A stretch of DNA of 64,000 nucleotides from Ignavibacteriales bacterium (GCA_015709675.1 CP054182.1:1219448-1283447); one strand, 5' to 3'. Positions 1-64,000 are shown, counted from the first letter of the stretch. A program made the numbers and translations. Notes: a model not told the origin generated them from the letters alone.

Positions 1-2
1 GT

Positions 3-1040
3 ATTCAGCTTGTTAACAAGCTTGCCCGTTTTAATAACCGGCGTTTTTATAAAATCAGCTCTGTTAAGAGTGCTGAAATATCCCTTGCCACCTATGTTGC
101 CAAACGGAAGAAATTCTTTCCGGATGACTATTCCCTTGTTGTATATATCGGTAAGGAATACAGCAAGCTGATTTTTCTCTATGGAAGAAAAATCAAGCAT
201 ATCGGCTCAACGCTTGATATCGGAACAACAAATCTGCATACCTACGATGTGTATTTTTCCAAGATACTGCTCGAAATGGAAAACGGCGCGGTGCCGAATC
301 TTGATAATATCATCGTCTGCGGTGAGGATGTTTCTGAGAACCTGGTGCTCTCCTTTTACGGTACCTTCCCTGAAATCAATGTCAGCCGGCTTGAATTTGA
401 TGATGTTGATATATCAGGCCTTTCAGAAACAGACATAGAAAAAGTTTCCTCATTCAGCGTACCCATAGCGGCGATGAGTGAAATACATGAAGAACTGATA
501 AAGAAAACCCCGGGAATCAATCTGATTCCGAACTGGGTAGTGGAAGAACAAAAACTGTTGCAGTTTGCCTGGCATGGGTATCTGATGCTTCCTCTGCTGG
601 TTCTGGTTCCCATTTTTATAACGCTGCAGATACTCACAGGGAGCACGGAGCTTAAGGGGATTGAGAATGAAATCAGGGTGAAAGAGCAGTTAAAGCAGCA
701 GAATCTTGAGATTGTTGCGCAGATAGAAGCTCTGGATGGCAGAATAAACAGTTTTGATCAGACACAGACCATCCTGGACTCAGTGAGCGTGGGGTCTGAG
801 GTCTGGGGCAGAACCCTGAACCGTTTCTCCTCACTCGGAATTGAGCGGAGAGGATTCTGGCTGAGCAAGATATCCATTGATGAAAAGAAGTTTATACAGG
901 CAGACGGATATTCGCTTAATACCGATATCCTGCCGCAGGTCACTGCACGCCTGGACTCCGCGACGCTGAAAAGTGTTTATTATGAACCGATACGGGAAAG
1001 CGATGCATACCGTTTTCAGATAACGCTCAGGGAACAATAG
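3..1040 (+). CDS. PilM-PilN fusion protein (5' partial), type IV pilus/T2SS-like assembly
   Basis: The frame is open from the window edge, so the N-terminus is missing. The first part (to about codon 165) resembles the C-terminal half of the actin-like cytoplasmic protein PilM: DIGTTNLH and, later, IIVCGEDVSENLVLSF. It continues without a stop into a PilN-like part that starts with the typical INLIPNW motif, followed by one membrane segment (LMLPLLVLVPIFITLQ) and a coiled-coil periplasmic stretch (ELKGIENEIRVKEQLKQQNL). PilM and PilN normally are separate proteins that bind each other on the inner membrane; here they appear fused. It is followed after 8 nt by a PilO/PilP-like gene and then a secretin, which supports the call. 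An internal ATG at 249 would cut the PilM part and is unlikely to be the true start. Confidence 0.75.
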   Translation: MQLVNKLARFNNRRFYKISSVKSAEISLATYVAKRKKFFPDDYSLVVYIGKEYSKLIFLYGRKIKHIGSTLDIGTTNLHTYDVYFSKILLEMENGAVPNLDNIIVCGEDVSENLVLSFYGTFPEINVSRLEFDDVDISGLSETDIEKVSSFSVPIAAMSEIHEELIKKTPGINLIPNWVVEEQKLLQFAWHGYLMLPLLVLVPIFITLQILTGSTELKGIENEIRVKEQLKQQNLEIVAQIEALDGRINSFDQTQTILDSVSVGSEVWGRTLNRFSSLGIERRGFWLSKISIDEKKFIQADGYSLNTDILPQVTARLDSATLKSVYYEPIRESDAYRFQITLREQ

Positions 1041-1048
1041 GCAGAGCG

Positions 1049-1930
1049 ATGGACAGAAAACTTAAAAATACACTCGCGCTTGCCGGTCTGGTAATACTGC
1101 TGGCAGCACTCGGCTTCGGATATATATATCTGTTTCAGCGTCCGGAAATAAAGGAGCGGACGGAAGTACTGAACCAGCTTAAAGCGCAGGAGTTTGATAC
1201 GGAATCGCTAAACCTGCAGCTTGCCGAAAGAACCGAACGCGCCCGCACGCTGGACTCAATACTTGCCGCAAGGAAGTTTAATATTCCCGTAAATATTACC
1301 ACGCTGCAGTTTTATGAATTCATGAATATGGCAACCAAGCTGATATCGCGTGATGCACGTGTTAATATCGAATATATTGAAACAATGCCTGAACGGGAAT
1401 TCTTCTTTCATAGATACAAAGTTGACGGCGTTGCATCGTATGCGGATCTTTATCAGCTCATCTATGCAATTGAACAGAGCAAAGAGCTGAAAAAGATACT
1501 TGAACCGGAATTTACCAACTATGTAGATCCGAATGTTGAAAGCACGCCCCGTTTTCTTGTGAATTTTTCCTTTTCCGTGAAGGTGTATTTTTCTGATAAT
1601 GACCGGTTTACTACTGTCGGTTACTCAGAAAATATGCTTAGAACCAGCATGCGGTATGATATATTCTCCCCTCTGATTGCAACCAGTGTGCCGCTTAATT
1701 CTGAAGGGCTGCTTGATGTGCAGGGAGCAAAACTGCTTGCTGTGGTTCCGGAGGGGATTTTTGTGGCGGATTCAAAAGGAGAAACCTATCTGCTGGCTGA
1801 AGGGGATAAAGTGTATCTGGGTTATCTGACAAAAATTAATTACGAACAAAACACCGCGAAGTTTATTCTGAATAAAGGGGGAATTGTTGAAAATCTGGTG
1901 CTTGTCCTTGAAAAAGAGAAACGGAAATAG
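1049..1930 (+). CDS. PilO-like inner-membrane protein with PilP-like C-terminal domain
   Basis: 293 residues. One N-terminal membrane helix (residues about 8-30, LALAGLVILLAALGFGYIYLF) is followed by a coiled coil (ERTEVLNQLKAQEFDTESLNLQ) and an alpha/beta region, the layout of PilO/GspM proteins that pair with PilN in the alignment subcomplex. The last 85 residues (VQGAKLLAVVPEGIFVADSKGETYLLAEGDKVYLGYLTKI) look like the beta-domain of PilP/GspC, which contacts the secretin; this part is an inference from motif style. The gene lies 8 nt after the PilM-PilN fusion and 13 nt before the secretin start, so the three are probably one operon. It is longer than a usual PilO (about 200 residues), consistent with fusion. 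Confidence 0.7.
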   Translation: MDRKLKNTLALAGLVILLAALGFGYIYLFQRPEIKERTEVLNQLKAQEFDTESLNLQLAERTERARTLDSILAARKFNIPVNITTLQFYEFMNMATKLISRDARVNIEYIETMPEREFFFHRYKVDGVASYADLYQLIYAIEQSKELKKILEPEFTNYVDPNVESTPRFLVNFSFSVKVYFSDNDRFTTVGYSENMLRTSMRYDIFSPLIATSVPLNSEGLLDVQGAKLLAVVPEGIFVADSKGETYLLAEGDKVYLGYLTKINYEQNTAKFILNKGGIVENLVLVLEKEKRK

Positions 1931-1943
1931 AGTGAGCTGCCTT

Positions 1944-3170
1944 ATGAAAACCATACAGAGTTTCCTCATCCTGCTTTTACTGCTGCATATACCCGCAATG
2001 GCACAACCGGGCATAGAAAAACAGTTAGGCGAATATGTGCCGCATGATGAAGTGGTATCCATGGCTTCATCACTTCCCTTCTCGAAGGCAATAGAACTGA
2101 TGAGCAAAATCAGCGAGAAGAAAACCGGCCGGCCGATTGTTACTACCTTTCAGCGTGAAGATCCCATTGGTCTTGATATCATTAATGTGCAGTATGAAAA
2201 AGCGCTGCTGATGATTGTTCAGTATGCGGGTCTTATACTTGAGTATAAGGAAGATGTTATCATCATCAGAAGAAAGGTAGATACTACCGAAGAAATAAAG
2301 CCTGAGGTATATGCAGGCGTTGATTCTCGTGAAATTAAAATATCGGCTATCTTTTTTGAAGCTGATGTAAATGAAACCCGTGAGCGGGGTATTAACTGGG
2401 AGCTGGCTCTCTCAGGCAAGGGATTCAATTTCGGAACGGGGGCAACCACGACCGGTCAGGTTATAACGGACGGCGGAAGCGTGACATCCGATTTTAAGAT
2501 TGGCACATCATCAGAGTTTGGCGCCGGAAGTTTATTCGGTGAAGCGATGACCCTATTCCGGTTTTTTGAATCTGAAAATATCGGAGAAATTATCGCAAGC
2601 CCGACCGTTACCGTCCGTAATAAACGGCTCGGGACTATACAGAGCGGGTCAGACTTTTCTATTAAGCAGCGTGATTTTGCCGGCAATGTAACCGATCAGT
2701 TTTTCTCGACCGGATCCATTATTAACGTTACGCCGTATATATACACTGAAGACGGTGTTGAGTATATGCTGCTTGACCTGACGGTTGAGCGAAGCTCAGG
2801 TTTTCCTTCAGAACTTTCCACGGAAATCCGCAAAACAAAGGTTACCACCCAGGTGCTGATGCTGGACGGTGAGTCAACGGTTATCGGGGGGTTGTATCTG
2901 AATGAAGAAAAAACCGTGCGTACGGGAATTCCCGTCCTGCGTGATCTTCCCTGGTGGGTGCTTGGTATCAGATACCTTACCGGAAGCGACCAGGTCAGCG
3001 TGATAAAAAAAGAGCTGGTTATTGTAATCAAGGCAGAGTTTGTGGCAACCCTGAAGGAGCGCCTTGCTATGCCTTCTGAGGACGGAATTGTGGACAAAGA
3101 GGTTGAGTCGCTGCGTGAGCGTATCCGGAAATCAAAAGAGAACTCGCTGAGAAACGAAAAAAAGGATTAA
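1944..3170 (+). CDS. Short PilQ/GspD-family secretin
   Basis: 408 residues from ATG 1944, chosen because it begins a clear signal peptide (MKTIQSFLILLLLLHIPAMAQ); the frame is open upstream but would bury it. After the signal there is an STN/N0-like domain (residues about 40-115), then the secretin core. The core holds VTVRNKRLGTIQSG and the diagnostic run GGLYLNEEKTVRTGIPVLRDLPWW near residues 315-340. Secretins form the outer-membrane pore of type IV pilus and type II secretion machines. At 408 residues this one is much shorter than PilQ (about 700) or GspD (about 650), with few or no extra N-domains. The C-terminus is a charged tail rich in K, R and E. Confidence 0.8.
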   Translation: MKTIQSFLILLLLLHIPAMAQPGIEKQLGEYVPHDEVVSMASSLPFSKAIELMSKISEKKTGRPIVTTFQREDPIGLDIINVQYEKALLMIVQYAGLILEYKEDVIIIRRKVDTTEEIKPEVYAGVDSREIKISAIFFEADVNETRERGINWELALSGKGFNFGTGATTTGQVITDGGSVTSDFKIGTSSEFGAGSLFGEAMTLFRFFESENIGEIIASPTVTVRNKRLGTIQSGSDFSIKQRDFAGNVTDQFFSTGSIINVTPYIYTEDGVEYMLLDLTVERSSGFPSELSTEIRKTKVTTQVLMLDGESTVIGGLYLNEEKTVRTGIPVLRDLPWWVLGIRYLTGSDQVSVIKKELVIVIKAEFVATLKERLAMPSEDGIVDKEVESLRERIRKSKENSLRNEKKD

Positions 3171-3173
3171 GTC

Positions 3174-3545
3174 TTGCAAAAAATCCTTATCGTTGACGAT
3201 GATGTTCAGCTCTGCGCTGCTCTTTCCGAAGAGTTTTATCACCGGGGGTATATAACATCCGCGGTATATACTGCTGATGACGCAATAGATCAGGTAAAGA
3301 GTTTTAATCCGGATATTATTTTCCTTGATCTGAAAATGCCCGGCAAAGGGGGATTCGATGTACTCAGGGCGCTGAACTCTTCGAGCAATTCCATCCCGAT
3401 TATTGTTCTGACAGCGTACGCGGATGTGCGAAGCGCCATTGACGCGGCAAAACTGGGGGCATCAGATTTCATCAGCAAGCCCTACAACTTTGAGGAACTG
3501 ATGAGTGCCGTAAACCGTCTGACCGGAACCAAATCGTTGTCATGA
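3174..3545 (+). CDS. Single-domain response regulator (CheY-like)
   Basis: 123 residues comprising only a receiver domain: acidic pocket IVDDD near the N-terminus, phosphoacceptor Asp in IIFLDLKMPG (about residue 53), Thr in IVLTAYAD and Lys in ISKPYNF. It has no output domain, so it probably passes phosphoryl groups or acts by protein binding. The start is TTG at 3174, 3 nt after the secretin stop; no ATG lies in frame before the first beta strand. The stop overlaps the ATG of the next gene (ATGA, 3542-3545), which predicts translational coupling to the hybrid kinase and a likely partner relationship. Confidence 0.85.
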   Translation: MQKILIVDDDVQLCAALSEEFYHRGYITSAVYTADDAIDQVKSFNPDIIFLDLKMPGKGGFDVLRALNSSSNSIPIIVLTAYADVRSAIDAAKLGASDFISKPYNFEELMSAVNRLTGTKSLS

Positions 3546-6286
3546 AAATTAACGTCAGGATAATCCTGATTAATTTCGTAATCGTAGCGTTTATCCTGAC
3601 CGGCGCGGGAATCACTTTTTATTCAATTATGATTACGGTACTGCGCAATCAGCAGACAGCGTCTCTGAACAGTGCTGTCGCGGACCTGAGCTTGATGCTT
3701 TCAGAACTGAATGAAGAAAACAACAGCTATTTTGATATATACAAGAAGGAACAGACGCTGCTAACGCCGGGGGATGATGAAGCGTTCAATTTTGTATTCA
3801 GACTTCACTCTACAGGGGATATTCATTCTCATGATGTTTTATACGTAAAAGGAATCCCTGTACCGGAAAAGACCTTTAACATCAGAGAATTTGCCGAAAA
3901 CAACTCCGCGCTGGTGATAAAGCTGAGCCGTAATCAGGACGGTCAGGAGTATCTTTACGGTTATCTTTTTACACAGCCGCTTCTGAACAGAATTGCAAAA
4001 AGAATAGGGGCGGATGTAGCCGTATTTGACAATAGTCTTGTAACAGCACTTTCCAATGAACTGGTCAATCAGCAGCATTACTATGTGCTGTCACAGTTAT
4101 TCAGACAGATTCAGCGTGAAAAGCCGGGAGTAATTCTTGGCGGCACACCGGAGTTTTCGTATATCCTGTCATCCCTTTATCAGGTTGGAAAGGATACGTA
4201 TTCAAATAAGACCATTGATCTGCTTGTTTTCTCCGGTATAGCCGAACTAAAAACACTGCAGGATAATCTGCAGGATATTCTGATACTGCTTGGCATAACG
4301 GGCGGTATTCTCTCGATCATTCTTACCATTATTTTTACTTCACGGCTCAGGCGGCAGATTATCCGTCTGAATGATATAACCAATATTACCCGCTCCGGTG
4401 ATTTCAGCAAAAGAATGATTGTGGAGACGGATGATGAACTCGGGCAGCTGGGCAATGCATTTAACGTGATGCTGGACGAACTTGAGAAAAAAGAACGGCA
4501 GAAGAATGAATATACCGATTTTATTACGCTCATTAACCGCAATCCCTCGCTTAAAGAAGTAGCCGATGCTGTCCTGAAAAACATAGTGAGAACCGGCGGA
4601 TTTTCTTCAGGAAGAATATGTATTGTTTCTTATGAACGTCTTCAGGTGATAGCTTTTTTTGGCGATATGGCGAAGGATATATCCCCCGAAGATGAAGAGA
4701 TCTTTAAGGAAGTGATCAGCACTAAAACTGATCTGCTCTTTTCGGTTAAACATGAGAACGGCAGTCCGGGGCATGAAGTAAGAGAGCAGTTTTTTATAAC
4801 TCCGGTGATTTACTCCCAGGAAGTAATAGCACTGATACATCTGGTAACGCTTTCGGAACTGGGGCAGGAAGCGCTCGATTATATGAATAAAATACGCGAG
4901 CAGCTTGCAGTGGGATTTATGAATGCAATCACGCTGAGCCGTCTGGAAGATCTGGTGCGCGAGCTGAGGATTCTGAATGAAGAGTATCAGATTCAGAACG
5001 AAATAGTTACAAAACAGAATCAGCGCCTGAAACATCTGCATGAGCAGTTAACAGAGAAAGCGGCCGAACTTACTATTCAAAAGAACAAAGCAGAAGAATC
5101 AACCCGGCTGAAGTCAAATTTTGTGGCAACTATCTCGCACGAACTGCGGACGCCGATGAACGCAATATTGGGACTGACCGAGCTGATTTTGAATGATCCC
5201 ACTCTCAGTTATAAGAACCGTGAGCGGCTGGAAGTTGCACTCAGAAGCGCGCGCCGTCTTATCACTCTGATTAACAGCATACTGGATATTTCCCGCATTG
5301 AATCAGGACGTATTGATATGAAGGTGGAGGAGTTTTCTGTGAAGGAATTTCTTGCCGAGCTTGATAACTCGGTAAGACCGCTCGCTGAAACAAAAAGACT
5401 CCCCTTCAGAATGGTTAATACAATTGACGATGAGTCTGAAAAAATGACAACCGACCGGCATAAACTGATGCAGGTAATGATAAATCTTTGCGGTAACGCC
5501 ATAAAATTTACGGAAAAGGGATTTGTTGAGCTCAGGGTCTTTTTAGCTTCACCCGAAGAAGTTATCTTTGAGGTTGAAGATACAGGAATTGGCATAAGTC
5601 CGGAAGAGCAGGAATATATTTTTGAAGAATTCCGGCAGGTTGACAGCTCTCTCAGCAGAAAGTATGAGGGAAGCGGACTTGGACTCTCTATTTCACATAA
5701 ATTTTCATTACTTCTTAAAGGAAAACTTACGCTTCAGAGTAAACCCGGCAGTGGAAGCACGTTTACTCTTACACTGCCCCGTCTCCTGAGCGGATTTCCT
5801 GTGGTTAGCCAGGCAGCGGCAGGCGCCGGAATGATATATACCGAAGAAAAAACGGGGGCTGATGGAAAAACAAAGACCGGCGGTGAAAGCAATGATGCGT
5901 ATCATGGCGGATACCTGGGTGAAATTCTGATTGTTGACGATGATCCCGATACACTTTTTACGCTGAACGAACTGGTTAAGAAAAGCGGATGCAGCACTCT
6001 TCTGGCAAAAAACGGAGAGGAATGCCTGGAGATTCTGGAATCAGCGCTGCCGGATATGATTCTGATGGATCTGATGATGCCGCGGATGGACGGTTTTGAG
6101 GCTGTAAGAAGAATTCGTGAGGACAAACGGTATGAACAGGTTCCGGTCATTGCTATAACAGCAAAAACCATTGATGATGACGGAGACGAACTGCTGAGGG
6201 CGGGCTTTACCGGATATATACGGAAACCCTTTGACGCGGCAGCACTGATTTCAAAAATTAAGAGAATATTTAAACCAAAAAAGTAA
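3542..6286 (+). CDS. Membrane hybrid sensor histidine kinase (HAMP-GAF-like-HisKA-HATPase-REC)
   Basis: 914 residues. Membrane segments near residues 9-32 and 243-266 bracket an extracytoplasmic sensor domain of about 210 residues. Then come a HAMP domain (SRLRRQIIRLNDITNITRSG), a GAF-like region (about 325-470), a coiled coil, HisKA with the phosphoacceptor His in ISHELRTPMNAI (about residue 532), HATPase with N-box NLCGNAIKFTEKG and G-boxes EDTGIGIS and GSGLGLSI, and a C-terminal receiver (IVDDDPD, ILMDLMMPRMDG, AITAK, RKPFD). It senses an unknown signal and autophosphorylates. The overlap with the upstream receiver and the 1-nt gap to the downstream receiver gene suggest a three-gene phosphorelay. 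Confidence 0.9.
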   Translation: MKINVRIILINFVIVAFILTGAGITFYSIMITVLRNQQTASLNSAVADLSLMLSELNEENNSYFDIYKKEQTLLTPGDDEAFNFVFRLHSTGDIHSHDVLYVKGIPVPEKTFNIREFAENNSALVIKLSRNQDGQEYLYGYLFTQPLLNRIAKRIGADVAVFDNSLVTALSNELVNQQHYYVLSQLFRQIQREKPGVILGGTPEFSYILSSLYQVGKDTYSNKTIDLLVFSGIAELKTLQDNLQDILILLGITGGILSIILTIIFTSRLRRQIIRLNDITNITRSGDFSKRMIVETDDELGQLGNAFNVMLDELEKKERQKNEYTDFITLINRNPSLKEVADAVLKNIVRTGGFSSGRICIVSYERLQVIAFFGDMAKDISPEDEEIFKEVISTKTDLLFSVKHENGSPGHEVREQFFITPVIYSQEVIALIHLVTLSELGQEALDYMNKIREQLAVGFMNAITLSRLEDLVRELRILNEEYQIQNEIVTKQNQRLKHLHEQLTEKAAELTIQKNKAEESTRLKSNFVATISHELRTPMNAILGLTELILNDPTLSYKNRERLEVALRSARRLITLINSILDISRIESGRIDMKVEEFSVKEFLAELDNSVRPLAETKRLPFRMVNTIDDESEKMTTDRHKLMQVMINLCGNAIKFTEKGFVELRVFLASPEEVIFEVEDTGIGISPEEQEYIFEEFRQVDSSLSRKYEGSGLGLSISHKFSLLLKGKLTLQSKPGSGSTFTLTLPRLLSGFPVVSQAAAGAGMIYTEEKTGADGKTKTGGESNDAYHGGYLGEILIVDDDPDTLFTLNELVKKSGCSTLLAKNGEECLEILESALPDMILMDLMMPRMDGFEAVRRIREDKRYEQVPVIAITAKTIDDDGDELLRAGFTGYIRKPFDAAALISKIKRIFKPKK

Positions 6287-6287
6287 C

Positions 6288-6962
6288 ATGAAAAAAATTC
6301 TGATAATTGACGACCAGCATGATAATGCGCTTATCCTTTTTGAACGCCTCACGCGGGAGGGGTTCAGAGTTCATATTGAGTATAACGGAAAAGACGGTAT
6401 TTCTTATGCCAATGCGGAAAATCCTGATCTGATCCTGCTTGATATAATGATGCCCGATATGAACGGACTTGAAGTCTGCCGGCATCTGAAAAATAACCCC
6501 AGGACTGCGTTTATTCCTATTATACTGGTTACCGCCAAGAATTCTCCCCAGGATACCGAAGAGGGCTTTAAGGCAGGCGCTTTTGATTATATAAAGAAGC
6601 CGTTTGATAAACTTGAATTGTTCGCGCGCGTGAAAAGCGCTATCAGGCACAGGGAAACACAGGAACTGCTTCTTGAAGCTGAAAAGGTTTCAACATACAT
6701 GGCGACGGTAGTTACCACAAATCATAAAATAAAGCAGCCGCTTACCCTCATCAATCTTGCAGGGACAGCCATTAAACGGGAACTAACCAAAGAGGAAATT
6801 ATCAGGGAAAACATCGCGAAGAAACTGGAAACCATTGAAGCTGCCGTGATGGATATTAAGGATGTGCTCGAACAGTTAAACCGGATTGAAAAGCCCCGCA
6901 TTTCCGAATACGTCCGCGATATCAAGATGATTGATCTTGAACCGGATGAACAGGAAGAATAA
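6288..6962 (+). CDS. Response regulator with C-terminal DHp-like domain and no kinase domain
   Basis: 224 residues. Residues 1-120 are a receiver domain (IIDDQHD, LILLDIMMPDMNG, LVTAKN, IKKPFDK). Residues about 135-205 are helical and contain TTNHKIKQPLTLI, which resembles the H-box of histidine-kinase dimerisation domains (HEIRNPLxxI), but no ATPase domain follows. Such REC-DHp proteins may act as phosphotransfer or anti-kinase modules; the function here is inferred. The gene starts 1 nt after the hybrid kinase stop, so it is almost certainly co-transcribed. It ends 1 nt from the stop of a convergent gene with no terminator between them. Confidence 0.75.
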   Translation: MKKILIIDDQHDNALILFERLTREGFRVHIEYNGKDGISYANAENPDLILLDIMMPDMNGLEVCRHLKNNPRTAFIPIILVTAKNSPQDTEEGFKAGAFDYIKKPFDKLELFARVKSAIRHRETQELLLEAEKVSTYMATVVTTNHKIKQPLTLINLAGTAIKRELTKEEIIRENIAKKLETIEAAVMDIKDVLEQLNRIEKPRISEYVRDIKMIDLEPDEQEE

Positions 6963-6963
6963 A

Positions 6964-8589
6964 TTAAAGCAGCTCTTTTATGGTAGCCAGCATGGTCTCA
7001 AAATCATACGGCTTATGAATAATTGAGCTGATGTTCAGGTTTTCCACCGGAAACTTATAACTGAATCCGGTACTTCCGGTAGAAAAGATAATAGGAATAG
7101 TATAGTTTAGCTGTCTAACCTGCGTTACGGTTTCAAGGCCGTTAAGCCCCGGCATATTGAAGTCTATGATCAGCAGATCAACTTTAATTTCATCTCTCAT
7201 TATGCGCAGGACCTCTTCTCCGGACTTAACCTTCAGAACGTAATAATCATGCGACTCAAGAAGTTCGCCAAGCAGATCACAGAGTTCCTCCTCATCATCA
7301 GCAATCAGAATAATGGGAGCAGAAGGAACTGCCTGTTTTCCCATCTTTACCATTGACGGAATATATATATCAAACCGGGTGCCGTGCCCGGGTTTGCTGC
7401 GCACTTCAATGTGCCCGTTGTGTCCTTTGATGATGCCGTAAACCACATATAAACCAAGCCCGCTGTTTTCTTCGCTCCCTTTAGTGGAAAAGAAGGGGTC
7501 AAAGATCTTTCCGAGATCCTGTTCGCTTATTCCTTTGCCGGTATCAGCAACGGAAAAATGGACATAATTTCCTTCCGTTAAAAACGGGAAGCGGACTGCA
7601 TTTACGGTATTCACCGTCAGGTTTTTTGCTTCTACTTCCAGAATTCCCTTATCACTCATCGCCTCACGGGCATTGATGCAGAGATTGAGGAGTACCTGAA
7701 AAAGCTGCGTGCTGTTGCCGTGAATAAGATCAGGTTTTTCATCAGCGGAGATGCGAAGATCAACTGAAGGGGGAAAACTGTCAGATATCATTCTTGAAAT
7801 CTCTTCTATCAGAAATTCAGGATGAACTATTTCCTTAAGTTTTCCTCCGCTCTTTCCGTATGAAAGGAGATTCTTTGTAAGGTCTTTTGCGCGGACTGCA
7901 CCGCGTTCAATGGTAGTAACAAGCCGGAGGATATCTTCCTGGTCTTTCGCTTTTCTCTTCAGAATGGCAACGCTTCCGAAGATGCTTGACAGTATATTGC
8001 TGATATCATGAGCAATACCGCCTGCAATCTTTCCTATGGTTTCAAGTTTCTGTTTTTGCGCGAGACGGTTTTCAAGATAACGGTGATGCTGGACTCCATG
8101 CAATGAACGGAGAAAAATTCCCGCGAGTGCACTGTGTCTTCCGGTATCAGAAAAATCAGGTTCAGTAAAAACTTCTGCGGCTCTTCCGAGAAGGATATAT
8201 CCGTAGCTGATATCGGCAAAAACAGCAGGAATGCAGGTTAATGATTCAGCCCCGAGCACTGCATGCAGATATCCGTAAACCGGGTGAAGTGAATCATTGA
8301 TGATAATTTTTCCCCCCTCCTTTAATGTCTCGCTTATAATGGTATCGTAGCAGCGTTCAAGTTCGTAATGTATGAGCGGATTGCGGCTCAGGTAATTAAG
8401 CGGATCATAGTGAGTGGTGAGAAATTCTCCCTGGCTGGTTTTTGTGCTCAGCATGGCAAAATCCGCCCCCGTTGCAAGCATTACATCCGCAAGAAGAGAC
8501 TCTGAAACTTTGTTAAAAGCATCCGGTTCAAAGAGTCCCGTGATAAGCTTTTCAAGCCGTTCAAGTTCTATGTTAAGTTCGTTATTCAT
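6964..8589 (-). CDS. Soluble hybrid histidine kinase (GAF-like, HisKA, HATPase, REC)
   Basis: 541 residues, no membrane segment. The N-terminal 160 residues look like a GAF-type sensor. HisKA carries the phosphoacceptor in GGIAHDISNILSS (about residue 196), the HATPase has NLCINAREAM and DTGKGIS plus NSGLGLYVV, and a receiver occupies the C-terminal 130 residues (LIADDEEELCD, LIIDFNMPGLNG, HKPYDF). This HD-type kinase architecture is common in NtrB-like partners. The gene begins 51 nt after the NtrC-type regulator on the same strand, so the two form a likely cognate pair. Confidence 0.88.
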   Translation of the reverse strand: MNNELNIELERLEKLITGLFEPDAFNKVSESLLADVMLATGADFAMLSTKTSQGEFLTTHYDPLNYLSRNPLIHYELERCYDTIISETLKEGGKIIINDSLHPVYGYLHAVLGAESLTCIPAVFADISYGYILLGRAAEVFTEPDFSDTGRHSALAGIFLRSLHGVQHHRYLENRLAQKQKLETIGKIAGGIAHDISNILSSIFGSVAILKRKAKDQEDILRLVTTIERGAVRAKDLTKNLLSYGKSGGKLKEIVHPEFLIEEISRMISDSFPPSVDLRISADEKPDLIHGNSTQLFQVLLNLCINAREAMSDKGILEVEAKNLTVNTVNAVRFPFLTEGNYVHFSVADTGKGISEQDLGKIFDPFFSTKGSEENSGLGLYVVYGIIKGHNGHIEVRSKPGHGTRFDIYIPSMVKMGKQAVPSAPIILIADDEEELCDLLGELLESHDYYVLKVKSGEEVLRIMRDEIKVDLLIIDFNMPGLNGLETVTQVRQLNYTIPIIFSTGSTGFSYKFPVENLNISSIIHKPYDFETMLATIKELL

Positions 8590-8640
8590 GATTCCCGTTC
8601 TTGTGTTCCGGTTAAGATCTCCGGAACGGTGACTGCTGTC

Positions 8641-10011
8641 CTATTTTTCTAAATTATATTTTTTAATTTTTGTATAGAGAGTTTTCTGGCTGATGCCCAG
8701 GTGCAGTGAAGACTGCACACGGTCCCAGTCATACTGATCAAGCACTTTTTTTATATGCTGCTTTTCAACGTCTTCAAGCGAAAGCTGCGCGGAAAACTCT
8801 TCGGCTGGCGGGTCAGGTTTAGCAGAAGATATTTTTGCCGGAGTTTTTGCTGAAGGAAGATAAAGATTATCCGGATATATAACGGGGCCGTCGCTGAAAA
8901 TGATTGCCCGCTCGATAATATGCTCGAGCTCGCGAATGTTTCCCGGAAAGTCGTAACTCATAAGAATTTTTTTTGCGTCTTCAGAGAGAGTCTTTGGTGT
9001 TCTTATGGGTGACTTTGCCGCAAGAAAATGGTTTGCCAGTACCGGTATATCCTCTGCCCGGTCACGCAGCGGAGGGATAACCAGGGTAATAACATTAAGA
9101 CGAAAGAGCAGATCTTTCCTGAAATTCTTCTGGTCTGATTCTTCCATCAGATTCCTGTTTGTAGCTCCCACCACCCGTACGTCAGAGCGGAGAGCGTTAA
9201 GTCCTCCCACTCTCCGGTATTCACCGTTTTCAAGAAAGCGAAGCAGCTTGGGCTGAAGATTCATGCTGGTCTCGCCGACTTCATCAAGAAAAAGAGAGCC
9301 GCCGTTTGCAATCTCCACAAGACCTGGTTTTGTATTTTTTGCATCGGTAAAAGCGCCCTTCTCAAATCCGAACAGTTCGCTTTCGAAAAGGGAATCAGGC
9401 AGTGATGCACAGTTAATAACTACAAATGGTTTTTTACTCCGCTCTGAATTTTGATGGATGAATTCCGCCATCAGTTCTTTTCCGGTTCCGGTTTCCCCCT
9501 CGATCAGGATATTTGAATCTGACCGGGCTGCTTTAAGAGCAAGATTGATAACATTTTTAAGGGCCTGGCTCTCACCAATGATCCTCAGAGGAATATCAGA
9601 ATGAGTCCGCTTGCTCAGCAGTTCATTTTTTATCAGCAGATCCTTGTGTTCAAGCGCTCTCCTGACCGAAACAAAAAGATTCTCAACATTATAGGGCTTG
9701 GTCAGGAAATCATAAGCCCCGATCCTGATACATTCAACCGCTTTGCTGATATCCATATCTCCCGTGAGAATAATAACAGGGAGCTGCGGATAGAGATCTT
9801 TTGCCTTTTTTAAGACCTCTTCACCTGAGATTGGCCTCATTCTGAGATCAAGCAGGAGCAGGTCATAAGGCTTTTTGCCAAGAAGTTCCAGAGCGGACTC
9901 CCCGTTCGAGACAGCATCCACTTCATAGCCGGCTTCTCCGAGCTGCTCGGTCAGCAGATAACAGAGCCCCTGATCATCATCAGCAGCGAGAATTCTTGGT
10001 TTTAAGGTCAT
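8641..10011 (-). CDS. NtrC-family sigma-54-dependent response regulator
   Basis: 456 residues with the full three-domain layout. The receiver (residues 1-120) has LAADDDQG, LLLLDLRM and LTKPYN. The AAA+ domain (about 140-380) has Walker A GETGTGKE, the sigma-54 contact loop GAFTDA and Walker B LFLDEVGE. The C-terminal Fis-type helix-turn-helix is VQSSLHLGISQKTLYTKIKKY. It should activate sigma-54 promoters after phosphorylation, probably by the hybrid kinase encoded immediately downstream. It is divergent from the lipoprotein gene at 10292, with 280 nt between them that could hold its targets, but I could not identify a convincing -24/-12 site there. Confidence 0.93.
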   Translation of the reverse strand: MTLKPRILAADDDQGLCYLLTEQLGEAGYEVDAVSNGESALELLGKKPYDLLLLDLRMRPISGEEVLKKAKDLYPQLPVIILTGDMDISKAVECIRIGAYDFLTKPYNVENLFVSVRRALEHKDLLIKNELLSKRTHSDIPLRIIGESQALKNVINLALKAARSDSNILIEGETGTGKELMAEFIHQNSERSKKPFVVINCASLPDSLFESELFGFEKGAFTDAKNTKPGLVEIANGGSLFLDEVGETSMNLQPKLLRFLENGEYRRVGGLNALRSDVRVVGATNRNLMEESDQKNFRKDLLFRLNVITLVIPPLRDRAEDIPVLANHFLAAKSPIRTPKTLSEDAKKILMSYDFPGNIRELEHIIERAIIFSDGPVIYPDNLYLPSAKTPAKISSAKPDPPAEEFSAQLSLEDVEKQHIKKVLDQYDWDRVQSSLHLGISQKTLYTKIKKYNLEK

Positions 10012-10291
10012 TTTCCAACAAAATAAAGCCCAAATATAATAAAAGGGGGGATATTGCCCTGCCTGCTGCGATACGATGTGATATAGATTCCAACTGACAG
10101 GTCTGAACGATGGGACAAACTTTATCTCTTTGTTTTTTGTCTAATGTCTTGAATCAGATTCCAGACGGTTGACCGAATTTTCAAGACAGATCAGCTTCGG
10201 GAATACCCCGAAAATCATTCAGAATGAAGGATTATTCTGGCACAATGTATGTATTACAGGGTATGAACAGTTATTCACAAAAGGAGATACA

Positions 10292-11239
10292 ATGAACAGG
10301 TTAAAAAGATTTTTTCTCATACTACCGCTTCTCATCTTTGGTTTGACGGGATGTTCTGAAAACACAACGGACCCCGGTTCACAGGTTATTACTGATGATC
10401 AGGCGCTTCAGGAACTTGCGCTTGAAGATTCATCAGTACTTTCGTTCGAGCAGAACTTTAATGATGACGGAGCGATGGGTTTCTTCTTCGGAAAAACGCA
10501 GGAGGCAATTTATCCGCTTAAAATCGGAAGAAGAATCAGCAGCGTTACCAGGCAGTTCAGCAGAGAACTTATTGGTGACAGTGCTTACGTTACGGTAACT
10601 TCAACCTATACGGGAGTGATGATTATTGCAGCCAGTTTTGAACCGGTTACACCGGGAGATACGACGGTTACTGCTGATACGGTTATTCAGAAACCATTTA
10701 CCTCTGAGGTAGTAAGAAAACTGATTTTCCGCAAGGTTAACAATAACCCGAACCCCCGCAATAACTGGAGACTTGTTGCAGTCTCTCTGCCTTCCGGAGG
10801 AACGGTAACCAATAATGTGTCTATCAACAAAGCAGTGCTAACCTACGCCAATGGTGACTCACTCGTGATTACCAATCCGAATGATTTTTTCCTCTCACGC
10901 AATCCCTCCGGCGCAAGAAGGGACATCCCAGTGCTCAACCGGAATGCGACCGTTACTTTGAGGGTAGAGATTTACAGCACTTATGCTGATGATGATTTTG
11001 TAATACTTACCCACGGAGCCAACCTCCGCGGATTCTTTAGAGTTAAAAAGCGCCTTGAACTGATTTCCTCTGAACCGTCAGGAGCTGGATTTGTCAGAGT
11101 GTATTCTCATACCTTTGCTTCGGGCAGTGCTCCGGGACACTTCCACGCCATAATTGACGCAATGCCGCGCGGTGTAGTGTTTGATTCAGGCGCCGCGGTA
11201 GAGAATAAATCCTGGGGAGTTCCTTATATCGTCAGATAA
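10292..11239 (+). CDS. Outer-membrane-type lipoprotein, function unknown
   Basis: 315 residues from ATG 10292, chosen because AAGGAG lies 6 nt upstream and because it opens a lipoprotein signal peptide (MNRLKRFFLILPLLIFGLTGC, lipobox LTGC). The frame is open further upstream, but that extension has no signal. The mature part is Ser/Thr rich and beta-like, with no family I recognise. The last 100 residues contain a run of conserved-looking aromatic and His residues (PGHFHAIIDAMPRGVVFDSG). It leads a plus-strand cluster of envelope genes and is followed by a terminator-like hairpin. The 280-nt leader from 10012 shows no other gene. Confidence 0.75.
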   Translation: MNRLKRFFLILPLLIFGLTGCSENTTDPGSQVITDDQALQELALEDSSVLSFEQNFNDDGAMGFFFGKTQEAIYPLKIGRRISSVTRQFSRELIGDSAYVTVTSTYTGVMIIAASFEPVTPGDTTVTADTVIQKPFTSEVVRKLIFRKVNNNPNPRNNWRLVAVSLPSGGTVTNNVSINKAVLTYANGDSLVITNPNDFFLSRNPSGARRDIPVLNRNATVTLRVEIYSTYADDDFVILTHGANLRGFFRVKKRLELISSEPSGAGFVRVYSHTFASGSAPGHFHAIIDAMPRGVVFDSGAAVENKSWGVPYIVR

Positions 11240-11250
11240 ATGAAGTTTGC

Positions 11251-11300
11251 TCTGCCGGGCCTTTTCTGAGAAAATCAGAGAAGTCCGGCAGGGAATTTTT
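11251..11300 (+). terminator. Probable rho-independent terminator or attenuator
   Basis: An imperfect hairpin pairs CTGCCGGG-CCTTTTCTGA with TCAGAGAAG-TCCGGCAG and is followed by GGGAATTTTT. It sits just after the first lipoprotein gene and 34 nt before the second, so it may separate or attenuate their transcription. Confidence 0.6.
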
Positions 11301-11333
11301 GATTAGACTGATTACAATGGTAAATTTAAGGTT

Positions 11334-12248
11334 ATGAAAAAAATAGTCCATATTGCAGCAATACTGCTTCTGATGCTTTACGCCGGATGCGGCAAGCCCA
11401 ATCCGGTTGAACTGGAAAACCCCGCAGCCACCGGCGATGAACAAAGTGTTATCGAAGTGATTTCGGCGAATCCGGAGCAGACCACCTCCCCGTATGGTTA
11501 TGATACAACAGCATTCTTCCGGCCGGAAGATGTATCGCTGAATTATGGATCTGCACTTTTTATTGCACGTAATCAGCTTTTTACCGGAGATTCGGTTTCA
11601 GTTACCAGTTTCGCGGAGCTTTATCTATATGACCGTACGCAGCCGGTTCGTGATCAGAACAACAGAATAATTTCATACAAAACCAAAAAAGCTGATTTCC
11701 TGAGAATCAATAATTTTCAGGCGCGCGAAGTTGCTCATATGATGGGCTGGAGGCGGGGCGGTGTAATTACCGATACCCTGCTTGGTCCTAAATACCGTCT
11801 GTTCGGAAGAAGAGGACATATGAGTCCTGATTTTGAACTTGGCTCGTCAGCCAGTATGGATATACGGATAAAACTGCCGGGACAGGGCCCGGTGCAGATC
11901 AGCTCTTCGCTGCCGGTGGATATTACAGGTAGTGTAAAACGCATACGGCTTAATGGCGCGGATGCCATGCAGATTAACTGGAACAGCATACCCGGCTCCG
12001 GTGAGGTTGAGGTGCTAATCGGCGCGCGTCTGATTGCAACAGGTCAGATGATTCCTTTTTACCGGATTAAAACCCGTGATGATGGTCAGTATATAGTTCC
12101 TCCTTCGCTGATGCGGGCGATTCCGCCGGCACGCTTCGGCCCTCCCGGTGTAACTCTGCTCAGAAAAAAGCAGATGGTTTCCCCGTTGCTTGAGGAGGGA
12201 TTATATATTGCCGCATTTTCTGCATACACAATCAGGCCGGGGAACTGA
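11334..12248 (+). CDS. Lipoprotein of unknown function
   Basis: 304 residues beginning MKKIVHIAAILLLMLYAGC, a lipoprotein signal with lipobox YAGC. The body contains short beta segments and a Pro-rich C-terminus (IPPARFGPPGVTLL) but no motif I can assign. Its stop lies about 20 nt before the next gene's ATG, and possibly overlaps that gene if the latter uses an upstream non-ATG start. It is likely co-expressed with the barrel/transglutaminase protein as part of an outer-membrane assembly; this is inferred from gene order only. Confidence 0.7.
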   Translation: MKKIVHIAAILLLMLYAGCGKPNPVELENPAATGDEQSVIEVISANPEQTTSPYGYDTTAFFRPEDVSLNYGSALFIARNQLFTGDSVSVTSFAELYLYDRTQPVRDQNNRIISYKTKKADFLRINNFQAREVAHMMGWRRGGVITDTLLGPKYRLFGRRGHMSPDFELGSSASMDIRIKLPGQGPVQISSSLPVDITGSVKRIRLNGADAMQINWNSIPGSGEVEVLIGARLIATGQMIPFYRIKTRDDGQYIVPPSLMRAIPPARFGPPGVTLLRKKQMVSPLLEEGLYIAAFSAYTIRPGN

Positions 12249-12271
12249 TCAGGAATTTACTTCTGGTAAGT

Positions 12272-14206
12272 ATGATTGCCGTTATGACAATTCAGGCACA
12301 AAGCAGATTCGGAGTTACCGGAGTATATCCGGTAAGCTCCTCAGGTACAGCTCTCCTCACTCCGATGGAGTCACTCCCCTGGATGAACCTTCCGCTTAAG
12401 GACTGGGGATTTATGCTTGATGCCGGAGCCGGATTAAACGGAGATGCAAGCGGCCAGCTTTATGCGATTTCCCTGGCTAAGAGAGAGGGCAGTCATTCAT
12501 TTCTCCTCAGATATACTCCTGGATATATTCGGGAGTTTTCTCTGGTGAAAAGCGATCAATATCTTTCAGGGACAGGCGGTAGTTATCTTACAGCGCTTCT
12601 TCAGTACAGGGAGCTGTTTGGCGCAGGATATGGATATGAATTTGATGAAGATTTCTCCGCGGGGGTTACCCTGCGGAATTTCAGCCGTAAAACCGAAGAT
12701 AATTCCGTTGGTGTCGTATTTACTTCCGATACCCTTTATCTGCTGAGTGAAAAGGAAACCGTTACACGCAGCCGCTGGCAGTTTGATCTTGGCGCCGCAT
12801 ACCGTTTGTTGCCGGGTCTGATGATTAATCTTTCTTCCCATAATCTCTATCTGATCAGCCAGGAGACAGAAGGGGATATATACAACTTTTCGGATGCGGT
12901 GAAATTTTCCGCCGGGGCTGACTGGAAACCGTTTGCTTCACTTGGTGTATCATTTGCGGGAGAGTCAGACGGATCGCTGCTGGCAGGTGTCTGGTGGAGC
13001 GGAGGGGCAGGCAAAGTTCAGTATACCGCCGGTTCCGGATGGTTTTACGATAACAATTCCTCTGATGCATCCGGATTTCAGCCCTCAGCAGCATTCAGAT
13101 ACGGAAATGCCGGGCTTTCAGCAGGGGCGGTGATATACACGAAGAAAAGAACGAGCAGTCAGGAAGAATTCGAACGGAACAGGATTACCTCCCTGATTAA
13201 TGACGGATATTCAGGAGACCGGTTTACCATATCACTGCAATATTTTCTTGAAGCACGCAGTTCCGGATCTCTGACGGTTGAGGATGTAACAGTAATTGAA
13301 AATATCTATACATCCCTCGCGGGTGAATATGCCGAACGCCCTTTCGCCTCAGCGCTTGTACGTAATCTTTCCGGCAAACCGCTGAAAGTGAGGATCGGAA
13401 GCGCCATTCAGGGGTACCATGAACAGCAGATTTTTTCTCCCGCGGTGTATATTCCTTCAGGAGATACTCTGCGGATACTGGTATATACTCTGGTAACGGG
13501 GGGGTATAATGAGAAAAAAAGCGTACTGGCGCAGGTAAAATTCTCTTTTTACGCCGGAGATGAGGGAGAACCGGAAGAAGAGATAGTAAAGCCGGTTCTT
13601 CTCTACGGGATAAACGCCTGGAACGGCAGAACCCGGGATCTGAATTATTTCATCGGAAGAGATATACAGGAACTTGGCAGCCGGGCAAAACAGATTATTT
13701 CGGATTCGGCGGGGTTTGCATTTGAGACTCAGCAGGCAAGACAGTTTGCTTATATCAGGGGACTCTATCAGACCATTGCAAAGGGATTAAGTTATGTCTC
13801 TGATCCTCTTGCGACTTCAGATTATGTTCAGTTTCCTCTTGAGACAATGCAGGTGAGAGGGGGAGACTGCGATGACCTGAGCGTACTCTTTGCCGCGCTC
13901 TATGAAAGTATTGGAATTGAAACGGCCCTGATTGATTATTCCGCTTCCTCAGGAATGCGGCACGTAACCGTGATGGTAAATACCGGTCTTTTTCCTGAGG
14001 AAGCATGGATGATAACCTCTAATGAACAGAAATACTTCATTAAAAAAGATATATATGGCGACGACAGAGTCTGGATTCCGCTGGAGGTTACGGAATTCAG
14101 GGGGTTTAATGAATCATGGGAGGCAGGCGCGGAGCGGTTTTCACGCGAGGCGATTCAGGAGTACGGACTGGTAAAAGGCACCGTAACGCTGATTGATGTT
14201 TATTGA
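12272..14206 (+). CDS. Outer-membrane beta-barrel-like protein with C-terminal transglutaminase-like domain
   Basis: 644 residues. Residues 1-320 show alternating aromatic beta strands typical of PorV/PorQ-like or OmpP1-like outer-membrane barrels (for example FGAGYGYEFDEDFSAGVTLR). A beta-sandwich-like linker follows. The C-terminal 190 residues hold transglutaminase-like motifs: GGDCDDLSVLFAALYE with the candidate catalytic Cys, and MRHVTVMVNTG with the candidate His. The ATG at 12272 leaves a clipped signal peptide. Reading nine codons further up to CTG 12245 gives a better one (IRNLLLVSMIAVMTIQAQ), so a non-ATG start overlapping the previous stop is possible. The domain combination suggests a surface or periplasmic processing role; no function is assigned. 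Confidence 0.7.
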   Translation: MIAVMTIQAQSRFGVTGVYPVSSSGTALLTPMESLPWMNLPLKDWGFMLDAGAGLNGDASGQLYAISLAKREGSHSFLLRYTPGYIREFSLVKSDQYLSGTGGSYLTALLQYRELFGAGYGYEFDEDFSAGVTLRNFSRKTEDNSVGVVFTSDTLYLLSEKETVTRSRWQFDLGAAYRLLPGLMINLSSHNLYLISQETEGDIYNFSDAVKFSAGADWKPFASLGVSFAGESDGSLLAGVWWSGGAGKVQYTAGSGWFYDNNSSDASGFQPSAAFRYGNAGLSAGAVIYTKKRTSSQEEFERNRITSLINDGYSGDRFTISLQYFLEARSSGSLTVEDVTVIENIYTSLAGEYAERPFASALVRNLSGKPLKVRIGSAIQGYHEQQIFSPAVYIPSGDTLRILVYTLVTGGYNEKKSVLAQVKFSFYAGDEGEPEEEIVKPVLLYGINAWNGRTRDLNYFIGRDIQELGSRAKQIISDSAGFAFETQQARQFAYIRGLYQTIAKGLSYVSDPLATSDYVQFPLETMQVRGGDCDDLSVLFAALYESIGIETALIDYSASSGMRHVTVMVNTGLFPEEAWMITSNEQKYFIKKDIYGDDRVWIPLEVTEFRGFNESWEAGAERFSREAIQEYGLVKGTVTLIDVY

Positions 14207-14224
14207 TAGTAACAGGAGTTTGTG

Positions 14225-14932
14225 ATGAATACAGCAGGAATTATTAAAACACTTTTTATGACGCTTCTGGCAGTGGTTCTGATCCAGAACGTATATATTG
14301 CTCAGGAGTTCCGGGCAGAGCGAGTTACTGGTGTGGTAAAAGCGCAGAAAGGATTGTCAGAGGAGTTTACTCCGGTTACTGAAGGAATGATTCTTAACAA
14401 GAACACACTGCTGCTTACCGACAAAAATGCATCACTAAGCCTTTCAGGAGACGGTGTACGCTTCACGCTCAAGCCGCAGGCGGCACTGCATCTGAATGAT
14501 CTGAGAAGAATGACAGTGGAAGAACTTCTCATGGCTCTGGCACTGGAGGAAATTCTGGATGCAGGAACCAGGAACGAAAAAAGCAATCTGAAGAATACCG
14601 CTATTTATGGAACGGAATCCGAGAAGAGTAATTCTGGCGGAAACTCCGATCTTGGTGTGCTGAGACTTAATGGGGCAAAGCAGCTGGCTGAAAACGGCTT
14701 TACCGAAACAGCAATTATTACGGCAAAGGATGTCTTCAGGAAATACCCTTCAACCGCAGGGATGGCAGATTACAGAATTTTTTTCGCGCAGCAGCTTATT
14801 AAGCATAAATTGTGGCGTGAAGCACTTGATGAATTTACGGCAATCCTTAAATTGGATATGGGTTCCCGGGAAAAACAGACCGTTACTGAATCTATTGAAT
14901 ACATCCGGCAGATGACAGCCGCGAAAAAATAA
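14225..14932 (+). CDS. FecR-like domain protein with TPR-like C-terminus
   Basis: About 235 residues from ATG 14225, preceded by AGGAG 7 nt upstream; the GTG one codon earlier is too close to the ribosome site. It has a signal peptide or membrane anchor (TLFMTLLAVVLIQNVYIAQ). Residues about 30-110 look like a FecR-type beta domain (RVTGVVKAQKGL through VRFTLKPQAALHL). Residues about 150-230 are helical with a tetratricopeptide feel (YPSTAGMADYRIFFAQQLIKH). FecR-like domains are usually periplasmic and sense or scaffold partners. It follows the barrel/transglutaminase gene by 18 nt, in the same operon. Confidence 0.6.
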   Translation: MNTAGIIKTLFMTLLAVVLIQNVYIAQEFRAERVTGVVKAQKGLSEEFTPVTEGMILNKNTLLLTDKNASLSLSGDGVRFTLKPQAALHLNDLRRMTVEELLMALALEEILDAGTRNEKSNLKNTAIYGTESEKSNSGGNSDLGVLRLNGAKQLAENGFTETAIITAKDVFRKYPSTAGMADYRIFFAQQLIKHKLWREALDEFTAILKLDMGSREKQTVTESIEYIRQMTAAKK

Positions 14933-14940
14933 GGAAAGCC

Positions 14941-15492
14941 ATGAACATTATACTTGCAGGTGACTCCCTGACAGAAGGGATGAATGTAACAGCACATTTG
15001 CCGGGTTACCGTGTGCTGAATAAAGGGGTCTATGGTGATAATCTTGAGGGGCTGATATCAAGGATTCACAGAGATGTAATCAGTAATAACCCTGACTTGC
15101 TCTTTATTCTTATCGGCACGAATGACTTTGCTCTGGGCAGAAGCAACGCGGAGATGATGATAAGCTTTAAAAAGATGATTGACCAGCTTGCCGGTTCTCT
15201 CCCGGACTGTTCAATATATATATCTTCTCTTCTGCCAACACGGGAGATTGAGAACCGGCCCAATGAGAGGATTGAAGAAATTAACCGTCATCTTGAGGTG
15301 CTGGTTAACGAGGCGGGTTTTGGGTTTCTCCCCCTGCACGAGATATTTACGGACGAAAGCGGTATGCTCCGTAAAGAGGCAACTACCGACGGACTTCACC
15401 TGAGCGAAAAAGGATATGATCTTTGGGCGGAAGTGCTGGAAAAATATATACGGTTTCACCTGTCAGAAAGAAAAAGCGCAGTATCTAATTAG
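14941..15492 (+). CDS. SGNH/GDSL-family hydrolase
   Basis: 183 residues with all main SGNH blocks: catalytic Ser in LAGDSLTEG (block I), Gly in NKGVYGDN (block II), Asn in IGTNDF (block III), and Asp-His in TTDGLHLSEKGY (block V). These enzymes are esterases or lipases, often acting on acetylated sugars or lysophospholipids; the substrate is unknown here. No signal peptide is visible, so it is probably cytoplasmic. It starts 8 nt after the FecR-like gene and closes the operon. An AT-rich repeat tract begins directly at its 3' end. Confidence 0.88.
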   Translation: MNIILAGDSLTEGMNVTAHLPGYRVLNKGVYGDNLEGLISRIHRDVISNNPDLLFILIGTNDFALGRSNAEMMISFKKMIDQLAGSLPDCSIYISSLLPTREIENRPNERIEEINRHLEVLVNEAGFGFLPLHEIFTDESGMLRKEATTDGLHLSEKGYDLWAEVLEKYIRFHLSERKSAVSN

Positions 15493-15780
15493 TAGTTAGG
15501 AATTAGTAATTAGTAATCAATGTACAATTTACAATGTACAAAGGGTAATCATAAGTCCTTGAATATTTGTATTCTTTGAAAATAGTAATGATAGCATCAA
15601 TTGGTTAAGCGAGGGATTTAAAGACATTCCTGATGATTTTTGAAAGGAAAAGGAGATAAACCGATCTAGAACCAGTTATCCGGGCGGTAAATGAAAGTAA
15701 GATGAGTAACCAACGTCTCCGTTGTTTCAAATTATTTTCTTAATAATTCTCCACTCTCCATTATCAACTATCAATTAGAA
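15488..15780. repeat. Intergenic AT-rich repeat tract
   Basis: About 290 nt without a gene. The left end has TAATTAG/TTAGGAATTAG-type units and an inverted pair around AATGTACAATTTACAATGTACA. The right end has CCATTATCAACTATCAATTAG. The same words recur at 19160, 21880, 23200, 25615, 26670, 35150 and 35220. No hairpin with a T-run good enough to call as a terminator was seen. Confidence 0.6.
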
Positions 15781-15783
15781 AAA

Positions 15784-16779
15784 CTATTCCTCTTTTTTGT
15801 CTCTGGTCATCAGGTCAAATGTTGCCTGACGGGGGTCTTTATCTTCAAAGAGGATATTATATACTTCTCTGGTAATAGGGGTATCAATTTCATATTTCTG
15901 AGCCAGCATGCGTGCGCTTCTGCTTGTCTCAACTCCTTCGGCAACCGCATTCATTCCGGCAAGGACTTCCTTCAGTTTCATGCCTGAGCCGATCTTTTCA
16001 CCAACATAACGGTTACGGCTGTGCCGGCTCATGCAGGTAACAATGAGATCGCCGATTCCGCTGAGCCCGGCAAATGTTTCCGGGCGTGACCCCATTGCAA
16101 TGCCAAGACGTGAAATTTCCGCGATTCCGCGCGTCATAATGGCGGCTTTAGTATTGTCTCCAAACTTCAGGCCGTCAATAATACCGGCGCCGATGGCGAT
16201 GACGTTTTTGAACGCTCCGCCCAGTTCAACACCGATGATATCGGTTGTGTTATATACACGGAAATAAGAATTGGAAAACGCATGCTGAATGACGCGTGAA
16301 GTTTCCTTGTCGGCTGAGGCCGCAACAACCGTTGTCGGGATATTTACCGATACTTCTTCCGCGTGACTCGGGCCCGAGAGTACTCCGATGCAGTTGCAGT
16401 CTGTTTCTTTATATACATCATGCAGCATCTGGGACATAGTCATCAGCGTCCCCTTTTCAATACCCTTCGAAACACTTACCAGAATGGTTTTTTTAATCAT
16501 CTCATAAGGTATCTGTACCATCACACTGCGAAGGAACTGTGAGGGGACGGCAAGGACAATCAATTCCTTATCAGCAACTGCTTCGAGCAAATTGTTCGAA
16601 ATAGTCATGCCCACGGGAAGAGGAATACCGGGCAGATATTCCGGATTGCTTCTGGTTTCCGCCAGAATCTTTGCATAATCAGTTTTGTATTCCCAGAGCG
16701 TGACCTGGTGGCTGTTATTATGCAGCACGATTGCTAATGTTGTTCCCCATGCTCCCGCACCCAATACCGCAGTTTTCAT
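15784..16779 (-). CDS. gpsA: NAD(P)-dependent glycerol-3-phosphate dehydrogenase
   Basis: 331 residues, the normal family length. The Rossmann motif GAGAWGTTLA is at the N-terminus, the substrate-binding segment VLSGPSHAEEV near residue 135, and the catalytic Lys region ELGGAFKNVIAIGAGIIDG near residue 190. It reduces dihydroxyacetone phosphate to sn-glycerol 3-phosphate for phospholipid synthesis in the cytoplasm. Its ATG overlaps the stop of plsY by one base (TGATG), so both are translated from one message and feed the same pathway. Confidence 0.96.
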   Translation of the reverse strand: MKTAVLGAGAWGTTLAIVLHNNSHQVTLWEYKTDYAKILAETRSNPEYLPGIPLPVGMTISNNLLEAVADKELIVLAVPSQFLRSVMVQIPYEMIKKTILVSVSKGIEKGTLMTMSQMLHDVYKETDCNCIGVLSGPSHAEEVSVNIPTTVVAASADKETSRVIQHAFSNSYFRVYNTTDIIGVELGGAFKNVIAIGAGIIDGLKFGDNTKAAIMTRGIAEISRLGIAMGSRPETFAGLSGIGDLIVTCMSRHSRNRYVGEKIGSGMKLKEVLAGMNAVAEGVETSRSARMLAQKYEIDTPITREVYNILFEDKDPRQATFDLMTRDKKEE

Positions 16780-17447
16780 CAGGATGAGGACTTTCCTGAG
16801 AAGGAGATTTTATTTTCTGTACCGCTGATCAGACGTGATATATTTTTTCTGTGGGTGAAAACCACAAAAAGGGAAATAACAATGAGAAACGGTAGCAGCG
16901 TCCAGTATCCTTCAATATGTGCATCAAACAAGTTTTCGCGGATAATGAGTGTTACCGGAATACTGAGCGCTCCGATCATGGAACCGAGTGAAACATAACG
17001 CCAGATAGAAACTATAATAATAAAGAGGCCGATGCCGATAAGGAGATCAACAGTGGTGACCGCGGCAAGAATGCCAAGTCCGGTTGCAACACCTTTGCCT
17101 CCCTTAAACCCTGCAAATACCGTAAAGACGTGACCGAGCATAGCTGCGCTTCCGGCAATTAACTGAACCAGAGTGAAATCATCAAACGGGGTTGCATTGG
17201 TAAAAGGGAAAACCTCCATTGGAAGCCGGGCAATAAAGACCACGGCAATCACCCCTTTTAATGCATCAATAAGAAGTACCAGAAGGCCAAACTTCCAGCC
17301 AAGCACGCGGAAGACATTGGTGCCTCCCATGTTTCCGCTTCCATGTTCCCGGATATCAATACCTTTTACCAGACGGCTGATAATGATACCGGTAGGGATC
17401 GACCCGACAAGGTACGACAAGATTACGATAACGAGCAAAAGCAACAT
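16779..17447 (-). CDS. plsY: Glycerol-3-phosphate acyltransferase PlsY
   Basis: 222 residues with several membrane helices. The conserved PlsY blocks are present: GSIPTGIIISR then DIREHGSGNMGGTNVFRVLG, and GHVFTVFAGFKGGKGVATGLG. It transfers acyl groups from acyl phosphate to the sn-1 position of glycerol 3-phosphate at the inner membrane. AAAAGGA directly precedes the ATG. It is the first gene of a two-gene operon with gpsA, which makes its substrate. The region upstream to 17635 (about 190 nt) holds no gene. Confidence 0.95.
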   Translation of the reverse strand: MLLLLVIVILSYLVGSIPTGIIISRLVKGIDIREHGSGNMGGTNVFRVLGWKFGLLVLLIDALKGVIAVVFIARLPMEVFPFTNATPFDDFTLVQLIAGSAAMLGHVFTVFAGFKGGKGVATGLGILAAVTTVDLLIGIGLFIIIVSIWRYVSLGSMIGALSIPVTLIIRENLFDAHIEGYWTLLPFLIVISLFVVFTHRKNISRLISGTENKISFSGKSSS

Positions 17448-17635
17448 TCCTTTTGAGCCCTTCTTAAAGGATTAAATGAATAGTGAACATTAAAATTAAT
17501 GAGAGGTAAAATGACAAACAAGCGGAAAAACAATGTTGATTTGATGCGGTTTTTGGCCAAACGAATAGTGTAAAATTCTTCCCCCGGGGGTACCCAAGTA
17601 GCTCCGCTCCGGCCCTTGTTTTAGCACAACACCTG

Positions 17636-17661
17636 TGTCTTGTCCTGATATAAGTTTACAC
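17636..17661 (+). repeat. IS left terminal inverted repeat
   Basis: 26 bp beginning TGTCTTGTCCTGA and ending TTTACAC. It pairs with 19064-19089 at 21 of 26 positions when that is read on the other strand. Confidence 0.88.
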
Positions 17662-17698
17662 TTTGGAACAGAAAAAGTTCTGGAAAGGAACCCAAAAC

Positions 17699-18057
17699 AT
17701 GAGACAGGCACCAATAGTCAAGAGGTACAGCGAAGCCTTTAAGAAGCAGATCATCTCTGAGTACGAAGAGGGAAAAATGACTAAATTAGCCATAACCAAT
17801 AAATACGGTTAGGCGGCAGTACGCTCAACAAGTGGCTGGTTGAATTTGGTAAACATGAATTACTCGGAATAACAATAAAGGTTAGCATGAAAAAGGAAGT
17901 TGATGAACTCAAACGGGTCAAAGAAGAGAACAAAAAACTAAAACTCGCTCTAGCGGATATGACCATTGAGAATCGCCTGCTGCAGAAGGAGATCCAGTAC
18001 CGGATTTCACTAACTGAGCAGCCGCAGGTGTTAAAAAAAAAGATAAAGCCAGAATAA
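17699..18057 (+). pseudogene. IS3-family orfA (helix-turn-helix), frameshifted
   Basis: The frame starts MRQAPIVKRYSEAFKKQIIS at ATG 17699 and runs to KYG, then hits TAG at 17810-17812. Reading on one frame over from 17812 gives GGSTLNKWLVEFGKHELLG and a leucine-zipper-like tail (KKEVDELKRVKEENKKLKL) to TAA 18055-18057. Inserting one base (GGTATAGGC instead of GGTTAGGC) would restore KYGIGGSTLNKW, the usual OrfA sequence. OrfA supplies DNA binding and regulates transposition. The defect is therefore a single-base deletion, real or from sequencing. Confidence 0.85.
18036..18042 (+). other. Programmed -1 frameshift site A_AAA_AAG
   Basis: In the orfA frame the codons read TTA AAA AAA AAG, giving the classic heptamer A_AAA_AAG at the end of a nine-A run. 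A -1 slip moves ribosomes into the orfB frame, which is open from here (KKKDKARIINLLMKEDN), and produces an OrfAB transposase as in other IS3-family elements. Confidence 0.82.
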
Positions 18058-18068
18058 TCAATTTGTTG

Positions 18069-18902
18069 ATGAAAGAGGATAACACGATTCCTGTTAGCAA
18101 GCTTTGCCAGTTTTACCAGATAAGCCGGCAATATTACTATCAGGAACGGGTGCGGGAAATGCAGGACAACCAACAGGAACAGGTAGTCAAGGAACTCATT
18201 CAGATGATCAGAAGAGAGCTTCCACTGCTTGGCGGAAAGAAATGCAATGCTTTTCTGAGAGAGATGATTCAGCAGGCAGGCATTAAATTAGGCCGGGATC
18301 GGTTTCTTGAGATTTATGAAAAATATGGGTTTAAGCTGCACAGAAAGCTTAAATATATTCGTACAACCAACTCAAAACACCATTTTTACAAGCATAAGAA
18401 CCTGATTCAGGACTTTCAGATAACAGCTCCGAACCAGGTCATGGGAAGTGATATAACCTATATCCGCCTCGGAGACGGAAGATATCTGTACCTGTTTCTG
18501 ATCATGGATTTATATTCCCGAAAGATTGTAGGATATGACTTAAGCCGGTCACTGGGAGTAGAGGGAGGCATTCGTGCCCTTCAGATGGCTTTAAGCAACG
18601 GAGCCAGTTATCTGTATCATCATTCTGACCGGGGGATACAGTACTGCTCAAATGAATATACCAAACTGCTGGAATCCAGGGGAATCCTGATCAGTATGAG
18701 TGAGAAAGGAAACCCGTATGAGAATGCAAAGGTTGAGAGACTAAACGGGATTATCAAGCATGAGTTTGGCTTAGCAGAAGTACTGGGAGGAGAGGAACTA
18801 GCCAGGAAAATGTTAGAGCAGGCAGTAAAGAATTATAACACCCTCAGACCGCATTTAAGTCTGGGATATAAAACACCGGAGCAGGTTCATGCAACAGCTT
18901 GA
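18069..18902 (+). CDS. IS3-family transposase OrfB (DDE integrase core)
   Basis: About 277 residues from ATG 18069; two in-frame TTG codons precede it, and the product is probably made mainly as an OrfAB frameshift fusion. The HTH_21-like segment is followed by the rve core with DDE residues in GSDITYI, HHSDRGIQY and ENAKVERLNGIIK, and ends with RPHLSLGYKTPEQVH. It catalyses cutting and joining of the IS ends. The orfB frame itself looks intact. Confidence 0.93.
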   Translation: MKEDNTIPVSKLCQFYQISRQYYYQERVREMQDNQQEQVVKELIQMIRRELPLLGGKKCNAFLREMIQQAGIKLGRDRFLEIYEKYGFKLHRKLKYIRTTNSKHHFYKHKNLIQDFQITAPNQVMGSDITYIRLGDGRYLYLFLIMDLYSRKIVGYDLSRSLGVEGGIRALQMALSNGASYLYHHSDRGIQYCSNEYTKLLESRGILISMSEKGNPYENAKVERLNGIIKHEFGLAEVLGGEELARKMLEQAVKNYNTLRPHLSLGYKTPEQVHATA

Positions 18903-18955
18903 GCAAGAAAGCAGGAAGCAAAGGTAAAAAAACAGCAGCCTGAAAAAAGCGCAAT

Positions 18956-19000
18956 CCCCCTCCCAGCCTTTGTCGCTACGCTCCAAAGGCTGGGAGGGGG
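18956..19000. repeat. 17-bp perfect inverted repeat in the IS tail
   Basis: CCCCCTCCCAGCCTTTG pairs perfectly with CAAAGGCTGGGAGGGGG around an 11-nt loop (TCGCTACGCTC). It lies between orfB and the right terminal repeat. There is no T-run after it, so a simple terminator is not obvious. It could be a protective structure against outside transcription or a nested palindromic repeat. Confidence 0.8.
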
Positions 19001-19063
19001 GGGTAACCAAGAAACTAAATACCCAAAGAACAGCTAAACAGATAAATAAATAACTAATAAATA

Positions 19064-19089
19064 GTGTAAAGTAATTTCAGGACTTGACA
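19064..19089 (-). repeat. IS right terminal inverted repeat
   Basis: 26 bp that on the minus strand begin TGTCAAGTCCTGA and end TTTACAC, matching the left end. CTG follows directly on the plus strand as the target duplication. Confidence 0.88.
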
Positions 19090-19269
19090 CTGCCCATTTT
19101 TCATTGTTAATTCTTCATCTTTTCATCCTGCAGCGGCGGGTCATTATCCCTTCTCCATTATCCATTATCAATTAATTTTCCTTTATCTTTCAGGTCAGAT
19201 TTATTAAGATTTCACTGGTTTTGAGAGCTTTTTCACCCGTTTTTATGCGAAAATCATTGTCAGGCAGGA

Positions 19270-20253
19270 ATGCGGTATAATTTCTGCACCCTGTTTGATT
19301 CCAATTACCTGACCCGGGGGCTGGCGATGCACCGCTCGCTGCTGGAGACCGGGGCAGATTTCCATCTCTACGTTTTTGCCTTTGATGACCGGACAGCAGC
19401 GATTCTGAAAGAACTTCAGCCAGAGCATATGACGGTTATCACACTTGCGGAATTTGAAGATGAAGACTTGCTGCGTGTAAAGCCGGAGCGGACAATTGCT
19501 GAGTACTGCTGGACTTCCACTTCCTCCACCATCCTCTACTGCATACGCCGGTTTAATCTTGACCAGTGCACCTATCTGGATGCTGATCTTTATTTTTATT
19601 CCTCCCCGGCGGTGATTTTTGAAGAACTGGGGGAGCAGTCAGTCCTTATCACCGAACACCGGTACTCGCCTCAGTATAACAAGGCTCTCAAAAGCGGAAA
19701 GTATTGTGTGCAGTTTGTTACGTTCAGGAATAATCAGGACGGCATGGCGGCCCTTCAGTGGTGGCGCGACCGCTGCATTGAGTGGTGCTATAACCGCTAT
19801 GAGGATGGAAAATTCGGCGATCAGTTATATCTTGAAGACTGGCCCCGGCGCTTTAATGGCGTGCATGAACTGCAGCACCTGGGGGGCGGACTTGCCGCCT
19901 GGAATGTGCAGCAATATACATTCACCAAAGCCGGCAGCGCAATAAGCGGAAGGGAGATCACATCAGGGAAAAACTTCCCCGTGATATTTTACCATTTTCA
20001 CTATCTCCGTTATTATGAAGATGATCAGGTGGAGCTGGGCAGAAGAACCCTTGTTCCGGAAGTAATAGAAATCTTTTACAAGCCGTATATACAGAAACTG
20101 GAAAGCATAAAACAGGAGATAACTGCCCGCTTTCCGGGATTTGACCCGAACGGAGCCCGGCCCCGCCCTTCCGGTCTGAAAGAATTTTTAGTAACCCTCT
20201 GGCGCAAGGCAGCCGGGGTATATCATATTTATCCATTGCAACATTTTCTCTGA
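19270..20253 (+). CDS. Putative GT-A-fold glycosyltransferase
   Basis: 327 residues. The N-terminus (YNFCTLFDSNYLTRGLAMHR) resembles the start of GT8-like nucleotide-sugar transferases, and the DxD metal site is YLDADLYFYS near residue 100. A later segment, LGGGLAAWNVQQYTF, is typical of the acceptor side of such enzymes. AGGCAGGA sits directly before the ATG. It is the first gene of a small glycan cluster with an FdtA-like ketoisomerase 6 nt downstream and a DegT aminotransferase. It probably adds a sugar to a surface polysaccharide; donor and acceptor are unknown. Confidence 0.75.
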   Translation: MRYNFCTLFDSNYLTRGLAMHRSLLETGADFHLYVFAFDDRTAAILKELQPEHMTVITLAEFEDEDLLRVKPERTIAEYCWTSTSSTILYCIRRFNLDQCTYLDADLYFYSSPAVIFEELGEQSVLITEHRYSPQYNKALKSGKYCVQFVTFRNNQDGMAALQWWRDRCIEWCYNRYEDGKFGDQLYLEDWPRRFNGVHELQHLGGGLAAWNVQQYTFTKAGSAISGREITSGKNFPVIFYHFHYLRYYEDDQVELGRRTLVPEVIEIFYKPYIQKLESIKQEITARFPGFDPNGARPRPSGLKEFLVTLWRKAAGVYHIYPLQHFL

Positions 20254-20259
20254 TACCGA

Positions 20260-20625
20260 ATGGCCCATATTATTAATCTGACTACCCGTAGTGACAAGCG
20301 GGGCAACCTGACTGTGATTGAGAAAGAAATTCCTTTTTCCATCAAACGGATATTTTATATATACGGAGTTGATGATTCCGTCCGCGGAGGGCACCGCCAC
20401 AAGGAAACCGTGCAGGCGGCAATCTGCATTCACGGCTCCTGCATTGTCTCGAATGATAACGGAAAAGAAAAACAGGACTTCCTGCTCGACCACCCCAATA
20501 AATGCCTGATCTTAGAGCGGGAAGATTACCACACCATGCACCACTTTACCCCCGATGCGGTGCTGCTGGTGCTGGCCTCAACTCCGTTTGATCCTGCTGA
20601 CTATATCTATGAGCCGTACCGATGA
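20260..20625 (+). CDS. FdtA/QdtA-like dTDP-4-oxo-6-deoxyglucose 3,4-ketoisomerase (cupin)
   Basis: 121 residues, one cupin domain. Family motifs are RGNLTVIE and VRGGHRHKETVQAAI, with the two His residues (in GHRHK) that serve as active-site bases in FdtA. The enzyme moves the keto group from C4 to C3 of dTDP-4-oxo-6-deoxyglucose. The product is the substrate of FdtB-type aminotransferases, and exactly such a gene follows with a 4-nt overlap. Together they would make a dTDP-3-amino-3,6-dideoxyhexose for a glycan. FdtA and QdtA differ in stereochemistry, which I cannot decide from sequence alone. Confidence 0.88.
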   Translation: MAHIINLTTRSDKRGNLTVIEKEIPFSIKRIFYIYGVDDSVRGGHRHKETVQAAICIHGSCIVSNDNGKEKQDFLLDHPNKCLILEREDYHTMHHFTPDAVLLVLASTPFDPADYIYEPYR

Positions 20626-21707
20626 TTGACTACGAAAATCTGGCGAAACTGAACCGCCCCTTCTTTGATGAGATGAAACAGAGCTTTAACGACACTCTTG
20701 AAGGGGGATGGTATATCCTGGGTGGGCGAGTAAAAAAATTTGAAGAGGAATATGCTGCCTTCCACGGCATGAAACACTGCATCGGGGTGAACTCCGGACT
20801 TGATGCCATGGTGCTTGCTCTTAAGGCATTCGGCTTTCCGGAGGGTTCGGAAGTGATTGTTCCTTCCAACACCTATATAGCAACCATACTCGCGGTGATG
20901 CAGGCGGGGCTGAAGCCGGTAATGGCTGAGCCGGACATCCGCACATATAATATATCTCCTGCGGAAATTGAAAAGAAGATAACGAAGAAAACCGCGGCAG
21001 TGCTTCCGGTGCATCTTTACGGCAAGTCATGTGATATGAAGTCCATCCTTGAACTCAAGGAAAAATATGGGTTTAAACTGGTTGAAGACTGCGCTCAGAG
21101 CCATGACGCAAAGCAGTATGGCAGACTGACGGGTACCTTTGGCGAGTACGGCGCATTTAGTTTTTATCCGACAAAGAATCTCGGAGCTATTGGGGACTCA
21201 GGCGCTATTCTGACCAATGATGATGATCTTGCTCTTGCAGTCCGCCGCCTGCGCAACTATGGCAGCGATGTGAAGTATTATAATGAGGTGCAGGGCTATA
21301 ACAGCCGTCTTGATGATGTTCAGGCGGGATTGCTCTCCGTCAAACTTAAGCATCTGAAAGAGATCACCGCGCATAAGCAGAAGCTGGCAGATCTCTACCA
21401 TCATCATCTTAGTGATGCATTTATCAAACCGGTGCGGGAAGAAGGTTATGAGGATGTGTTTCATATATATAACATCCGCCATCCGGAGCGGGACCGGCTG
21501 AAGCAGTATCTGCTTGAGAGAGGCATAAAGACAGAAATCCATTATCCGGTAGCGCCCCATCATCAGAAAGCGATGAAGGGAGTCTTTGAAGGAAGCTATC
21601 CCATATCGGAAGAGATACATGCAACCACGCTTAGTCTGCCGGTATCCTTCTGCCATACGGAAGAAGAGATCATGCAGGTGATTGAAGCATTAAACAAGTT
21701 CATATGA
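20622..21707 (+). CDS. DegT/DnrJ/EryC1/StrS sugar aminotransferase (FdtB-like)
   Basis: 361 residues, PLP-dependent fold type I. The N-terminus has the family start LNRPFFDEMKQSFNDTLEGGWYILG. GVNSGLDAMVLAL binds the cofactor phosphate, VEDCAQSHDA has the pyridine-binding Asp, and FSFYPTKNLGAIGDSGAI carries the Schiff-base Lys. The ATG overlaps the ketoisomerase stop (ATGA), so they are translationally coupled. It should transaminate the 3-keto sugar nucleotide to a 3-amino sugar. Confidence 0.9.
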   Translation: MIDYENLAKLNRPFFDEMKQSFNDTLEGGWYILGGRVKKFEEEYAAFHGMKHCIGVNSGLDAMVLALKAFGFPEGSEVIVPSNTYIATILAVMQAGLKPVMAEPDIRTYNISPAEIEKKITKKTAAVLPVHLYGKSCDMKSILELKEKYGFKLVEDCAQSHDAKQYGRLTGTFGEYGAFSFYPTKNLGAIGDSGAILTNDDDLALAVRRLRNYGSDVKYYNEVQGYNSRLDDVQAGLLSVKLKHLKEITAHKQKLADLYHHHLSDAFIKPVREEGYEDVFHIYNIRHPERDRLKQYLLERGIKTEIHYPVAPHHQKAMKGVFEGSYPISEEIHATTLSLPVSFCHTEEEIMQVIEALNKFI

Positions 21708-21911
21708 ATTATGAGTTATGAATTATGAAGTAGGAATTGATTACGTGTTCTCAACTTTTAACTTTTCACTCTTAACTTTTAACTGAATTGATGGCACGCG
21801 GATTTTACGGATGCAAGCAGCGCGGATTTATGCGGATCGGAATTTAATTATCCATTATCCATTATCAATTATCAATTATTCTTTTACTAATTACTAACTA
21901 CTAATTACTAA
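21708..21911. repeat. Intergenic repeat mosaic upstream of hemW
   Basis: About 200 nt made mostly of repeated words: GAATTATGAGTTATGAATTATGAAG, a GCGCGGATTTATGCGGATCGG-type unit, CCATTATCCATTATCAATTATC, and finally ACTAATTACTAACTACTAATTAC. The last run ends directly at the hemW start codon. No gene or terminator was seen. Confidence 0.6.
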
Positions 21912-23039
21912 TTGAAGACCGCCGGTCTGTATGTCCACGTTCCTTTCTGCGACCACAAATGTGTCTATTGTGATTTTTATTCAATTATCACAACGGACAA
22001 TGTATCTTCCTATCCGCAGGCGCTGTTTAAGGAAATTGAACATTACGCGGAGCAGTTTGCTGAGTCACATGATTTTGTGACGATCTACTTCGGCGGGGGA
22101 ACTCCCTCGCTGATGGAGCCGGAGTATCTGGAATCCATCATTAATAAGCTGCATAAACATTTCCGCATTTCGGCTGACGCGGAGGTGACGATGGAGACGA
22201 ACCCCGGTACGGTTTCTAAAGAAAAGCTGATTGCGTTCCGCAAGGCGGGGATTAACCGGGTGAGCATAGGCATACAGTCGTTTCATGAAGATGAGCTGAA
22301 GTTCATGACGCGCATACACAGCTCTGAACAGGCACAGAAAACAGTTCGTGAGGCGGCTGAAGCAGGATTCGCCAATATCAGTGCTGATCTGATCTTTAAT
22401 CTCCCCGGGCAGACAAAGCTGAAATGGAAGGAAAATCTGGATACACTGTTCACTCTTCCGGTTTCTCATCTTTCTGCATACAGTCTGATACTTGAGCGGG
22501 GCACCATACTTAATAAATTAGTGCTCGATAAAAAAGTTACGCTTAATGATGATGATCATGATGCTGACCTGTATGAATACACGATTGATTATATTACAGG
22601 TAAAGGATTCAATCAGTATGAAGTTTCTAACTTCGCTCTGCCGGGATATGAGTGTATTCACAATAAACTTTATTGGGAGTATGATGACTATCTCGGACTG
22701 GGAACCTCAGCGCATTCTTTTATGAACGACAAGAGGTGGTGGAATATCTCCAGTTTAAAGCTGTATCTGGATGCGGTGCGTGAACAGGGGCATCCGCGTG
22801 CGGGCTCTGAAGTACCGGATCGTCAGATGCAGATTACCGAGTATATCATGCTTGCACTGCGCGCAGGCGGACTTGATATATCAGCCTTCATCAGCCGTTT
22901 TGGCGGGACGGAGTATGAGATCCGCCGGCCTGAGCTCGACCTGATGCAAAAAGAAGGATTCACCATTCTTTCGGCAGGGAAAATAAAACTCACACCGAAA
23001 GGATACGCGATGTGCGATGAACTGCTGACTAAATTATGA
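21912..23039 (+). CDS. hemW: HemW-like radical SAM protein
   Basis: 375 residues, normal for HemW. The iron-sulfur motif is CDHKCVYC (CxxxCxxC) after YVHVPF, with FGGGTPSLM and GIQSFHEDELKFMTRIH later, and a HemN_C-like C-terminal domain. HemW is a haem chaperone related to oxygen-independent coproporphyrinogen oxidase (HemN); the single Cys spacing and length favour HemW. The start is TTG at 21912: an in-frame TAA immediately precedes it and no ATG occurs before the iron-sulfur motif. There is no recognisable ribosome site because an AT-rich repeat abuts the start. Confidence 0.88.
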   Translation: MKTAGLYVHVPFCDHKCVYCDFYSIITTDNVSSYPQALFKEIEHYAEQFAESHDFVTIYFGGGTPSLMEPEYLESIINKLHKHFRISADAEVTMETNPGTVSKEKLIAFRKAGINRVSIGIQSFHEDELKFMTRIHSSEQAQKTVREAAEAGFANISADLIFNLPGQTKLKWKENLDTLFTLPVSHLSAYSLILERGTILNKLVLDKKVTLNDDDHDADLYEYTIDYITGKGFNQYEVSNFALPGYECIHNKLYWEYDDYLGLGTSAHSFMNDKRWWNISSLKLYLDAVREQGHPRAGSEVPDRQMQITEYIMLALRAGGLDISAFISRFGGTEYEIRRPELDLMQKEGFTILSAGKIKLTPKGYAMCDELLTKL

Positions 23040-23228
23040 ATTATGAATTGTGAATTGTGAATGGTGAATTGTGAAGTATGAAGTATGAATGTGAATGTGA
23101 ATGTGAATGTGAATGGTGAATTGGTTTTATTTCCTTTAACAGTTCGCGCAAAGATGCAAAAAAATTGTACATTATTCATTGTTCATTGATTACTAATTAC
23201 TAACTCCTAATTACTAATTAAAAAAGTT
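23040..23228. repeat. Intergenic simple-sequence repeats
   Basis: From 23040 the sequence is GAATTATGAATTGTGAATTG-like, turning into tandem 6-bp GAATGT units near 23087-23112. The right end (23165-23222) is ATTCATTGTTCATTG and ACTAATTACTAACTCCTAAT. No gene is visible; a minus-strand open frame here only translates the repeats. Confidence 0.6.
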
Positions 23229-23894
23229 ATGTTTGATTATCCCGAAGGCAACGACAACCGCAAATATGACTATACCGGTCATGAGGTGCTTGAGCGCAGG
23301 GAATTTCCTGTGATCATGGAAATGGTGCGCCAGGGCTCATCAGTCTGCGATCTTGGCTGCGGCAACGGTACGCTGATGGTTAAGCTTCGTGATGAACTCG
23401 GCTGCAAAGTAAATGGTATGGAACTTGCCGGAAGCGGAGTAGAAGTGTGCCGTAAAAAGAGGCTTGAGGTTCTTCAGGGTTCTATTGATCAAACTCTGCC
23501 ATGGGGAGATAAGGAATTCGACTATGCTGTCTGCAATGTAACGCTGCAGATGGTTGAGCGTCCGGAAAAACTCCTTGAGGAAATGGAGCGCATTGCAAAG
23601 TATTCCATTATCAGTTTTCCCAACTTTGGCTATTGGCGCAACCGGATTGAGATGCTTCTGAACGGCAAGATGCCGCGAAAGATGCTCTTCGGATACAACT
23701 GGTACAGCACCGGTCACATCCATCAGCTCGGCCTGGCTGATTTTCTGGAATATATATCCGGCCGGCCGGGTGCAAGCGTTGAAAAAATTGTACCTGCTCC
23801 AACGGAGAGTGTTTTTGCAGATTCCCTTGGGGCAGTGTTCCCTTCTCTCTTTGCGTATATACCCGTCATCCTTATCAGAAACGAAGAGAAGTGA
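23229..23894 (+). CDS. MetW-like SAM-dependent methyltransferase
   Basis: 221 residues. Motif I is VCDLGCGNGTLMVKL (residues about 39-53). The MetW-specific segment SFPNFGYWRNRIEMLLNGKMP with a following YNWYSTGHIHQ is clearly present. In other bacteria MetW works with MetX in methionine synthesis, but no metX is adjacent here, so its role may differ. The stop overlaps the ATG of another methyltransferase (TGATG), suggesting a shared pathway or operon. The upstream region is a repeat tract with no clear promoter. Confidence 0.82.
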   Translation: MFDYPEGNDNRKYDYTGHEVLERREFPVIMEMVRQGSSVCDLGCGNGTLMVKLRDELGCKVNGMELAGSGVEVCRKKRLEVLQGSIDQTLPWGDKEFDYAVCNVTLQMVERPEKLLEEMERIAKYSIISFPNFGYWRNRIEMLLNGKMPRKMLFGYNWYSTGHIHQLGLADFLEYISGRPGASVEKIVPAPTESVFADSLGAVFPSLFAYIPVILIRNEEK

Positions 23895-24601
23895 TGCTGA
23901 AGAAACTGATTCAGAGCCAGTATTTTAATCCGGGGCCGCTTGGCATTATCGTTAATCCCTTTTACATCGCCCGGCGTTCCCTCTATCTCGGCATCAGAGA
24001 ACTGGGCAGCTCCGTAACGGGAAAAACACTTGATGTTGGCTGCGCTACCAAGCCATATGAAAATCTCTTCCGGTCAGAGATATATCACGGATTAGAGATT
24101 GAATCCACGGTGCACAGTGAGGAAAGCAAAGCTGATTTTTATTATGACGGCAATGTGTTTCCGTTCCGGGACGGTGAGTATGATTCCGTGGTGACAAATC
24201 AGGTTCTTGAGCATGTCTTTAACCCCGATCAGTTTCTGAGTGAGATAAACCGTGTGCTTAAACCGGGAGGCACATTACTTCTCACGGTGCCATTTGTGTG
24301 GGATGAGCATGAGCAGCCCTATGACTACGCACGCTATTCTTCATTCGGGCTGAAATCGCTTCTCGAAAAACATGGCTTTGAAATTCTCCGGCTGCATAAA
24401 ACCGTACCCGATCTGCGTGTTCTCTTCCAGCTTCTGAACGGATACCTCTATAAAGTCTCCGCGTCAAAAGGATTTCTCATCAAGCAGATTGTCCAGTATC
24501 TTCTGATTTTCCCTCTTACGCTGCTCAGCTTCATTGCGCTTATCCTGCCGAGGAACCCAGATTTTTTCCTCGACCAGGTTGTGCTGGCACGGAAAAGGTA
24601 A
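23894..24601 (+). CDS. Class I SAM-dependent methyltransferase (type 11)
   Basis: About 235 residues from ATG 23894; a GTG one codon earlier is possible. Motif I is KTLDVGCATKPYENLF, and the later motif DSVVTNQVLEHVFNPDQFLSEINRVLKPGG is typical of Methyltransf_11 enzymes. A hydrophobic C-terminal stretch (YLLIFPLTLLSFIALILP) may attach it to the membrane. It lies in a glycan/methyltransferase neighbourhood; the substrate could be a sugar or lipid head group, but this is unknown. Confidence 0.8.
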   Translation: MLKKLIQSQYFNPGPLGIIVNPFYIARRSLYLGIRELGSSVTGKTLDVGCATKPYENLFRSEIYHGLEIESTVHSEESKADFYYDGNVFPFRDGEYDSVVTNQVLEHVFNPDQFLSEINRVLKPGGTLLLTVPFVWDEHEQPYDYARYSSFGLKSLLEKHGFEILRLHKTVPDLRVLFQLLNGYLYKVSASKGFLIKQIVQYLLIFPLTLLSFIALILPRNPDFFLDQVVLARKR

Positions 24602-24760
24602 AACCCCTTTAACCGAACAAAGCTTTTACGCACAGGAAGTTCGCCTGAATGGCAGGTTTTAAGTAAATTGAGCCCTGAAAATTCAATAATTGGCGGTGAT
24701 TCAAAAGGTTTTCCGGCCAACTAATAGTTTCTATTTTTTTGAACAGATAAAATTTTTCGC

Positions 24761-25486
24761 ATGCTGCTTAAGCTTTATTTCATACGCAAGATTAAGGGAC
24801 TCTTCATCCGGTTCCGGCTGCATTTTCTTGTTAATCCGTTTTTTTCATTTTTTCTTAACCTGATTTATCTGGGCAGGCTGAGCCAGTGGTGCAGGGAAAA
24901 TATGAAGCTGCCGTTTAATGATTTTTACAACGGTTCGGTTAAGTATCAGGACCGGATTCAGCTTCATGAGTATTTGCATAAAACTCATGTTGCCAATGAC
25001 GCGATTGATTATCTTGAGTTCGGTGTTGCGGAGGGACTTTCGTTTGGCTGGTGGCTGAATTGGAACACTAATCCAGAATCAAGATTTTACGGATTTGACA
25101 CCTTCACCGGACTGCCGGAAGATTTCGGTGTGATGAAAAAACCAGATTACGATACCGGAGGAAATTTCCCAAAAGTGAATGACTCACGTGCATCGTTTGT
25201 GCCGGGTTTGTTCCAGGAGTCATTAGAAAAGTTTTTGCCGTCATATCAGAGTAACCGGCGAAAAATCATTCACATGGATGCTGACCTTTATTCCTCAACG
25301 CTGTATGTACTTACACGATTATATCCTCTGCTGAACAACAATGATATCATCATCTTTGATGAGTTCGGAGTGCCGACACATGAATTCAGGGCATTCACTG
25401 ATTTTGTTCATGCCTATAATTTTAAGTATGAAATCCTCGGAGCCAAGAATAATTTTCTGCAGCTTGCAATAGTTGTGAAAAAGTAG
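24761..25486 (+). CDS. TylF/MycF-like or Methyltransf_24 SAM methyltransferase
   Basis: 241 residues. A basic hydrophobic N-terminus (KLYFIRKIKGLFIRFRLHFL) is followed by a methyltransferase core: YLEFGVAEGLSFGWWL (motif I), FYGFDTFTGLPEDFG, and the metal-binding pattern HMDADLYSST...IIIFDEFG. Macrocin/mycinose O-methyltransferases use this Asp pair to bind Mg. It probably methylates a sugar hydroxyl. It stands alone after a 160-nt gap with no visible feature, near other glycan genes. Confidence 0.72.
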   Translation: MLLKLYFIRKIKGLFIRFRLHFLVNPFFSFFLNLIYLGRLSQWCRENMKLPFNDFYNGSVKYQDRIQLHEYLHKTHVANDAIDYLEFGVAEGLSFGWWLNWNTNPESRFYGFDTFTGLPEDFGVMKKPDYDTGGNFPKVNDSRASFVPGLFQESLEKFLPSYQSNRRKIIHMDADLYSSTLYVLTRLYPLLNNNDIIIFDEFGVPTHEFRAFTDFVHAYNFKYEILGAKNNFLQLAIVVKK

Positions 25487-25499
25487 GTTACATTTGTAG

Positions 25500-25519
25500 G
25501 GACAGGTCGCGACCTGTCC
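25500..25519. repeat. 20-bp perfect palindrome
   Basis: GGACAGGTCGCGACCTGTCC reads the same on both strands. A diverged copy in the same sequence context (TTTGT..GGGACAGG..) lies at 26501-26520, so this is a dispersed repeat rather than a single operator. Confidence 0.75.
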
Positions 25520-25563
25520 TAAGGAAGAACGGCTTTCTGCTGCGGCTATATATATAATGCTGT

Positions 25564-25585
25564 CAGACAGATTGTCATCTGTCTG
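25564..25585. repeat. Hairpin repeat CAGACAGAT-TGTC-ATCTGTCTG
   Basis: Perfect 9-bp stem with a 4-nt loop. The same element occurs inverted at 34918-34937, where the loop reads GACA. Confidence 0.72.
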
Positions 25586-25639
25586 TACGAAACATAAATC
25601 CCGATTGCACTGCTTGTACATTGTTAATTGTACATTTCT

Positions 25640-25888
25640 TCATTCTTCATTCTGTTTTCCCCCGTAATGCCCGGAATAGCTGTCTAACAGGTTACGTATT
25701 ACCTTTTGATATTTGCTTCCGTTCTTCTTAGCAATTTTCTTAAAGAATTCCAGACTTGACCGGCTGAGGTTTATGGTGACCTTTACGGTGTCATCTTTAA
25801 GGACCAGGTCTTCCGGACGGGGGAGAAAGTCGCGTACAACCTCAACCTCTCCGATTTCACCTTCACTGTATGTTATTTTCTTTTTCAT
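25640..25888 (-). CDS. brnA: BrnA-like antitoxin
   Basis: 82 residues from ATG 25888. The longer open frame to 25924 overlaps the toxin more and adds nothing conserved. The C-terminal half (VKVTINLSRSSLEFFKKIAKKNGSKYQKVIRNLLDSY) is a ribbon-helix-helix DNA-binding domain as in BrnA. It neutralises the BrnT toxin and represses their operon. Its start overlaps the toxin gene by 26 nt, the usual toxin-first order. Confidence 0.85.
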   Translation of the reverse strand: MKKKITYSEGEIGEVEVVRDFLPRPEDLVLKDDTVKVTINLSRSSLEFFKKIAKKNGSKYQKVIRNLLDSYSGHYGGKQNEE

Positions 25889-26144
25889 AAATCTGTTTTC
25901 CTTTTCTCCAATAACCGGCGCCAAAAATTCTTATTGTGCCGGAGCGGTACGTGAACCGCACGGTTAAAATTTCTCCATCCGTTTTACCAAAACAAAAGAA
26001 CCGTTCCTCGGTCCGGCTGTGATCAAGATCCCGGGCAATAATTCTTTTAGGATCCTTGAATGCAAGCTGTGCCTCCTCAAACGAAACTCCGTGTTTGGCC
26101 TGATTGAGCTGGTTCTTTTCTGCATCCCATTCGAACTGTGACAA
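25863..26144 (-). CDS. brnT: BrnT-like toxin (RelE-fold RNase), variant C-terminus
   Basis: 93 residues. The N-terminus FEWDAEKNQLNQAKHGVSFEEAQLAFKDP is diagnostic for BrnT, and EERFFCFGKTDGEILTVRFTYR follows. BrnT toxins are mRNA-interferase-like proteins that inhibit translation. The family end normally reads RIISAR followed by an ExxxYE segment; here it is RIFGAGYWRKGKQIYE, so the usual Arg and Glu appear lost. The toxin may be weakened. It is the first gene of the pair with brnA. Confidence 0.85.
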   Translation of the reverse strand: MSQFEWDAEKNQLNQAKHGVSFEEAQLAFKDPKRIIARDLDHSRTEERFFCFGKTDGEILTVRFTYRSGTIRIFGAGYWRKGKQIYEKENNIQ

Positions 26145-26685
26145 GTCAGAGATTCCATATAATCATACATACAAAAGTACATATAATTATATTTATAAGC
26201 AATGTTTTTGCAGGATTTTAGCTAAAATCTTTCAGGATGGAAAATCGGATGAAATAGAATTTTATCCTCATCCGGCAAATTCTAGTCTGATTTAAGAATG
26301 TAATCCAGAATATTAGCCGATTTATTGTAATTTCTTGCATGTGCCAGTTGTTTAGAAGTTTGGAGATTCTGGATTTCTACAATTACATCATTATTGCCTG
26401 ATTTGAATGCTTTTGTTCGCAATCCATCCGTACAGACACGCTGCGGCGTGTCTCTACATGGCTGAATTTATGAGATATCGGAATGGTTTTGTATTTGTCG
26501 GGACAGGTTGTGATCTGTCCTGATGAAAAAATGGCTGGTTCAATAATAATCTCACCACTTCATGGTTGGTTCAATATTATGTTTTCTATTATTCCGTACA
26601 GACACGCCGCGGCGTGTCTCTACAAAACAGGGGTCAGCAGGGAATTAGATTTGTTTCAAGGTTTCTGTACATTGTAAATTGTACA
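26145..26685. other. Gene-free region with dispersed palindromic repeats
   Basis: About 540 nt with no coding region I can support. It contains AGACACGC-TGCG-GCGTGTCT (26434-26453), GGACAGG..CTGTCC (26501-26520), the perfect palindrome at 26600-26619, and TGTACATTGTAAATTGTACA near 26668. It separates the divergent-looking toxin locus from the end of the VWA protein gene. Confidence 0.6.
26600..26619. repeat. 20-bp palindrome AGACACGCCGCGGCGTGTCT
   Basis: Perfect palindrome flanked by CCGTAC on the left and CTAC on the right. A one-base-different copy with the same flanks lies at 26434-26453, showing a short interspersed repeat family. Confidence 0.78.
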
Positions 26686-28788
26686 TTATTCATTATCTAT
26701 CGTCAATTCTTTTTTGCTGACTCGTGCAACTGCCATTTCGGCTATTGCGGTGAGAAGGGCCAGAAGGAGAAAAAACTTCCACAGTTCTGTGCCAAAACGT
26801 GCCTGATTGATTTCTTCCGTAATCGCAGCGCCGTAATCAAGTATAACCGGCTCGTTTGCTGCACCTGATTTTTTGAAATATTCTTTCAGCTGCTCATCTT
26901 CGGCAGATGTGGTTCTTGATTCGGCCGGATCATGATTCACGCTTTTCCGCTCAAGTACTTCGCTGCCGCTCAGAAGATCATAGACACCGGTACGTCCGGT
27001 CGAGCGAAAGGTGAAGAGTCCGGATTGTATCTGATCGTCTGATATATACTCGTCATCCCCGGATGGAAGGCTTAGTTTAAGCTGATCTTTTTTAGCGGAT
27101 GGAACGGCAAAGCGGAGCGCTTCACCGGCCATCAGGGATGAGTCCTTCTGCCCCGTGCCTGAGAGATAATACACTGATCGGTAGAGCATGGGCACAAATA
27201 TCCCTTTGAGCGGAAGATTGCTGTATTCAAGCGAGGGGGGGATGGTAAAACAGAGTATCCTGCCGTTCCCGCTTCTGTGTTCAGAAAGTGCAGCGGTTCC
27301 GTCAGCGAGGGTTATGACGGATTTTCCTCTTCCTCCGGGGAAAAACTGGAGGTAGCTGTATATATCAGGACTGGCGGCTTTTTCCTTCCCCTTCTCAAAT
27401 ATTCCCGTGAAGAGAGGATGATTCAGCTCAGTCTTGTCAAAGTAAAAAGGCCGCGCGGTATTGCCGGGACTTCCGGCAAGCACTCCCGGCTGCGGCAGTC
27501 CGAGTGAAAGCAGAAAACTTCTGTATATATCCGGCTTTACCCGGGCTGAAGGAAAAAGCAGAATTCCTCCTTTGCCTGTTTCCAGATATTTTTTGAATGG
27601 CTCGGAGTTAACAGCGGCTGCACCGGTCACCAGGACGATGGCATTATAGGCGGAAAGATCAGTTCCCGATGCTGAGGAAGAGGATCTGACTGTGAGGGTA
27701 AACTTTTCTGTGCCGAATGCTGCCTGCAGAGCAGGCTTCAGGAATTCGATATCTGAGGCGGTGTCATGCAAAAGCAGCGCGTTTAGCTGACGCGGTATAT
27801 AGAATGACGCATAGCGGAGATTATCACCGGTAATATCATCCTCCTCAAGTCCTGCGGTCACGGTTACATGTCCGGTTACGGTAAGGGGGATATCAAAATC
27901 AACCGGAAGCGCCGCTCCCGGGCCCAGGGTTACGCTTTTCTGTGCCGCGCGTTCTCCGTTAATATATACGGAGATGATGCAGTCACTGCTTTTGTCAGAT
28001 GAATGGTTTGCGGCCGTTACGGTTACGCTTATGGTTTTACCCGGTTCAAGAATCTCAGAGTTGACCCGCAGATCGTCAATGCCGGCGTTATAGATACCCT
28101 CCTTTTTCACCGGAATAAGATAGGTATGCACCCGCTCGCCGAGAACTGAGCTCAGGTCGGTTGCGTCCCCGGCTGATGGAAAACCACCCTCCTGAAAATC
28201 TGAAAAGATAAATATCTCCCGGTTATAGTTCAGTGATTGTTCAATAAGGGGAACCGCTTTAAGCAACGCATCCCCGGTTTTCCCTTTTGCCGCACTGATC
28301 TCAAGATCACGTATCTTCTTTTTAACTTCGGTCAGGTTTTTTGTGAGCTGTATTTCCGGTATGTTGTCTGCTGTAGTAATCACGGCAACCTCATCCCCCT
28401 CCTGCAGAGTGTTCACGAGCGCAAGGGCTGAGGATTTTGCTTTATTGAACAGGGAGCCGTCCTTATCTATTACATCCATACTGAAGGAGTTGTCAATAAT
28501 GAGGATGGCTGTGGTTTTGGCGGAAGAAGTGATGCCGGCAACCGAGACTCCTTTAAGTGCCGGGCGTGAAAAAGCAGTAACCAGAAACAGTATAAGAAGA
28601 ACGCGCAGCAGCAGAAGAATCCACTGCTTCAGTTTGATTTTTCTGATCTGATTTTTCTGCAGTTCCTTAAGAAAGCGGAGCGTACTGAACTCAACCCGCT
28701 GAAGCTTGCGCAGATTGAGTAAGTGGATAATAACGGGGATCCCCGCAGCCAAAAGCCCGAATAAAAAAGCCGGATTTAAAAAAGTCAT
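26686..28788 (-). CDS. BatA-like membrane protein with VWA domain
   Basis: 700 residues. The N-terminus is the BatA-type double-membrane domain: LNPAFLFGLLAAGIPVIIHLLNLRKLQRVEFSTLRFL, with a second helix LLLLRVLLILFLVTAFSRPAL. Residues about 90-250 form a von Willebrand A domain with MIDAS-like residues in LIIDNSFSMD. A long beta-rich middle follows, and a C-terminal helix (ELWKFFLLLALLTAIAEMAV) anchors the end. Such proteins accompany MoxR ATPases in aerotolerance loci; no moxR is seen in this window. The function is inferred to be envelope stress or complex assembly. Confidence 0.82.
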   Translation of the reverse strand: MTFLNPAFLFGLLAAGIPVIIHLLNLRKLQRVEFSTLRFLKELQKNQIRKIKLKQWILLLLRVLLILFLVTAFSRPALKGVSVAGITSSAKTTAILIIDNSFSMDVIDKDGSLFNKAKSSALALVNTLQEGDEVAVITTADNIPEIQLTKNLTEVKKKIRDLEISAAKGKTGDALLKAVPLIEQSLNYNREIFIFSDFQEGGFPSAGDATDLSSVLGERVHTYLIPVKKEGIYNAGIDDLRVNSEILEPGKTISVTVTAANHSSDKSSDCIISVYINGERAAQKSVTLGPGAALPVDFDIPLTVTGHVTVTAGLEEDDITGDNLRYASFYIPRQLNALLLHDTASDIEFLKPALQAAFGTEKFTLTVRSSSSASGTDLSAYNAIVLVTGAAAVNSEPFKKYLETGKGGILLFPSARVKPDIYRSFLLSLGLPQPGVLAGSPGNTARPFYFDKTELNHPLFTGIFEKGKEKAASPDIYSYLQFFPGGRGKSVITLADGTAALSEHRSGNGRILCFTIPPSLEYSNLPLKGIFVPMLYRSVYYLSGTGQKDSSLMAGEALRFAVPSAKKDQLKLSLPSGDDEYISDDQIQSGLFTFRSTGRTGVYDLLSGSEVLERKSVNHDPAESRTTSAEDEQLKEYFKKSGAANEPVILDYGAAITEEINQARFGTELWKFFLLLALLTAIAEMAVARVSKKELTIDNE

Positions 28789-28891
28789 AATGGTATATAA
28801 AGCTCAGAATCAGTTTGGATATAAATTACAGGAAATTCTTAATTTTCTGCAATGGAGAAATAAGACAGGGATTCCTGCCTGCCCCTGCTCT

Positions 28892-30097
28892 CTACCTGCT
28901 CACAATCAGCATGGATACATCATCATTAAACTCCTGGCCGCCTTTCCAGCGGATGAGTGAGTCTTTGAGCAGAGGAATCAGATTTTTAACTTCTCCTTTG
29001 CCGTAAAAATCCATGAAGCGCACAAGACCGTCCGTTCCGAACATCTGATCAGCGCCGTTTGCGCACTCTGTGATACCATCGGAATAGATGATAAGTTTGT
29101 CCCCTTCATACAGTTCAAGATGGTGCTCTTCAAAGGTAACTGCATCAAGTATGCCTATGGGCATTCCTTTGCTTTTAATGAAAGTTGCCTCACCCCCCTT
29201 TCTTATGAGCAGGGGAAGAGTGTGGCCGGCACGCGCGATTTTAACTCTGCCGGAGGATATTTCAATAACACCGAATAAAATAGTAAAGAATCCGGAGGTA
29301 TCTTCCGGTTTGAAGAACGCAGTGTTAAGATGGCTGAGGAAATTTTCGATGGATATATTCTCAAGCGACTGAGTATTTCTGAATTCCGGCGTCAGAATCC
29401 TTGAAGCGGCAGCCTCGGCAGTAAACATCTGGCTCAGCGAAAAAGACAGCATTGCGGAGGGAATACCGTGCCCTGCCACATCAAGGAGATAAAACGCGAT
29501 ATAGTTTTCGTGTATCTGATAAAAGTTCAGTATATCACCGGCAATAAATTTAGACGGAAGAAAAAGCCAGTCAAACGCATAGTTGCCGATAACAGCATTC
29601 TGGCGGGGGAGCAGTTTTTGCTGCAGGGCTGCTGCTGCCTCAAGATCGCGCTGAATCTGCTGATAAGCGGCGGTTAATTTCTCGTTGGCAACTTCAAGAA
29701 TCAGATTTTTTTCAGCAAGATTTTTTTCAAGCTGCAGAATCCGCTCTCCGTTTGCAACCCTTACTTTAAGTTCCTGCGGATTAAATGGCTTAACGATAAA
29801 ATCATCCGCGCCGGCCTCAAGCCCTTCAACTATCTCACTCCTCCCCCCTTTGGCAGTGAGCATAATGATATATACATAGCGTGAAGTAATTTCATTTCTG
29901 ATGGCTTTTATCAGTTCGGTGCCGTTCATGCCGGGCATCTCCCAGTCTGTAATTACCAGACTGATATTGCTGTTCCGCATAATCTTCATCGCCTCATTGC
30001 CGTCATTGGCGGTGAGGGTGGTGTGGCCGAGCTGGCGGACCAGATTTTTCAGAACAAAGAGCGCTTCTTCAAAATCATCAACAAGAAGGATTTCCAT
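28892..30097 (-). CDS. Response regulator with SpoIIE/RsbU-type PP2C phosphatase output
   Basis: 401 residues. Receiver domain 1-120 (LLVDDFEEA, LVITDWEMPGMNG, LTAKGG, VKPFNPQ), a coiled coil (NLAEKNLILEVANEKLTAAYQQ), then a PPM phosphatase domain with IAGDILNFYQ, LLDVAGHGIPSAML, KIARAGHTLPLL and IIYSDGITE, keeping the metal-binding Asp residues. It most likely dephosphorylates an anti-anti-sigma factor when its receiver is phosphorylated. It lies 8 nt downstream of the LON-domain gene in an operon. No anti-anti-sigma gene is in the window. Confidence 0.9.
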   Translation of the reverse strand: MEILLVDDFEEALFVLKNLVRQLGHTTLTANDGNEAMKIMRNSNISLVITDWEMPGMNGTELIKAIRNEITSRYVYIIMLTAKGGRSEIVEGLEAGADDFIVKPFNPQELKVRVANGERILQLEKNLAEKNLILEVANEKLTAAYQQIQRDLEAAAALQQKLLPRQNAVIGNYAFDWLFLPSKFIAGDILNFYQIHENYIAFYLLDVAGHGIPSAMLSFSLSQMFTAEAAASRILTPEFRNTQSLENISIENFLSHLNTAFFKPEDTSGFFTILFGVIEISSGRVKIARAGHTLPLLIRKGGEATFIKSKGMPIGILDAVTFEEHHLELYEGDKLIIYSDGITECANGADQMFGTDGLVRFMDFYGKGEVKNLIPLLKDSLIRWKGGQEFNDDVSMLIVSR

Positions 30098-30105
30098 AAA
30101 ACGTT

Positions 30106-30771
30106 TCAGCCCTGCAGAGTTTCAAGAAGCTGTTTCATGATGCGCTGCCGCTCATTTTCACTGCTGCTGCCAAGCATCCTGGTTCTGGTTTCATTCAGCT
30201 CAGGTGAGTTATCCGTCACGAATCCATTCATCAGCCGGAAGGAAAGTTCTTCGGCCTGGCTTTCCTCCATCCATCCGCGGAGTGATTCTATATCATAATC
30301 GGGGTTCAGTTTCAGGACGGCTTTTTCAATAAAACTGAAAATCTCATGTTTCAGACCTGAATCCGTTTCTTCGGATATATCCGTCAGGCGGGTGCCGTCA
30401 ACAAAATCATACATGGTGAGGGAGCGGAGTTCCTCTGCTGAAAGTTCTGATGCATTCTCACGGAAAGAGTTGCCAAGCCGCTCAGAGGCGATAATCGTCT
30501 TTGCTTCTATACGCTCCTTGCCGGTAATTTTACAGACCAGAGTATCTTCGGCGGTATATTCATACTGCTCAACGTACGCAATTACACCAAATTCAGACAT
30601 GCCGTCATCATCTTCATAAAATACCGCGAACTCTCCCTCCTCCTCAATCATATCTTTCATCAGACTGTATATGGGCTCAGAGTCAATTTCCATGACGATT
30701 GAGTTATGCGGCATCAGGACGATATCCATCCGCAGAAGGGGGAGAAATATATCTTTTGCTTCGTCAGCCAT
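30106..30771 (-). CDS. LON N-terminal-like substrate-binding domain protein
   Basis: 221 residues. The N-terminal half (FLPLLRMDIVLMPHNSIVMEIDSEPIYSLMKD through FGVIAYVEQYEYTAEDTLVCKITGKERI) matches the LON substrate-binding domain found in Lon protease and in stand-alone proteins. No protease domain is present. The C-terminal half is helical and acidic. Its ATG overlaps the aldo/keto reductase stop by one base (TGATG), so translation is coupled. The role is unknown. Confidence 0.78.
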   Translation of the reverse strand: MADEAKDIFLPLLRMDIVLMPHNSIVMEIDSEPIYSLMKDMIEEEGEFAVFYEDDDGMSEFGVIAYVEQYEYTAEDTLVCKITGKERIEAKTIIASERLGNSFRENASELSAEELRSLTMYDFVDGTRLTDISEETDSGLKHEIFSFIEKAVLKLNPDYDIESLRGWMEESQAEELSFRLMNGFVTDNSPELNETRTRMLGSSSENERQRIMKQLLETLQG

Positions 30772-31748
30772 CAGTTTCCTTCGTTGAATACGGAACGGAC
30801 AAAGGCAAATTCATCCGCGGTGAGAGGTTTATCAGCAGCGCTAAGATTCATTTTTACCTGCGCGAGCGACCGGAAGCCGGGGATAACTGCCGCGGTCTGT
30901 GTATATACCAATAAATATTGCAGGGCCGCACGGGTAAGGGCTTCCTGAGAATCACCAAAATGCTTTTTAAGAGCTGCTATCTTAGGTTCAAGTTTTGTCA
31001 GATTTTCTACGGAGAACCGGGGAGCCGTCTCGCGGTGGTCACCGGGCTCAAATTTTGGAGGATTATCCTTGCTGTATTTTCCGAGAAGAAGCCCCTGCGC
31101 AAGGGGTGAAAACGCGATAAATGAAATGCCGAATTCGTCAAGCATTTTTCTGGTGGGGGTGCCTTCGCGGAGGAACTTATCATCAATCGCATTGGCGCTG
31201 CTCTGCAGTGTGTCGGGTTTTACCCTGGGGATCAGTTTTACAAAATCATCATGTGAGTAAGCTGACTGTCCGATATATCTGATTTTGCCTTCTTCTTTAA
31301 GTTTATACATAACAGCCACTGCGTCATCAAGATACATATCCCCCTGACCGAAATCTCCGTGATGAAAATAATAAAGGTCTATATAATCCCGTTTCAGGTT
31401 TATGAGTGACTGCTCGCACTGATGGCGTATGTGCAGCGGTTCATAAGCGTGTTCTGCTGTCCCACGGAACCAGCCGACCTTGGTTGCAATGCTCACCTTA
31501 TTAGTCAGATTGCCGAGGATGCGCGCGAGCATCATTTCAGCACGTCCGTTGCCATAAACATCCGCGTTGTCAAAATGTGTCACCCCCTGATCTATGGCGT
31601 AATGAATTGCTGCCTTTACTTCATTCTCATCCACATTGGCCCAGCCGTTGGGACGTCCGTCAACCCAGTTGAGCCCGCCCATGGTCCAGCAGCCGAGACT
31701 GATTTCTGAAATGTGAAAATCTGTTTTTCCTACTTTTCTGTATTTCAT
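30771..31748 (-). CDS. Aldo/keto reductase
   Basis: 325 residues, the TIM-barrel AKR length. The catalytic tetrad residues lie in VTHFDNADVYGNGRAE (Asp, Tyr), ATKVGW (Lys) and YYFHHGD (His). The NADPH-binding end is VIPGFRSLAQVKMNL. It reduces carbonyl compounds with NADPH; the substrate is unknown. It sits 21 nt after a small membrane protein gene and is coupled to the LON-domain gene. Confidence 0.92.
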   Translation of the reverse strand: MKYRKVGKTDFHISEISLGCWTMGGLNWVDGRPNGWANVDENEVKAAIHYAIDQGVTHFDNADVYGNGRAEMMLARILGNLTNKVSIATKVGWFRGTAEHAYEPLHIRHQCEQSLINLKRDYIDLYYFHHGDFGQGDMYLDDAVAVMYKLKEEGKIRYIGQSAYSHDDFVKLIPRVKPDTLQSSANAIDDKFLREGTPTRKMLDEFGISFIAFSPLAQGLLLGKYSKDNPPKFEPGDHRETAPRFSVENLTKLEPKIAALKKHFGDSQEALTRAALQYLLVYTQTAAVIPGFRSLAQVKMNLSAADKPLTADEFAFVRSVFNEGN

Positions 31749-31769
31749 TATATATATCCTTGTTACGTC

Positions 31770-32255
31770 TCAGTGAGGAGCCGGCACGCCGGTCTTCTCA
31801 GCAAGTAAATAGATGTATTGTTTCCACGCGGCCGATACTTCACGGTCGCTGAAAATGGTTTTACTTTTCATAATCATAAACTCCGGGTCATGCTCCGGCT
31901 TTATCACGGTCTTTTCCCCCCGGAAGGTCTGAAAATATACTTTTCTGATGAAGCTGTAACGAACATAGATTTCATCAGGATAAAAGAAAGACTGTCTGAG
32001 GGGTATTACTCTCATTCCGTCATCTTCCATAATGACCTGGCAGGGAACAGAGGCAAATCTGAAATAAAAAAACAGAACGGTGGCGGTTACCAGCGGAGTA
32101 AGCACAGCGCTCAGAACGGTAACCAGCTCCATTCTGGCCGTATCTCCTGGGTCTGAAGTCAGAACCAGTATCAGAGGTATCAGCAGCAGAAGCATGGGTA
32201 CCGTGATCAGAATAAACTGCACAGGATTTTTTGACAAATGAAAAGTGAATTTCAT
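31770..32255 (-). CDS. Small membrane protein, unknown function
   Basis: 161 residues. Two membrane helices near the N-terminus (ILITVPMLLLLIPLILVLT and LVTVLSAVLTPLVTATVLFFYF), then a soluble domain (VIMEDDGMRVIPL...YVRYSFIRKVYFQTF) that looks like a bacterial PH-type beta domain. I do not recognise a named family. It starts after the aspS terminator and precedes the aldo/keto reductase by 21 nt, so it is likely the first gene of that operon. Confidence 0.65.
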   Translation of the reverse strand: MKFTFHLSKNPVQFILITVPMLLLLIPLILVLTSDPGDTARMELVTVLSAVLTPLVTATVLFFYFRFASVPCQVIMEDDGMRVIPLRQSFFYPDEIYVRYSFIRKVYFQTFRGEKTVIKPEHDPEFMIMKSKTIFSDREVSAAWKQYIYLLAEKTGVPAPH

Positions 32256-32277
32256 AGATGAAAATATACAAAATAAA

Positions 32278-32301
32278 AAGGGCTGCCTGAAAGCAGCCCT
32301 T
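32278..32301 (-). terminator. Rho-independent terminator of aspS
   Basis: AAGGGCTGC and GCAGCCCTT form an 8-9 bp stem with a 6-nt loop. On the minus strand it is followed by a T-rich run (CTTTTTATTTTG). It lies 10 nt after the aspS stop. Confidence 0.85.
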
Positions 32302-32311
32302 GTAAATTAGA

Positions 32312-34081
32312 TTACTGGCGAACCCTGATGTGCAGCTCTTTTAGCTGATGTTCGTCAACCGGGCTGGGGCAGTCATCCATCAGAGAGATGCCTGAGGCGG
32401 TTTTGGGGAACGCAATCACTTCACGCAGGGATTGCAGACCGCCGAATATCATAACCAGACGGTCAAACCCGAAGGCAAATCCGCCGTGAGGAGGTGCGCC
32501 ATATTCAAATGCATTCATCAGGAAGCCGAATTTTTCATGAGCTTCTTCCTCAGAAAGACCGAGTGCCTTAAACATCTGCTGCTGAAGGTCTTTATTATGA
32601 ATTCTGATGCTTCCGCCTGCTATTTCACTGCCGTTTAGCACCAGGTCATACGCACGGGCGCGAACCCGGCCGGGGTCAGTCTCCATATATGGTAAATCCT
32701 CCAGCTTAGGAGAAGTGAAAGGATGATGCATAGCGAACCACCGTTTGCTATCCTCGTCCCACTCAAAGAGAGGGAAGTCAGTGACCCAGAGAAGCTTTGG
32801 TTCTGTGTCCGGTTTAATCAGTTCCAGGCGGCGGGCCATTTCAAGACGCAGGGTGCCCATAATATTCAAAGTCTTAAGGCGCGGTCCGGTAAGAATGAAA
32901 AGAAGGTCCCCCGGTTTTGCATTCATTGCGGTCACCAGGTTCTTTTGTTCTTCTTCGGTGAAGAATTTCATGGTCGGAGCTTCCAGCCCTTCTTCCTTCA
33001 CGCGAATCCAGATGAGTCCCCCTGCTCCGTGCTTTTTCACAAAGTCTGTAAGGACATCAAGCTGATTACGGGTATAGTCACCGCATCCCTTTGCATTGAG
33101 TCCGGTTATCACACCCTTATTATTGAGTGCATCCTGATATACTTTGAAGGTGGTATTCTTAAATACTTCATTCAGGTTTACCATCTCAAGATCAAAACGC
33201 AGATCCGGCTTGTCTGAACCGTAGCGTTCCATAGACTGGTCAAAAGTCAGGCGCGGGATGGGTATCTGGAGCTCCCTGCCCCAGGCATCGCGATAGAGGT
33301 TGATCATGAGTCCCTCCACGATTTTGAAGATATCATCCACATCCACAAATGACATCTCCACATCTATCTGGGTGAACTCAGGCTGACGGTCAGCGCGCAA
33401 ATCCTCATCACGGAAGCACTTTACTATCTGAAAATAGCGGTCAAAACCGGATACCATCAGAATCTGTTTATACTGCTGTGGGGACTGAGGCAGAGCGTAG
33501 AACTTACCTTTATGGACCCGGCTCGGAACCAAGAAGTCCCGCGCTCCCTCAGGAGTGCTCTTCATCAGCACCGGAGTTTCGATTTCAACAAAATTGTTTT
33601 CGTCAAAGTATTTGCGGACAATCTGAGCCATTTTGTGGCGCAGGAGCATGTTTTTCTGCATATCAGGCCTGCGCAGGTCAAGATAGCGGTACTTAAGCCG
33701 CAGTTCTTCAGATGCTTCGCTCTCCTCTTTAATCTGGAACGGAGGCGTTTTTGCCTGATTCAGGATTGTCACTGAATCGCCGAGAACGTCAATCTGTCCA
33801 GTCGGTATTACCGGATTTGCAGTTCCTTCCGGTCTTGTGCGTACGGTTCCTTCTATGGAAACCACAAATTCACTGCGCAGATGCTTTGCCGCATGATGCG
33901 CTTCCTGGCTGATGTGCGGTTCAAATACAACCTGAGTGATGCCATAACGGTCTCTCAGATCAATAAAAATAACCCCTCCCAGATCGCGCCAGGTATCAAC
34001 CCAGCCGTTCAGGACAACGCGTTCACCGATATTTGATTCTCTGAGCTCACCGCAGGTGTGAGTTCTGCTCTTAAAAAACAT
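32312..34081 (-). CDS. aspS: Aspartyl-tRNA synthetase
   Basis: 589 residues, the bacterial AspRS length. An OB-fold anticodon domain (LNGWVDTWRDLGGVIFIDLRDRYG) is followed by the class II core with motif 2 FRDEDLRADRQPEFTQID, and the C-terminal motif 3 GFAFGFDRLVMI. A GAD insertion domain is present in the middle, as in bacterial enzymes. It charges tRNA-Asp in the cytoplasm. It is transcribed alone, ending at the hairpin just downstream. Confidence 0.97.
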   Translation of the reverse strand: MFFKSRTHTCGELRESNIGERVVLNGWVDTWRDLGGVIFIDLRDRYGITQVVFEPHISQEAHHAAKHLRSEFVVSIEGTVRTRPEGTANPVIPTGQIDVLGDSVTILNQAKTPPFQIKEESEASEELRLKYRYLDLRRPDMQKNMLLRHKMAQIVRKYFDENNFVEIETPVLMKSTPEGARDFLVPSRVHKGKFYALPQSPQQYKQILMVSGFDRYFQIVKCFRDEDLRADRQPEFTQIDVEMSFVDVDDIFKIVEGLMINLYRDAWGRELQIPIPRLTFDQSMERYGSDKPDLRFDLEMVNLNEVFKNTTFKVYQDALNNKGVITGLNAKGCGDYTRNQLDVLTDFVKKHGAGGLIWIRVKEEGLEAPTMKFFTEEEQKNLVTAMNAKPGDLLFILTGPRLKTLNIMGTLRLEMARRLELIKPDTEPKLLWVTDFPLFEWDEDSKRWFAMHHPFTSPKLEDLPYMETDPGRVRARAYDLVLNGSEIAGGSIRIHNKDLQQQMFKALGLSEEEAHEKFGFLMNAFEYGAPPHGGFAFGFDRLVMIFGGLQSLREVIAFPKTASGISLMDDCPSPVDEHQLKELHIRVRQ

Positions 34082-34337
34082 GACTTTCCTTGGGAAATTT
34101 TTATCCGTCTCTGTTCTTGAAAATGGGATTCAGGCAGGTTCCGGATTGCAATAAATTTAAAACCGGTGCGCAATTTACGGATTTGCAAGGTGAGTTTGAA
34201 GGAAAAAATCGGCTCTCACCTTGCGCAGAATGCGTTTATCCTGTCAAAAACAATCATTTTTTTTGTCCGCTCTTAGAAAACTTGTAATTTAGAGTTGTTG
34301 TTAATTTTATTTTGTAACAAAGTGTGTTAAGAAGTTG

Positions 34338-34736
34338 ATGGCCGAGTCTGGTAAATACAACGTTCTGCTCGTAGAAGATAATATTGAAAATAAGGATGTT
34401 ATCACCTATTTCATAAAAAATATGTGTCAGGTGGATACTGCTCCGGACGGCCCCACTGCTGTTGAAATGGTTAAAAACAAACAGTATGACTGCGTTCTGA
34501 TGGACATCAACCTTGGGCTGGGTATGAATGGAATTGAGGCAACAAAGAAGATCAGACAGGTGGCCGGCTATGATAAGACGCCGATTATTGCTGTGACTGC
34601 TTATGCCATGGTAGGCGACAGGGAGGTTTTCCTTGAAGCCGGATGCACCCATTATATTTCAAAACCTTTCACCAAACAGGAAATTCTCTCTCTTCTTAAG
34701 ACTGTCCTTGAAGAAGAGGAACACGATACTATCTGA
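34338..34736 (+). CDS. Single-domain response regulator
   Basis: About 132 residues from ATG 34338. Only a receiver domain is present: VEDNIENKD, CVLMDINLGLGMNGIEA (phosphoacceptor Asp), AVTAYAM and ISKPFTK. The stretch INLGLGMNG, where receivers often have MPxMxG, is the form usual in hybrid-kinase-derived receivers. No kinase is adjacent, so it is an orphan. A strong terminator follows. The 250-nt region upstream, divergent from aspS, shows no gene. Confidence 0.85.
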   Translation: MAESGKYNVLLVEDNIENKDVITYFIKNMCQVDTAPDGPTAVEMVKNKQYDCVLMDINLGLGMNGIEATKKIRQVAGYDKTPIIAVTAYAMVGDREVFLEAGCTHYISKPFTKQEILSLLKTVLEEEEHDTI

Positions 34737-34752
34737 TAAGAAAAAGAATTTA

Positions 34753-34790
34753 AGCCGTCTTCCGCTCCGCGCGGAGTGACGGCTTTTTTA
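34753..34790 (+). terminator. Rho-independent terminator of the orphan receiver gene
   Basis: AGCCGTC pairs with GACGGCT around an inner GCTCCGCGCGGAG-type hairpin and is followed by TTTTTTATTTT. Confidence 0.9.
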
Positions 34791-35253
34791 TTTTAAATGC
34801 CTTCATCCCGGGGATATATAAAGATTCAATGTACAATGTACAATGTACAATGTACAATGTACAATGAATACTCTCAAAAACTCTCGTAGATTATGCAGAT
34901 GGAACACCACATCGTACAGACAGATGACAATCTGTCTTCATCCCAACATTATATACTACGCAATTAGCACGCGGATGATACTGATGCTGACGCAGCACGG
35001 ATTAAAACGGATCGGAAAATTTTTTGCTGAGTTGTGCGGTCTTTAGGTCCCTGTCCCCCGAGCGAAGCCGAGGGGTAAAAGTTTCCCGCGGATTATGCAG
35101 ATGAACGCAGATATATAAATCCCCGCCACAGTGTTTATATTCCCTGCTAATTACTAATTTCTAACTACTAATTACTAATTATTTGGTGATATATAAACCC
35201 CGGTGCAGTGTATATATCCTTTACTAATTACTAACTGCTAATTACTAATTAGT
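34791..35253. other. Gene-free repeat-rich region
   Basis: About 460 nt with no supported gene. It holds 7-bp tandem repeats (34827-34868), an AGACAGAT-GACA-ATCTGTCT hairpin (34918-34937), GCACGGATTAAAACGGATCGG-type units, CCCCGAGCGAAGCCGAGGGG (35056-35075), and two TACTAATTACTAATT tracts (about 35150 and 35225). Confidence 0.6.
34827..34868. repeat. Tandem repeat of 7-bp CAATGTA, about six units
   Basis: Five exact units and one variant (CAATGAA) run head to tail. Because TGTACA is itself palindromic, the tract can be read similarly on both strands. Confidence 0.85.
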
Positions 35254-35859
35254 TTACTCTGTCTTCCGGAAAATCCTGTTCTTAAGACTGTCTAACTCTT
35301 TTTTATCTGAAGAAGACATCTTAAACATCAGTGGATCGGTTTGTTCCTTCTTCAATGAGTCTGCAATGGCAGGTTTTGATGCTGCTCCGCGTGCTGTGAA
35401 TCCGGATGGATCGGGGTCTGCCGGTGTTGTGGTAAGTTCCGGACCGGTTCCCTTACTGTTGTTACCGGATGAGGCAAGATTATCCTGCGTTCCTTCGGCT
35501 GGCGTATTATCAGGCACCGGAGGAGGCGGTACGGTTATATCGTCCGTACTTACGGCGATTACATCAGGACGTTCTTTAAGAGACTGATTCCAGGGATTGG
35601 CTTCATCACCGCTGCCCGGTCTGACCATCACAAAGGCGATCACTGCAACGGCGAGTCCTGCAGCCGGCCAGAGTATCAGTTTAGAAAATATTTTTGAAAA
35701 GAAACTCTCCTCCTGCTTTTTCTCCTTGTGGGCCTCCTGATTAATTCTTCTCATCAGGTCAGCTTCAAAGCGCGGAGGGGCATCCACTTTTTTCAGCGAT
35801 TTAAGCTGACGGATTACTCCTTCAAATTCCTTTTCATCTTCGTGTAAATGATTATTCAT
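35254..35859 (-). CDS. Probable anti-sigma factor partner of the ECF sigma factor
   Basis: 201 residues. The cytoplasmic N-terminus of about 60 residues (EDEKEFEGVIRQLKSLKKVDAPPRFEADLMRRI) resembles the sigma-binding part of anti-sigma factors, without a zinc-binding HxxxCxxC motif. One membrane helix (LILWPAAGLAVAVIAFVMV) and a low-complexity Pro/Thr/Ser periplasmic region follow. It begins 8 nt after the ECF sigma gene, the standard arrangement. The function as anti-sigma is inferred from position and topology. Confidence 0.7.
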   Translation of the reverse strand: MNNHLHEDEKEFEGVIRQLKSLKKVDAPPRFEADLMRRINQEAHKEKKQEESFFSKIFSKLILWPAAGLAVAVIAFVMVRPGSGDEANPWNQSLKERPDVIAVSTDDITVPPPPVPDNTPAEGTQDNLASSGNNSKGTGPELTTTPADPDPSGFTARGAASKPAIADSLKKEQTDPLMFKMSSSDKKELDSLKNRIFRKTE

Positions 35860-35867
35860 GATAAAAC

Positions 35868-36455
35868 CTAATCGTTCCTTAATTCCTTTAATAACTCCTT
35901 AAGCCGGGCTCTTCCGCGGTTGATACGTGATTTTACCGTACCTACTTCCAGTTTAAGCATCTCGGCGATTTCTTCGTAAGAGAGTTCTTGTATATCCCGG
36001 AGGATAACTGCCTCGCGGTACACCTCGTTGAGCTGCATCAGCGCATCCTGGATCATGGTGTCCATAATACCGCTGTCGGTCAGTGTATCCGGTGTATGTC
36101 CCGAATCAGGAAGATCCATTGTTTCGTTTTCATCTCCGTAGGAGTTAATCGAAACAATTCTGCGCCGTTTCTTTTTCAGCAGTTCTGTTTTTGCCAGGTT
36201 TCCCGCGATGGTATAAACCCATGTCGAGAATTTTGCGATCGTTTTATAGGTGTGCTTGTTTTTGTACACCTTAATAAACGTTTCCTGAACAACATCAGCC
36301 GTTGCCTCATAATCCCCGAGATAACGAAACACAAAGTTCGTCAGGGGATTTTTATAGCGCTGAACAAGAATCTCAAAAGCACGGACGGTCTCCTGCTGCT
36401 GAAATTCCAGGATCAGTTCTTCGTCGGTCAGCGAGTAAAGATTTCTCTCTGTCAA
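35868..36455 (-). CDS. ECF-type RNA polymerase sigma factor
   Basis: 195 residues with sigma region 2 (LVQRYKNPLTNFVFRYLGDYEATADVVQETFIKVYKN, then FSTWVYTIAGNLAKTELLKKKRRR) and region 4 (REAVILRDIQELSYEEIAEMLKLEVGTVKSRINRGRARLKELL). It directs RNA polymerase to a small regulon, likely envelope stress, and is probably held by the membrane protein encoded 8 nt downstream. The upstream 500 nt hold repeats and no gene. Confidence 0.94.
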   Translation of the reverse strand: MTERNLYSLTDEELILEFQQQETVRAFEILVQRYKNPLTNFVFRYLGDYEATADVVQETFIKVYKNKHTYKTIAKFSTWVYTIAGNLAKTELLKKKRRRIVSINSYGDENETMDLPDSGHTPDTLTDSGIMDTMIQDALMQLNEVYREAVILRDIQELSYEEIAEMLKLEVGTVKSRINRGRARLKELLKELRND

Positions 36456-36972
36456 CTCCGGTTATACTTCCATTTGGTTAAAAAAGTTTCAGGATGATTT
36501 CTGCTGCCCATCAGCCGGAATCAGGTCACACGAAAACCTGCCTTTTGAAAGCAAACAGAGCCGAAAATTACGGAAAATAAGGGTTTTATAATAATGTATT
36601 CTGCCACCGGTTCACCTCCTCCGACGGGTCGGAGCGGTTACCGGAATCAGCGCGGTCCCCGAGCGGTCCTCGGCTACGCTCGGACACCGGAATTTGGGCG
36701 GTTCACCTCGACTCCGCTCGGTGACCGGAATCTAGGCGTTCCCCGAGCGAAGTCGAGGGGTGGTTCTCGAGCGGTCCTCGGCTACTCGGCCCCCGAGCGA
36801 AGTCGAAGGGCGGACACCAAAGCAGAGGGATGGAGACCAAAGTCGAAGGGTGGTCCCCGAGCGGAGTCGAGGGGGAATTTCCTTGAAAACAGCAGTATTA
36901 TTCCGCTTAAAACACGGATAAGGAAAAGGAAATTTTTTATCTTTGGGATGTGAATAATTATTATGGAATTTT
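36456..36972. repeat. GC-rich repeat cluster (CCCCGAGCGAAGTCGAGGGG family)
   Basis: About 520 nt without a credible gene. Palindromic units occur at 36741-36760, 36791-36810 (variant ending GAAGGG) and 36855-36874, with related fragments from 36600 (TCCTCGGCTACGCTCGG, TCGACTCCGCTCGG). A single related unit lies at 35056-35075. The open frame over 36594-36953 only translates these repeats. Confidence 0.7.
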
Positions 36973-37734
36973 CTGAAAAACAGCGGTTTAGCAAGTATTG
37001 ATGCGTATCTGAAGGAGAAAATCACCTCCGATGGCGCTGCTTATCTTATTCTGATTGACCCCGATAAGATCACTACAGAAGAAACTCCCCGCTTCATTCG
37101 CGATTGTGAGGAAGCCGGAGTGGATGGTTTTCTGATAGGGGGCTCTCTGATGATGCATGGTGACCTGGACAAAGCTATCAGCGATGTTAAGGAATGTACC
37201 AAACTGCCGGTAATTATCTTTCCGGGAAGCATTAATCAGGTCAGCGCCAAAGCCGATGCTATACTTTTTATCTCATTGATCAGCGGAAGAAATCCCGAGC
37301 ATCTGATAGGCAAGCATGTGATGGCTGCTCCGCTGATAAAGCGCTACGGACTTGAACCCCTCCCGACCGGATATATGCTGATTGAGTCGGGCGCCAAGAC
37401 CACTGCAGAATATATCAGCGGAAGTTCCCCCATACCGCGCAATAAGCCGGAGATAGCTGCTGCCACTGCCTTAGCTGCACAGTTTATGGGGATGCGGTAT
37501 GTCTATCTTGAGGCCGGCTCGGGAGCAGAGCGGCCGGTACCGTTCGAAATGGTGAGGTTAGTAAGTGAAATGGTGGATATACCGGTCATAGCAGGGGGCG
37601 GAATACGCAATGCAGAAACCGCCGCGGAGATGGTCCGCAGCGGCGCAAAAATTATCGTAACGGGGAATTATTTTGAATCACCGGAAAACAGGCCCCGGTT
37701 AAAAGAGTTCAGCAGAGCAATTAAAGGGAAGTGA
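36973..37734 (+). CDS. Geranylgeranylglyceryl/heptaprenylglyceryl phosphate synthase family (start uncertain)
   Basis: The frame contains the family signature LILIDPDK and FLIGGS, followed by PVIIFPGS, YMLIESGAKTT, YLEAGSGAERPV and VIAGGGIRNAETAAEMVRSGAKIIVTGN. This enzyme joins sn-glycerol 1-phosphate to a long prenyl diphosphate, making ether lipid precursors. The only ATG/GTG in frame is GTG 37120, which would delete IDPDK, so translation must begin earlier. CTG 36973 is one option. Alternatively ATG 36963 (MEFSE) joins the frame if one A is missing from the run at 36976-36980, which suggests a possible indel. About 250 residues is the usual family size. Confidence 0.82.
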   Translation: MKNSGLASIDAYLKEKITSDGAAYLILIDPDKITTEETPRFIRDCEEAGVDGFLIGGSLMMHGDLDKAISDVKECTKLPVIIFPGSINQVSAKADAILFISLISGRNPEHLIGKHVMAAPLIKRYGLEPLPTGYMLIESGAKTTAEYISGSSPIPRNKPEIAAATALAAQFMGMRYVYLEAGSGAERPVPFEMVRLVSEMVDIPVIAGGGIRNAETAAEMVRSGAKIIVTGNYFESPENRPRLKEFSRAIKGK

Positions 37735-37748
37735 CCGGGTATATATAC

Positions 37749-38531
37749 TCAGTCATCTTTCCTTCTGTAGTCATCATCAAACTCATCATCGTCAAAATCC
37801 TCTTCGTCATATTCATCTAACGGCAGATCCTCTTCAAGATCAGGATCTATATCCTCATCCTCGCTCTTTACCGGTTTCTTTTTTGTGCGGAGCGCTGAGG
37901 CCTCTTCCTCGGCTTTGGTGAGCGCTTCAATAAAAGTCTCCACCGGCTGCGCACCGCTTACGGCAAACTTATTATTAAAGATGAAGAAAGGAACGGCACG
38001 GACTCCGGTTCCCTTTGCCGCGCTTTCCGCATAACGGAGCTCTTCGGAGAAAGTCTCGTCATCCAGACAGGCCTTGGCTTCTGAGCGGTCGAGCCCGGCA
38101 GTTTCGGCAACATCGAGGATGTTTTCCTCCTTGCTCAGGTCAATACCGTTAACGAAGAATGCATCAAAAAATTTCACCTGAAGCTCGTTCCCCAGGTTTT
38201 CCATCTGTGCCAGAGCCAGAAGTTTGTGCAGCCGGAAGGTATTTGGCTGGACTTTCTGAGCGGTCAGATTGAAGTGTATTCCGGCTTTTTCAGCCATTTC
38301 AACCACCACTTTTTCGGCTTTTTCAACCTTTTCGGGACTGCCGAATTTGGCGTTCATGTGCTGGATGCGGTCAACGCCGGCTTCATCCAGATCGGGATTT
38401 AACTGAAAAGGATGCCAGCGGATGACAGGGTCAAGACCGGTTTTTTTAATTGCGCGTTCAAGATGGGTCTTGCCGATATAACAGAATGGGCAGACCACAT
38501 CGGATATAATGTCTATTTCTACTTGTGCCAT
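37749..38531 (-). CDS. FrnE-like DsbA-family oxidoreductase with acidic tail
   Basis: 260 residues. The thioredoxin-fold active site is DVVCPFCYIGKTHLERA, and cis-Pro in GTGVRAVPFFIFNNKFAVSGAQP is typical of FrnE/DsbA-like proteins. The core ends near residue 215; the last 45 residues are almost all Asp and Glu (for example DEYDEEDFDDDEFDDDYRR), an unusual low-complexity tail. There is no signal peptide, so it is cytoplasmic. It is convergent with the GGGP synthase gene, 14 nt away. Confidence 0.87.
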   Translation of the reverse strand: MAQVEIDIISDVVCPFCYIGKTHLERAIKKTGLDPVIRWHPFQLNPDLDEAGVDRIQHMNAKFGSPEKVEKAEKVVVEMAEKAGIHFNLTAQKVQPNTFRLHKLLALAQMENLGNELQVKFFDAFFVNGIDLSKEENILDVAETAGLDRSEAKACLDDETFSEELRYAESAAKGTGVRAVPFFIFNNKFAVSGAQPVETFIEALTKAEEEASALRTKKKPVKSEDEDIDPDLEEDLPLDEYDEEDFDDDEFDDDYRRKDD

Positions 38532-38706
38532 GGTAATAAAATTTAATAATCAGTATGTAAATGTACGATGAAAAATTGATTCCGGGAGGTGCAGATTCTG
38601 ATCACGGATTAACAGATTGCACGGATTATTGACCGCGGAATTAACGGATTATGCTGATGGCAGGGAGTTTTTTTTCCAGTAGGGTTCTTTGCAGGCAAGC
38701 TTTTAT

Positions 38707-39867
38707 CTATTTCAGATACATAATCTTTTGTGAGTAGATACCAGATTCTGTTATCAGCGAAGCAATATATATGCCGGAGGCCGGAAACCCGCTCACCATG
38801 ACCGTGTGATAACCGGCCGGGTATTTCCCTTTAGCCAGTGTGCGTATTTCACTCCCTTCTATGGAATAGATTTTCAGAGAAATACTCATTTCATCCGGCA
38901 ACCGGAATGAAAGGGTTGTCTCAGGATTAAAAGGGTTGGGATAGTTCTGATAAAATTCGATTTCTTTTGGAAATTCCACCGATGATTCTTCTTTTGTGCC
39001 TGTTAAAACTGAATCTCCGTTTTCATCAATTATCAGTCTGCTTACATAATACTTAAACACACTGTCATAATTTGCAATAAAGATCATCTTTTTGCGATCG
39101 GGAGTAAGATAGGGGAAATATTCTGATCTTCCGGCATATTCTCCAATTTGATATAAACTGTCTGACATCCTGCTTAAATTCAATACTTTGAGTTCCTTTG
39201 CAGCAGTTATTGTATCAGATATATATTGTAAATAGATATCGTTATTTATCATAGAGCCGGTAGCCAGATATGCCCGTAATCCATTCTTATACAGCCATAT
39301 TCCATCAAACCACCAAAGTCCTTTCCCGGGCTTTGGATACTCATAATTGGGAACCATTTACCATTGACCATTCTTGCAAGCCGGGTTCGCCCTCTCCACA
39401 ACAAACATTGTGCTGTCGTTCAGAAAATTGATACAGTACCAGTAGGGGTTAACATTGAAACCGTTGTCATAAAAAACCTCAGGAGTGCCCCACACGCCTG
39501 TTGAATCATTAAACCGGCATTTATACATCTTGAAGCTGCGTAAATCGGTAAAATACAGGGTTTTTTTGTCAGGGGTTAAAACAGGATAGTCTGGTGAATA
39601 GTTGGGAATTCCATAGAGAGGACTCAGCATCTTCGGCCCCTGCCAGTTACCGGCTGAATCCTTGTAGATAAAATAAACATACTGAAATCCGTAAAGCAGA
39701 GTATCACCGGTGGAAGTAAGACTAAATGGGCTGTATGGTAATTGCGCCAAACTATCCGGGAGCAGTTTTTCCGGTTTGCTCCACACCTCCGGGGCCAGAG
39801 GGTAAGTGAACTGTGCAAACAGGGAAATACCTGAGAGCAGAAATGTGAATACTATTTTAGACAGCAT
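38707..39867 (-). pseudogene. Array copy 6: T9SS-sorted PD40-like protein, frameshifted
   Basis: The upstream part (39867-39358, 169 codons) ends in NDSTMFVVERANPACKNGQW and a stop, where intact copies read VVGEGRTRLARMVNGKW. The downstream part (39357-38707) continues as VPNYEYPKPGKG and finishes with a full sorting domain. Compared with other copies, three single bases are missing within about 90 bp: one C in GCCCCT, one C in CTCCCA and one T in AATTTG. Together they restore the frame, so only about 20 codons are scrambled, but these include a stop. All three lie in homopolymers, so assembly error is a real alternative. Confidence 0.85.
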
Positions 39868-39891
39868 TGGTATTTGCCACTTTCGTTACGG

Positions 39892-39957
39892 CTAACCGCG
39901 AACATAAGGAACAGTAAAGAAAAAGAATACTATGGCGGTTAGAACTATGCGCAACAT
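39892..39957 (-). CDS. 21-residue leader ORF before array copy 6
   Basis: Reads MLRIVLTAIV, then FFFFTVPYVRG, stop. The Shine-Dalgarno AGGAGG overlaps the stop codon of copy 5 (AAATAGGAGGAAAAATG). The stop lies 24 nt before the ATG of copy 6, which itself has only a weak ribosome site, so coupled re-initiation is plausible. The peptide is hydrophobic and resembles a truncated signal peptide. Its translation is not proven. Confidence 0.45.
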   Translation of the reverse strand: MLRIVLTAIVFFFFTVPYVRG

Positions 39958-39965
39958 TTTTCCTC

Positions 39966-41129
39966 CTATTTTATGTGAAGTATCTTTTGTGAGTAGATGC
40001 CTGATACTGTTATAAGTGATGCAATATATATGCCTGACGCCGGAAACCCGCTCACCCTGACCGTGTGATATCCAGCCGGGTATTTCCCTTTAGCCAGTGT
40101 GCGTATTTCACTCCCGTCTATGGAATAGATTTTCAGAGAAATACTCATTTCATCCGGCAACCGGAAGGAAAGGGTTGTCTCAGGGTTAAAAGGATTTGGG
40201 TAGTTCTGATAAAATTCGATTTCTTTTGGAAATTCCACCGATGATTCTTCTTTTGTGCCTGTTAAAACCGAATCTCCGTTTTCATCAATTATCAGTCTGC
40301 TTACATAATACTTAAACACACTGTCATAATTTGCAATAAAAACCATCTTTTTCCTGTCGGCACTCAGATAGGGGAAATATTCTGATCTCCCTGCATATTC
40401 CCCAATTTGATATAAACTGTCTGACATTGTACTTAAATTTAATATTGTCGTCATCAGGATTGAAGTATCTGAATCATTCATATACTTTAACAATATATCA
40501 AAGTTTTGAGTTTGCCCTAATGAGTAGTATGCACGAAAACCAGTATGATTTAACCAAATACCATTACTCCAGAATAAACCCTGTCCGGGCTTTGGATACT
40601 CATAATTTGGGAACCATTTACCATTGACCATTCTTGCAAGCCGGGTTCGCCCCTCTCCCACAACAAACATTGTGCTGTCGTTCAGAAAATTGATACAGTA
40701 CCAGCGTGGGTTTACATTAAAGCCATTATCATAAAAAACTTCAGGAGTGCCCCACACGCCTGTTGAATCATTAAACCGGCATTTATACATTCTAAAACTC
40801 CGTAAATCGGTGAAATACAGGGTCTTTTTGTCAGGGGTTAAAACAGGATAGTCTGGTGAATAGTTGGGGATTCCATAGAGAGGACTCAGTTTCTTCGGCC
40901 CCTGCCAGTTTCCGGCTGAATCCTTGTAGATAAAATAAACATACTGAAATCCGTAAAGCAGAGTATCACCTGTGGCAGTAAGACTAAATGGGCTGTATGG
41001 TAATTGCGCCAAACTATCCGGGAGAAGTTTTTCCGGTTTGCTCCACACCTCCGGAGCCAAGGGGTAAGTGAACTGAGCAAACAGGGAAATACCTGAGAGC
41101 AGAAATGTGAATACTATTTTAGACAGCAT
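39966..41129 (-). CDS. Array copy 5: T9SS-sorted PD40-like protein
   Basis: 387 residues. Signal peptide MLSKIVFTFLLSGISLFAQ, then PD40-like strands (NYSPDYPVLTPDKKTLYFTD and EYFPYLSADRKKMVFIANYD) and a C-terminal type-A sorting domain with FYQNYPNPFNPETTLSFRLP ending QKILHIK. It should be exported through the Sec and T9SS pathways to the cell surface. Its N-terminal segment is the PYSPFSLTATG version. Its central segment (QGLFWSNGIWLNHTGFRAYY to LMTTILNLSTM) is unique in the array. Confidence 0.85.
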   Translation of the reverse strand: MLSKIVFTFLLSGISLFAQFTYPLAPEVWSKPEKLLPDSLAQLPYSPFSLTATGDTLLYGFQYVYFIYKDSAGNWQGPKKLSPLYGIPNYSPDYPVLTPDKKTLYFTDLRSFRMYKCRFNDSTGVWGTPEVFYDNGFNVNPRWYCINFLNDSTMFVVGEGRTRLARMVNGKWFPNYEYPKPGQGLFWSNGIWLNHTGFRAYYSLGQTQNFDILLKYMNDSDTSILMTTILNLSTMSDSLYQIGEYAGRSEYFPYLSADRKKMVFIANYDSVFKYYVSRLIIDENGDSVLTGTKEESSVEFPKEIEFYQNYPNPFNPETTLSFRLPDEMSISLKIYSIDGSEIRTLAKGKYPAGYHTVRVSGFPASGIYIASLITVSGIYSQKILHIK

Positions 41130-41153
41130 TGGTATTTGCCACTTTCGTTACGG

Positions 41154-41219
41154 CTAACCGTGAACATAAGGAACGGTAAAGAAAAAGAATACTATGGCTG
41201 TTAGAACTATGCGCAACAT
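41154..41219 (-). CDS. 21-residue leader ORF before array copy 5
   Basis: Reads MLRIVLTAIV, then FFFFTVPYVHG. It differs from the copy-6 leader by two silent changes and one Arg-to-His change. AGGAGG overlaps the stop of copy 4. Same 24-nt spacing to the next ATG. Confidence 0.45.
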   Translation of the reverse strand: MLRIVLTAIVFFFFTVPYVHG

Positions 41220-41227
41220 TTTTCCTC

Positions 41228-42391
41228 CTATTTTATGTGAAGTATCTTTTGTGCGTAGATACCTGATTCTGTTATCAGTGAAGCAATATATATGCCGGAG
41301 GCCGGAAACCCGCTCACCCTGACCGTATGATAACCGGCCGGGTATCTCCCATTAGCCAGTGAGCTTATTTCTCTTCCATCTACTGAGTAGATCTTCAGAG
41401 AGATACTCATTTCATTTGGCAACCGGAAGGACAGTGTTGTCTCAGGATTAAAAGGGTTAGGGTAGTTTTGATAAAATTTGATTTCTTTTGGATATTCCAC
41501 CGATGATTCTTCTTTTGTGCCTGTTAAAACTGAATCTCCGTTTTCATCAATTATCAGTCTGCTTACATAATACTTAAACACACTGTCATAATTTGCAATA
41601 AAGATCATCTTTTTGCGATCGGGAGTAAGATAGGGGAAATATTCTGATCTCCCTGCATATTCCCCAATTTGATATAGACTGTCTGACATCCTGCTTAAAT
41701 TCAATACTTTGAGTTCCTTTGCAGCAGTAATTGTATCAGATATATATTGTAAATAGATATCGTTATTTATCATAGAGCCGGTAGCCAGATATGCCCGTAA
41801 TCCATTCTTATACAGCCATATTCCATCAAACCACCAAAGTCCTTTCCCGGGCTTTGGATACTCATAATTTGGGAACCATTTACCATTGACCATTCTTGCG
41901 AGGCGGGTTCGTTCTTCTCCGACTACAAACATTGTGCTGTCGTTCAGAAAATTGATACAGTACCAGCGTGGGTTTACATTAAAGCCATTATCATAAAAAA
42001 CTTCAGGAGTGCCCCACACGCCTGTTGAATCATTAAACCGGCATTTATACATCTTGAAGCTGCGTAAATCGGTGAAATACAGGGTCTTTTTGTCAGGGGT
42101 TAATACCGGGTAATCTGGTGAATAAGCAGGAATGCCATAGAGAGGACTCAGCTTCTTCGGCCCCTGCCAGTTACCGGCTGAATCCTTGTAGATAAAATAA
42201 ACATACTGATATCCATAAAGAAGGGTATCTCCTGTTGTTGTCAGCGTAAAACGATTAAATCGTATATGCGCCATACTATCCGGGAGCAGTTTTTCCGGTT
42301 TGCTCCACACCTCCGGAGCCAGGGGGTAAGTGAACTGAGCAAACAGGGAAATACCTGAGAGCAGAAATGTGAATACTATTTTGGACAGCAT
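41228..42391 (-). CDS. Array copy 4: T9SS-sorted PD40-like protein
   Basis: 387 residues, same signal peptide, PD40-like strands and sorting domain as its neighbours (ending AQKILHIK). The N-terminal segment is the second version (AHIRFNRFTLTTTGDTLLYGYQY). The central segment is the GLWWFDGIWLYKNGLRAYLA version shared with copies 1 and 6. This mixed combination points to recombination among copies. The ligand or function is unknown; PD40 repeats usually form beta-propeller blades. Confidence 0.85.
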   Translation of the reverse strand: MLSKIVFTFLLSGISLFAQFTYPLAPEVWSKPEKLLPDSMAHIRFNRFTLTTTGDTLLYGYQYVYFIYKDSAGNWQGPKKLSPLYGIPAYSPDYPVLTPDKKTLYFTDLRSFKMYKCRFNDSTGVWGTPEVFYDNGFNVNPRWYCINFLNDSTMFVVGEERTRLARMVNGKWFPNYEYPKPGKGLWWFDGIWLYKNGLRAYLATGSMINNDIYLQYISDTITAAKELKVLNLSRMSDSLYQIGEYAGRSEYFPYLTPDRKKMIFIANYDSVFKYYVSRLIIDENGDSVLTGTKEESSVEYPKEIKFYQNYPNPFNPETTLSFRLPNEMSISLKIYSVDGREISSLANGRYPAGYHTVRVSGFPASGIYIASLITESGIYAQKILHIK

Positions 42392-42415
42392 TGGTATTTG
42401 CCACTTTCGTTACGG

Positions 42416-42481
42416 CTAACCGCGAACATGAGGAACAGTAAAGAAAAAGAAAACAAGGATTGTTAGAATTATGCGCAACAC
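42416..42481 (-). CDS. Leader ORF before array copy 4 (GTG start)
   Basis: Reads (V/M)LRIILTILV then FFFFTVPHVRG, 21 residues. It starts with GTG and has a weaker site (TAGGTGGAAAA) than the other leaders. Several amino-acid changes occur, but length, hydrophobicity and stop position are kept. Confidence 0.38.
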   Translation of the reverse strand: MLRIILTILVFFFFTVPHVRG

Positions 42482-42489
42482 TTTTCCAC

Positions 42490-43659
42490 CTATTTTATGT
42501 GAAGTATTTTTTGTGAGTAGATACCAGATTCTGTTATCAGCGAAGCAATATATATGCCGGAGGCCGGAAACCCGCTCACCCTGACCGTATGATAACCGGC
42601 CGGGTATCTCCCTTTAGCCAGTGTGTTTATTATACTCCCGTCTATGGAATAGATTTTCAGAGAAATACTCATCTCATCCGGCAACCGGAATGACAGGGTT
42701 GTCTCAGGATTAAAAGGGTTGGGGTAATTTTGATAAAATTCGATTTCTTTTGGATAGTCCTCTGATGATTCTTCTTTTGTGCCTGTTAAAACTGAATCTC
42801 CGTTTTCATCAATTATCAGTCTGCTTATATAATACTTGGATACACTATCATAATTTGCAATAAAGACCATCTTTTTACGGTCGGGGGTAAGATAGGGGAA
42901 ACTTTCTTCTCTTCCTTTGTAATGACCGGATAAAAACAGACTGTCCGATTCTGAGCTGATGTTGAGTATTTTCGTTTCGGCAGATGTGGTAACGGTATCA
43001 TAAATATATCTAATGTATAGTTGCCTGTTAAAAGTAGTCGTTCCGCTTGAGCTAAAGTATGCCCTCATGCCTGATTTAAACAACCAAGAACCATGTCCCC
43101 AGGCAAGTCCAAATCCGGGATTTGGATACTCATAATTTGGAAACCATTTACCATTGACCATTCTTGCGAGGCGGGTTCGCCCCTCTCCCACAACAAACAT
43201 TGTGCTGTCGTTCAGAAAATTGATACAGTACCAGTAGGGGTTAACATTGAAACCGTTGTCATAAAAAACCTCAGGAGCGCCCCATACCCCCGTTGTATCA
43301 TTAAACCGGCATTTATACATTCTAAAACTCCGTAAATCTGTGAAATACAGGGTTTTTTTGTCAGGGGTTAATACCGGGTAATCTGGTGAATAAGCAGGAA
43401 TGCCATAGAGAGGACTCAGCTTCTTCGGCCCCTGCCAGTTACCGGCTGAATCCTTGTAGATAAAATAAACATACTGATATCCATAAAGAAGGGTATCTCC
43501 TGTTGTTGTCAGCGTAAAACGATTAAATCGTAAATGCGCCAAACTATCCGGGAGCAGTTTCTCCGGTTTGCTCCACACCTCCGGGGCCAGGGGGTAAGTG
43601 AACTGAGCAAACAGGGAAATACCTGAGAGCAACAATGTGAATACTATTTTAGACAGCAT
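42490..43659 (-). CDS. Array copy 3: T9SS-sorted PD40-like protein
   Basis: 389 residues. Signal peptide MLSKIVFTLLLSGISLFAQ. The N-terminal segment is the RFNRFTLTTTG version shared with copy 4. The central segment is the third version (FGLAWGHGSWLFKSGMRAYFSSSGTTTFNRQLYIRY..., here given in part) shared with copy 2 and two codons longer. The sorting domain ends SQKILHIK. Residues just before the sorting domain (SSEDYPKEIEFYQ) also vary between copies. Confidence 0.85.
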   Translation of the reverse strand: MLSKIVFTLLLSGISLFAQFTYPLAPEVWSKPEKLLPDSLAHLRFNRFTLTTTGDTLLYGYQYVYFIYKDSAGNWQGPKKLSPLYGIPAYSPDYPVLTPDKKTLYFTDLRSFRMYKCRFNDTTGVWGAPEVFYDNGFNVNPYWYCINFLNDSTMFVVGEGRTRLARMVNGKWFPNYEYPNPGFGLAWGHGSWLFKSGMRAYFSSSGTTTFNRQLYIRYIYDTVTTSAETKILNISSESDSLFLSGHYKGREESFPYLTPDRKKMVFIANYDSVSKYYISRLIIDENGDSVLTGTKEESSEDYPKEIEFYQNYPNPFNPETTLSFRLPDEMSISLKIYSIDGSIINTLAKGRYPAGYHTVRVSGFPASGIYIASLITESGIYSQKILHIK

Positions 43660-43683
43660 TGGTATTTGCCACTTTCGTTACGG

Positions 43684-43749
43684 CTAATCGTGAACATAAG
43701 GAACGGTAAAGAAAAAGAAATCCACGATTGTCAAAACTATATGTAACAT
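43684..43749 (-). CDS. Leader ORF before array copy 3
   Basis: Reads MLHIVLTIVD, then FFFFTVPYVHD, 21 residues, ATG preceded by AGGAGG overlapping the stop of copy 2. It is the most diverged leader (a charged Asp enters the hydrophobic part) yet the frame and length stay intact. Confidence 0.4.
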   Translation of the reverse strand: MLHIVLTIVDFFFFTVPYVHD

Positions 43750-43757
43750 TTTTCCTC

Positions 43758-44927
43758 CTATTTTATGTGAAGTATCTTTTGTGAATAGATACCAGATTCT
43801 GTTATCAGCGAAGCAATATATATGCCGGAGGCCGGAAACCCGCTCACCCTGACCGTATGATAACCGGCCGGGTATCTCCCTTTGGCCAGTGTGCGTATTT
43901 CACTCCCGTCTATGGAATAGATTTTCAGAGAAATACTCATTTCATTTGGCAACCGGAAGGACAGTGTTGTCTCAGGATTAAAAGGGTTAGGGTAGTTTTG
44001 ATAAAATTTGATTTCTTTTGGATATTCCGCCGATGATTCTTCTTTTGTGCCTGTTAAAACCGAATCTCCGTTTTCATCAATTATCAGTCTGCTTACATAA
44101 TACTTAAACACACTGTCATAATTTGCAATAAAGATCATCTTTTTTCGATCGGGAGTAAGATAGGGGAAAGTTTCCTCCCTTCCTTTATACTGCCCGGATA
44201 AAAACAGACTGTCCGATTCTGTGCTGATGTTGAGTATTTTTGTTTCCGCGGATGTACTAACGGTATCATAAATATATCTAATATATAGCTGCCTGTTAAA
44301 AGTATTCGATCCGCTTGAGCTAAAGTATGCTCGCATTCCTGTATTAAATAGCCATGAACCATGAATCCAAGACAGTCCAAATCCGGGATTTGGATACTCA
44401 TAATTTGGAAACCATTTACCATTGACCATTCTTGCAAGCCGGGTTCGTTCCTCCCCGACAACAAACATGGTGCTGTCGTTCAGAAAATTGATACAGTACC
44501 AGTAGGGGTTAACATTGAAACCGTTGTCATAAAAAACCTCAGGAGTGCCCCACACACCTGTTGAATCATTAAACCGGCATTTATACATCTTGAAGCTGCG
44601 TAAATCGGTAAAATACAGGGTTTTTTTGTCAGGGGTTAAAACAGGATAGTCTGGTGAATAGTTGGGAATTCCATAGAGAGGACTCAGCATCTTCGGCCCC
44701 TGCCAGTTACCGGCTGAATCCTTGTAGATAAAATAAACATACTGAAATCCGTAAAGCAGAGTATCACCGGTGGAAGTAAGACTAAATGGGCTGTATGGTA
44801 ATTGCGCCAAACTATCCGGGAGCAGTTTTTCCGGTTTGCTCCACACCTCCGGGGCCAGAGGGTAAGTGAACTGTGCAAACAGGGAAATACCTGAGAGCAG
44901 AAATGTGAATACTATTTTAGACAGCAT
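43758..44927 (-). CDS. Array copy 2: T9SS-sorted PD40-like protein
   Basis: 389 residues. The N-terminal segment is the PYSPFSLTSTG version, nearly identical in DNA to copy 6. The central segment is the FGLSWIHGSWLFNTGMRAYF version shared with copy 3. The C-terminal sorting domain (YQNYPNPFNPETTLSFRLP, ending SQKILHIK) is intact. The combination of copy-6-like and copy-3-like parts is another sign of mosaic exchange. Confidence 0.85.
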   Translation of the reverse strand: MLSKIVFTFLLSGISLFAQFTYPLAPEVWSKPEKLLPDSLAQLPYSPFSLTSTGDTLLYGFQYVYFIYKDSAGNWQGPKMLSPLYGIPNYSPDYPVLTPDKKTLYFTDLRSFKMYKCRFNDSTGVWGTPEVFYDNGFNVNPYWYCINFLNDSTMFVVGEERTRLARMVNGKWFPNYEYPNPGFGLSWIHGSWLFNTGMRAYFSSSGSNTFNRQLYIRYIYDTVSTSAETKILNISTESDSLFLSGQYKGREETFPYLTPDRKKMIFIANYDSVFKYYVSRLIIDENGDSVLTGTKEESSAEYPKEIKFYQNYPNPFNPETTLSFRLPNEMSISLKIYSIDGSEIRTLAKGRYPAGYHTVRVSGFPASGIYIASLITESGIYSQKILHIK

Positions 44928-44951
44928 TGGTATTTGCCACTTTCGTTACGG

Positions 44952-45017
44952 CTAACCGCGAACATAAGGAACAGTAAAGAAAAAGAATACTATGGCGGTT
45001 AGAACTATGCGCAACAT
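44952..45017 (-). CDS. Leader ORF before array copy 2, in frame with copy 1 run-on
   Basis: Same 21-residue peptide as the copy-6 leader (MLRIVLTAIV then FFFFTVPYVRG). Because copy 1 has a shifted 3' end, its open frame passes straight through this leader and ends at the same stop, so here the leader may be made alone or as a C-terminal extension. Confidence 0.4.
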   Translation of the reverse strand: MLRIVLTAIVFFFFTVPYVRG

Positions 45018-46187
45018 TTTTCCTCCTATTTTATGTGAAGTATCTTTTGTGAGTAGATGCCTGATCTTTGTTATAAGTGATGCAATATATATGCCTGACG
45101 CCGGAAACCCGCTCACCCTGACCGTGTGATATCCAGCCGGGTATTTCCCTTTAGCCAGTGTGCGTATTTCACTCCCGTCTATGGAATAGATTTTCAGAGA
45201 AATACTCATTTCATCCGGCAACCGGAAGGAAAGGGTTGTCTCAGGGTTAAAAGGATTTGGGTAGTTCTGATAAAATTCGATTTCTTTTGGAAATTCCACC
45301 GATGATTCTTCTTTTGTGCCTGTTAAAACCGAATCTCCGTTTTCATCAATTATCAGTCTGCTTACATAATACTTAAACACACTGTCATAATTTGCAATAA
45401 AGATCATCTTTTTGCGATCGGGAGTAAGATAGGGGAAATATTCTGATCTTCCGGCATATTCCCCAATTTGATATAAACTGTCTGACATCCTGCTTAAATT
45501 CAATACTTTGAGTTCCTTTGCAGCAGTTATTGTATCAGATATATATTGTAAATAGATATCGTTATTTATCATAGAGCCGGTAGCCAGATATGCCCGTAAT
45601 CCATTCTTATACAGCCATATTCCATCAAACCACCAAAGTCCTTTCCCGGGCTTTGGATACTCATAATTTGGGAACCATTTACCATTGACCATTCTTGCAA
45701 GCCGGGTTCGCCCCTCTCCCACAACAAACATTGTGCTGTCGTTCAGAAAATTGATACAGTACCAGTAGGGGTTAACATTGAAACCGTTGTCATAAAAAAC
45801 CTCAGGAGTGCCCCACACACCTGTTGAATCATTAAACCGGCATTTATACATCTTGAAGCTGCGTAAATCGGTAAAATACAGGGTTTTTTTGTCAGGGGTT
45901 AAAACAGGATAGTCTGGTGAATAGTTGGGAATTCCATAGAGAGGACTCAGCATCTTCGGCCCCTGCCAGTTACCGGCTGAATCCTTGTAGATAAAATAAA
46001 CATACTGAAATCCGTAAAGCAGAGTATCACCTGTGGAAGTAAGACTAAACGGGTTGTATGGTAATTGCGCCAAACTATCCGGGAGCAGTTTCTCCGGTTT
46101 GCTCCACACCTCCGGAGCCAGGGGGTAAGTGAACTGAGCAAACAGGGAAATACCTGAGAGCAGAAATGTGAATACTATTTTAGACAC
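44952..46187 (-). CDS. Array copy 1: T9SS-sorted PD40-like protein with altered C-terminus
   Basis: 411 residues, first gene of the array. It starts GTG-TCT (MSKIVFTF) where other copies have ATG-CTG-TCT, and has its own AGGAGG site 10 nt upstream with no leader ORF. The body matches copy 6 (GLWWFDGIWLYKNG centre). Near the end a small indel (GATCTTTG where copy 5 has GATACTG) shifts the frame. The final strand GIYSQKILHIK is replaced by KIRHLLTKDTSHKIGGK and the hydrophobic leader peptide. The loss may impair T9SS recognition. Sequencing error is possible. Confidence 0.82.
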   Translation of the reverse strand: MSKIVFTFLLSGISLFAQFTYPLAPEVWSKPEKLLPDSLAQLPYNPFSLTSTGDTLLYGFQYVYFIYKDSAGNWQGPKMLSPLYGIPNYSPDYPVLTPDKKTLYFTDLRSFKMYKCRFNDSTGVWGTPEVFYDNGFNVNPYWYCINFLNDSTMFVVGEGRTRLARMVNGKWFPNYEYPKPGKGLWWFDGIWLYKNGLRAYLATGSMINNDIYLQYISDTITAAKELKVLNLSRMSDSLYQIGEYAGRSEYFPYLTPDRKKMIFIANYDSVFKYYVSRLIIDENGDSVLTGTKEESSVEFPKEIEFYQNYPNPFNPETTLSFRLPDEMSISLKIYSIDGSEIRTLAKGKYPAGYHTVRVSGFPASGIYIASLITKIRHLLTKDTSHKIGGKMLRIVLTAIVFFFFTVPYVRG

Positions 46188-46405
46188 GATTAGTATTCCT
46201 CCTAATCCTGAAGAATTATTATAATCAGAGAACCCAATTTTCTGCGTTTTAGAGCACGATAAGTCCAGAAAAACAGGGAGAGTACCTGAAATTAAGAGGC
46301 AGTACCTGAAAACCGCCTGCTGCCCATTAACTATGGAAGAAAATTAATAAACGTTTTGCAAACTTCCAAGCAAGGGCCGCGGACTAGACGGATTGTACCA
46401 ATTTT
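46188..46405. promoter_or_regulatory. Leader region of the paralogue array
   Basis: About 215 nt upstream of array copy 1. It contains the AGGAGG ribosome site (46198-46203 on the minus strand) and two spaced AGTACCTGAAA words near 46282 and 46313. I cannot assign a promoter with confidence; it is the only non-repeat DNA between the array and the 22-bp repeats. Confidence 0.35.
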
Positions 46406-46647
46406 GAACACGAATTGCACTAATTCCGAACACGAATTGCACTAATTCCGAACACGAATTGCACTAATTCCGAACACGAATTGCACTAATTCCGAACACG
46501 AATTGCACTAATTACGAACACGAATTGCACTAATTACGAACACGAATTGCACTAATTACGAACACGAATTGCACTAATTACGAACACGAATTGCACTAAT
46601 TCCGAACACGAATTACACTAATTAAAAACACGAATTGTACTAAATGT
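46406..46647. repeat. Eleven 22-bp direct repeats upstream of the array
   Basis: Units share the core AACACGAATTGCACTAATT, followed by CCG or ACG. Units 1-4 and 9 end TTCC and units 5-8 end TTAC; unit 10 and 11 are degenerate. The period is exactly 22 bp, about two helical turns. Two inverted, diverged units (ATTCGTGTTAATTAGTGTT) follow at about 46657-46700. There are no unique spacers, so this is not CRISPR. Confidence 0.93.
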
Positions 46648-46733
46648 TCAAATATAATTCGTGTTAATTAGTGTTCTCAAATTCGTGTTAATTAGTGTTA
46701 AATTTGTCGCGTGACGGCTGCTGTCTTCATTAC

Positions 46734-47111
46734 CTATAATACTATTCTCTTGTATCTCAAACTAGCTTCTCCGAAATTTACCAATATTCCAAGCTTATTG
46801 CCTGATGCCGCAAGATAGTTAAGTGTCTGTGCAATATGCTGATCGGTCAAAGCAGATATTGCTTTTACCTCAAGAATAATTTTATCCATTACTACAAAAT
46901 CAGCAAAGTAACTGTGAGCGAGTAATTGATCTTTGTAGTAAATCTTATACTCTCTTTCTCTCTTAAATTCTATTCCGGCAGTGTAAAACTCATGTTGCAA
47001 TGCATCTTTATATACCGCCTCAAGGAATCCGCATCCTAAACTCCTGTGCACCTCAAAGCATTTCCCGATTATCAGATAGGATTCTTCTTTGTATATAAGA
47101 TTGTCGGTCAT
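46734..47111 (-). CDS. GxxExxY protein
   Basis: 125 residues with the signature GCGFLEAVYKDALQHEF plus FKREREYKIYYKD and a PD-(D/E)xK-like pattern ADFVVMDKIILEVKAIS. The family name comes from its motif and its function is not established; a nuclease-like fold is suggested by the ExK pattern. These genes often stand alone next to repeats, as here beside the 22-bp direct repeats. Confidence 0.85.
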   Translation of the reverse strand: MTDNLIYKEESYLIIGKCFEVHRSLGCGFLEAVYKDALQHEFYTAGIEFKREREYKIYYKDQLLAHSYFADFVVMDKIILEVKAISALTDQHIAQTLNYLAASGNKLGILVNFGEASLRYKRIVL

Positions 47112-47140
47112 ATAGGCCTTTTTTAATTAAACGAATTATG

Positions 47141-47572
47141 TCAAATCGTCAGCACGATGATTCCCCCGATGGTCATGAGCATGCCGATGATGGTTTTGAG
47201 GGTAAGGGGTTCGCCGCCAAGGATGATTCCCATAAGTGCGCCGAACAGGGGTGAGGTAAAAGCAATGGGCATTACTTTGGTCAGGGGGGCTCCTTTGATG
47301 GCCGCATAAAAACAGAGCATCCCGACTGAACCGGCAACCACCCCGCCGCCGATGACCATGTAGGTCAGCGCTTTAGGCCCGGCAGTGGCAATTTTACCCC
47401 AATGGGGAAAACTGACCACCCCCAGAATGATAAGCGCGACAAATGTCCGGATGGTGATGCCAAGCTGAGGGGGGAGATTTCCGAGGTGAAGCCCCTTTTT
47501 TTCAAAATATCCGCCGATTCCCCATGCCATTGCTGTTAAAATTGCGTAAATAATAGGTTTATATGATTCCAT
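47141..47572 (-). CDS. Half-size EamA-family membrane transporter
   Basis: 143 residues with about five membrane helices and one EamA repeat (YAILTAMAWGIGGYFEKKG, then VAGSVGMLCFYAAIKGAPLTKVMPI and PLFGALMGIILGGEPLT). Full DMT exporters have two repeats (about 300 residues), so this acts as a dimer or belongs to the single-domain group. The substrate is unknown. It is 29 nt downstream of nothing on its strand and is divergent from gmhA. Confidence 0.82.
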   Translation of the reverse strand: MESYKPIIYAILTAMAWGIGGYFEKKGLHLGNLPPQLGITIRTFVALIILGVVSFPHWGKIATAGPKALTYMVIGGGVVAGSVGMLCFYAAIKGAPLTKVMPIAFTSPLFGALMGIILGGEPLTLKTIIGMLMTIGGIIVLTI

Positions 47573-47767
47573 AAAAATCGCTGTAAAAGTGAAAAAAATA
47601 CCCTCAAATTTACCGAAAATCCCCCGCCTGCCGGAGTAAATTCGGCTTTTTCACCCCTCTTAACCGGGGAAACTTCTGCGGAATCTTTCTTATATTTTCA
47701 TATTGTTTTTATCGATTTTAGGCAATTTCCGGTCAGGAATCTGCCCCAAACTAAAGCAGGATGATAT

Positions 47768-48349
47768 TTGGATAAAGTACAGTTTTTTAACGATTCCCTT
47801 AAAGAAAGCAGCGAAACCAAACTGAAGATCATGGCTGAGTGCCGTGAGCCGGTTCTGGGTGCAATTGATGCTCTGGTTGCTGCATACAAAGCAGGTCACA
47901 AACTGCTCCTCTGCGGCAATGGCGGAAGCGCTGCTGACTGCCAGCACATCGCAACGGAGTTTATGATACGGCTTAACCATAAGATTGAACGGCCGGCACT
48001 TGCTGCCATCGCGCTTACAACAGACTCTTCCAATCTGACTGCGGGGGGCAATGACATCGGTTATGAAAATGTTTTCGCGCGGAATGTTGAAGGGCTCGGT
48101 GCAAAAGGTGATATGCTGATAGCTATTTCAACCAGCGGAAATTCACCAAATGTGATTAAAGCAGTTGCGAAGGCAAAAGAAAAGGGAATGGTAACCGTCG
48201 GATTTCTTGGAGGCAGCGGCGGTAAACTGAATGACCAGGTGGATATACCCATTGTTATCCCATCCTCCAACACGCAGCGCATTCAGGAAGGGCACATTAC
48301 GGTGGCCCACATCATCTGCGAACTGACAGAACTTGAATTGTACGGATAA
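47768..48349 (+). CDS. gmhA: Phosphoheptose isomerase
   Basis: 193 residues, one SIS domain. Motifs GNGGSAADCQHIATEFMIR and AISTSGNSPNVIKAV match GmhA, with conserved Glu and His of the active site (EGHITVAHIICELTE near the end). It converts sedoheptulose 7-phosphate to D-glycero-D-manno-heptose 7-phosphate for the LPS core. The start is TTG 47768 with AGGA 6-7 nt upstream; no ATG is in frame before the conserved region. The next gene, serC, begins 46 nt later. Confidence 0.93.
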   Translation: MDKVQFFNDSLKESSETKLKIMAECREPVLGAIDALVAAYKAGHKLLLCGNGGSAADCQHIATEFMIRLNHKIERPALAAIALTTDSSNLTAGGNDIGYENVFARNVEGLGAKGDMLIAISTSGNSPNVIKAVAKAKEKGMVTVGFLGGSGGKLNDQVDIPIVIPSSNTQRIQEGHITVAHIICELTELELYG

Positions 48350-48395
48350 TATATATCCGGACACTAAACGCATCATAGAATACAGGAAATGAATC

Positions 48396-49484
48396 ATGGA
48401 AAAAAGAATATATAATTTCAGCGCGGGACCGGCGGTGCTCCCTGAACCGGTTCTTAAAGAAGCACAGGAACATCTCTTCACGCTTCCGGGTGTGGGTATG
48501 TCCATTCTGGAAATCAGCCACCGCTCAAAGAAATTTGACGAGATTATTGCCAATGCGAAAAAGGATATGGCAGATCTGCTTGGTGTGCCTGATGACTATG
48601 CAATCCTCTTTCTTCAGGGGGGAGCATCATTACAGTTCTCAATGGTACCGATGAATCTGATGCCTCCGGTTAATAAAGCCGATTATATCGTAACAGGAAC
48701 CTGGAGCCAGAAAGCAGTAAAGGAAGCAAAGCGTGTTGGTACGGTTAATATTGCCGCGTCAACTGAAGCAGAAAACTTTAAGAGAATTCCAGCACAATCA
48801 GAGTTAAAGCTTGATCCTGAAGCAGCGTATGTTCACTTTACCTCAAACAACACCATCTTCGGAACACAGTGGATGAGTGAGCCGGAGGTAGGCAATGTAC
48901 CGCTCATATGCGATGCATCATCAGACATCCTCCACAAGCCGATTGATATACGCAAATACGGTCTGATCTACGCCGGCGCGCAGAAGAATATCGGTCCTTC
49001 GGGTGTTGTTCTGGTTATCATCAGAAAAGACCTGCTTGAGCGCTCACAGAGCACCCTGCACACCATGCTGAACTATAAGATTCAGGCGGAGAATGATTCT
49101 CTCTACAATACACCGAATACTTTTGGTATATATATCATCAGCTTAGTCGGCAAGTATCTGAAAGGACTCGGCGGCCTGGAAGCAATGTATAAGATGAACA
49201 AGGAAAAAGCCGGTCTGCTTTATGATTGTATTGACAAGAGCGGCGGTTACTTCCGCGGGCATGCTGAAAAAGGATCCCGTTCGCTTATGAATATCACCTT
49301 CAATCTTCCGAGTGAAGAACTGGAAAAGAAGCTGATCTCCGAGGCAACCAAAGCCGGCTTTGACGGCCTGAAAGGACACCGTTCAGTCGGCGGTCTCCGC
49401 GCATCAATTTATAATGCATTCCCGAAACAGGGAGTTGCGGATCTGGTTGACTTCATGAACACTTTCATGAAGAATAACGGATAA
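48396..49484 (+). CDS. serC: Phosphoserine aminotransferase
   Basis: 362 residues, the normal SerC length. N-terminal NFSAGPAVLPEPVL, SHRSKKFDEI, LQGGASLQFSMVPMNL and the PLP Lys in YAGAQKNIGPSGVVLVI are all typical, with GHRSVGGLRASIYNA at the C-terminus. It makes phosphoserine from 3-phosphohydroxypyruvate and glutamate. A clear terminator follows. No serA or serB is nearby. Confidence 0.96.
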   Translation: MEKRIYNFSAGPAVLPEPVLKEAQEHLFTLPGVGMSILEISHRSKKFDEIIANAKKDMADLLGVPDDYAILFLQGGASLQFSMVPMNLMPPVNKADYIVTGTWSQKAVKEAKRVGTVNIAASTEAENFKRIPAQSELKLDPEAAYVHFTSNNTIFGTQWMSEPEVGNVPLICDASSDILHKPIDIRKYGLIYAGAQKNIGPSGVVLVIIRKDLLERSQSTLHTMLNYKIQAENDSLYNTPNTFGIYIISLVGKYLKGLGGLEAMYKMNKEKAGLLYDCIDKSGGYFRGHAEKGSRSLMNITFNLPSEELEKKLISEATKAGFDGLKGHRSVGGLRASIYNAFPKQGVADLVDFMNTFMKNNG

Positions 49485-49495
49485 TACTCATTATC

Positions 49496-49524
49496 AGGGG
49501 CGGAGCATTTTTTTCCGCCCCTTT
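49496..49524 (+). terminator. Rho-independent terminator of serC
   Basis: GGGGCGGA and TCCGCCCC form a perfect 8-bp stem around GCATTTTTT, with TTT after the stem. Confidence 0.85.
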
Positions 49525-49574
49525 ACAATTCTCCTGCATTACATAGAAAATTTACATATAAGAAAGAGCGAATC

Positions 49575-50003
49575 ATGAAAAAGACAGCGGGACTCCTTCT
49601 GCTGGTATTGCTATTTGCCGGCTGCGGGTCAGACGAAAAACCGTTTGAAGTATATAATCCGGAAGTATTTTCCTTCTTCCTTGATGAGGATAATCTCTGG
49701 GAAGTTAACGCCAGCGCGCAGGTGCGCGGTTTTCAGCAGAATGAAGAGAATAAGCAATTCAGACATCACATATCATTTTCGGTTGATCTGATTCTCTCTG
49801 ACGGAGCTAAAAAAGAAGGGGTTTACTCAGGCGATCTGCAGGATATGCTGAGTGAGAGAATCTCTGATCTGCAGCTTGAAGCTCAGTTTGAACTGGACAG
49901 CACCTATACCGCTCCCGGTTATAAGCTGGTATGGAATGTGAAAGACGAACTTTCTGGAAAAACGATAACGAAGGAATCTGAGTTTAAACTCAGCGAGGAA
50001 TAA
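49575..50003 (+). CDS. Small lipoprotein, unknown function
   Basis: 142 residues with lipoprotein signal MKKTAGLLLLVLLFAGC (lipobox FAGC). The mature domain of about 120 residues is beta-rich (WEVNASAQVRGFQ, HHISFSVDLILSDGAKKEGVY) and could be an Ig-like or FxLYD-like fold, but I do not recognise the family. It precedes alaS by 18 nt and may share its transcript. Confidence 0.72.
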   Translation: MKKTAGLLLLVLLFAGCGSDEKPFEVYNPEVFSFFLDEDNLWEVNASAQVRGFQQNEENKQFRHHISFSVDLILSDGAKKEGVYSGDLQDMLSERISDLQLEAQFELDSTYTAPGYKLVWNVKDELSGKTITKESEFKLSEE

Positions 50004-50021
50004 GAGAAACAAACAGTATAT

Positions 50022-52610
50022 ATGACATCAAGAGAGATCAGACAGCAGTTTTTAGATTTTTTTAAGAGTAAACAGCATACCATTGTGCCGAGCGCACCGG
50101 TGGTGCCGTTTGATGACCCCACTCTGCTTTTTACGAACGCAGGAATGAATCAGTTTAAGGATGTATTTCTTGCAACAGGAAGCAGAAGCTACACACGCGC
50201 GGCGGACACACAAAAGTGCATCCGTGTCAGCGGAAAGCACAATGACCTTGAAGAAGTAGGGCATGATACCTATCACCATACCTTCTTTGAAATGCTTGGC
50301 AACTGGTCATTTGGTGATTATTACAAGAAGGAAGCTATACGCTGGGCGTGGGAGCTGCTTACAGAGGTCTGGAAACTGCCTAAAGACCGTCTTTATGCAA
50401 CAATATACCGTACCGATGATGAAGCAATGGAGCTTTGGAAATCAGAAACGGATATAAAGCACTCTCATATATTAAAGTTTGATGAGAAAGATAATTTCTG
50501 GGAAATGGGAGAAACCGGTCCATGCGGTCCATGTTCAGAGATTCATATCAATCTGAGTGATAATCCTAATGATCCGACCTTAGTAAATGCCGGCTCGCCG
50601 CTTTGCATGGAAATCTGGAATCTGGTTTTTATTCAGTATAACCGTGACGAAAACGGCAAGCTGCATGAGCTTCCCGCAAAGCATGTGGATACCGGAATGG
50701 GTTTTGAGCGCGTTACCGCGGTGCTGCAGGGGAAAAGCTCCAATTATGACACCGATGTATTCATGCCGCTTATTAACGCTGTTTCACATCTCTCTAATGT
50801 GAAATATGAAAAAGAAGAAGATCAGATCCCGATGCGGGTTATTGCTGATCATATACGCACGCTTTCTTATGCTATTGCAGACGGCGCTGTGCCGGGCAAT
50901 GAAGGCAGAGGATATGTGCTGCGCAGAATACTTCGCCGTGCTTCGCGCTACGGAAGAAAACTGGGTCTTAAAGAACCATTTTTATATAAGCTGGTTGATA
51001 TACTGAGCGAAACCATGGGTGATGTATTTCCTGAAATTGTTTCACGCCAGGATCATGTAAAGCGAATCATCAAAGCTGAAGAAGAAAGTTTTAACAGAAC
51101 GCTGGACAAGGGTATATCTCTTTTTGAGCACATTGCTGCTGAGATGAAAAAGCAGGGGAAAAACGTTATCCCCGGTGAAGATGCATTTAAGCTGTATGAT
51201 ACTTTCGGTTTCCCTGTTGATCTTACGCGGGTTATGGCTCTTGAGCAGGGGATGAGTGTGGATGAAGCCGGTTTCGAAAAGCTGATGGAAGAGCAGAAGA
51301 ACAGAGCCCGCGAGGCTTCAAAAGAAAAGTTTGCTTCCGTGAGCGTAAACCTTACAGGACTGGATGGCTTTTCACTTTTCGGCGCTGAGCAAACGGTATT
51401 CACCGGCTATGAAGATCTTACCTCTCATGCAGTCATCAAAGGGGTGAAGAATGAAGATGAGGCAGGATATATCATTCTGGATAAAACTCCCTTTTATGTT
51501 GAAGCGGGGGGACAGATTGATGATACCGGTACTATAAAAGTAGCCGAGTATCAGCTTGAAGTGGTTGATGTGGCAAAGATTGAAGGTAAAACTGTTCATG
51601 CCGTAAAAAATGAAAGCGGCGCGCTGCTTGAACCAGGCATGGAAATCACCGCATCTGTTGACCGCTCCCGCAGATATGAAATCATGCGAAATCATACCGC
51701 AACACATTTAATGCATTCGGCATTAAGAAAAATTCTCGGTACCCATGTCGGGCAGGCTGGTTCCTATGTCGGGCCTGACCGCTTACGGTTTGACTTTACC
51801 CATTTCTCAAAAGTAAGTCATGATGAGCTGAATGACATAGAAGCAATGGTCAATGACTATCTGCTGCAGAATATACCGCTTCAGCATCACCGCAATATGC
51901 CATTTGACGAAGCAAAGAAGATGGGCGCGCTTATGTTCTTTGGTGATAAATACGGCGACTTTGTGAATGTGGTGCAGTATGGTGATTATTCAATAGAATT
52001 TTGCGGCGGAACGCACGTCCGCAATTCAAGTGAGATAGGATTATTTAAAATTATCAGCGAGTCATCCATATCAAGCGGTGTAAGAAGAATTGAAGCGGTA
52101 ACCGGACTTGGTGTTGAACGGTGGATCCGCCAGCGGCTCGAAAAAGAGCATGAGCTTGAATCGCGCATACTTGAACTGACTTATACACGGAAAAAACTGG
52201 AAAAAGAGATTAACGATCTGAAACTGAAAGAAAAGCTTTCTCTGCTTCCGGCATTGCTCCGGAATCCGCAGACTGCTGCCGGAGTTTCCATATATACCGG
52301 AACGATTGATGATGCATCAGTTGATGATCTGAAATTCTTCGGTGATGAGTTCCGCAACCGTATGAAGGAAGGAGTAGGGCTGCTTGCTTCAGTTCATGAA
52401 GGCAAAGTGGGTCTGGTCTGCGTTGTTTCCGATACGCTTATCAAAGAAAAGAAACTCTCAGCCGGAAAGATTGTAGGAGATATTGCGAAAATCCTTGGCG
52501 GCGGGGGAGGCGGCAAGCCGCATCTTGCAACGGCAGGCGCGAAGGACACAAGTAAAGTCGGTGACGCACTCAAACAGCTTTCCGCCATTGTTGCCGGATA
52601 TCTTTCCTGA
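50022..52610 (+). CDS. alaS: Alanyl-tRNA synthetase
   Basis: 862 residues. The class II catalytic core (FLDFFKSKQHTIVPSAPVVP, KCIRVSGKHNDLEEVG, FFEMLGNWSFGDYFK-type motif here as GNWSFGDYYKKEAI) is followed by the editing domain with zinc ligands in HTATHLMHSALR and FCGGTHVRNSSEIGLF, and a C-terminal DHHA1 domain with the Gly-rich GGGGGGKPHLATAGAKD. It charges tRNA-Ala and clears mischarged tRNA. A terminator follows. Confidence 0.97.
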   Translation: MTSREIRQQFLDFFKSKQHTIVPSAPVVPFDDPTLLFTNAGMNQFKDVFLATGSRSYTRAADTQKCIRVSGKHNDLEEVGHDTYHHTFFEMLGNWSFGDYYKKEAIRWAWELLTEVWKLPKDRLYATIYRTDDEAMELWKSETDIKHSHILKFDEKDNFWEMGETGPCGPCSEIHINLSDNPNDPTLVNAGSPLCMEIWNLVFIQYNRDENGKLHELPAKHVDTGMGFERVTAVLQGKSSNYDTDVFMPLINAVSHLSNVKYEKEEDQIPMRVIADHIRTLSYAIADGAVPGNEGRGYVLRRILRRASRYGRKLGLKEPFLYKLVDILSETMGDVFPEIVSRQDHVKRIIKAEEESFNRTLDKGISLFEHIAAEMKKQGKNVIPGEDAFKLYDTFGFPVDLTRVMALEQGMSVDEAGFEKLMEEQKNRAREASKEKFASVSVNLTGLDGFSLFGAEQTVFTGYEDLTSHAVIKGVKNEDEAGYIILDKTPFYVEAGGQIDDTGTIKVAEYQLEVVDVAKIEGKTVHAVKNESGALLEPGMEITASVDRSRRYEIMRNHTATHLMHSALRKILGTHVGQAGSYVGPDRLRFDFTHFSKVSHDELNDIEAMVNDYLLQNIPLQHHRNMPFDEAKKMGALMFFGDKYGDFVNVVQYGDYSIEFCGGTHVRNSSEIGLFKIISESSISSGVRRIEAVTGLGVERWIRQRLEKEHELESRILELTYTRKKLEKEINDLKLKEKLSLLPALLRNPQTAAGVSIYTGTIDDASVDDLKFFGDEFRNRMKEGVGLLASVHEGKVGLVCVVSDTLIKEKKLSAGKIVGDIAKILGGGGGGKPHLATAGAKDTSKVGDALKQLSAIVAGYLS

Positions 52611-52628
52611 TTAAAATCTTAAAGTAAG

Positions 52629-52662
52629 AGGGGTGAGGTCAACAGGCTTCACCCCTTTTTTT
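52629..52662 (+). terminator. Rho-independent terminator of alaS
   Basis: AGGGGTGAGG pairs with CTTCACCCCT (one mismatch) and is followed by TTTTTTT. Confidence 0.88.
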
Positions 52663-52776
52663 ATGCTGTAAATACGGTATCTGTTTCCGCGATTCAGTAT
52701 TAAGTTTTTTCCTGCAATTATCCCTTTTGAATCTTGCATATTTCCCATAACTTTAAGAAACTATCTTGAGGAATTC

Positions 52777-54765
52777 ATGAACCGGTTTGTTTCCGTTTTT
52801 ATACTTCTTGTTTTTGCTTATGCAGTTCCGGTCTCCGGGCAGTGGGCGAATAATCCTAACAACACCTTTGCCGTCTGTGATACCACAGGAGAGCAGGCGC
52901 TGGCAAAGATTGCAGTCCGGCCTGATGGCGGCAGTTATGTGAGCTGGTTTGATACCCGCAACGGAGGTTATGCTGTTTATATGCAGAATCTTGATCTCCA
53001 TGGCAACAAACTCTGGGCAAGCGGAGGGCTGCTCATCAGCAATAATCCGCAGAATACTTCTCTTGTTGATTATGATCTTGAAGTTGATAACTCAGGAAAT
53101 GCTATTGTGGCATTTACCGATATTCGTGAAGGTTCACTGAAACCGTATGTATATAAAATCAGTCCTTCAGGTCAGTATCTCTGGGGCGGAAACGGTGTTG
53201 GTCTCTCCACCAGCACAGCATATCAGGCAGATCCCAAAATAGCCGTGCTTAATAATGGAAACATTGTTGTTATATGGATAATTGCACAGAACCCCTATAA
53301 AATCGGGATGCACCTGCTCTCTCCTGAAGGCGTAAAACTCTGGGGTGATGAACAGAAAATGCTTAATGACCCGACAGCAGGCTTCAGTTACCCTGATGTT
53401 GTTCCTTCAGACAGCGGTTCATTTATGGTACTTCATACCGTAACAACCGGCAACTTCCCGGCACAGACGGTTAAACTGAGAGCACAGAAAGTTTCTGCCG
53501 CAGGCACGGTGCTCTGGTCAACACAGGTGCAGGATAACGGAAGAATAGCTGCATTCTCAAAACCAAAAGTCATCAGTGATAAACTCGGGGGAGGAATTAT
53601 TGCATGGCATGATGACCGTGATCAGAATAACATTCAGGCACCTTTTGCCCAGCGCGTGAAAAGTGACGGAAGCATTGCTTATCCGGTTAATGGCGTTGAA
53701 CTGGCTGCGTTTAACAACCAGCATAAGTTTAATCCCGTGGTGAGTTTTGATCCTGCTGATCAGAATTTATTTGCATTCTGGCTGGAAACAGACGGCAATC
53801 AGAATTCACACGGAGTTTCAGGACAGATGGTTAATGCATCGGGCTCACAGCAGTGGGGTGCGGCAGGAAAAATATTTAAGCCGCTTTCCGCTCCGTTCAC
53901 CATCAGTCTCAGTTCGTTTAATACCTTCTGCGGGGCGGGACGTATATATGCCTTTTATCTTAACGGGACGACCGGCGGAATGAATAATTCGGTTGAGGGA
54001 TTCGCGGTTAATACCAACGGAGATTTCCAGTGGACCGGTGACTTTGTAACACTTTCTGCCCAAAGCGCATCAAAACTGCAGATGACAGGCGGCATAGACC
54101 CGATGGGAAACAGTAAGCTGGTCTGGGGTGATACCCGCACCGGAGATGCCGGTATATACGGGCAGGATATAAGTCCGGGCGGCCAGCTTGGCAATCCGGT
54201 TATCCCTGTTGAGCTGGTTTCCTTCCGGGGGTGGTATGAACAGGATGCTGTTCTTCTGAACTGGTCAACTGCAACGGAGACAAATAACAGCTTTTTTGCG
54301 ATTGAACGCAGAGGAGATGCTGATAAGGAATGGACAGAAGCCGGCAGAGTCGCGGGTGCCGGTACTGTTACACAACCGAGGAATTATGAATTCCGCGATC
54401 AGGTTCCGGCAGGGATATATACCTACCGCCTGAGACAGACTGATTTTGACGGCACGGTATCTTACTCAGCGGAAATTGAAGTTGATGCATCTGTTCCGGC
54501 TGAATTCATGCTGTATCAGAACTATCCGAATCCGTTTAATCCGTCAACTGTGATAACATTTTCACTTCCGGAAGCAGGTCAGGTATCATTAAAGTTATTT
54601 GATATGCTGGGGAGTGAAATCGCTGTACTCGCGCAGGGTATTTACTCAGCCGGCAGGCATACTGTTGCGCTAAATGCTGAATCACTCTCAGCAGGAGTAT
54701 ATTACTACCGCCTTTCTGACGGCAGCGGTAATGTGATGACCAGAAAACTGATGCTGGTGAAATAA
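52777..54765 (+). CDS. T9SS-sorted surface protein with repeat beta-propeller-like domain
   Basis: 662 residues. Signal peptide MNRFVSVFILLVFAYAVPVSG. Residues about 25-460 hold repeating segments of the type IAVRPDGGSYVSWFDTRNGG...LWASGG, typical of T9SS-exported propeller proteins. Then comes an Ig/FN-like module (VELVSFRGWYEQDAVLLNWS) and a type-A sorting domain (LYQNYPNPFNPSTVITFSLP, ending RKLMLVK). It is probably secreted or surface-attached. The function is unknown; no catalytic motif is visible. Confidence 0.85.
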   Translation: MNRFVSVFILLVFAYAVPVSGQWANNPNNTFAVCDTTGEQALAKIAVRPDGGSYVSWFDTRNGGYAVYMQNLDLHGNKLWASGGLLISNNPQNTSLVDYDLEVDNSGNAIVAFTDIREGSLKPYVYKISPSGQYLWGGNGVGLSTSTAYQADPKIAVLNNGNIVVIWIIAQNPYKIGMHLLSPEGVKLWGDEQKMLNDPTAGFSYPDVVPSDSGSFMVLHTVTTGNFPAQTVKLRAQKVSAAGTVLWSTQVQDNGRIAAFSKPKVISDKLGGGIIAWHDDRDQNNIQAPFAQRVKSDGSIAYPVNGVELAAFNNQHKFNPVVSFDPADQNLFAFWLETDGNQNSHGVSGQMVNASGSQQWGAAGKIFKPLSAPFTISLSSFNTFCGAGRIYAFYLNGTTGGMNNSVEGFAVNTNGDFQWTGDFVTLSAQSASKLQMTGGIDPMGNSKLVWGDTRTGDAGIYGQDISPGGQLGNPVIPVELVSFRGWYEQDAVLLNWSTATETNNSFFAIERRGDADKEWTEAGRVAGAGTVTQPRNYEFRDQVPAGIYTYRLRQTDFDGTVSYSAEIEVDASVPAEFMLYQNYPNPFNPSTVITFSLPEAGQVSLKLFDMLGSEIAVLAQGIYSAGRHTVALNAESLSAGVYYYRLSDGSGNVMTRKLMLVK

Positions 54766-54814
54766 ACCCTGACGTATATTCTCTTAAGGGTTCTTTTAAT
54801 ATCAATGGGCATTG

Positions 54815-56473
54815 ATGAAGTTTGAAGATTTAAAGTCTTTTCCATTCTTAATTTTTGCGGTGGCAGGCACTTCGGTGCTTGCCTTCCTGCTTTTCTATCC
54901 GCTTCCGTTTCTTGCAGATGACTATTTTCTGATTTACGCCGCGAAGCAAAATCCTTTTCCAATTTTTTCTGACTGGATTGGAGGGGAATCCGGTATGTAC
55001 AGACCGGTGATTATCCTCAGTCTTGCTGTTCAATATTTCATTCATGGCAATGATCCAACGGGATTCTATCTGCTTAATTATGTGATTCACATATTGAATA
55101 GCCTTCTTTTATACTATGTTCTTAAACGGGTATTCACTGAGCATCTGGACATTTCGGATAATTATGCATTTACTGCTGCTTCTGTTTACTTCTTTCTAAG
55201 GATGCAGGGGATGACTAATATTTTCTGGATAAGCGGGCGGACGGAGCTTTTCAGTGCGTTCTTTGGTTTACTGGCGGTTTATATTCTGACCAAAGAGAAA
55301 GCCGGAATAAAAGAATATACTTGGTCTGCTTTATTGCTTCTTCTTTCATTGTTATCGAAAGAAACGGGAATATTATTTGTGCCGTTGATAGCCGGTATGA
55401 TCTATTTGCAGACTAAAGAGTTTACTGTTTCCATGTTCCGGCAGATGCTGCCGATGGCTTTTATCTTAGTGTTGTATATTTTACTGAGAGAGTTTGCACT
55501 CGGACAGGATTTTCTTAAACAGTTCCCTGAAGTCAGACTCTTTACAAAAGGTTACTGGACAAACGGATTAGGTTCCCTCTTCTATTTTACCGATTTATCA
55601 GAAGTTAATTTTTTCCGGAAGTTTTATCATGTCAAGGGGTGGATAATAGCGGTATTTACTATGCTCCTTTTGGCCGGAAGCATGCTGGGGTTATTTTATA
55701 TAATTCGCCGAAGAAGAGTTATTCTTTTCAGTCTTTTGATTATGGCATCTGTGCTGGGACTGGTGCTTTACTATAATTACTATCCGAATTTCCGGCTGTC
55801 GTATATACAGTCTATCCCGTCAGTCGGAGCGGTTGTCATTTTACTTTATTCATTTCCTAAACGTTTAAAGAAGGTTTTTGTTTATATTCTTCTCATAGCG
55901 ATGACCTTTTCAGTTTATAATGAAATGCTGGCAACTGAAAAAATAGCTAAACTTGACCGGGAAGCCAAAGAACTTTTTATGAATACGGAAACCGGAGAAC
56001 GGGATGTATATGTAATGCCTGCTCTAAACCATTTGTCCCATAAATGGTCAGCCATCCTGTTTGAATATACTACTACTTTCTGGAAAGTGGGAATTATTGA
56101 TCCTTTTAAGACGAAAAACCGGTTTATCCGTACACATTACTATGACAGCAATGCAGCAGATAGTGTCATCTATAACATTCACTATACCCGGATTGACTCC
56201 GTTACTCTAGTTGCGGAAATTACCAATGCCATGGGACGGTTTAAGGAGTATGCTGAAAATTATGCTGAAGTTTATCATAAAGATTCAACTATGGTAATAA
56301 AATCAAGCAGTGTGACTAACTACCGCCGGAACCGTTCTTATGGCTACAAGATAGAGATACTGTTTGATTATGAGCGCGTCACCCGTTATTCCCCCATGGT
56401 GTATATCGGTACCCGCTATGGAGCAAAGTTGGTTTTATTAAAAGACCTGCTTGATGGTAAGGTAAAAATATAG
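54815..56473 (+). CDS. Polytopic GT-C-like membrane glycosyltransferase
   Basis: 552 residues from ATG 54815 (a TTG lies one codon earlier). About ten membrane helices fill residues 10-370, followed by a soluble domain of about 180 residues. The first loop holds FLADDYFLIY, the acidic pair seen in GT-C transferases that use polyprenyl-phosphate sugars, and YRPVIILSLAVQYFIHGNDPTGFYLLNYVIH resembles GT39/TMTC-like proteins. It may glycosylate exported proteins, but this is inference. It lies between two T9SS substrate genes and ends at a bidirectional terminator. Confidence 0.68.
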   Translation: MKFEDLKSFPFLIFAVAGTSVLAFLLFYPLPFLADDYFLIYAAKQNPFPIFSDWIGGESGMYRPVIILSLAVQYFIHGNDPTGFYLLNYVIHILNSLLLYYVLKRVFTEHLDISDNYAFTAASVYFFLRMQGMTNIFWISGRTELFSAFFGLLAVYILTKEKAGIKEYTWSALLLLLSLLSKETGILFVPLIAGMIYLQTKEFTVSMFRQMLPMAFILVLYILLREFALGQDFLKQFPEVRLFTKGYWTNGLGSLFYFTDLSEVNFFRKFYHVKGWIIAVFTMLLLAGSMLGLFYIIRRRRVILFSLLIMASVLGLVLYYNYYPNFRLSYIQSIPSVGAVVILLYSFPKRLKKVFVYILLIAMTFSVYNEMLATEKIAKLDREAKELFMNTETGERDVYVMPALNHLSHKWSAILFEYTTTFWKVGIIDPFKTKNRFIRTHYYDSNAADSVIYNIHYTRIDSVTLVAEITNAMGRFKEYAENYAEVYHKDSTMVIKSSSVTNYRRNRSYGYKIEILFDYERVTRYSPMVYIGTRYGAKLVLLKDLLDGKVKI

Positions 56474-56492
56474 AAGTAATGACTTTATAAAA

Positions 56493-56524
56493 AAAAGCGG
56501 CTCAAATCTGAGCCGCTTTTTTGT
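56493..56524. terminator. Bidirectional rho-independent terminator
   Basis: AAAAGCGGCTCA and TGAGCCGCTTTT form a 12-bp stem with a 4-nt loop, with A-run before and T-run after. It serves the two convergent genes ending at 56473 and 56539. Confidence 0.94.
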
Positions 56525-56538
56525 TTTGAAGATATTGT

Positions 56539-58032
56539 TTACTTCATCAGTATCAGTTTTATGGTCTGACTTTGTCCGTTTGATGTCAGCCGGGCATAGT
56601 AGACCCCGCTGGTCAGTTTATAGGAACCGGCATTCAATATGGCTGTATGGCTCCCGGCTTCGTGATAACCTGAGGCAAGTTCTGTTACCGTGTTTCCGAG
56701 AACATCATAGAGTATAAGTTTTGCGATACCGGCGCCGGAGAGAGTATAGTTTATCGTAGTTGACGGATTAAACGGATTCGGAAAATTCTGCCGCAGGGTA
56801 AAATCGCCGCTCTGCAGGACTCCGGTCTCAGCAGCGCTGGTAAGGACACTGGTGTAGGTGGCTGCCACATCATCAATGCTGATATTAATTTGATTTGTCC
56901 TTTCATAACTTACCATCATATGTCCGGTTTTCAGCCGCTCAGAAGGATTAACAATAGTGCCGGTCATAACCAAAACGTTATCCATATACAGCCGCACTAC
57001 CTGATTTGAACCGCTGGTGATTACCTCAACTTTTGAGCGTGTGCCGGGAACATTTGAGGATGTTCTTGCCACAATTACCGGTTCATAAAATCCGTCCGCG
57101 TAACCGATATAGACGCTGTCATCCTCCCAGAAAACGGTTATATAGTGCTTCAGATCAGACCCGCGGGAAACAGCGCCGACTCCGTCTGAGCCGAGTGTTC
57201 CGGATCCGGTTGCTTCAAAGGTAAAATCTCGCACTGCTCCGACCGGAGGAGCGGCAAGAAGTGTGGTCGGATTAACGCCGTTATAGGTGAAGTTAAGTTT
57301 CCCTCCGGAAATATTTACCGACTGTGCAATTACGTTGAAATCACCGAACCTGCTCCAGGGTGAAATAGGATTGCTGAAGTCGTCCGAGAAAGAACCCGGA
57401 GTTGATACATACGGATTGTAATTTATTTCAATCTCATCCAGTGAAATATTGTACGGATTACCGTCTCCAAGGACGGAGATATACATTGAACCGGAGAAAA
57501 GGGAAGGGTCTGCATTGGGGATTGTGCCCTGATAGATAGTTGTCCCGCTGATCTGCACGGCTACTATCAGATCATTACCTGAGCGGATACCGCTGAGCTG
57601 CATTCCGGTATATACGGAAGGCATGGGTCCGGAATAGAGCATGGTATAGCTTGGGTTGGGGTAAGATTGTATATCAACCGTGTAAAAAACCCTGACCGTA
57701 TCATTTTTTATCACCACGCCAATTTCAGATTTGAAACCCGCCCTGCCAATAGCTCCCTGAATAATATTATCGGAGCCGCTGCTGTTGATCCGGTAAGTAA
57801 AATCACCGGTTGTGGCCCCAAGCGGAAGCATGATATTTATCATATCCTGTGAGGCAGTGCTGATTACCATTCCGCCGTTCTGTACGGAAACATCAACATC
57901 GGCTGAAAATACTGCGTATCCTTCCGATCCGCCGTTATCAAATGTCTGAAAATAACGGTGTGAGGTTACCTGTGATGAGAGGGGAAACGCCAGAGCTATG
58001 ATAAGTATGATGAGTTTTGCTGTGAGATTCAT
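56539..58032 (-). CDS. T9SS-sorted protein with two jelly-roll-like domains
   Basis: 497 residues from the ATG at 58032, chosen for its AGGAGGT ribosome site 5 nt upstream and signal peptide (MNLTAKLIILIIALAFPLSS); the open frame extends further but lacks both. Two homologous regions (about 25-215 and 225-400) have the style of LamG/concanavalin-like sandwich domains (FSDDFSNPISPWSRFG and FQTFDNGGSEGYAVF starts). A type-A sorting domain with LRQNFPNPFNPSTTINYTLS ends in KLILMK. It probably binds glycans at the surface; this is inferred from fold style. Confidence 0.8.
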   Translation of the reverse strand: MNLTAKLIILIIALAFPLSSQVTSHRYFQTFDNGGSEGYAVFSADVDVSVQNGGMVISTASQDMINIMLPLGATTGDFTYRINSSGSDNIIQGAIGRAGFKSEIGVVIKNDTVRVFYTVDIQSYPNPSYTMLYSGPMPSVYTGMQLSGIRSGNDLIVAVQISGTTIYQGTIPNADPSLFSGSMYISVLGDGNPYNISLDEIEINYNPYVSTPGSFSDDFSNPISPWSRFGDFNVIAQSVNISGGKLNFTYNGVNPTTLLAAPPVGAVRDFTFEATGSGTLGSDGVGAVSRGSDLKHYITVFWEDDSVYIGYADGFYEPVIVARTSSNVPGTRSKVEVITSGSNQVVRLYMDNVLVMTGTIVNPSERLKTGHMMVSYERTNQINISIDDVAATYTSVLTSAAETGVLQSGDFTLRQNFPNPFNPSTTINYTLSGAGIAKLILYDVLGNTVTELASGYHEAGSHTAILNAGSYKLTSGVYYARLTSNGQSQTIKLILMK

Positions 58033-58329
58033 GATTACCTCCTGTAAGGTATTGAGTAGTGTGTGAGTGTGAAGCCGGGATTTCTGCTCCTGCCGGTTGA
58101 GCACGAATTATTCTGATAATTCAGTTGGGCAGGGCTTTGGTCCGGTCGGAAAGGTTTGAGAGTAAAATTTAATTCAGGGAACAATCTTGAGGGAATGAAA
58201 GATACCGGCACTAAAAACCCGCCGTCAGTTAGAACTGCCGGAGCCCCATAAAACTCTGTTCTTGCATTGTGCATAATTACTGCTCTTCATTAGGGAGAAG
58301 AATTTCAGTATCTGTTTTATTTAAAATAC

Positions 58330-58357
58330 AAAAGGCACCGGTTTCACGGTGCCTTTT
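58330..58357 (-). terminator. Terminator of the multihaem cytochrome gene
   Basis: AAAAGGCACCG and CGGTGCCTTTT pair perfectly around a 6-nt loop; on the minus strand TTTTGTATTTT follows. It lies about 25 nt downstream of the cytochrome stop. Confidence 0.88.
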
Positions 58358-58380
58358 AAATCACACAATTGTGTGAAGAA

Positions 58381-60111
58381 TTATTTCATCAGAACCATCT
58401 TTTTGGTCATGACAACAGCATTATCTGCTGTCAGACGGTAGAGATATATTCCGCTCGGAACAGTAAGACCGGTAATGGATTTTGCATCCCACTGGGCGCT
58501 GTAGCTTCCCGCAGACATCTGCTGATTTACCAGAACGTTTACTAACTGACCGTCAACAGAGTAAATTTCCAGACGGACTTTAGCATCCTTTGCAACCGCA
58601 AACTTAATAGTAGTTGTCGGGTTAAACGGATTTGGATAGTTCTGTGCCAGAGTAAATGTTTCCGGGGTGGTATTTGATTCCTGTTTTATGCCAACGATAT
58701 TATACATAATCTGATAATATCTCCAGAGAGTATCAGCAAGCGCGATATCGGTAGCTTCTGCCCAGTTGGTTAAGCTTGCATCGGTAATACCAAAGTTCGG
58801 ACCAAACCCGCGGGTACCCTGACCGTTACGGTGGCAGGCAGCTGCGCAGGTATTAATCATACCGTTGGTAGAAGTTGCCAGATCAAGAGTAGCACTCGGA
58901 CGAATAACGGTAAAAGCATGGCTTGAAATGTCATATGCTTTTGCAGTGACCGCGGTGTGGGTCATATGGCAGTTTGCGCACTGTGACATTGCCTGCAGGT
59001 GCTTTGAGTGATTGTTTCTTCCGTTGGTTTCGGCGGCTTTATCAGCATGGCACTTTACGCAGCCAACACCCGGAGTCATGGAGTTAAAGTCTTCTTTCAG
59101 CTGATGAGGGAATGCGGTTTCCTGATGAGGATCATGGCAGGTAACGCAGGTCATTCCTGAACTTTCACTGAAGTGAGCTGAAAATTTGTAATCCTGAGAC
59201 TGCTGGTGATGCTGTTTTGAGGATTTTCCGTCAGGCCAGAGACCCGGAGCTTCAATGATGTAATTGGCGAGAGTTTCGCCGGGCTGGAATACTTTTCCGG
59301 TTGCTTCGTCATAAGGATATTCATGAGTTCCGGCATTGCTCTTTCCTCTGAAGTGGCACTGAGCGCAGACTTCAAGTTTTCTGTCATAACTGAGGCCAGT
59401 AAGAGGGTTGGCATGTCCGCCGCCGGCAAATCCGGTTGTATGACCATGGCAGGATTCGCATCCAACAACAATATTCTTTACTGAATTGCTGTTTGCCCAT
59501 CCATAAACCCAGGAGGTATCACTTCCGTTTACTACTTTGTTAACGGTGTTGGTATTAGTGCCGGGAACAACGTGGCATCCTGCGCAATTTTTATCCCAGG
59601 ACTTTGTTCTGAAAGTATTGTCAATTGGTTTTAATGCACCAGTGGAGGTGAACCAGTTTTGCGGATTATAGCTAACCCATCCGCCTGATGAATTATCTTT
59701 ATATTTATTCAGGTTCCACTGAACCGGAGGCATATAATAGCTGTCGCCGATCTTAACCAGATAGCGCTGTTTCCAGCCGCCGCCATAAGTGAAAACAACC
59801 TGATACTCAACCATACTGCCGGAAGCAGGATTCAGCTGGATAAAATAATTAGATCCGTCAACGCGGAAGGTTACCGTTGCGTTTCCGTAGGAAGCACCCA
59901 TGGAAACGGTCTGGGTATAATTTCCCTTCATTGTTGTGGCTGAAGGGGGGAGATGAATCTGGCTATGGAGAGTTGCTTCCCAGCTTGAAAAACCGGGGAA
60001 ACTTCTCAGCGGGCCGCTGTGGCACATCTGGCAGTTTTCAACACCCTTGTAGTTCTGCGGAACCGCGAGGGAGGCAAAAACAAATACTAGCAACAGTATT
60101 TTGTGTAACAT
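58381..60111 (-). CDS. T9SS-sorted octahaem c-type cytochrome
   Basis: 576 residues. Signal peptide (MLHKILLLVFVFASLAVPQ). Haem-binding motifs: CQMCH (residue 27), then CAGCH, CESCH, CAQCH, CVTCH, CVKCH and CANCH between about 174 and 380, plus a CAAACH (CxxxCH) near 420, so eight haems are possible. The C-terminal 85 residues are a type-A sorting domain (LAQNYPNPFNPTTTIKFAVA, ending KKMVLMK). Cytochrome maturation takes place in the periplasm before T9SS export, so this is a candidate outer-surface electron carrier. No other redox gene is adjacent in the window. Confidence 0.9.
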   Translation of the reverse strand: MLHKILLLVFVFASLAVPQNYKGVENCQMCHSGPLRSFPGFSSWEATLHSQIHLPPSATTMKGNYTQTVSMGASYGNATVTFRVDGSNYFIQLNPASGSMVEYQVVFTYGGGWKQRYLVKIGDSYYMPPVQWNLNKYKDNSSGGWVSYNPQNWFTSTGALKPIDNTFRTKSWDKNCAGCHVVPGTNTNTVNKVVNGSDTSWVYGWANSNSVKNIVVGCESCHGHTTGFAGGGHANPLTGLSYDRKLEVCAQCHFRGKSNAGTHEYPYDEATGKVFQPGETLANYIIEAPGLWPDGKSSKQHHQQSQDYKFSAHFSESSGMTCVTCHDPHQETAFPHQLKEDFNSMTPGVGCVKCHADKAAETNGRNNHSKHLQAMSQCANCHMTHTAVTAKAYDISSHAFTVIRPSATLDLATSTNGMINTCAAACHRNGQGTRGFGPNFGITDASLTNWAEATDIALADTLWRYYQIMYNIVGIKQESNTTPETFTLAQNYPNPFNPTTTIKFAVAKDAKVRLEIYSVDGQLVNVLVNQQMSAGSYSAQWDAKSITGLTVPSGIYLYRLTADNAVVMTKKMVLMK

Positions 60112-60401
60112 GAGAACCTCATTCGTATTATTTATGATGTAAAACTTTACTGGCTGATTTACTGAAAATTCTGAGTCGAGTCACTTTCGCAGAATATCCA
60201 CCTGTAATCAGCCTGCTGAGATTTTCTATCAAATATTGAACCAAAATTCCTTTGAAATTTTACGCCTATTAACATTCCGCAAGAATCCCTTATTTTAAGT
60301 GAGGGAAAGTTCAAATCTTTTCCCATTTTATGGAAAAACCGCTGCCCGGACCGGGTAAAAGACGGTTTACTTTTTTACTATCAATGTATCAGAAAGAATC
60401 T

Positions 60402-60770
60402 ATGGATGCAGGACAAATTGTAGTTTTACTCGGAATCGGTCTGGCGGCTGGTGCAGCGAGCGGGCTGCTGGGAATTGGCGGAGGTATTCTTATAATACCC
60501 GGGCTGGTTTTTTTGCTTGGCTTTTCACAGAAAATGGCTCAGGGAACCTCACTTACTCTTTTGGCTCTGCCGATAGGTCTTCTGGGGGTCATGAATTATT
60601 ATAAAGCCGGTTTTGTTGATATAAAAGCGGCTCTTTTTATGGCGGTTACGTTTGTGATTGGCAGTTATTTTACTTCAAAGATTGTGGCAGATCTGCCCGA
60701 ACTTACTGTTAAACGGATTTTTGCCGTGTTTCTGTTTCTTTATGCCATGAAGCTGTTTTTTAATAAATAA
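60402..60770 (+). CDS. Short TSUP (TauE/SafE)-like membrane protein
   Basis: 122 residues from ATG 60402; an ATG at 60330 would add a non-membrane N-terminus with no conserved motif. Three to four membrane helices with GLAAGAASGLLGIGGGILIIPGLVF and AQGTSLTLLALP, the N-terminal signature of sulfite/sulfonate exporter-like TSUP proteins. It is about half the usual 250 residues, so it probably dimerises. The substrate is unknown. It is divergent from the cytochrome gene with a 290-nt gap that shows no gene. Confidence 0.8.
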   Translation: MDAGQIVVLLGIGLAAGAASGLLGIGGGILIIPGLVFLLGFSQKMAQGTSLTLLALPIGLLGVMNYYKAGFVDIKAALFMAVTFVIGSYFTSKIVADLPELTVKRIFAVFLFLYAMKLFFNK

Positions 60771-60897
60771 GCGAATTCCGCTGACGGACGTATTACCCAA
60801 TCAGTGTGGAATCTCCGGCATGGTTCGGGCGTCCAATATGCATGCCGGAAGATGTTTTTTCCGGAAAATTTACCTCATTCATTAGAGAAATCATTAT

Positions 60898-62763
60898 TTG
60901 CGTTCTGAGCGATACAGATTAGTTTATCTTCTGCTGGTACTGCTTTTGGCTCCGGCAGGAACGATTTTACCCCAGGGTTACGATGACTCAGGCAACCGGT
61001 TTATGCTGGCGCAGAGTTATGAGCAGGCGGGGGATTTTGCCCGTGCCAGGATGATTTATGAAGAACTTTACGCAAAACAGCCGGCAAATCAGCAGTTTAT
61101 TATGGCGCTGCACCGGGTATATACGCAGCTAAAGGAACATGATAAGGCGGTTCAGATTCTGGAAAAAGCGGTGCGGCAGATTCCGCGGGATATGAATCTC
61201 TATTCACTTCTGGGCAAAAGCTACTATGCTCAGGGGCGGGAGTCCGCGGCTGATTCACTCTGGCGGTCATATATATCATTCAATCCCGGTGATCCGGTTG
61301 CGTACAAGGTTTTTTCCAACACCGCGCTTGAACTGCGGGATTTTGAATTCGCGCTGAGCATTCTGCGGTTCGGTAAAGAGAATACAAAGAACATCAAAGC
61401 GTTTGCGTTTGATCTGGGCTATCTTTATTCCATCACCATGCAGTTTGAACAGGCTGCCGAAGAGTATGCCGGTCTGCTGGCGGTCTCGCCGGAGCAGTAT
61501 TTCGCGGTACAGTCACGCGTACTAACATATATCCGAAAGCCCGATGCGGCGGAGTCAACGCTTCGGGTGCTTTCACGACCGGAATACTCCGCCAGCCGTG
61601 AGGTAATGCGCCTGCTCGCTGAAATTTATACCGAAACCGGTGAAACAGGAAAAGCATTTGATCTTTACAAAGAACTTGACCGCAGCCAGAGCCGGAACGG
61701 AGAAGATATATATTCCTTTGGCATGCGGCTGTATAACGACAAACTCTATAAAGTTTCGGCGGATGTGTTCAGCTATTTGCTTGAAAGCTATCCGAAAGCG
61801 CCGCAGATGCCTCAGTGGCGTGTTTCCTATGTCCGCTCTCTTGAGGGAACGGTCTATCAGCAGTCTGAAGCTCCTGAGAACAGGTGGATACCCTATCCCC
61901 GGCTGAGTGATGATGCAAAGTCGAAGTATCAAAAGGTTGCAGAACTCTATAAGGAAATTATTTCCGTATATCCCTATGCCGAGATTTCTGTTGAGGCAAG
62001 AATCCGGCTTGGCGCGGTATATCAAGAACTGGGGATGTATGATGAGTCATTGAGATATTACTCCGTTGTTATTAATGATTTCCCCATGTATCCAGGAGCC
62101 CGTGCTGCCTACCGGGGAAAAGCAGAAGTGCATCTGAGACGGGGGGAATTGCAGGAAGCTGAAAACATCCTCCTGAAGGCAAATGGGCAGCCAGGTCTTG
62201 CTCCTCATGAACTGAGCAGTCTGAATTTTCTTCTGGCGAAATTGAAGTTTTACCAGGGGGATTTTCCTGCATCCTCGGAACTTCTTGCCGGGATAACCAG
62301 AAGCGGCAGTGATAACACCGCAAATGACGCGCTTGAACTTTCCATGATGATAAACGGAGCCATGAAGGACTCCCTGGCACTGCTTGAATTTTCCCGTGCC
62401 GAACAGCTTCTGGCAGGGGGAAAATTTGAGGAGGCGGAACAGAGGTACAACCTGATGCATCTTAATGAGAAATTTCCCTTTTTGCTCAGGCACACTTCTC
62501 AGGTCAGAATTGCCCATATAGCGGTTTCAGCCGGCAGATTCAATGAAGCAAAGGGCTTTATTGACAGCATCCTGGCAAAGGAGAAGAATATTTTTGCAGA
62601 TAAACTGATGTTTCTGCTTGGGAATATGCTTGAATATGGCATAAAAGATACCCCTGCGGCAGTCTCGGTTTATGAGGATTTTTTAAGTAAATTTCCGAAG
62701 TCAATTTTTACAGAAGAAGTAAGAGAAAAACTCGTACGTTTAAGGAATAAGAGCAGCTCATAA
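60898..62763 (+). CDS. Secreted TPR-repeat protein
   Basis: 621 residues. The start is TTG 60898; the N-terminus ([21 protein letters not shown]) is a signal peptide. The rest is built of tetratricopeptide-like repeats of 34-36 residues (for example [51 protein letters not shown]). TPR proteins scaffold periplasmic or outer-membrane complexes; the partner is unknown. The stop TAA overlaps the clpX ATG (TAATG), so they are translationally coupled, an unusual pairing. Confidence 0.85.
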
Positions 62764-64000
62764 TGGGAAAAAAACCGGGCGGTAAGCCCTACAAATGTTC
62801 GTTTTGCGGCCGCAGCGCCGGAGAAGTAACCAGTCTGATAGCCGGACCGGATGTATATATCTGTGATATCTGTGTTACCAGCAGTGTTGATATCCTGAAA
62901 AGCAATATAGCCGCATACAGCGCCCCGAAGGCAAAAAAGGACACCAGAAAACTCACCCCGGCAGGCATAAAGGAAATTCTTGACCAGTTTGTCATAGGCC
63001 AGGACCGCGCCAAAAGAACGCTTTCGGTCGCGGTGTATAATCATTACAAAAGAATAAACTCAGACAATGTGTTCTTTGAACTGGATGATGTTGAGATAGA
63101 AAAAAGCAACATTCTTCTGCTGGGCCCGACCGGGGTAGGTAAAACCCTGCTTGCTCAGACGCTGTCGAAAATTCTGGATGTTCCCTTTGCTATTGCTGAT
63201 GCCACAACCATAACCGAAGCCGGTTACGTCGGGGATGATGTGGAAACCGTTCTGGTGCATCTGCTTCAGGCTTCTGATTATAATCTGGAGCGGGCGCAGA
63301 AGGGAATCGTATATATTGATGAAATAGACAAGATCGCGCGGAAGAGCGAAAGCACTTCCATTACCCGTGATGTTTCAGGCGAGGGAGTGCAGCAGGCACT
63401 TCTGAAAATACTGGAAGGAACGGTTGCCGGTGTTCCCCCGAAAGGCGGCAGAAAGCATCCGGAGCAGAATCTTATAAACGTTAATACAAAAAATATTCTT
63501 TTTATAGTCGGAGGAGCGTTTGAAGGAATTGAAAAAATCATCGCTGCCCGCATTAATAAAAGTAAATACGGCTTTGCCGCGGATATAGACCAGAAGCATC
63601 ATTTAAATGATGATGAACTGCTGCAGTCTGTTGCCCCGGAAGATCTTCTCCGCTTCGGTCTGATACCGGAACTGATCGGAAGAATACCGGTAATTGCTCC
63701 GCTCCACTCCCTGAGTGAAGAAGCGCTGAAGAATATCCTGCTGAAGCCGAAGAATGCCATACTCAGGCAGTATAAAAAGCTGTTTGCGTATGAAAATATC
63801 GAACTTGAATTTGATCCGTTTGCCATAGACGCGATGGTTAAAAAAGCTATCGAGAGGAAAACAGGTGCACGCGCGCTGCGTTCCATTGTGGAGGAGTTTA
63901 TGATTGATATCATGTTTGATCTTCCCTCGCGTGAAACTCCCTGCAAATGTATAATCACCAGGGAGGTGGTTGAGGGGGGTGCTGAACCGATATTTATCGA
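62763..64000 (+). CDS. clpX: ATP-dependent Clp protease ATP-binding subunit ClpX (3' partial)
   Basis: 412 codons are visible before the window ends. The N-terminal zinc-binding domain has [11 protein letters not shown] and CDICV (four Cys). Walker A GPTGVGKT, Walker [15 protein letters not shown], pore loop GYVGDD and sensor-2 [14 protein letters not shown] are in place. The ClpP-contact loop, usually IGF, reads YGF in [10 protein letters not shown]. ClpX unfolds substrates for ClpP. The start overlaps the TPR gene stop. Confidence 0.96.

Follow-up and report, generated by a model that had tools for sequence, protein, structure and literature searches.

How does a free-living bacterium come to hold six alike genes for one secreted protein in a row, with a small set of alternative sequences shared out among them, and is such diversity of use to the cell? 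The question is raised by positions 38707-46187 of a 64-kb stretch of DNA (the window, meaning the whole stretch analysed) from a member of the Ignavibacteria that belongs to an uncultured environmental lineage. Exchange among the copies by recombination or gene conversion is strongly supported. The locus is probably a tandem family that expands, contracts and turns mosaic by ordinary homologous recombination, much like a "gene accordion", each copy being, now or formerly, a complete gene for a secreted protein. As to why the alternative versions persist, a neutral account is nearly as well supported as an adaptive one.

The array and its product

An earlier note made from the sequence had described six tandem genes here. 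The six copies lie head to tail on the minus strand at regular spacing, with a unit of 1262-1268 bp. They are named T1 to T6 in the order of transcription, which is also the copy order of that note (Table 1). The array is flanked by a DsbA-like gene (37749-38531) on one side and by a GxxExxY gene (46734-47111) on the other.

Table 1. Coordinates of the array and of features discussed in the text, counted from the first base of the window.
Feature	Position	Strand	Remarks
T1, first copy	44952-46187	-	N-block 1, centre A; GTG start; +1 frameshift
T2, intact, 389 aa	43758-44927	-	N-block 1, centre C
T3, intact, 389 aa	42490-43659	-	N-block 2, centre C (divergent form)
T4, intact, 387 aa	41228-42391	-	N-block 2, centre A
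T5, intact, 387 aa	39966-41129	-	N-block 1, centre B
T6, last copy	38707-39867	-	N-block 1, centre A; interrupted
Spacer T1/T2, 99 bp	44928-45026	-	start of spacer read through by frameshifted T1
Four further spacers	43660-43757, 42392-42489, 41130-41227, 39868-39965	-	
N-terminal variable block of T2, about aa 37-65	44733-44819	-	from alignment
Central variable block of T2, aa 181-252	44172-44387	-	from alignment
Central block, other copies	T1 45441-45650, T3 42904-43119, T4 41642-41851, T5 40380-40589, T6 39121-39330	-	same alignment
509-nt exact tract (T1 3' end, spacer, T2 5' third)	44557-45065	-	identical to T5 3' end, spacer, T6 5' third, 39497-40005
Further 333 identical nt, upstream	45069-45401	-	identical to 40008-40340; break from the 509-nt tract is the T1 frameshift only
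22-bp tandem repeat upstream of T1, 11.6 copies	46388-46643	.	unique in the genome; the sister species lacks it here

The earlier note called the genes near-identical. The six copies are indeed alike, but the damage to the first and the last had been missed. T1 has lost its ATG and would start at GTG, where the nearest relative among the genomes compared, the same-genus assembly G001 (Ignavibacteriaceae MAG SJ115, here the sister species), reads ATG GTG. Its +1 frameshift destroys the last residues of the sorting signal, and reading continues into the spacer. Within about 60 nt T6 lacks three single bases, all in homopolymers (net -3), which leads to an in-frame TAA; this copy is either a pseudogene or a sequencing error.

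The spacers (about 99 bp) are mutually 84-100% alike, and a genome-wide search gave no second source of their sequence elsewhere in the host. Every spacer contains a 21-codon hydrophobic, signal-peptide-like ORF, MLRIVLTAIVFFFFTVPYVRG, downstream of a GGAGG or GGTGG motif, with a GTG start in the third spacer (before T4). The ORF is in the same frame as the next gene, but its stop comes before that gene; it may be a remnant or a leader peptide. Scanning for promoters and terminators gave hits no commoner than in shuffled sequence and was hence uninformative.

The protein opens with MLSKIVFTFLLSGISLFAQ, which by eye resembles a Sec signal peptide; a body of about 270 residues follows, and the C-terminus is a T9SS type A sorting tail. 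TIGR04183 was matched at 31.6-35.1 bits (cut-off 23) in T2, T4 and T5, all three copies tested, and the genome encodes a PorU sortase (972 bits, cut-off 420). Both results support the T9SS export proposed before, and the protein is probably exported and attached to the cell surface. PD40 matches were found in 20 of the 22 family members (best 1e-13), with about four propeller repeats per protein; T2, T4 and T5, each taken alone, fall below the PD40 cut-off. The family profile aligns with itself at shifted positions with 98% probability, indicating internal repeats, and its weak matches among solved structures are TolB and T9SS tails. The PD40, self-alignment and TolB matches together support the description of the protein as beta-propeller-like, although an AlphaFold2 model (from the array and the sister copy) reached a pLDDT of only 41 and was not usable. 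Elsewhere in the window, a gene at 58381-60111 combines multihaem cytochrome c motifs (Cytochrome_C7, CXXCH) with a sorting tail of T9SS type A, which suggests an exported cytochrome.

Variable blocks and exchange between copies

The N-terminal block exists as a PY(S/N)PF type (N-block 1) and an RFNRF type (N-block 2), the central block as versions A (WWFDGIWLYKNG), B (LFWSNGIWLNHTG) and C (GSWLF). Alignment confirmed every block assignment made earlier, including the pairings in T3 and T4, and all four of the combinations N1-A, N1-C, N2-A and N2-C are present. Of the three variable blocks said to assort independently, the independent assortment stood, but the mosaic is finer: at least five segments have differing trees, with breaks near alignment columns 330, 500, 790 and 930. 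Nor is the DNA between the blocks almost the same throughout, as had been stated; non-central DNA is 85-100% identical. Self-alignment of the family profile would place the N-terminal block within the first of the propeller-like repeats; the central block would correspond to the fourth together with the loop that follows.

Could six paralogues simply have diverged without recombination, the blocks being fast-evolving parts of the gene? Conservation against a distant paralogue is likewise lowest in the centre (38-42%), as this reading would have it. The trees, however, speak against it. In AU tests the trees of the other segments were rejected in every segment, weakly in the shortest, D (p 0.003-0.03), and the whole-gene tree was rejected in segments A, B and E, although not in C (p 0.375) or D (0.06). 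Incompatible pairs of informative sites made up 49.8% of the total when the sister copy was included, as against at most 31.8% in 60 simulations run without recombination and with segment-specific rates. Incompatibility was also locally clustered (ratio 0.43), whereas the simulations gave at least 0.90, i.e. no clustering. PHI was 0.197, compared with 0.464 +/- 0.008 after permutation (p < 5e-4). Plain divergence is refuted by the AU tests and by the failure of the simulations to reach the observed incompatibility, and we give it practically no credence. The shuffling of copies by recombination, as the earlier note had proposed, is thus borne out by PHI, by AU tests that reject a single tree across segments, by the simulations and by the exact tracts.

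The longest of these tracts link the two ends of the array: T1-spacer-T2 and T5-spacer-T6 have 842 identical bases of about 845. Other exact tracts between copies reach 299 nt. Such tracts show recent exchange and, since they span gene boundaries, indicate pairing of whole units (unequal crossing-over or long gene conversion) and not of gene-internal cassettes.

This bears on a dedicated system of antigenic variation, in which one copy is expressed and the others are silent donors. Silent-cassette systems such as vlsE, pilE/pilS and msp2 have one expression site and truncated silent donors. The two interrupted copies, and an upstream region that is unique to T1, would be in keeping with such an arrangement. 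Against it, four genes are intact and full-length, there are no truncated cassettes, and exchange crosses gene boundaries. The first copy, which is nearest any promoter, is itself damaged, and no recombinase, invertase or reverse transcriptase was found among the neighbouring genes scanned. As each copy has its own putative signal peptide and its own sorting tail (the frameshifted end of T1 apart), there is no silent-cassette and expression-site arrangement; the anatomy, with four complete genes, led us to reject silent cassettes, and we judge antigenic variation of this kind to be very improbable. A diversity-generating retroelement was likewise rejected. Such elements make adenine-directed changes in a short variable repeat by means of a template repeat and a reverse transcriptase, whereas here the differences between variants involve every type of base and include a 6-nt indel, synonymous change is saturated, and the scan of neighbouring genes gave no reverse transcriptase.

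Assembly is a further concern, as an array might be mimicked by long reads joined wrongly or by copies that stem from different strains. The homopolymer losses of T6 are typical of unpolished long-read repeats, the stretch of about 845 nt is nearly identical at two places, and assembly error could account for the damage to two of the six copies. The host genome, however, is a single contig of 4.21 Mb (98.4% complete, 0.1% contamination), and frameshifts are absent from the other neighbouring genes that have a sister-species counterpart, so that there is no sign of a genome-wide sequencing problem. Distinct block combinations among the six copies, a regular unit, and the recurrence of block versions in the independent SJ115 assembly also argue against an artefact, which we consider very improbable.

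Homologous recombination within a tandem family would work as follows. Long identical stretches (5' end, spacer and CTD) would let copies pair out of register and exchange by unequal crossing-over and gene conversion, presumably of the RecA type. Two spots, one in repeat 1 and one in repeat 4 with its loop, would hold anciently diverged versions. These might survive exchange because their divergence prevents pairing: the flanks would be homogenised, and the versions would travel as modules. The sorting tail should bring the protein to the cell surface, and the four intact copies, if exported and displayed together, would present several propeller variants at once. The variable repeats may bind a ligand or partner, and their diversity may be of benefit. 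The array is known from the assembly of one strain; the frequent shuffling supposed in the earlier note may go on in the living population, and the variable blocks may, as it also proposed, be exposed at the surface.

Age of the versions and selection on them

At the syntenic place, with flanking EamA and DsbA genes, the sister species carries a single intact gene, and a search of its genome (a fragmented assembly of 260 contigs) gave no further copies; array length may thus differ, with six copies as against one in that assembly. The single copy is a patchwork. One stretch is nearest to T3 (94%), its centre is nearest to T2 (93-98%; 99% amino-acid identity to centre C of T2), its C-terminal block is nearest to that of T4 (96%), which the two have in common, and its 3' DNA is T6-like. 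It might be what remains of an older array after contraction, or result from assembly collapse, or reflect later transfer of versions between the species; a collapsed or chimeric array could have given this single copy.

Between centre versions A, B and C, dS is 1.0-2.7 (dS is saturated in the centre), and between the N-blocks it is about 0.5-0.7. Flanking orthologues of host and sister species differ by a dS of 0.37-0.99, and the centre versions are therefore older than the species split. The omega of the blocks is 0.1-0.3 (with dS saturated in the centre), which gives no direct indication of positive selection in them. The earlier suggestion that the array is a diversity reservoir is not borne out, given these omega values and complete genes that lack silent cassettes and an expression site.

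Neutral concerted evolution may suffice: alike duplicates recombine, and the divergent blocks are relics of old paralogues, giving diversity without benefit. This agrees with an omega (about 0.1-0.3 in the centre) that points to purifying selection on every block, with the decay of the end copies and with a sister species that manages with one copy. Less easily accommodated are three centre versions that predate the species split and have not been homogenised away, and the keeping of one of them at near-complete amino-acid identity in both species. We regard the neutral account as a real possibility, if short of probable; it shares its recombination mechanism with the tandem-family explanation preferred here, and confidence in the one therefore overlaps with confidence in the other. 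That module versions of the propeller repeats of a T9SS surface protein, exchanged in a tandem array, are kept across species by balancing selection because they alter surface binding or recognition by phage or rivals is a proposal that we consider unlikely.

Copies elsewhere are few. The host genome has one more paralogue, 55% identical (C1:3777455-3778540). In a sample of 391 genomes from the class, G000 alone had more than one match, and among 196 relatives only G100 did, with two, both partial fragments. Apart from these fragments, homologues in other genomes are distant single ones; G031 has a distant tandem pair, 66-73% alike. The homologue in G007 (L071, G007:C90:2-199) is 53-60% identical over the first about 65 residues and is cut off by the contig end, as expected if a repeat array had broken the assembly; hidden arrays are thus possible.

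Other repeats were seen in the region. The 22-bp repeat upstream of T1 adjoins the GxxExxY/PDDEXK_3 gene, and the stretch holding both (46388-47111) is missing in the sister species, which has 81 bp there compared with about 745 bp here; it therefore looks like an insertion or deletion. The repeat is probably outside the array system. Short tandem arrays rich in A and T, nine in all, also occur in the window; their period is exactly 7 bp (TAATTAG, AATTGTG, CAATGTA and others), and their positions include 15486, 21703-21913, 23032-23220, 34827 and 35147. At a contig end of the sister assembly (L049 18160-18754) lie repeats about 211 bp long that are 88-91% alike, and short sequences related to them occur in the window near 26.4-26.6 kb (26377-26690).

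Relation to known recombining arrays

The earlier note knew of no described system of this exact form. That claim falls, because esaG, lpl and csa1 of Staphylococcus aureus and tipC of streptococci are such arrays (PMC9484751, PMC7360770). The kind of array is already known; the novelty lies in the phylum, in export by the T9SS and in a product that is propeller-like.

The closest parallels are tandem arrays of non-identical paralogues. In esaG and tipC, immunity genes of the T7SS, conserved homology blocks alternate with variable regions, spacers are similar in length and sequence, segment trees disagree, and pseudogenes occur within arrays; expansion, loss and new mosaics arise by homologous recombination, mosaics through loss of the DNA between two copies (PMC9484751). 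Tandem paralogues, homologous spacers, conflicting segment trees and interrupted copies are found in the present array too, but its product is T9SS-exported and propeller-like, has no known toxin partner and belongs to another phylum. The "gene accordions" lpl and csa1 are tandem lipoprotein genes whose copy-number change has been linked to RecA (PMC7360770, PMC9484751), and their recombination tracts extend from the 3' part of one gene through the spacer into the 5' part of its neighbour (Tsuru et al. 2006, as cited in PMC9484751). Tracts of the same layout, in tandem paralogues that are probably surface-displayed, are shared with the array described here. The S. aureus genes, in contrast, are shorter, encode lipid-anchored proteins and belong to a pathogen, and copy-number change has been measured there, whereas here it is only inferred.

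Two further systems resemble the array in part. Neisseria opa has several complete, expressible copies whose discrete variable regions are exchanged by recombination (PMC4534519), a likeness that extends to the present genes. These form a single tandem array, however, and the repeat tract responsible for phase switching in opa was not seen in them. In Porphyromonas gingivalis, block variants of the T9SS-exported protein Kgp form a mosaic unrelated to strain phylogeny (PMC5266723). Mosaic blocks in T9SS-exported proteins are a feature of both, but in Kgp the variation is allelic, between strains and at separate loci, with no six-copy tandem array.

Short-read assemblies may collapse such arrays into one patchwork gene. 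Pathogens and toxin-immunity genes have given the best-known examples of recombining tandem mosaic arrays, whose range is extended here to a T9SS-exported propeller protein of a free-living bacterium. If the old versions common to both species are kept by selection, the array would offer a handle on the forces behind surface diversity in a setting without an immune system.
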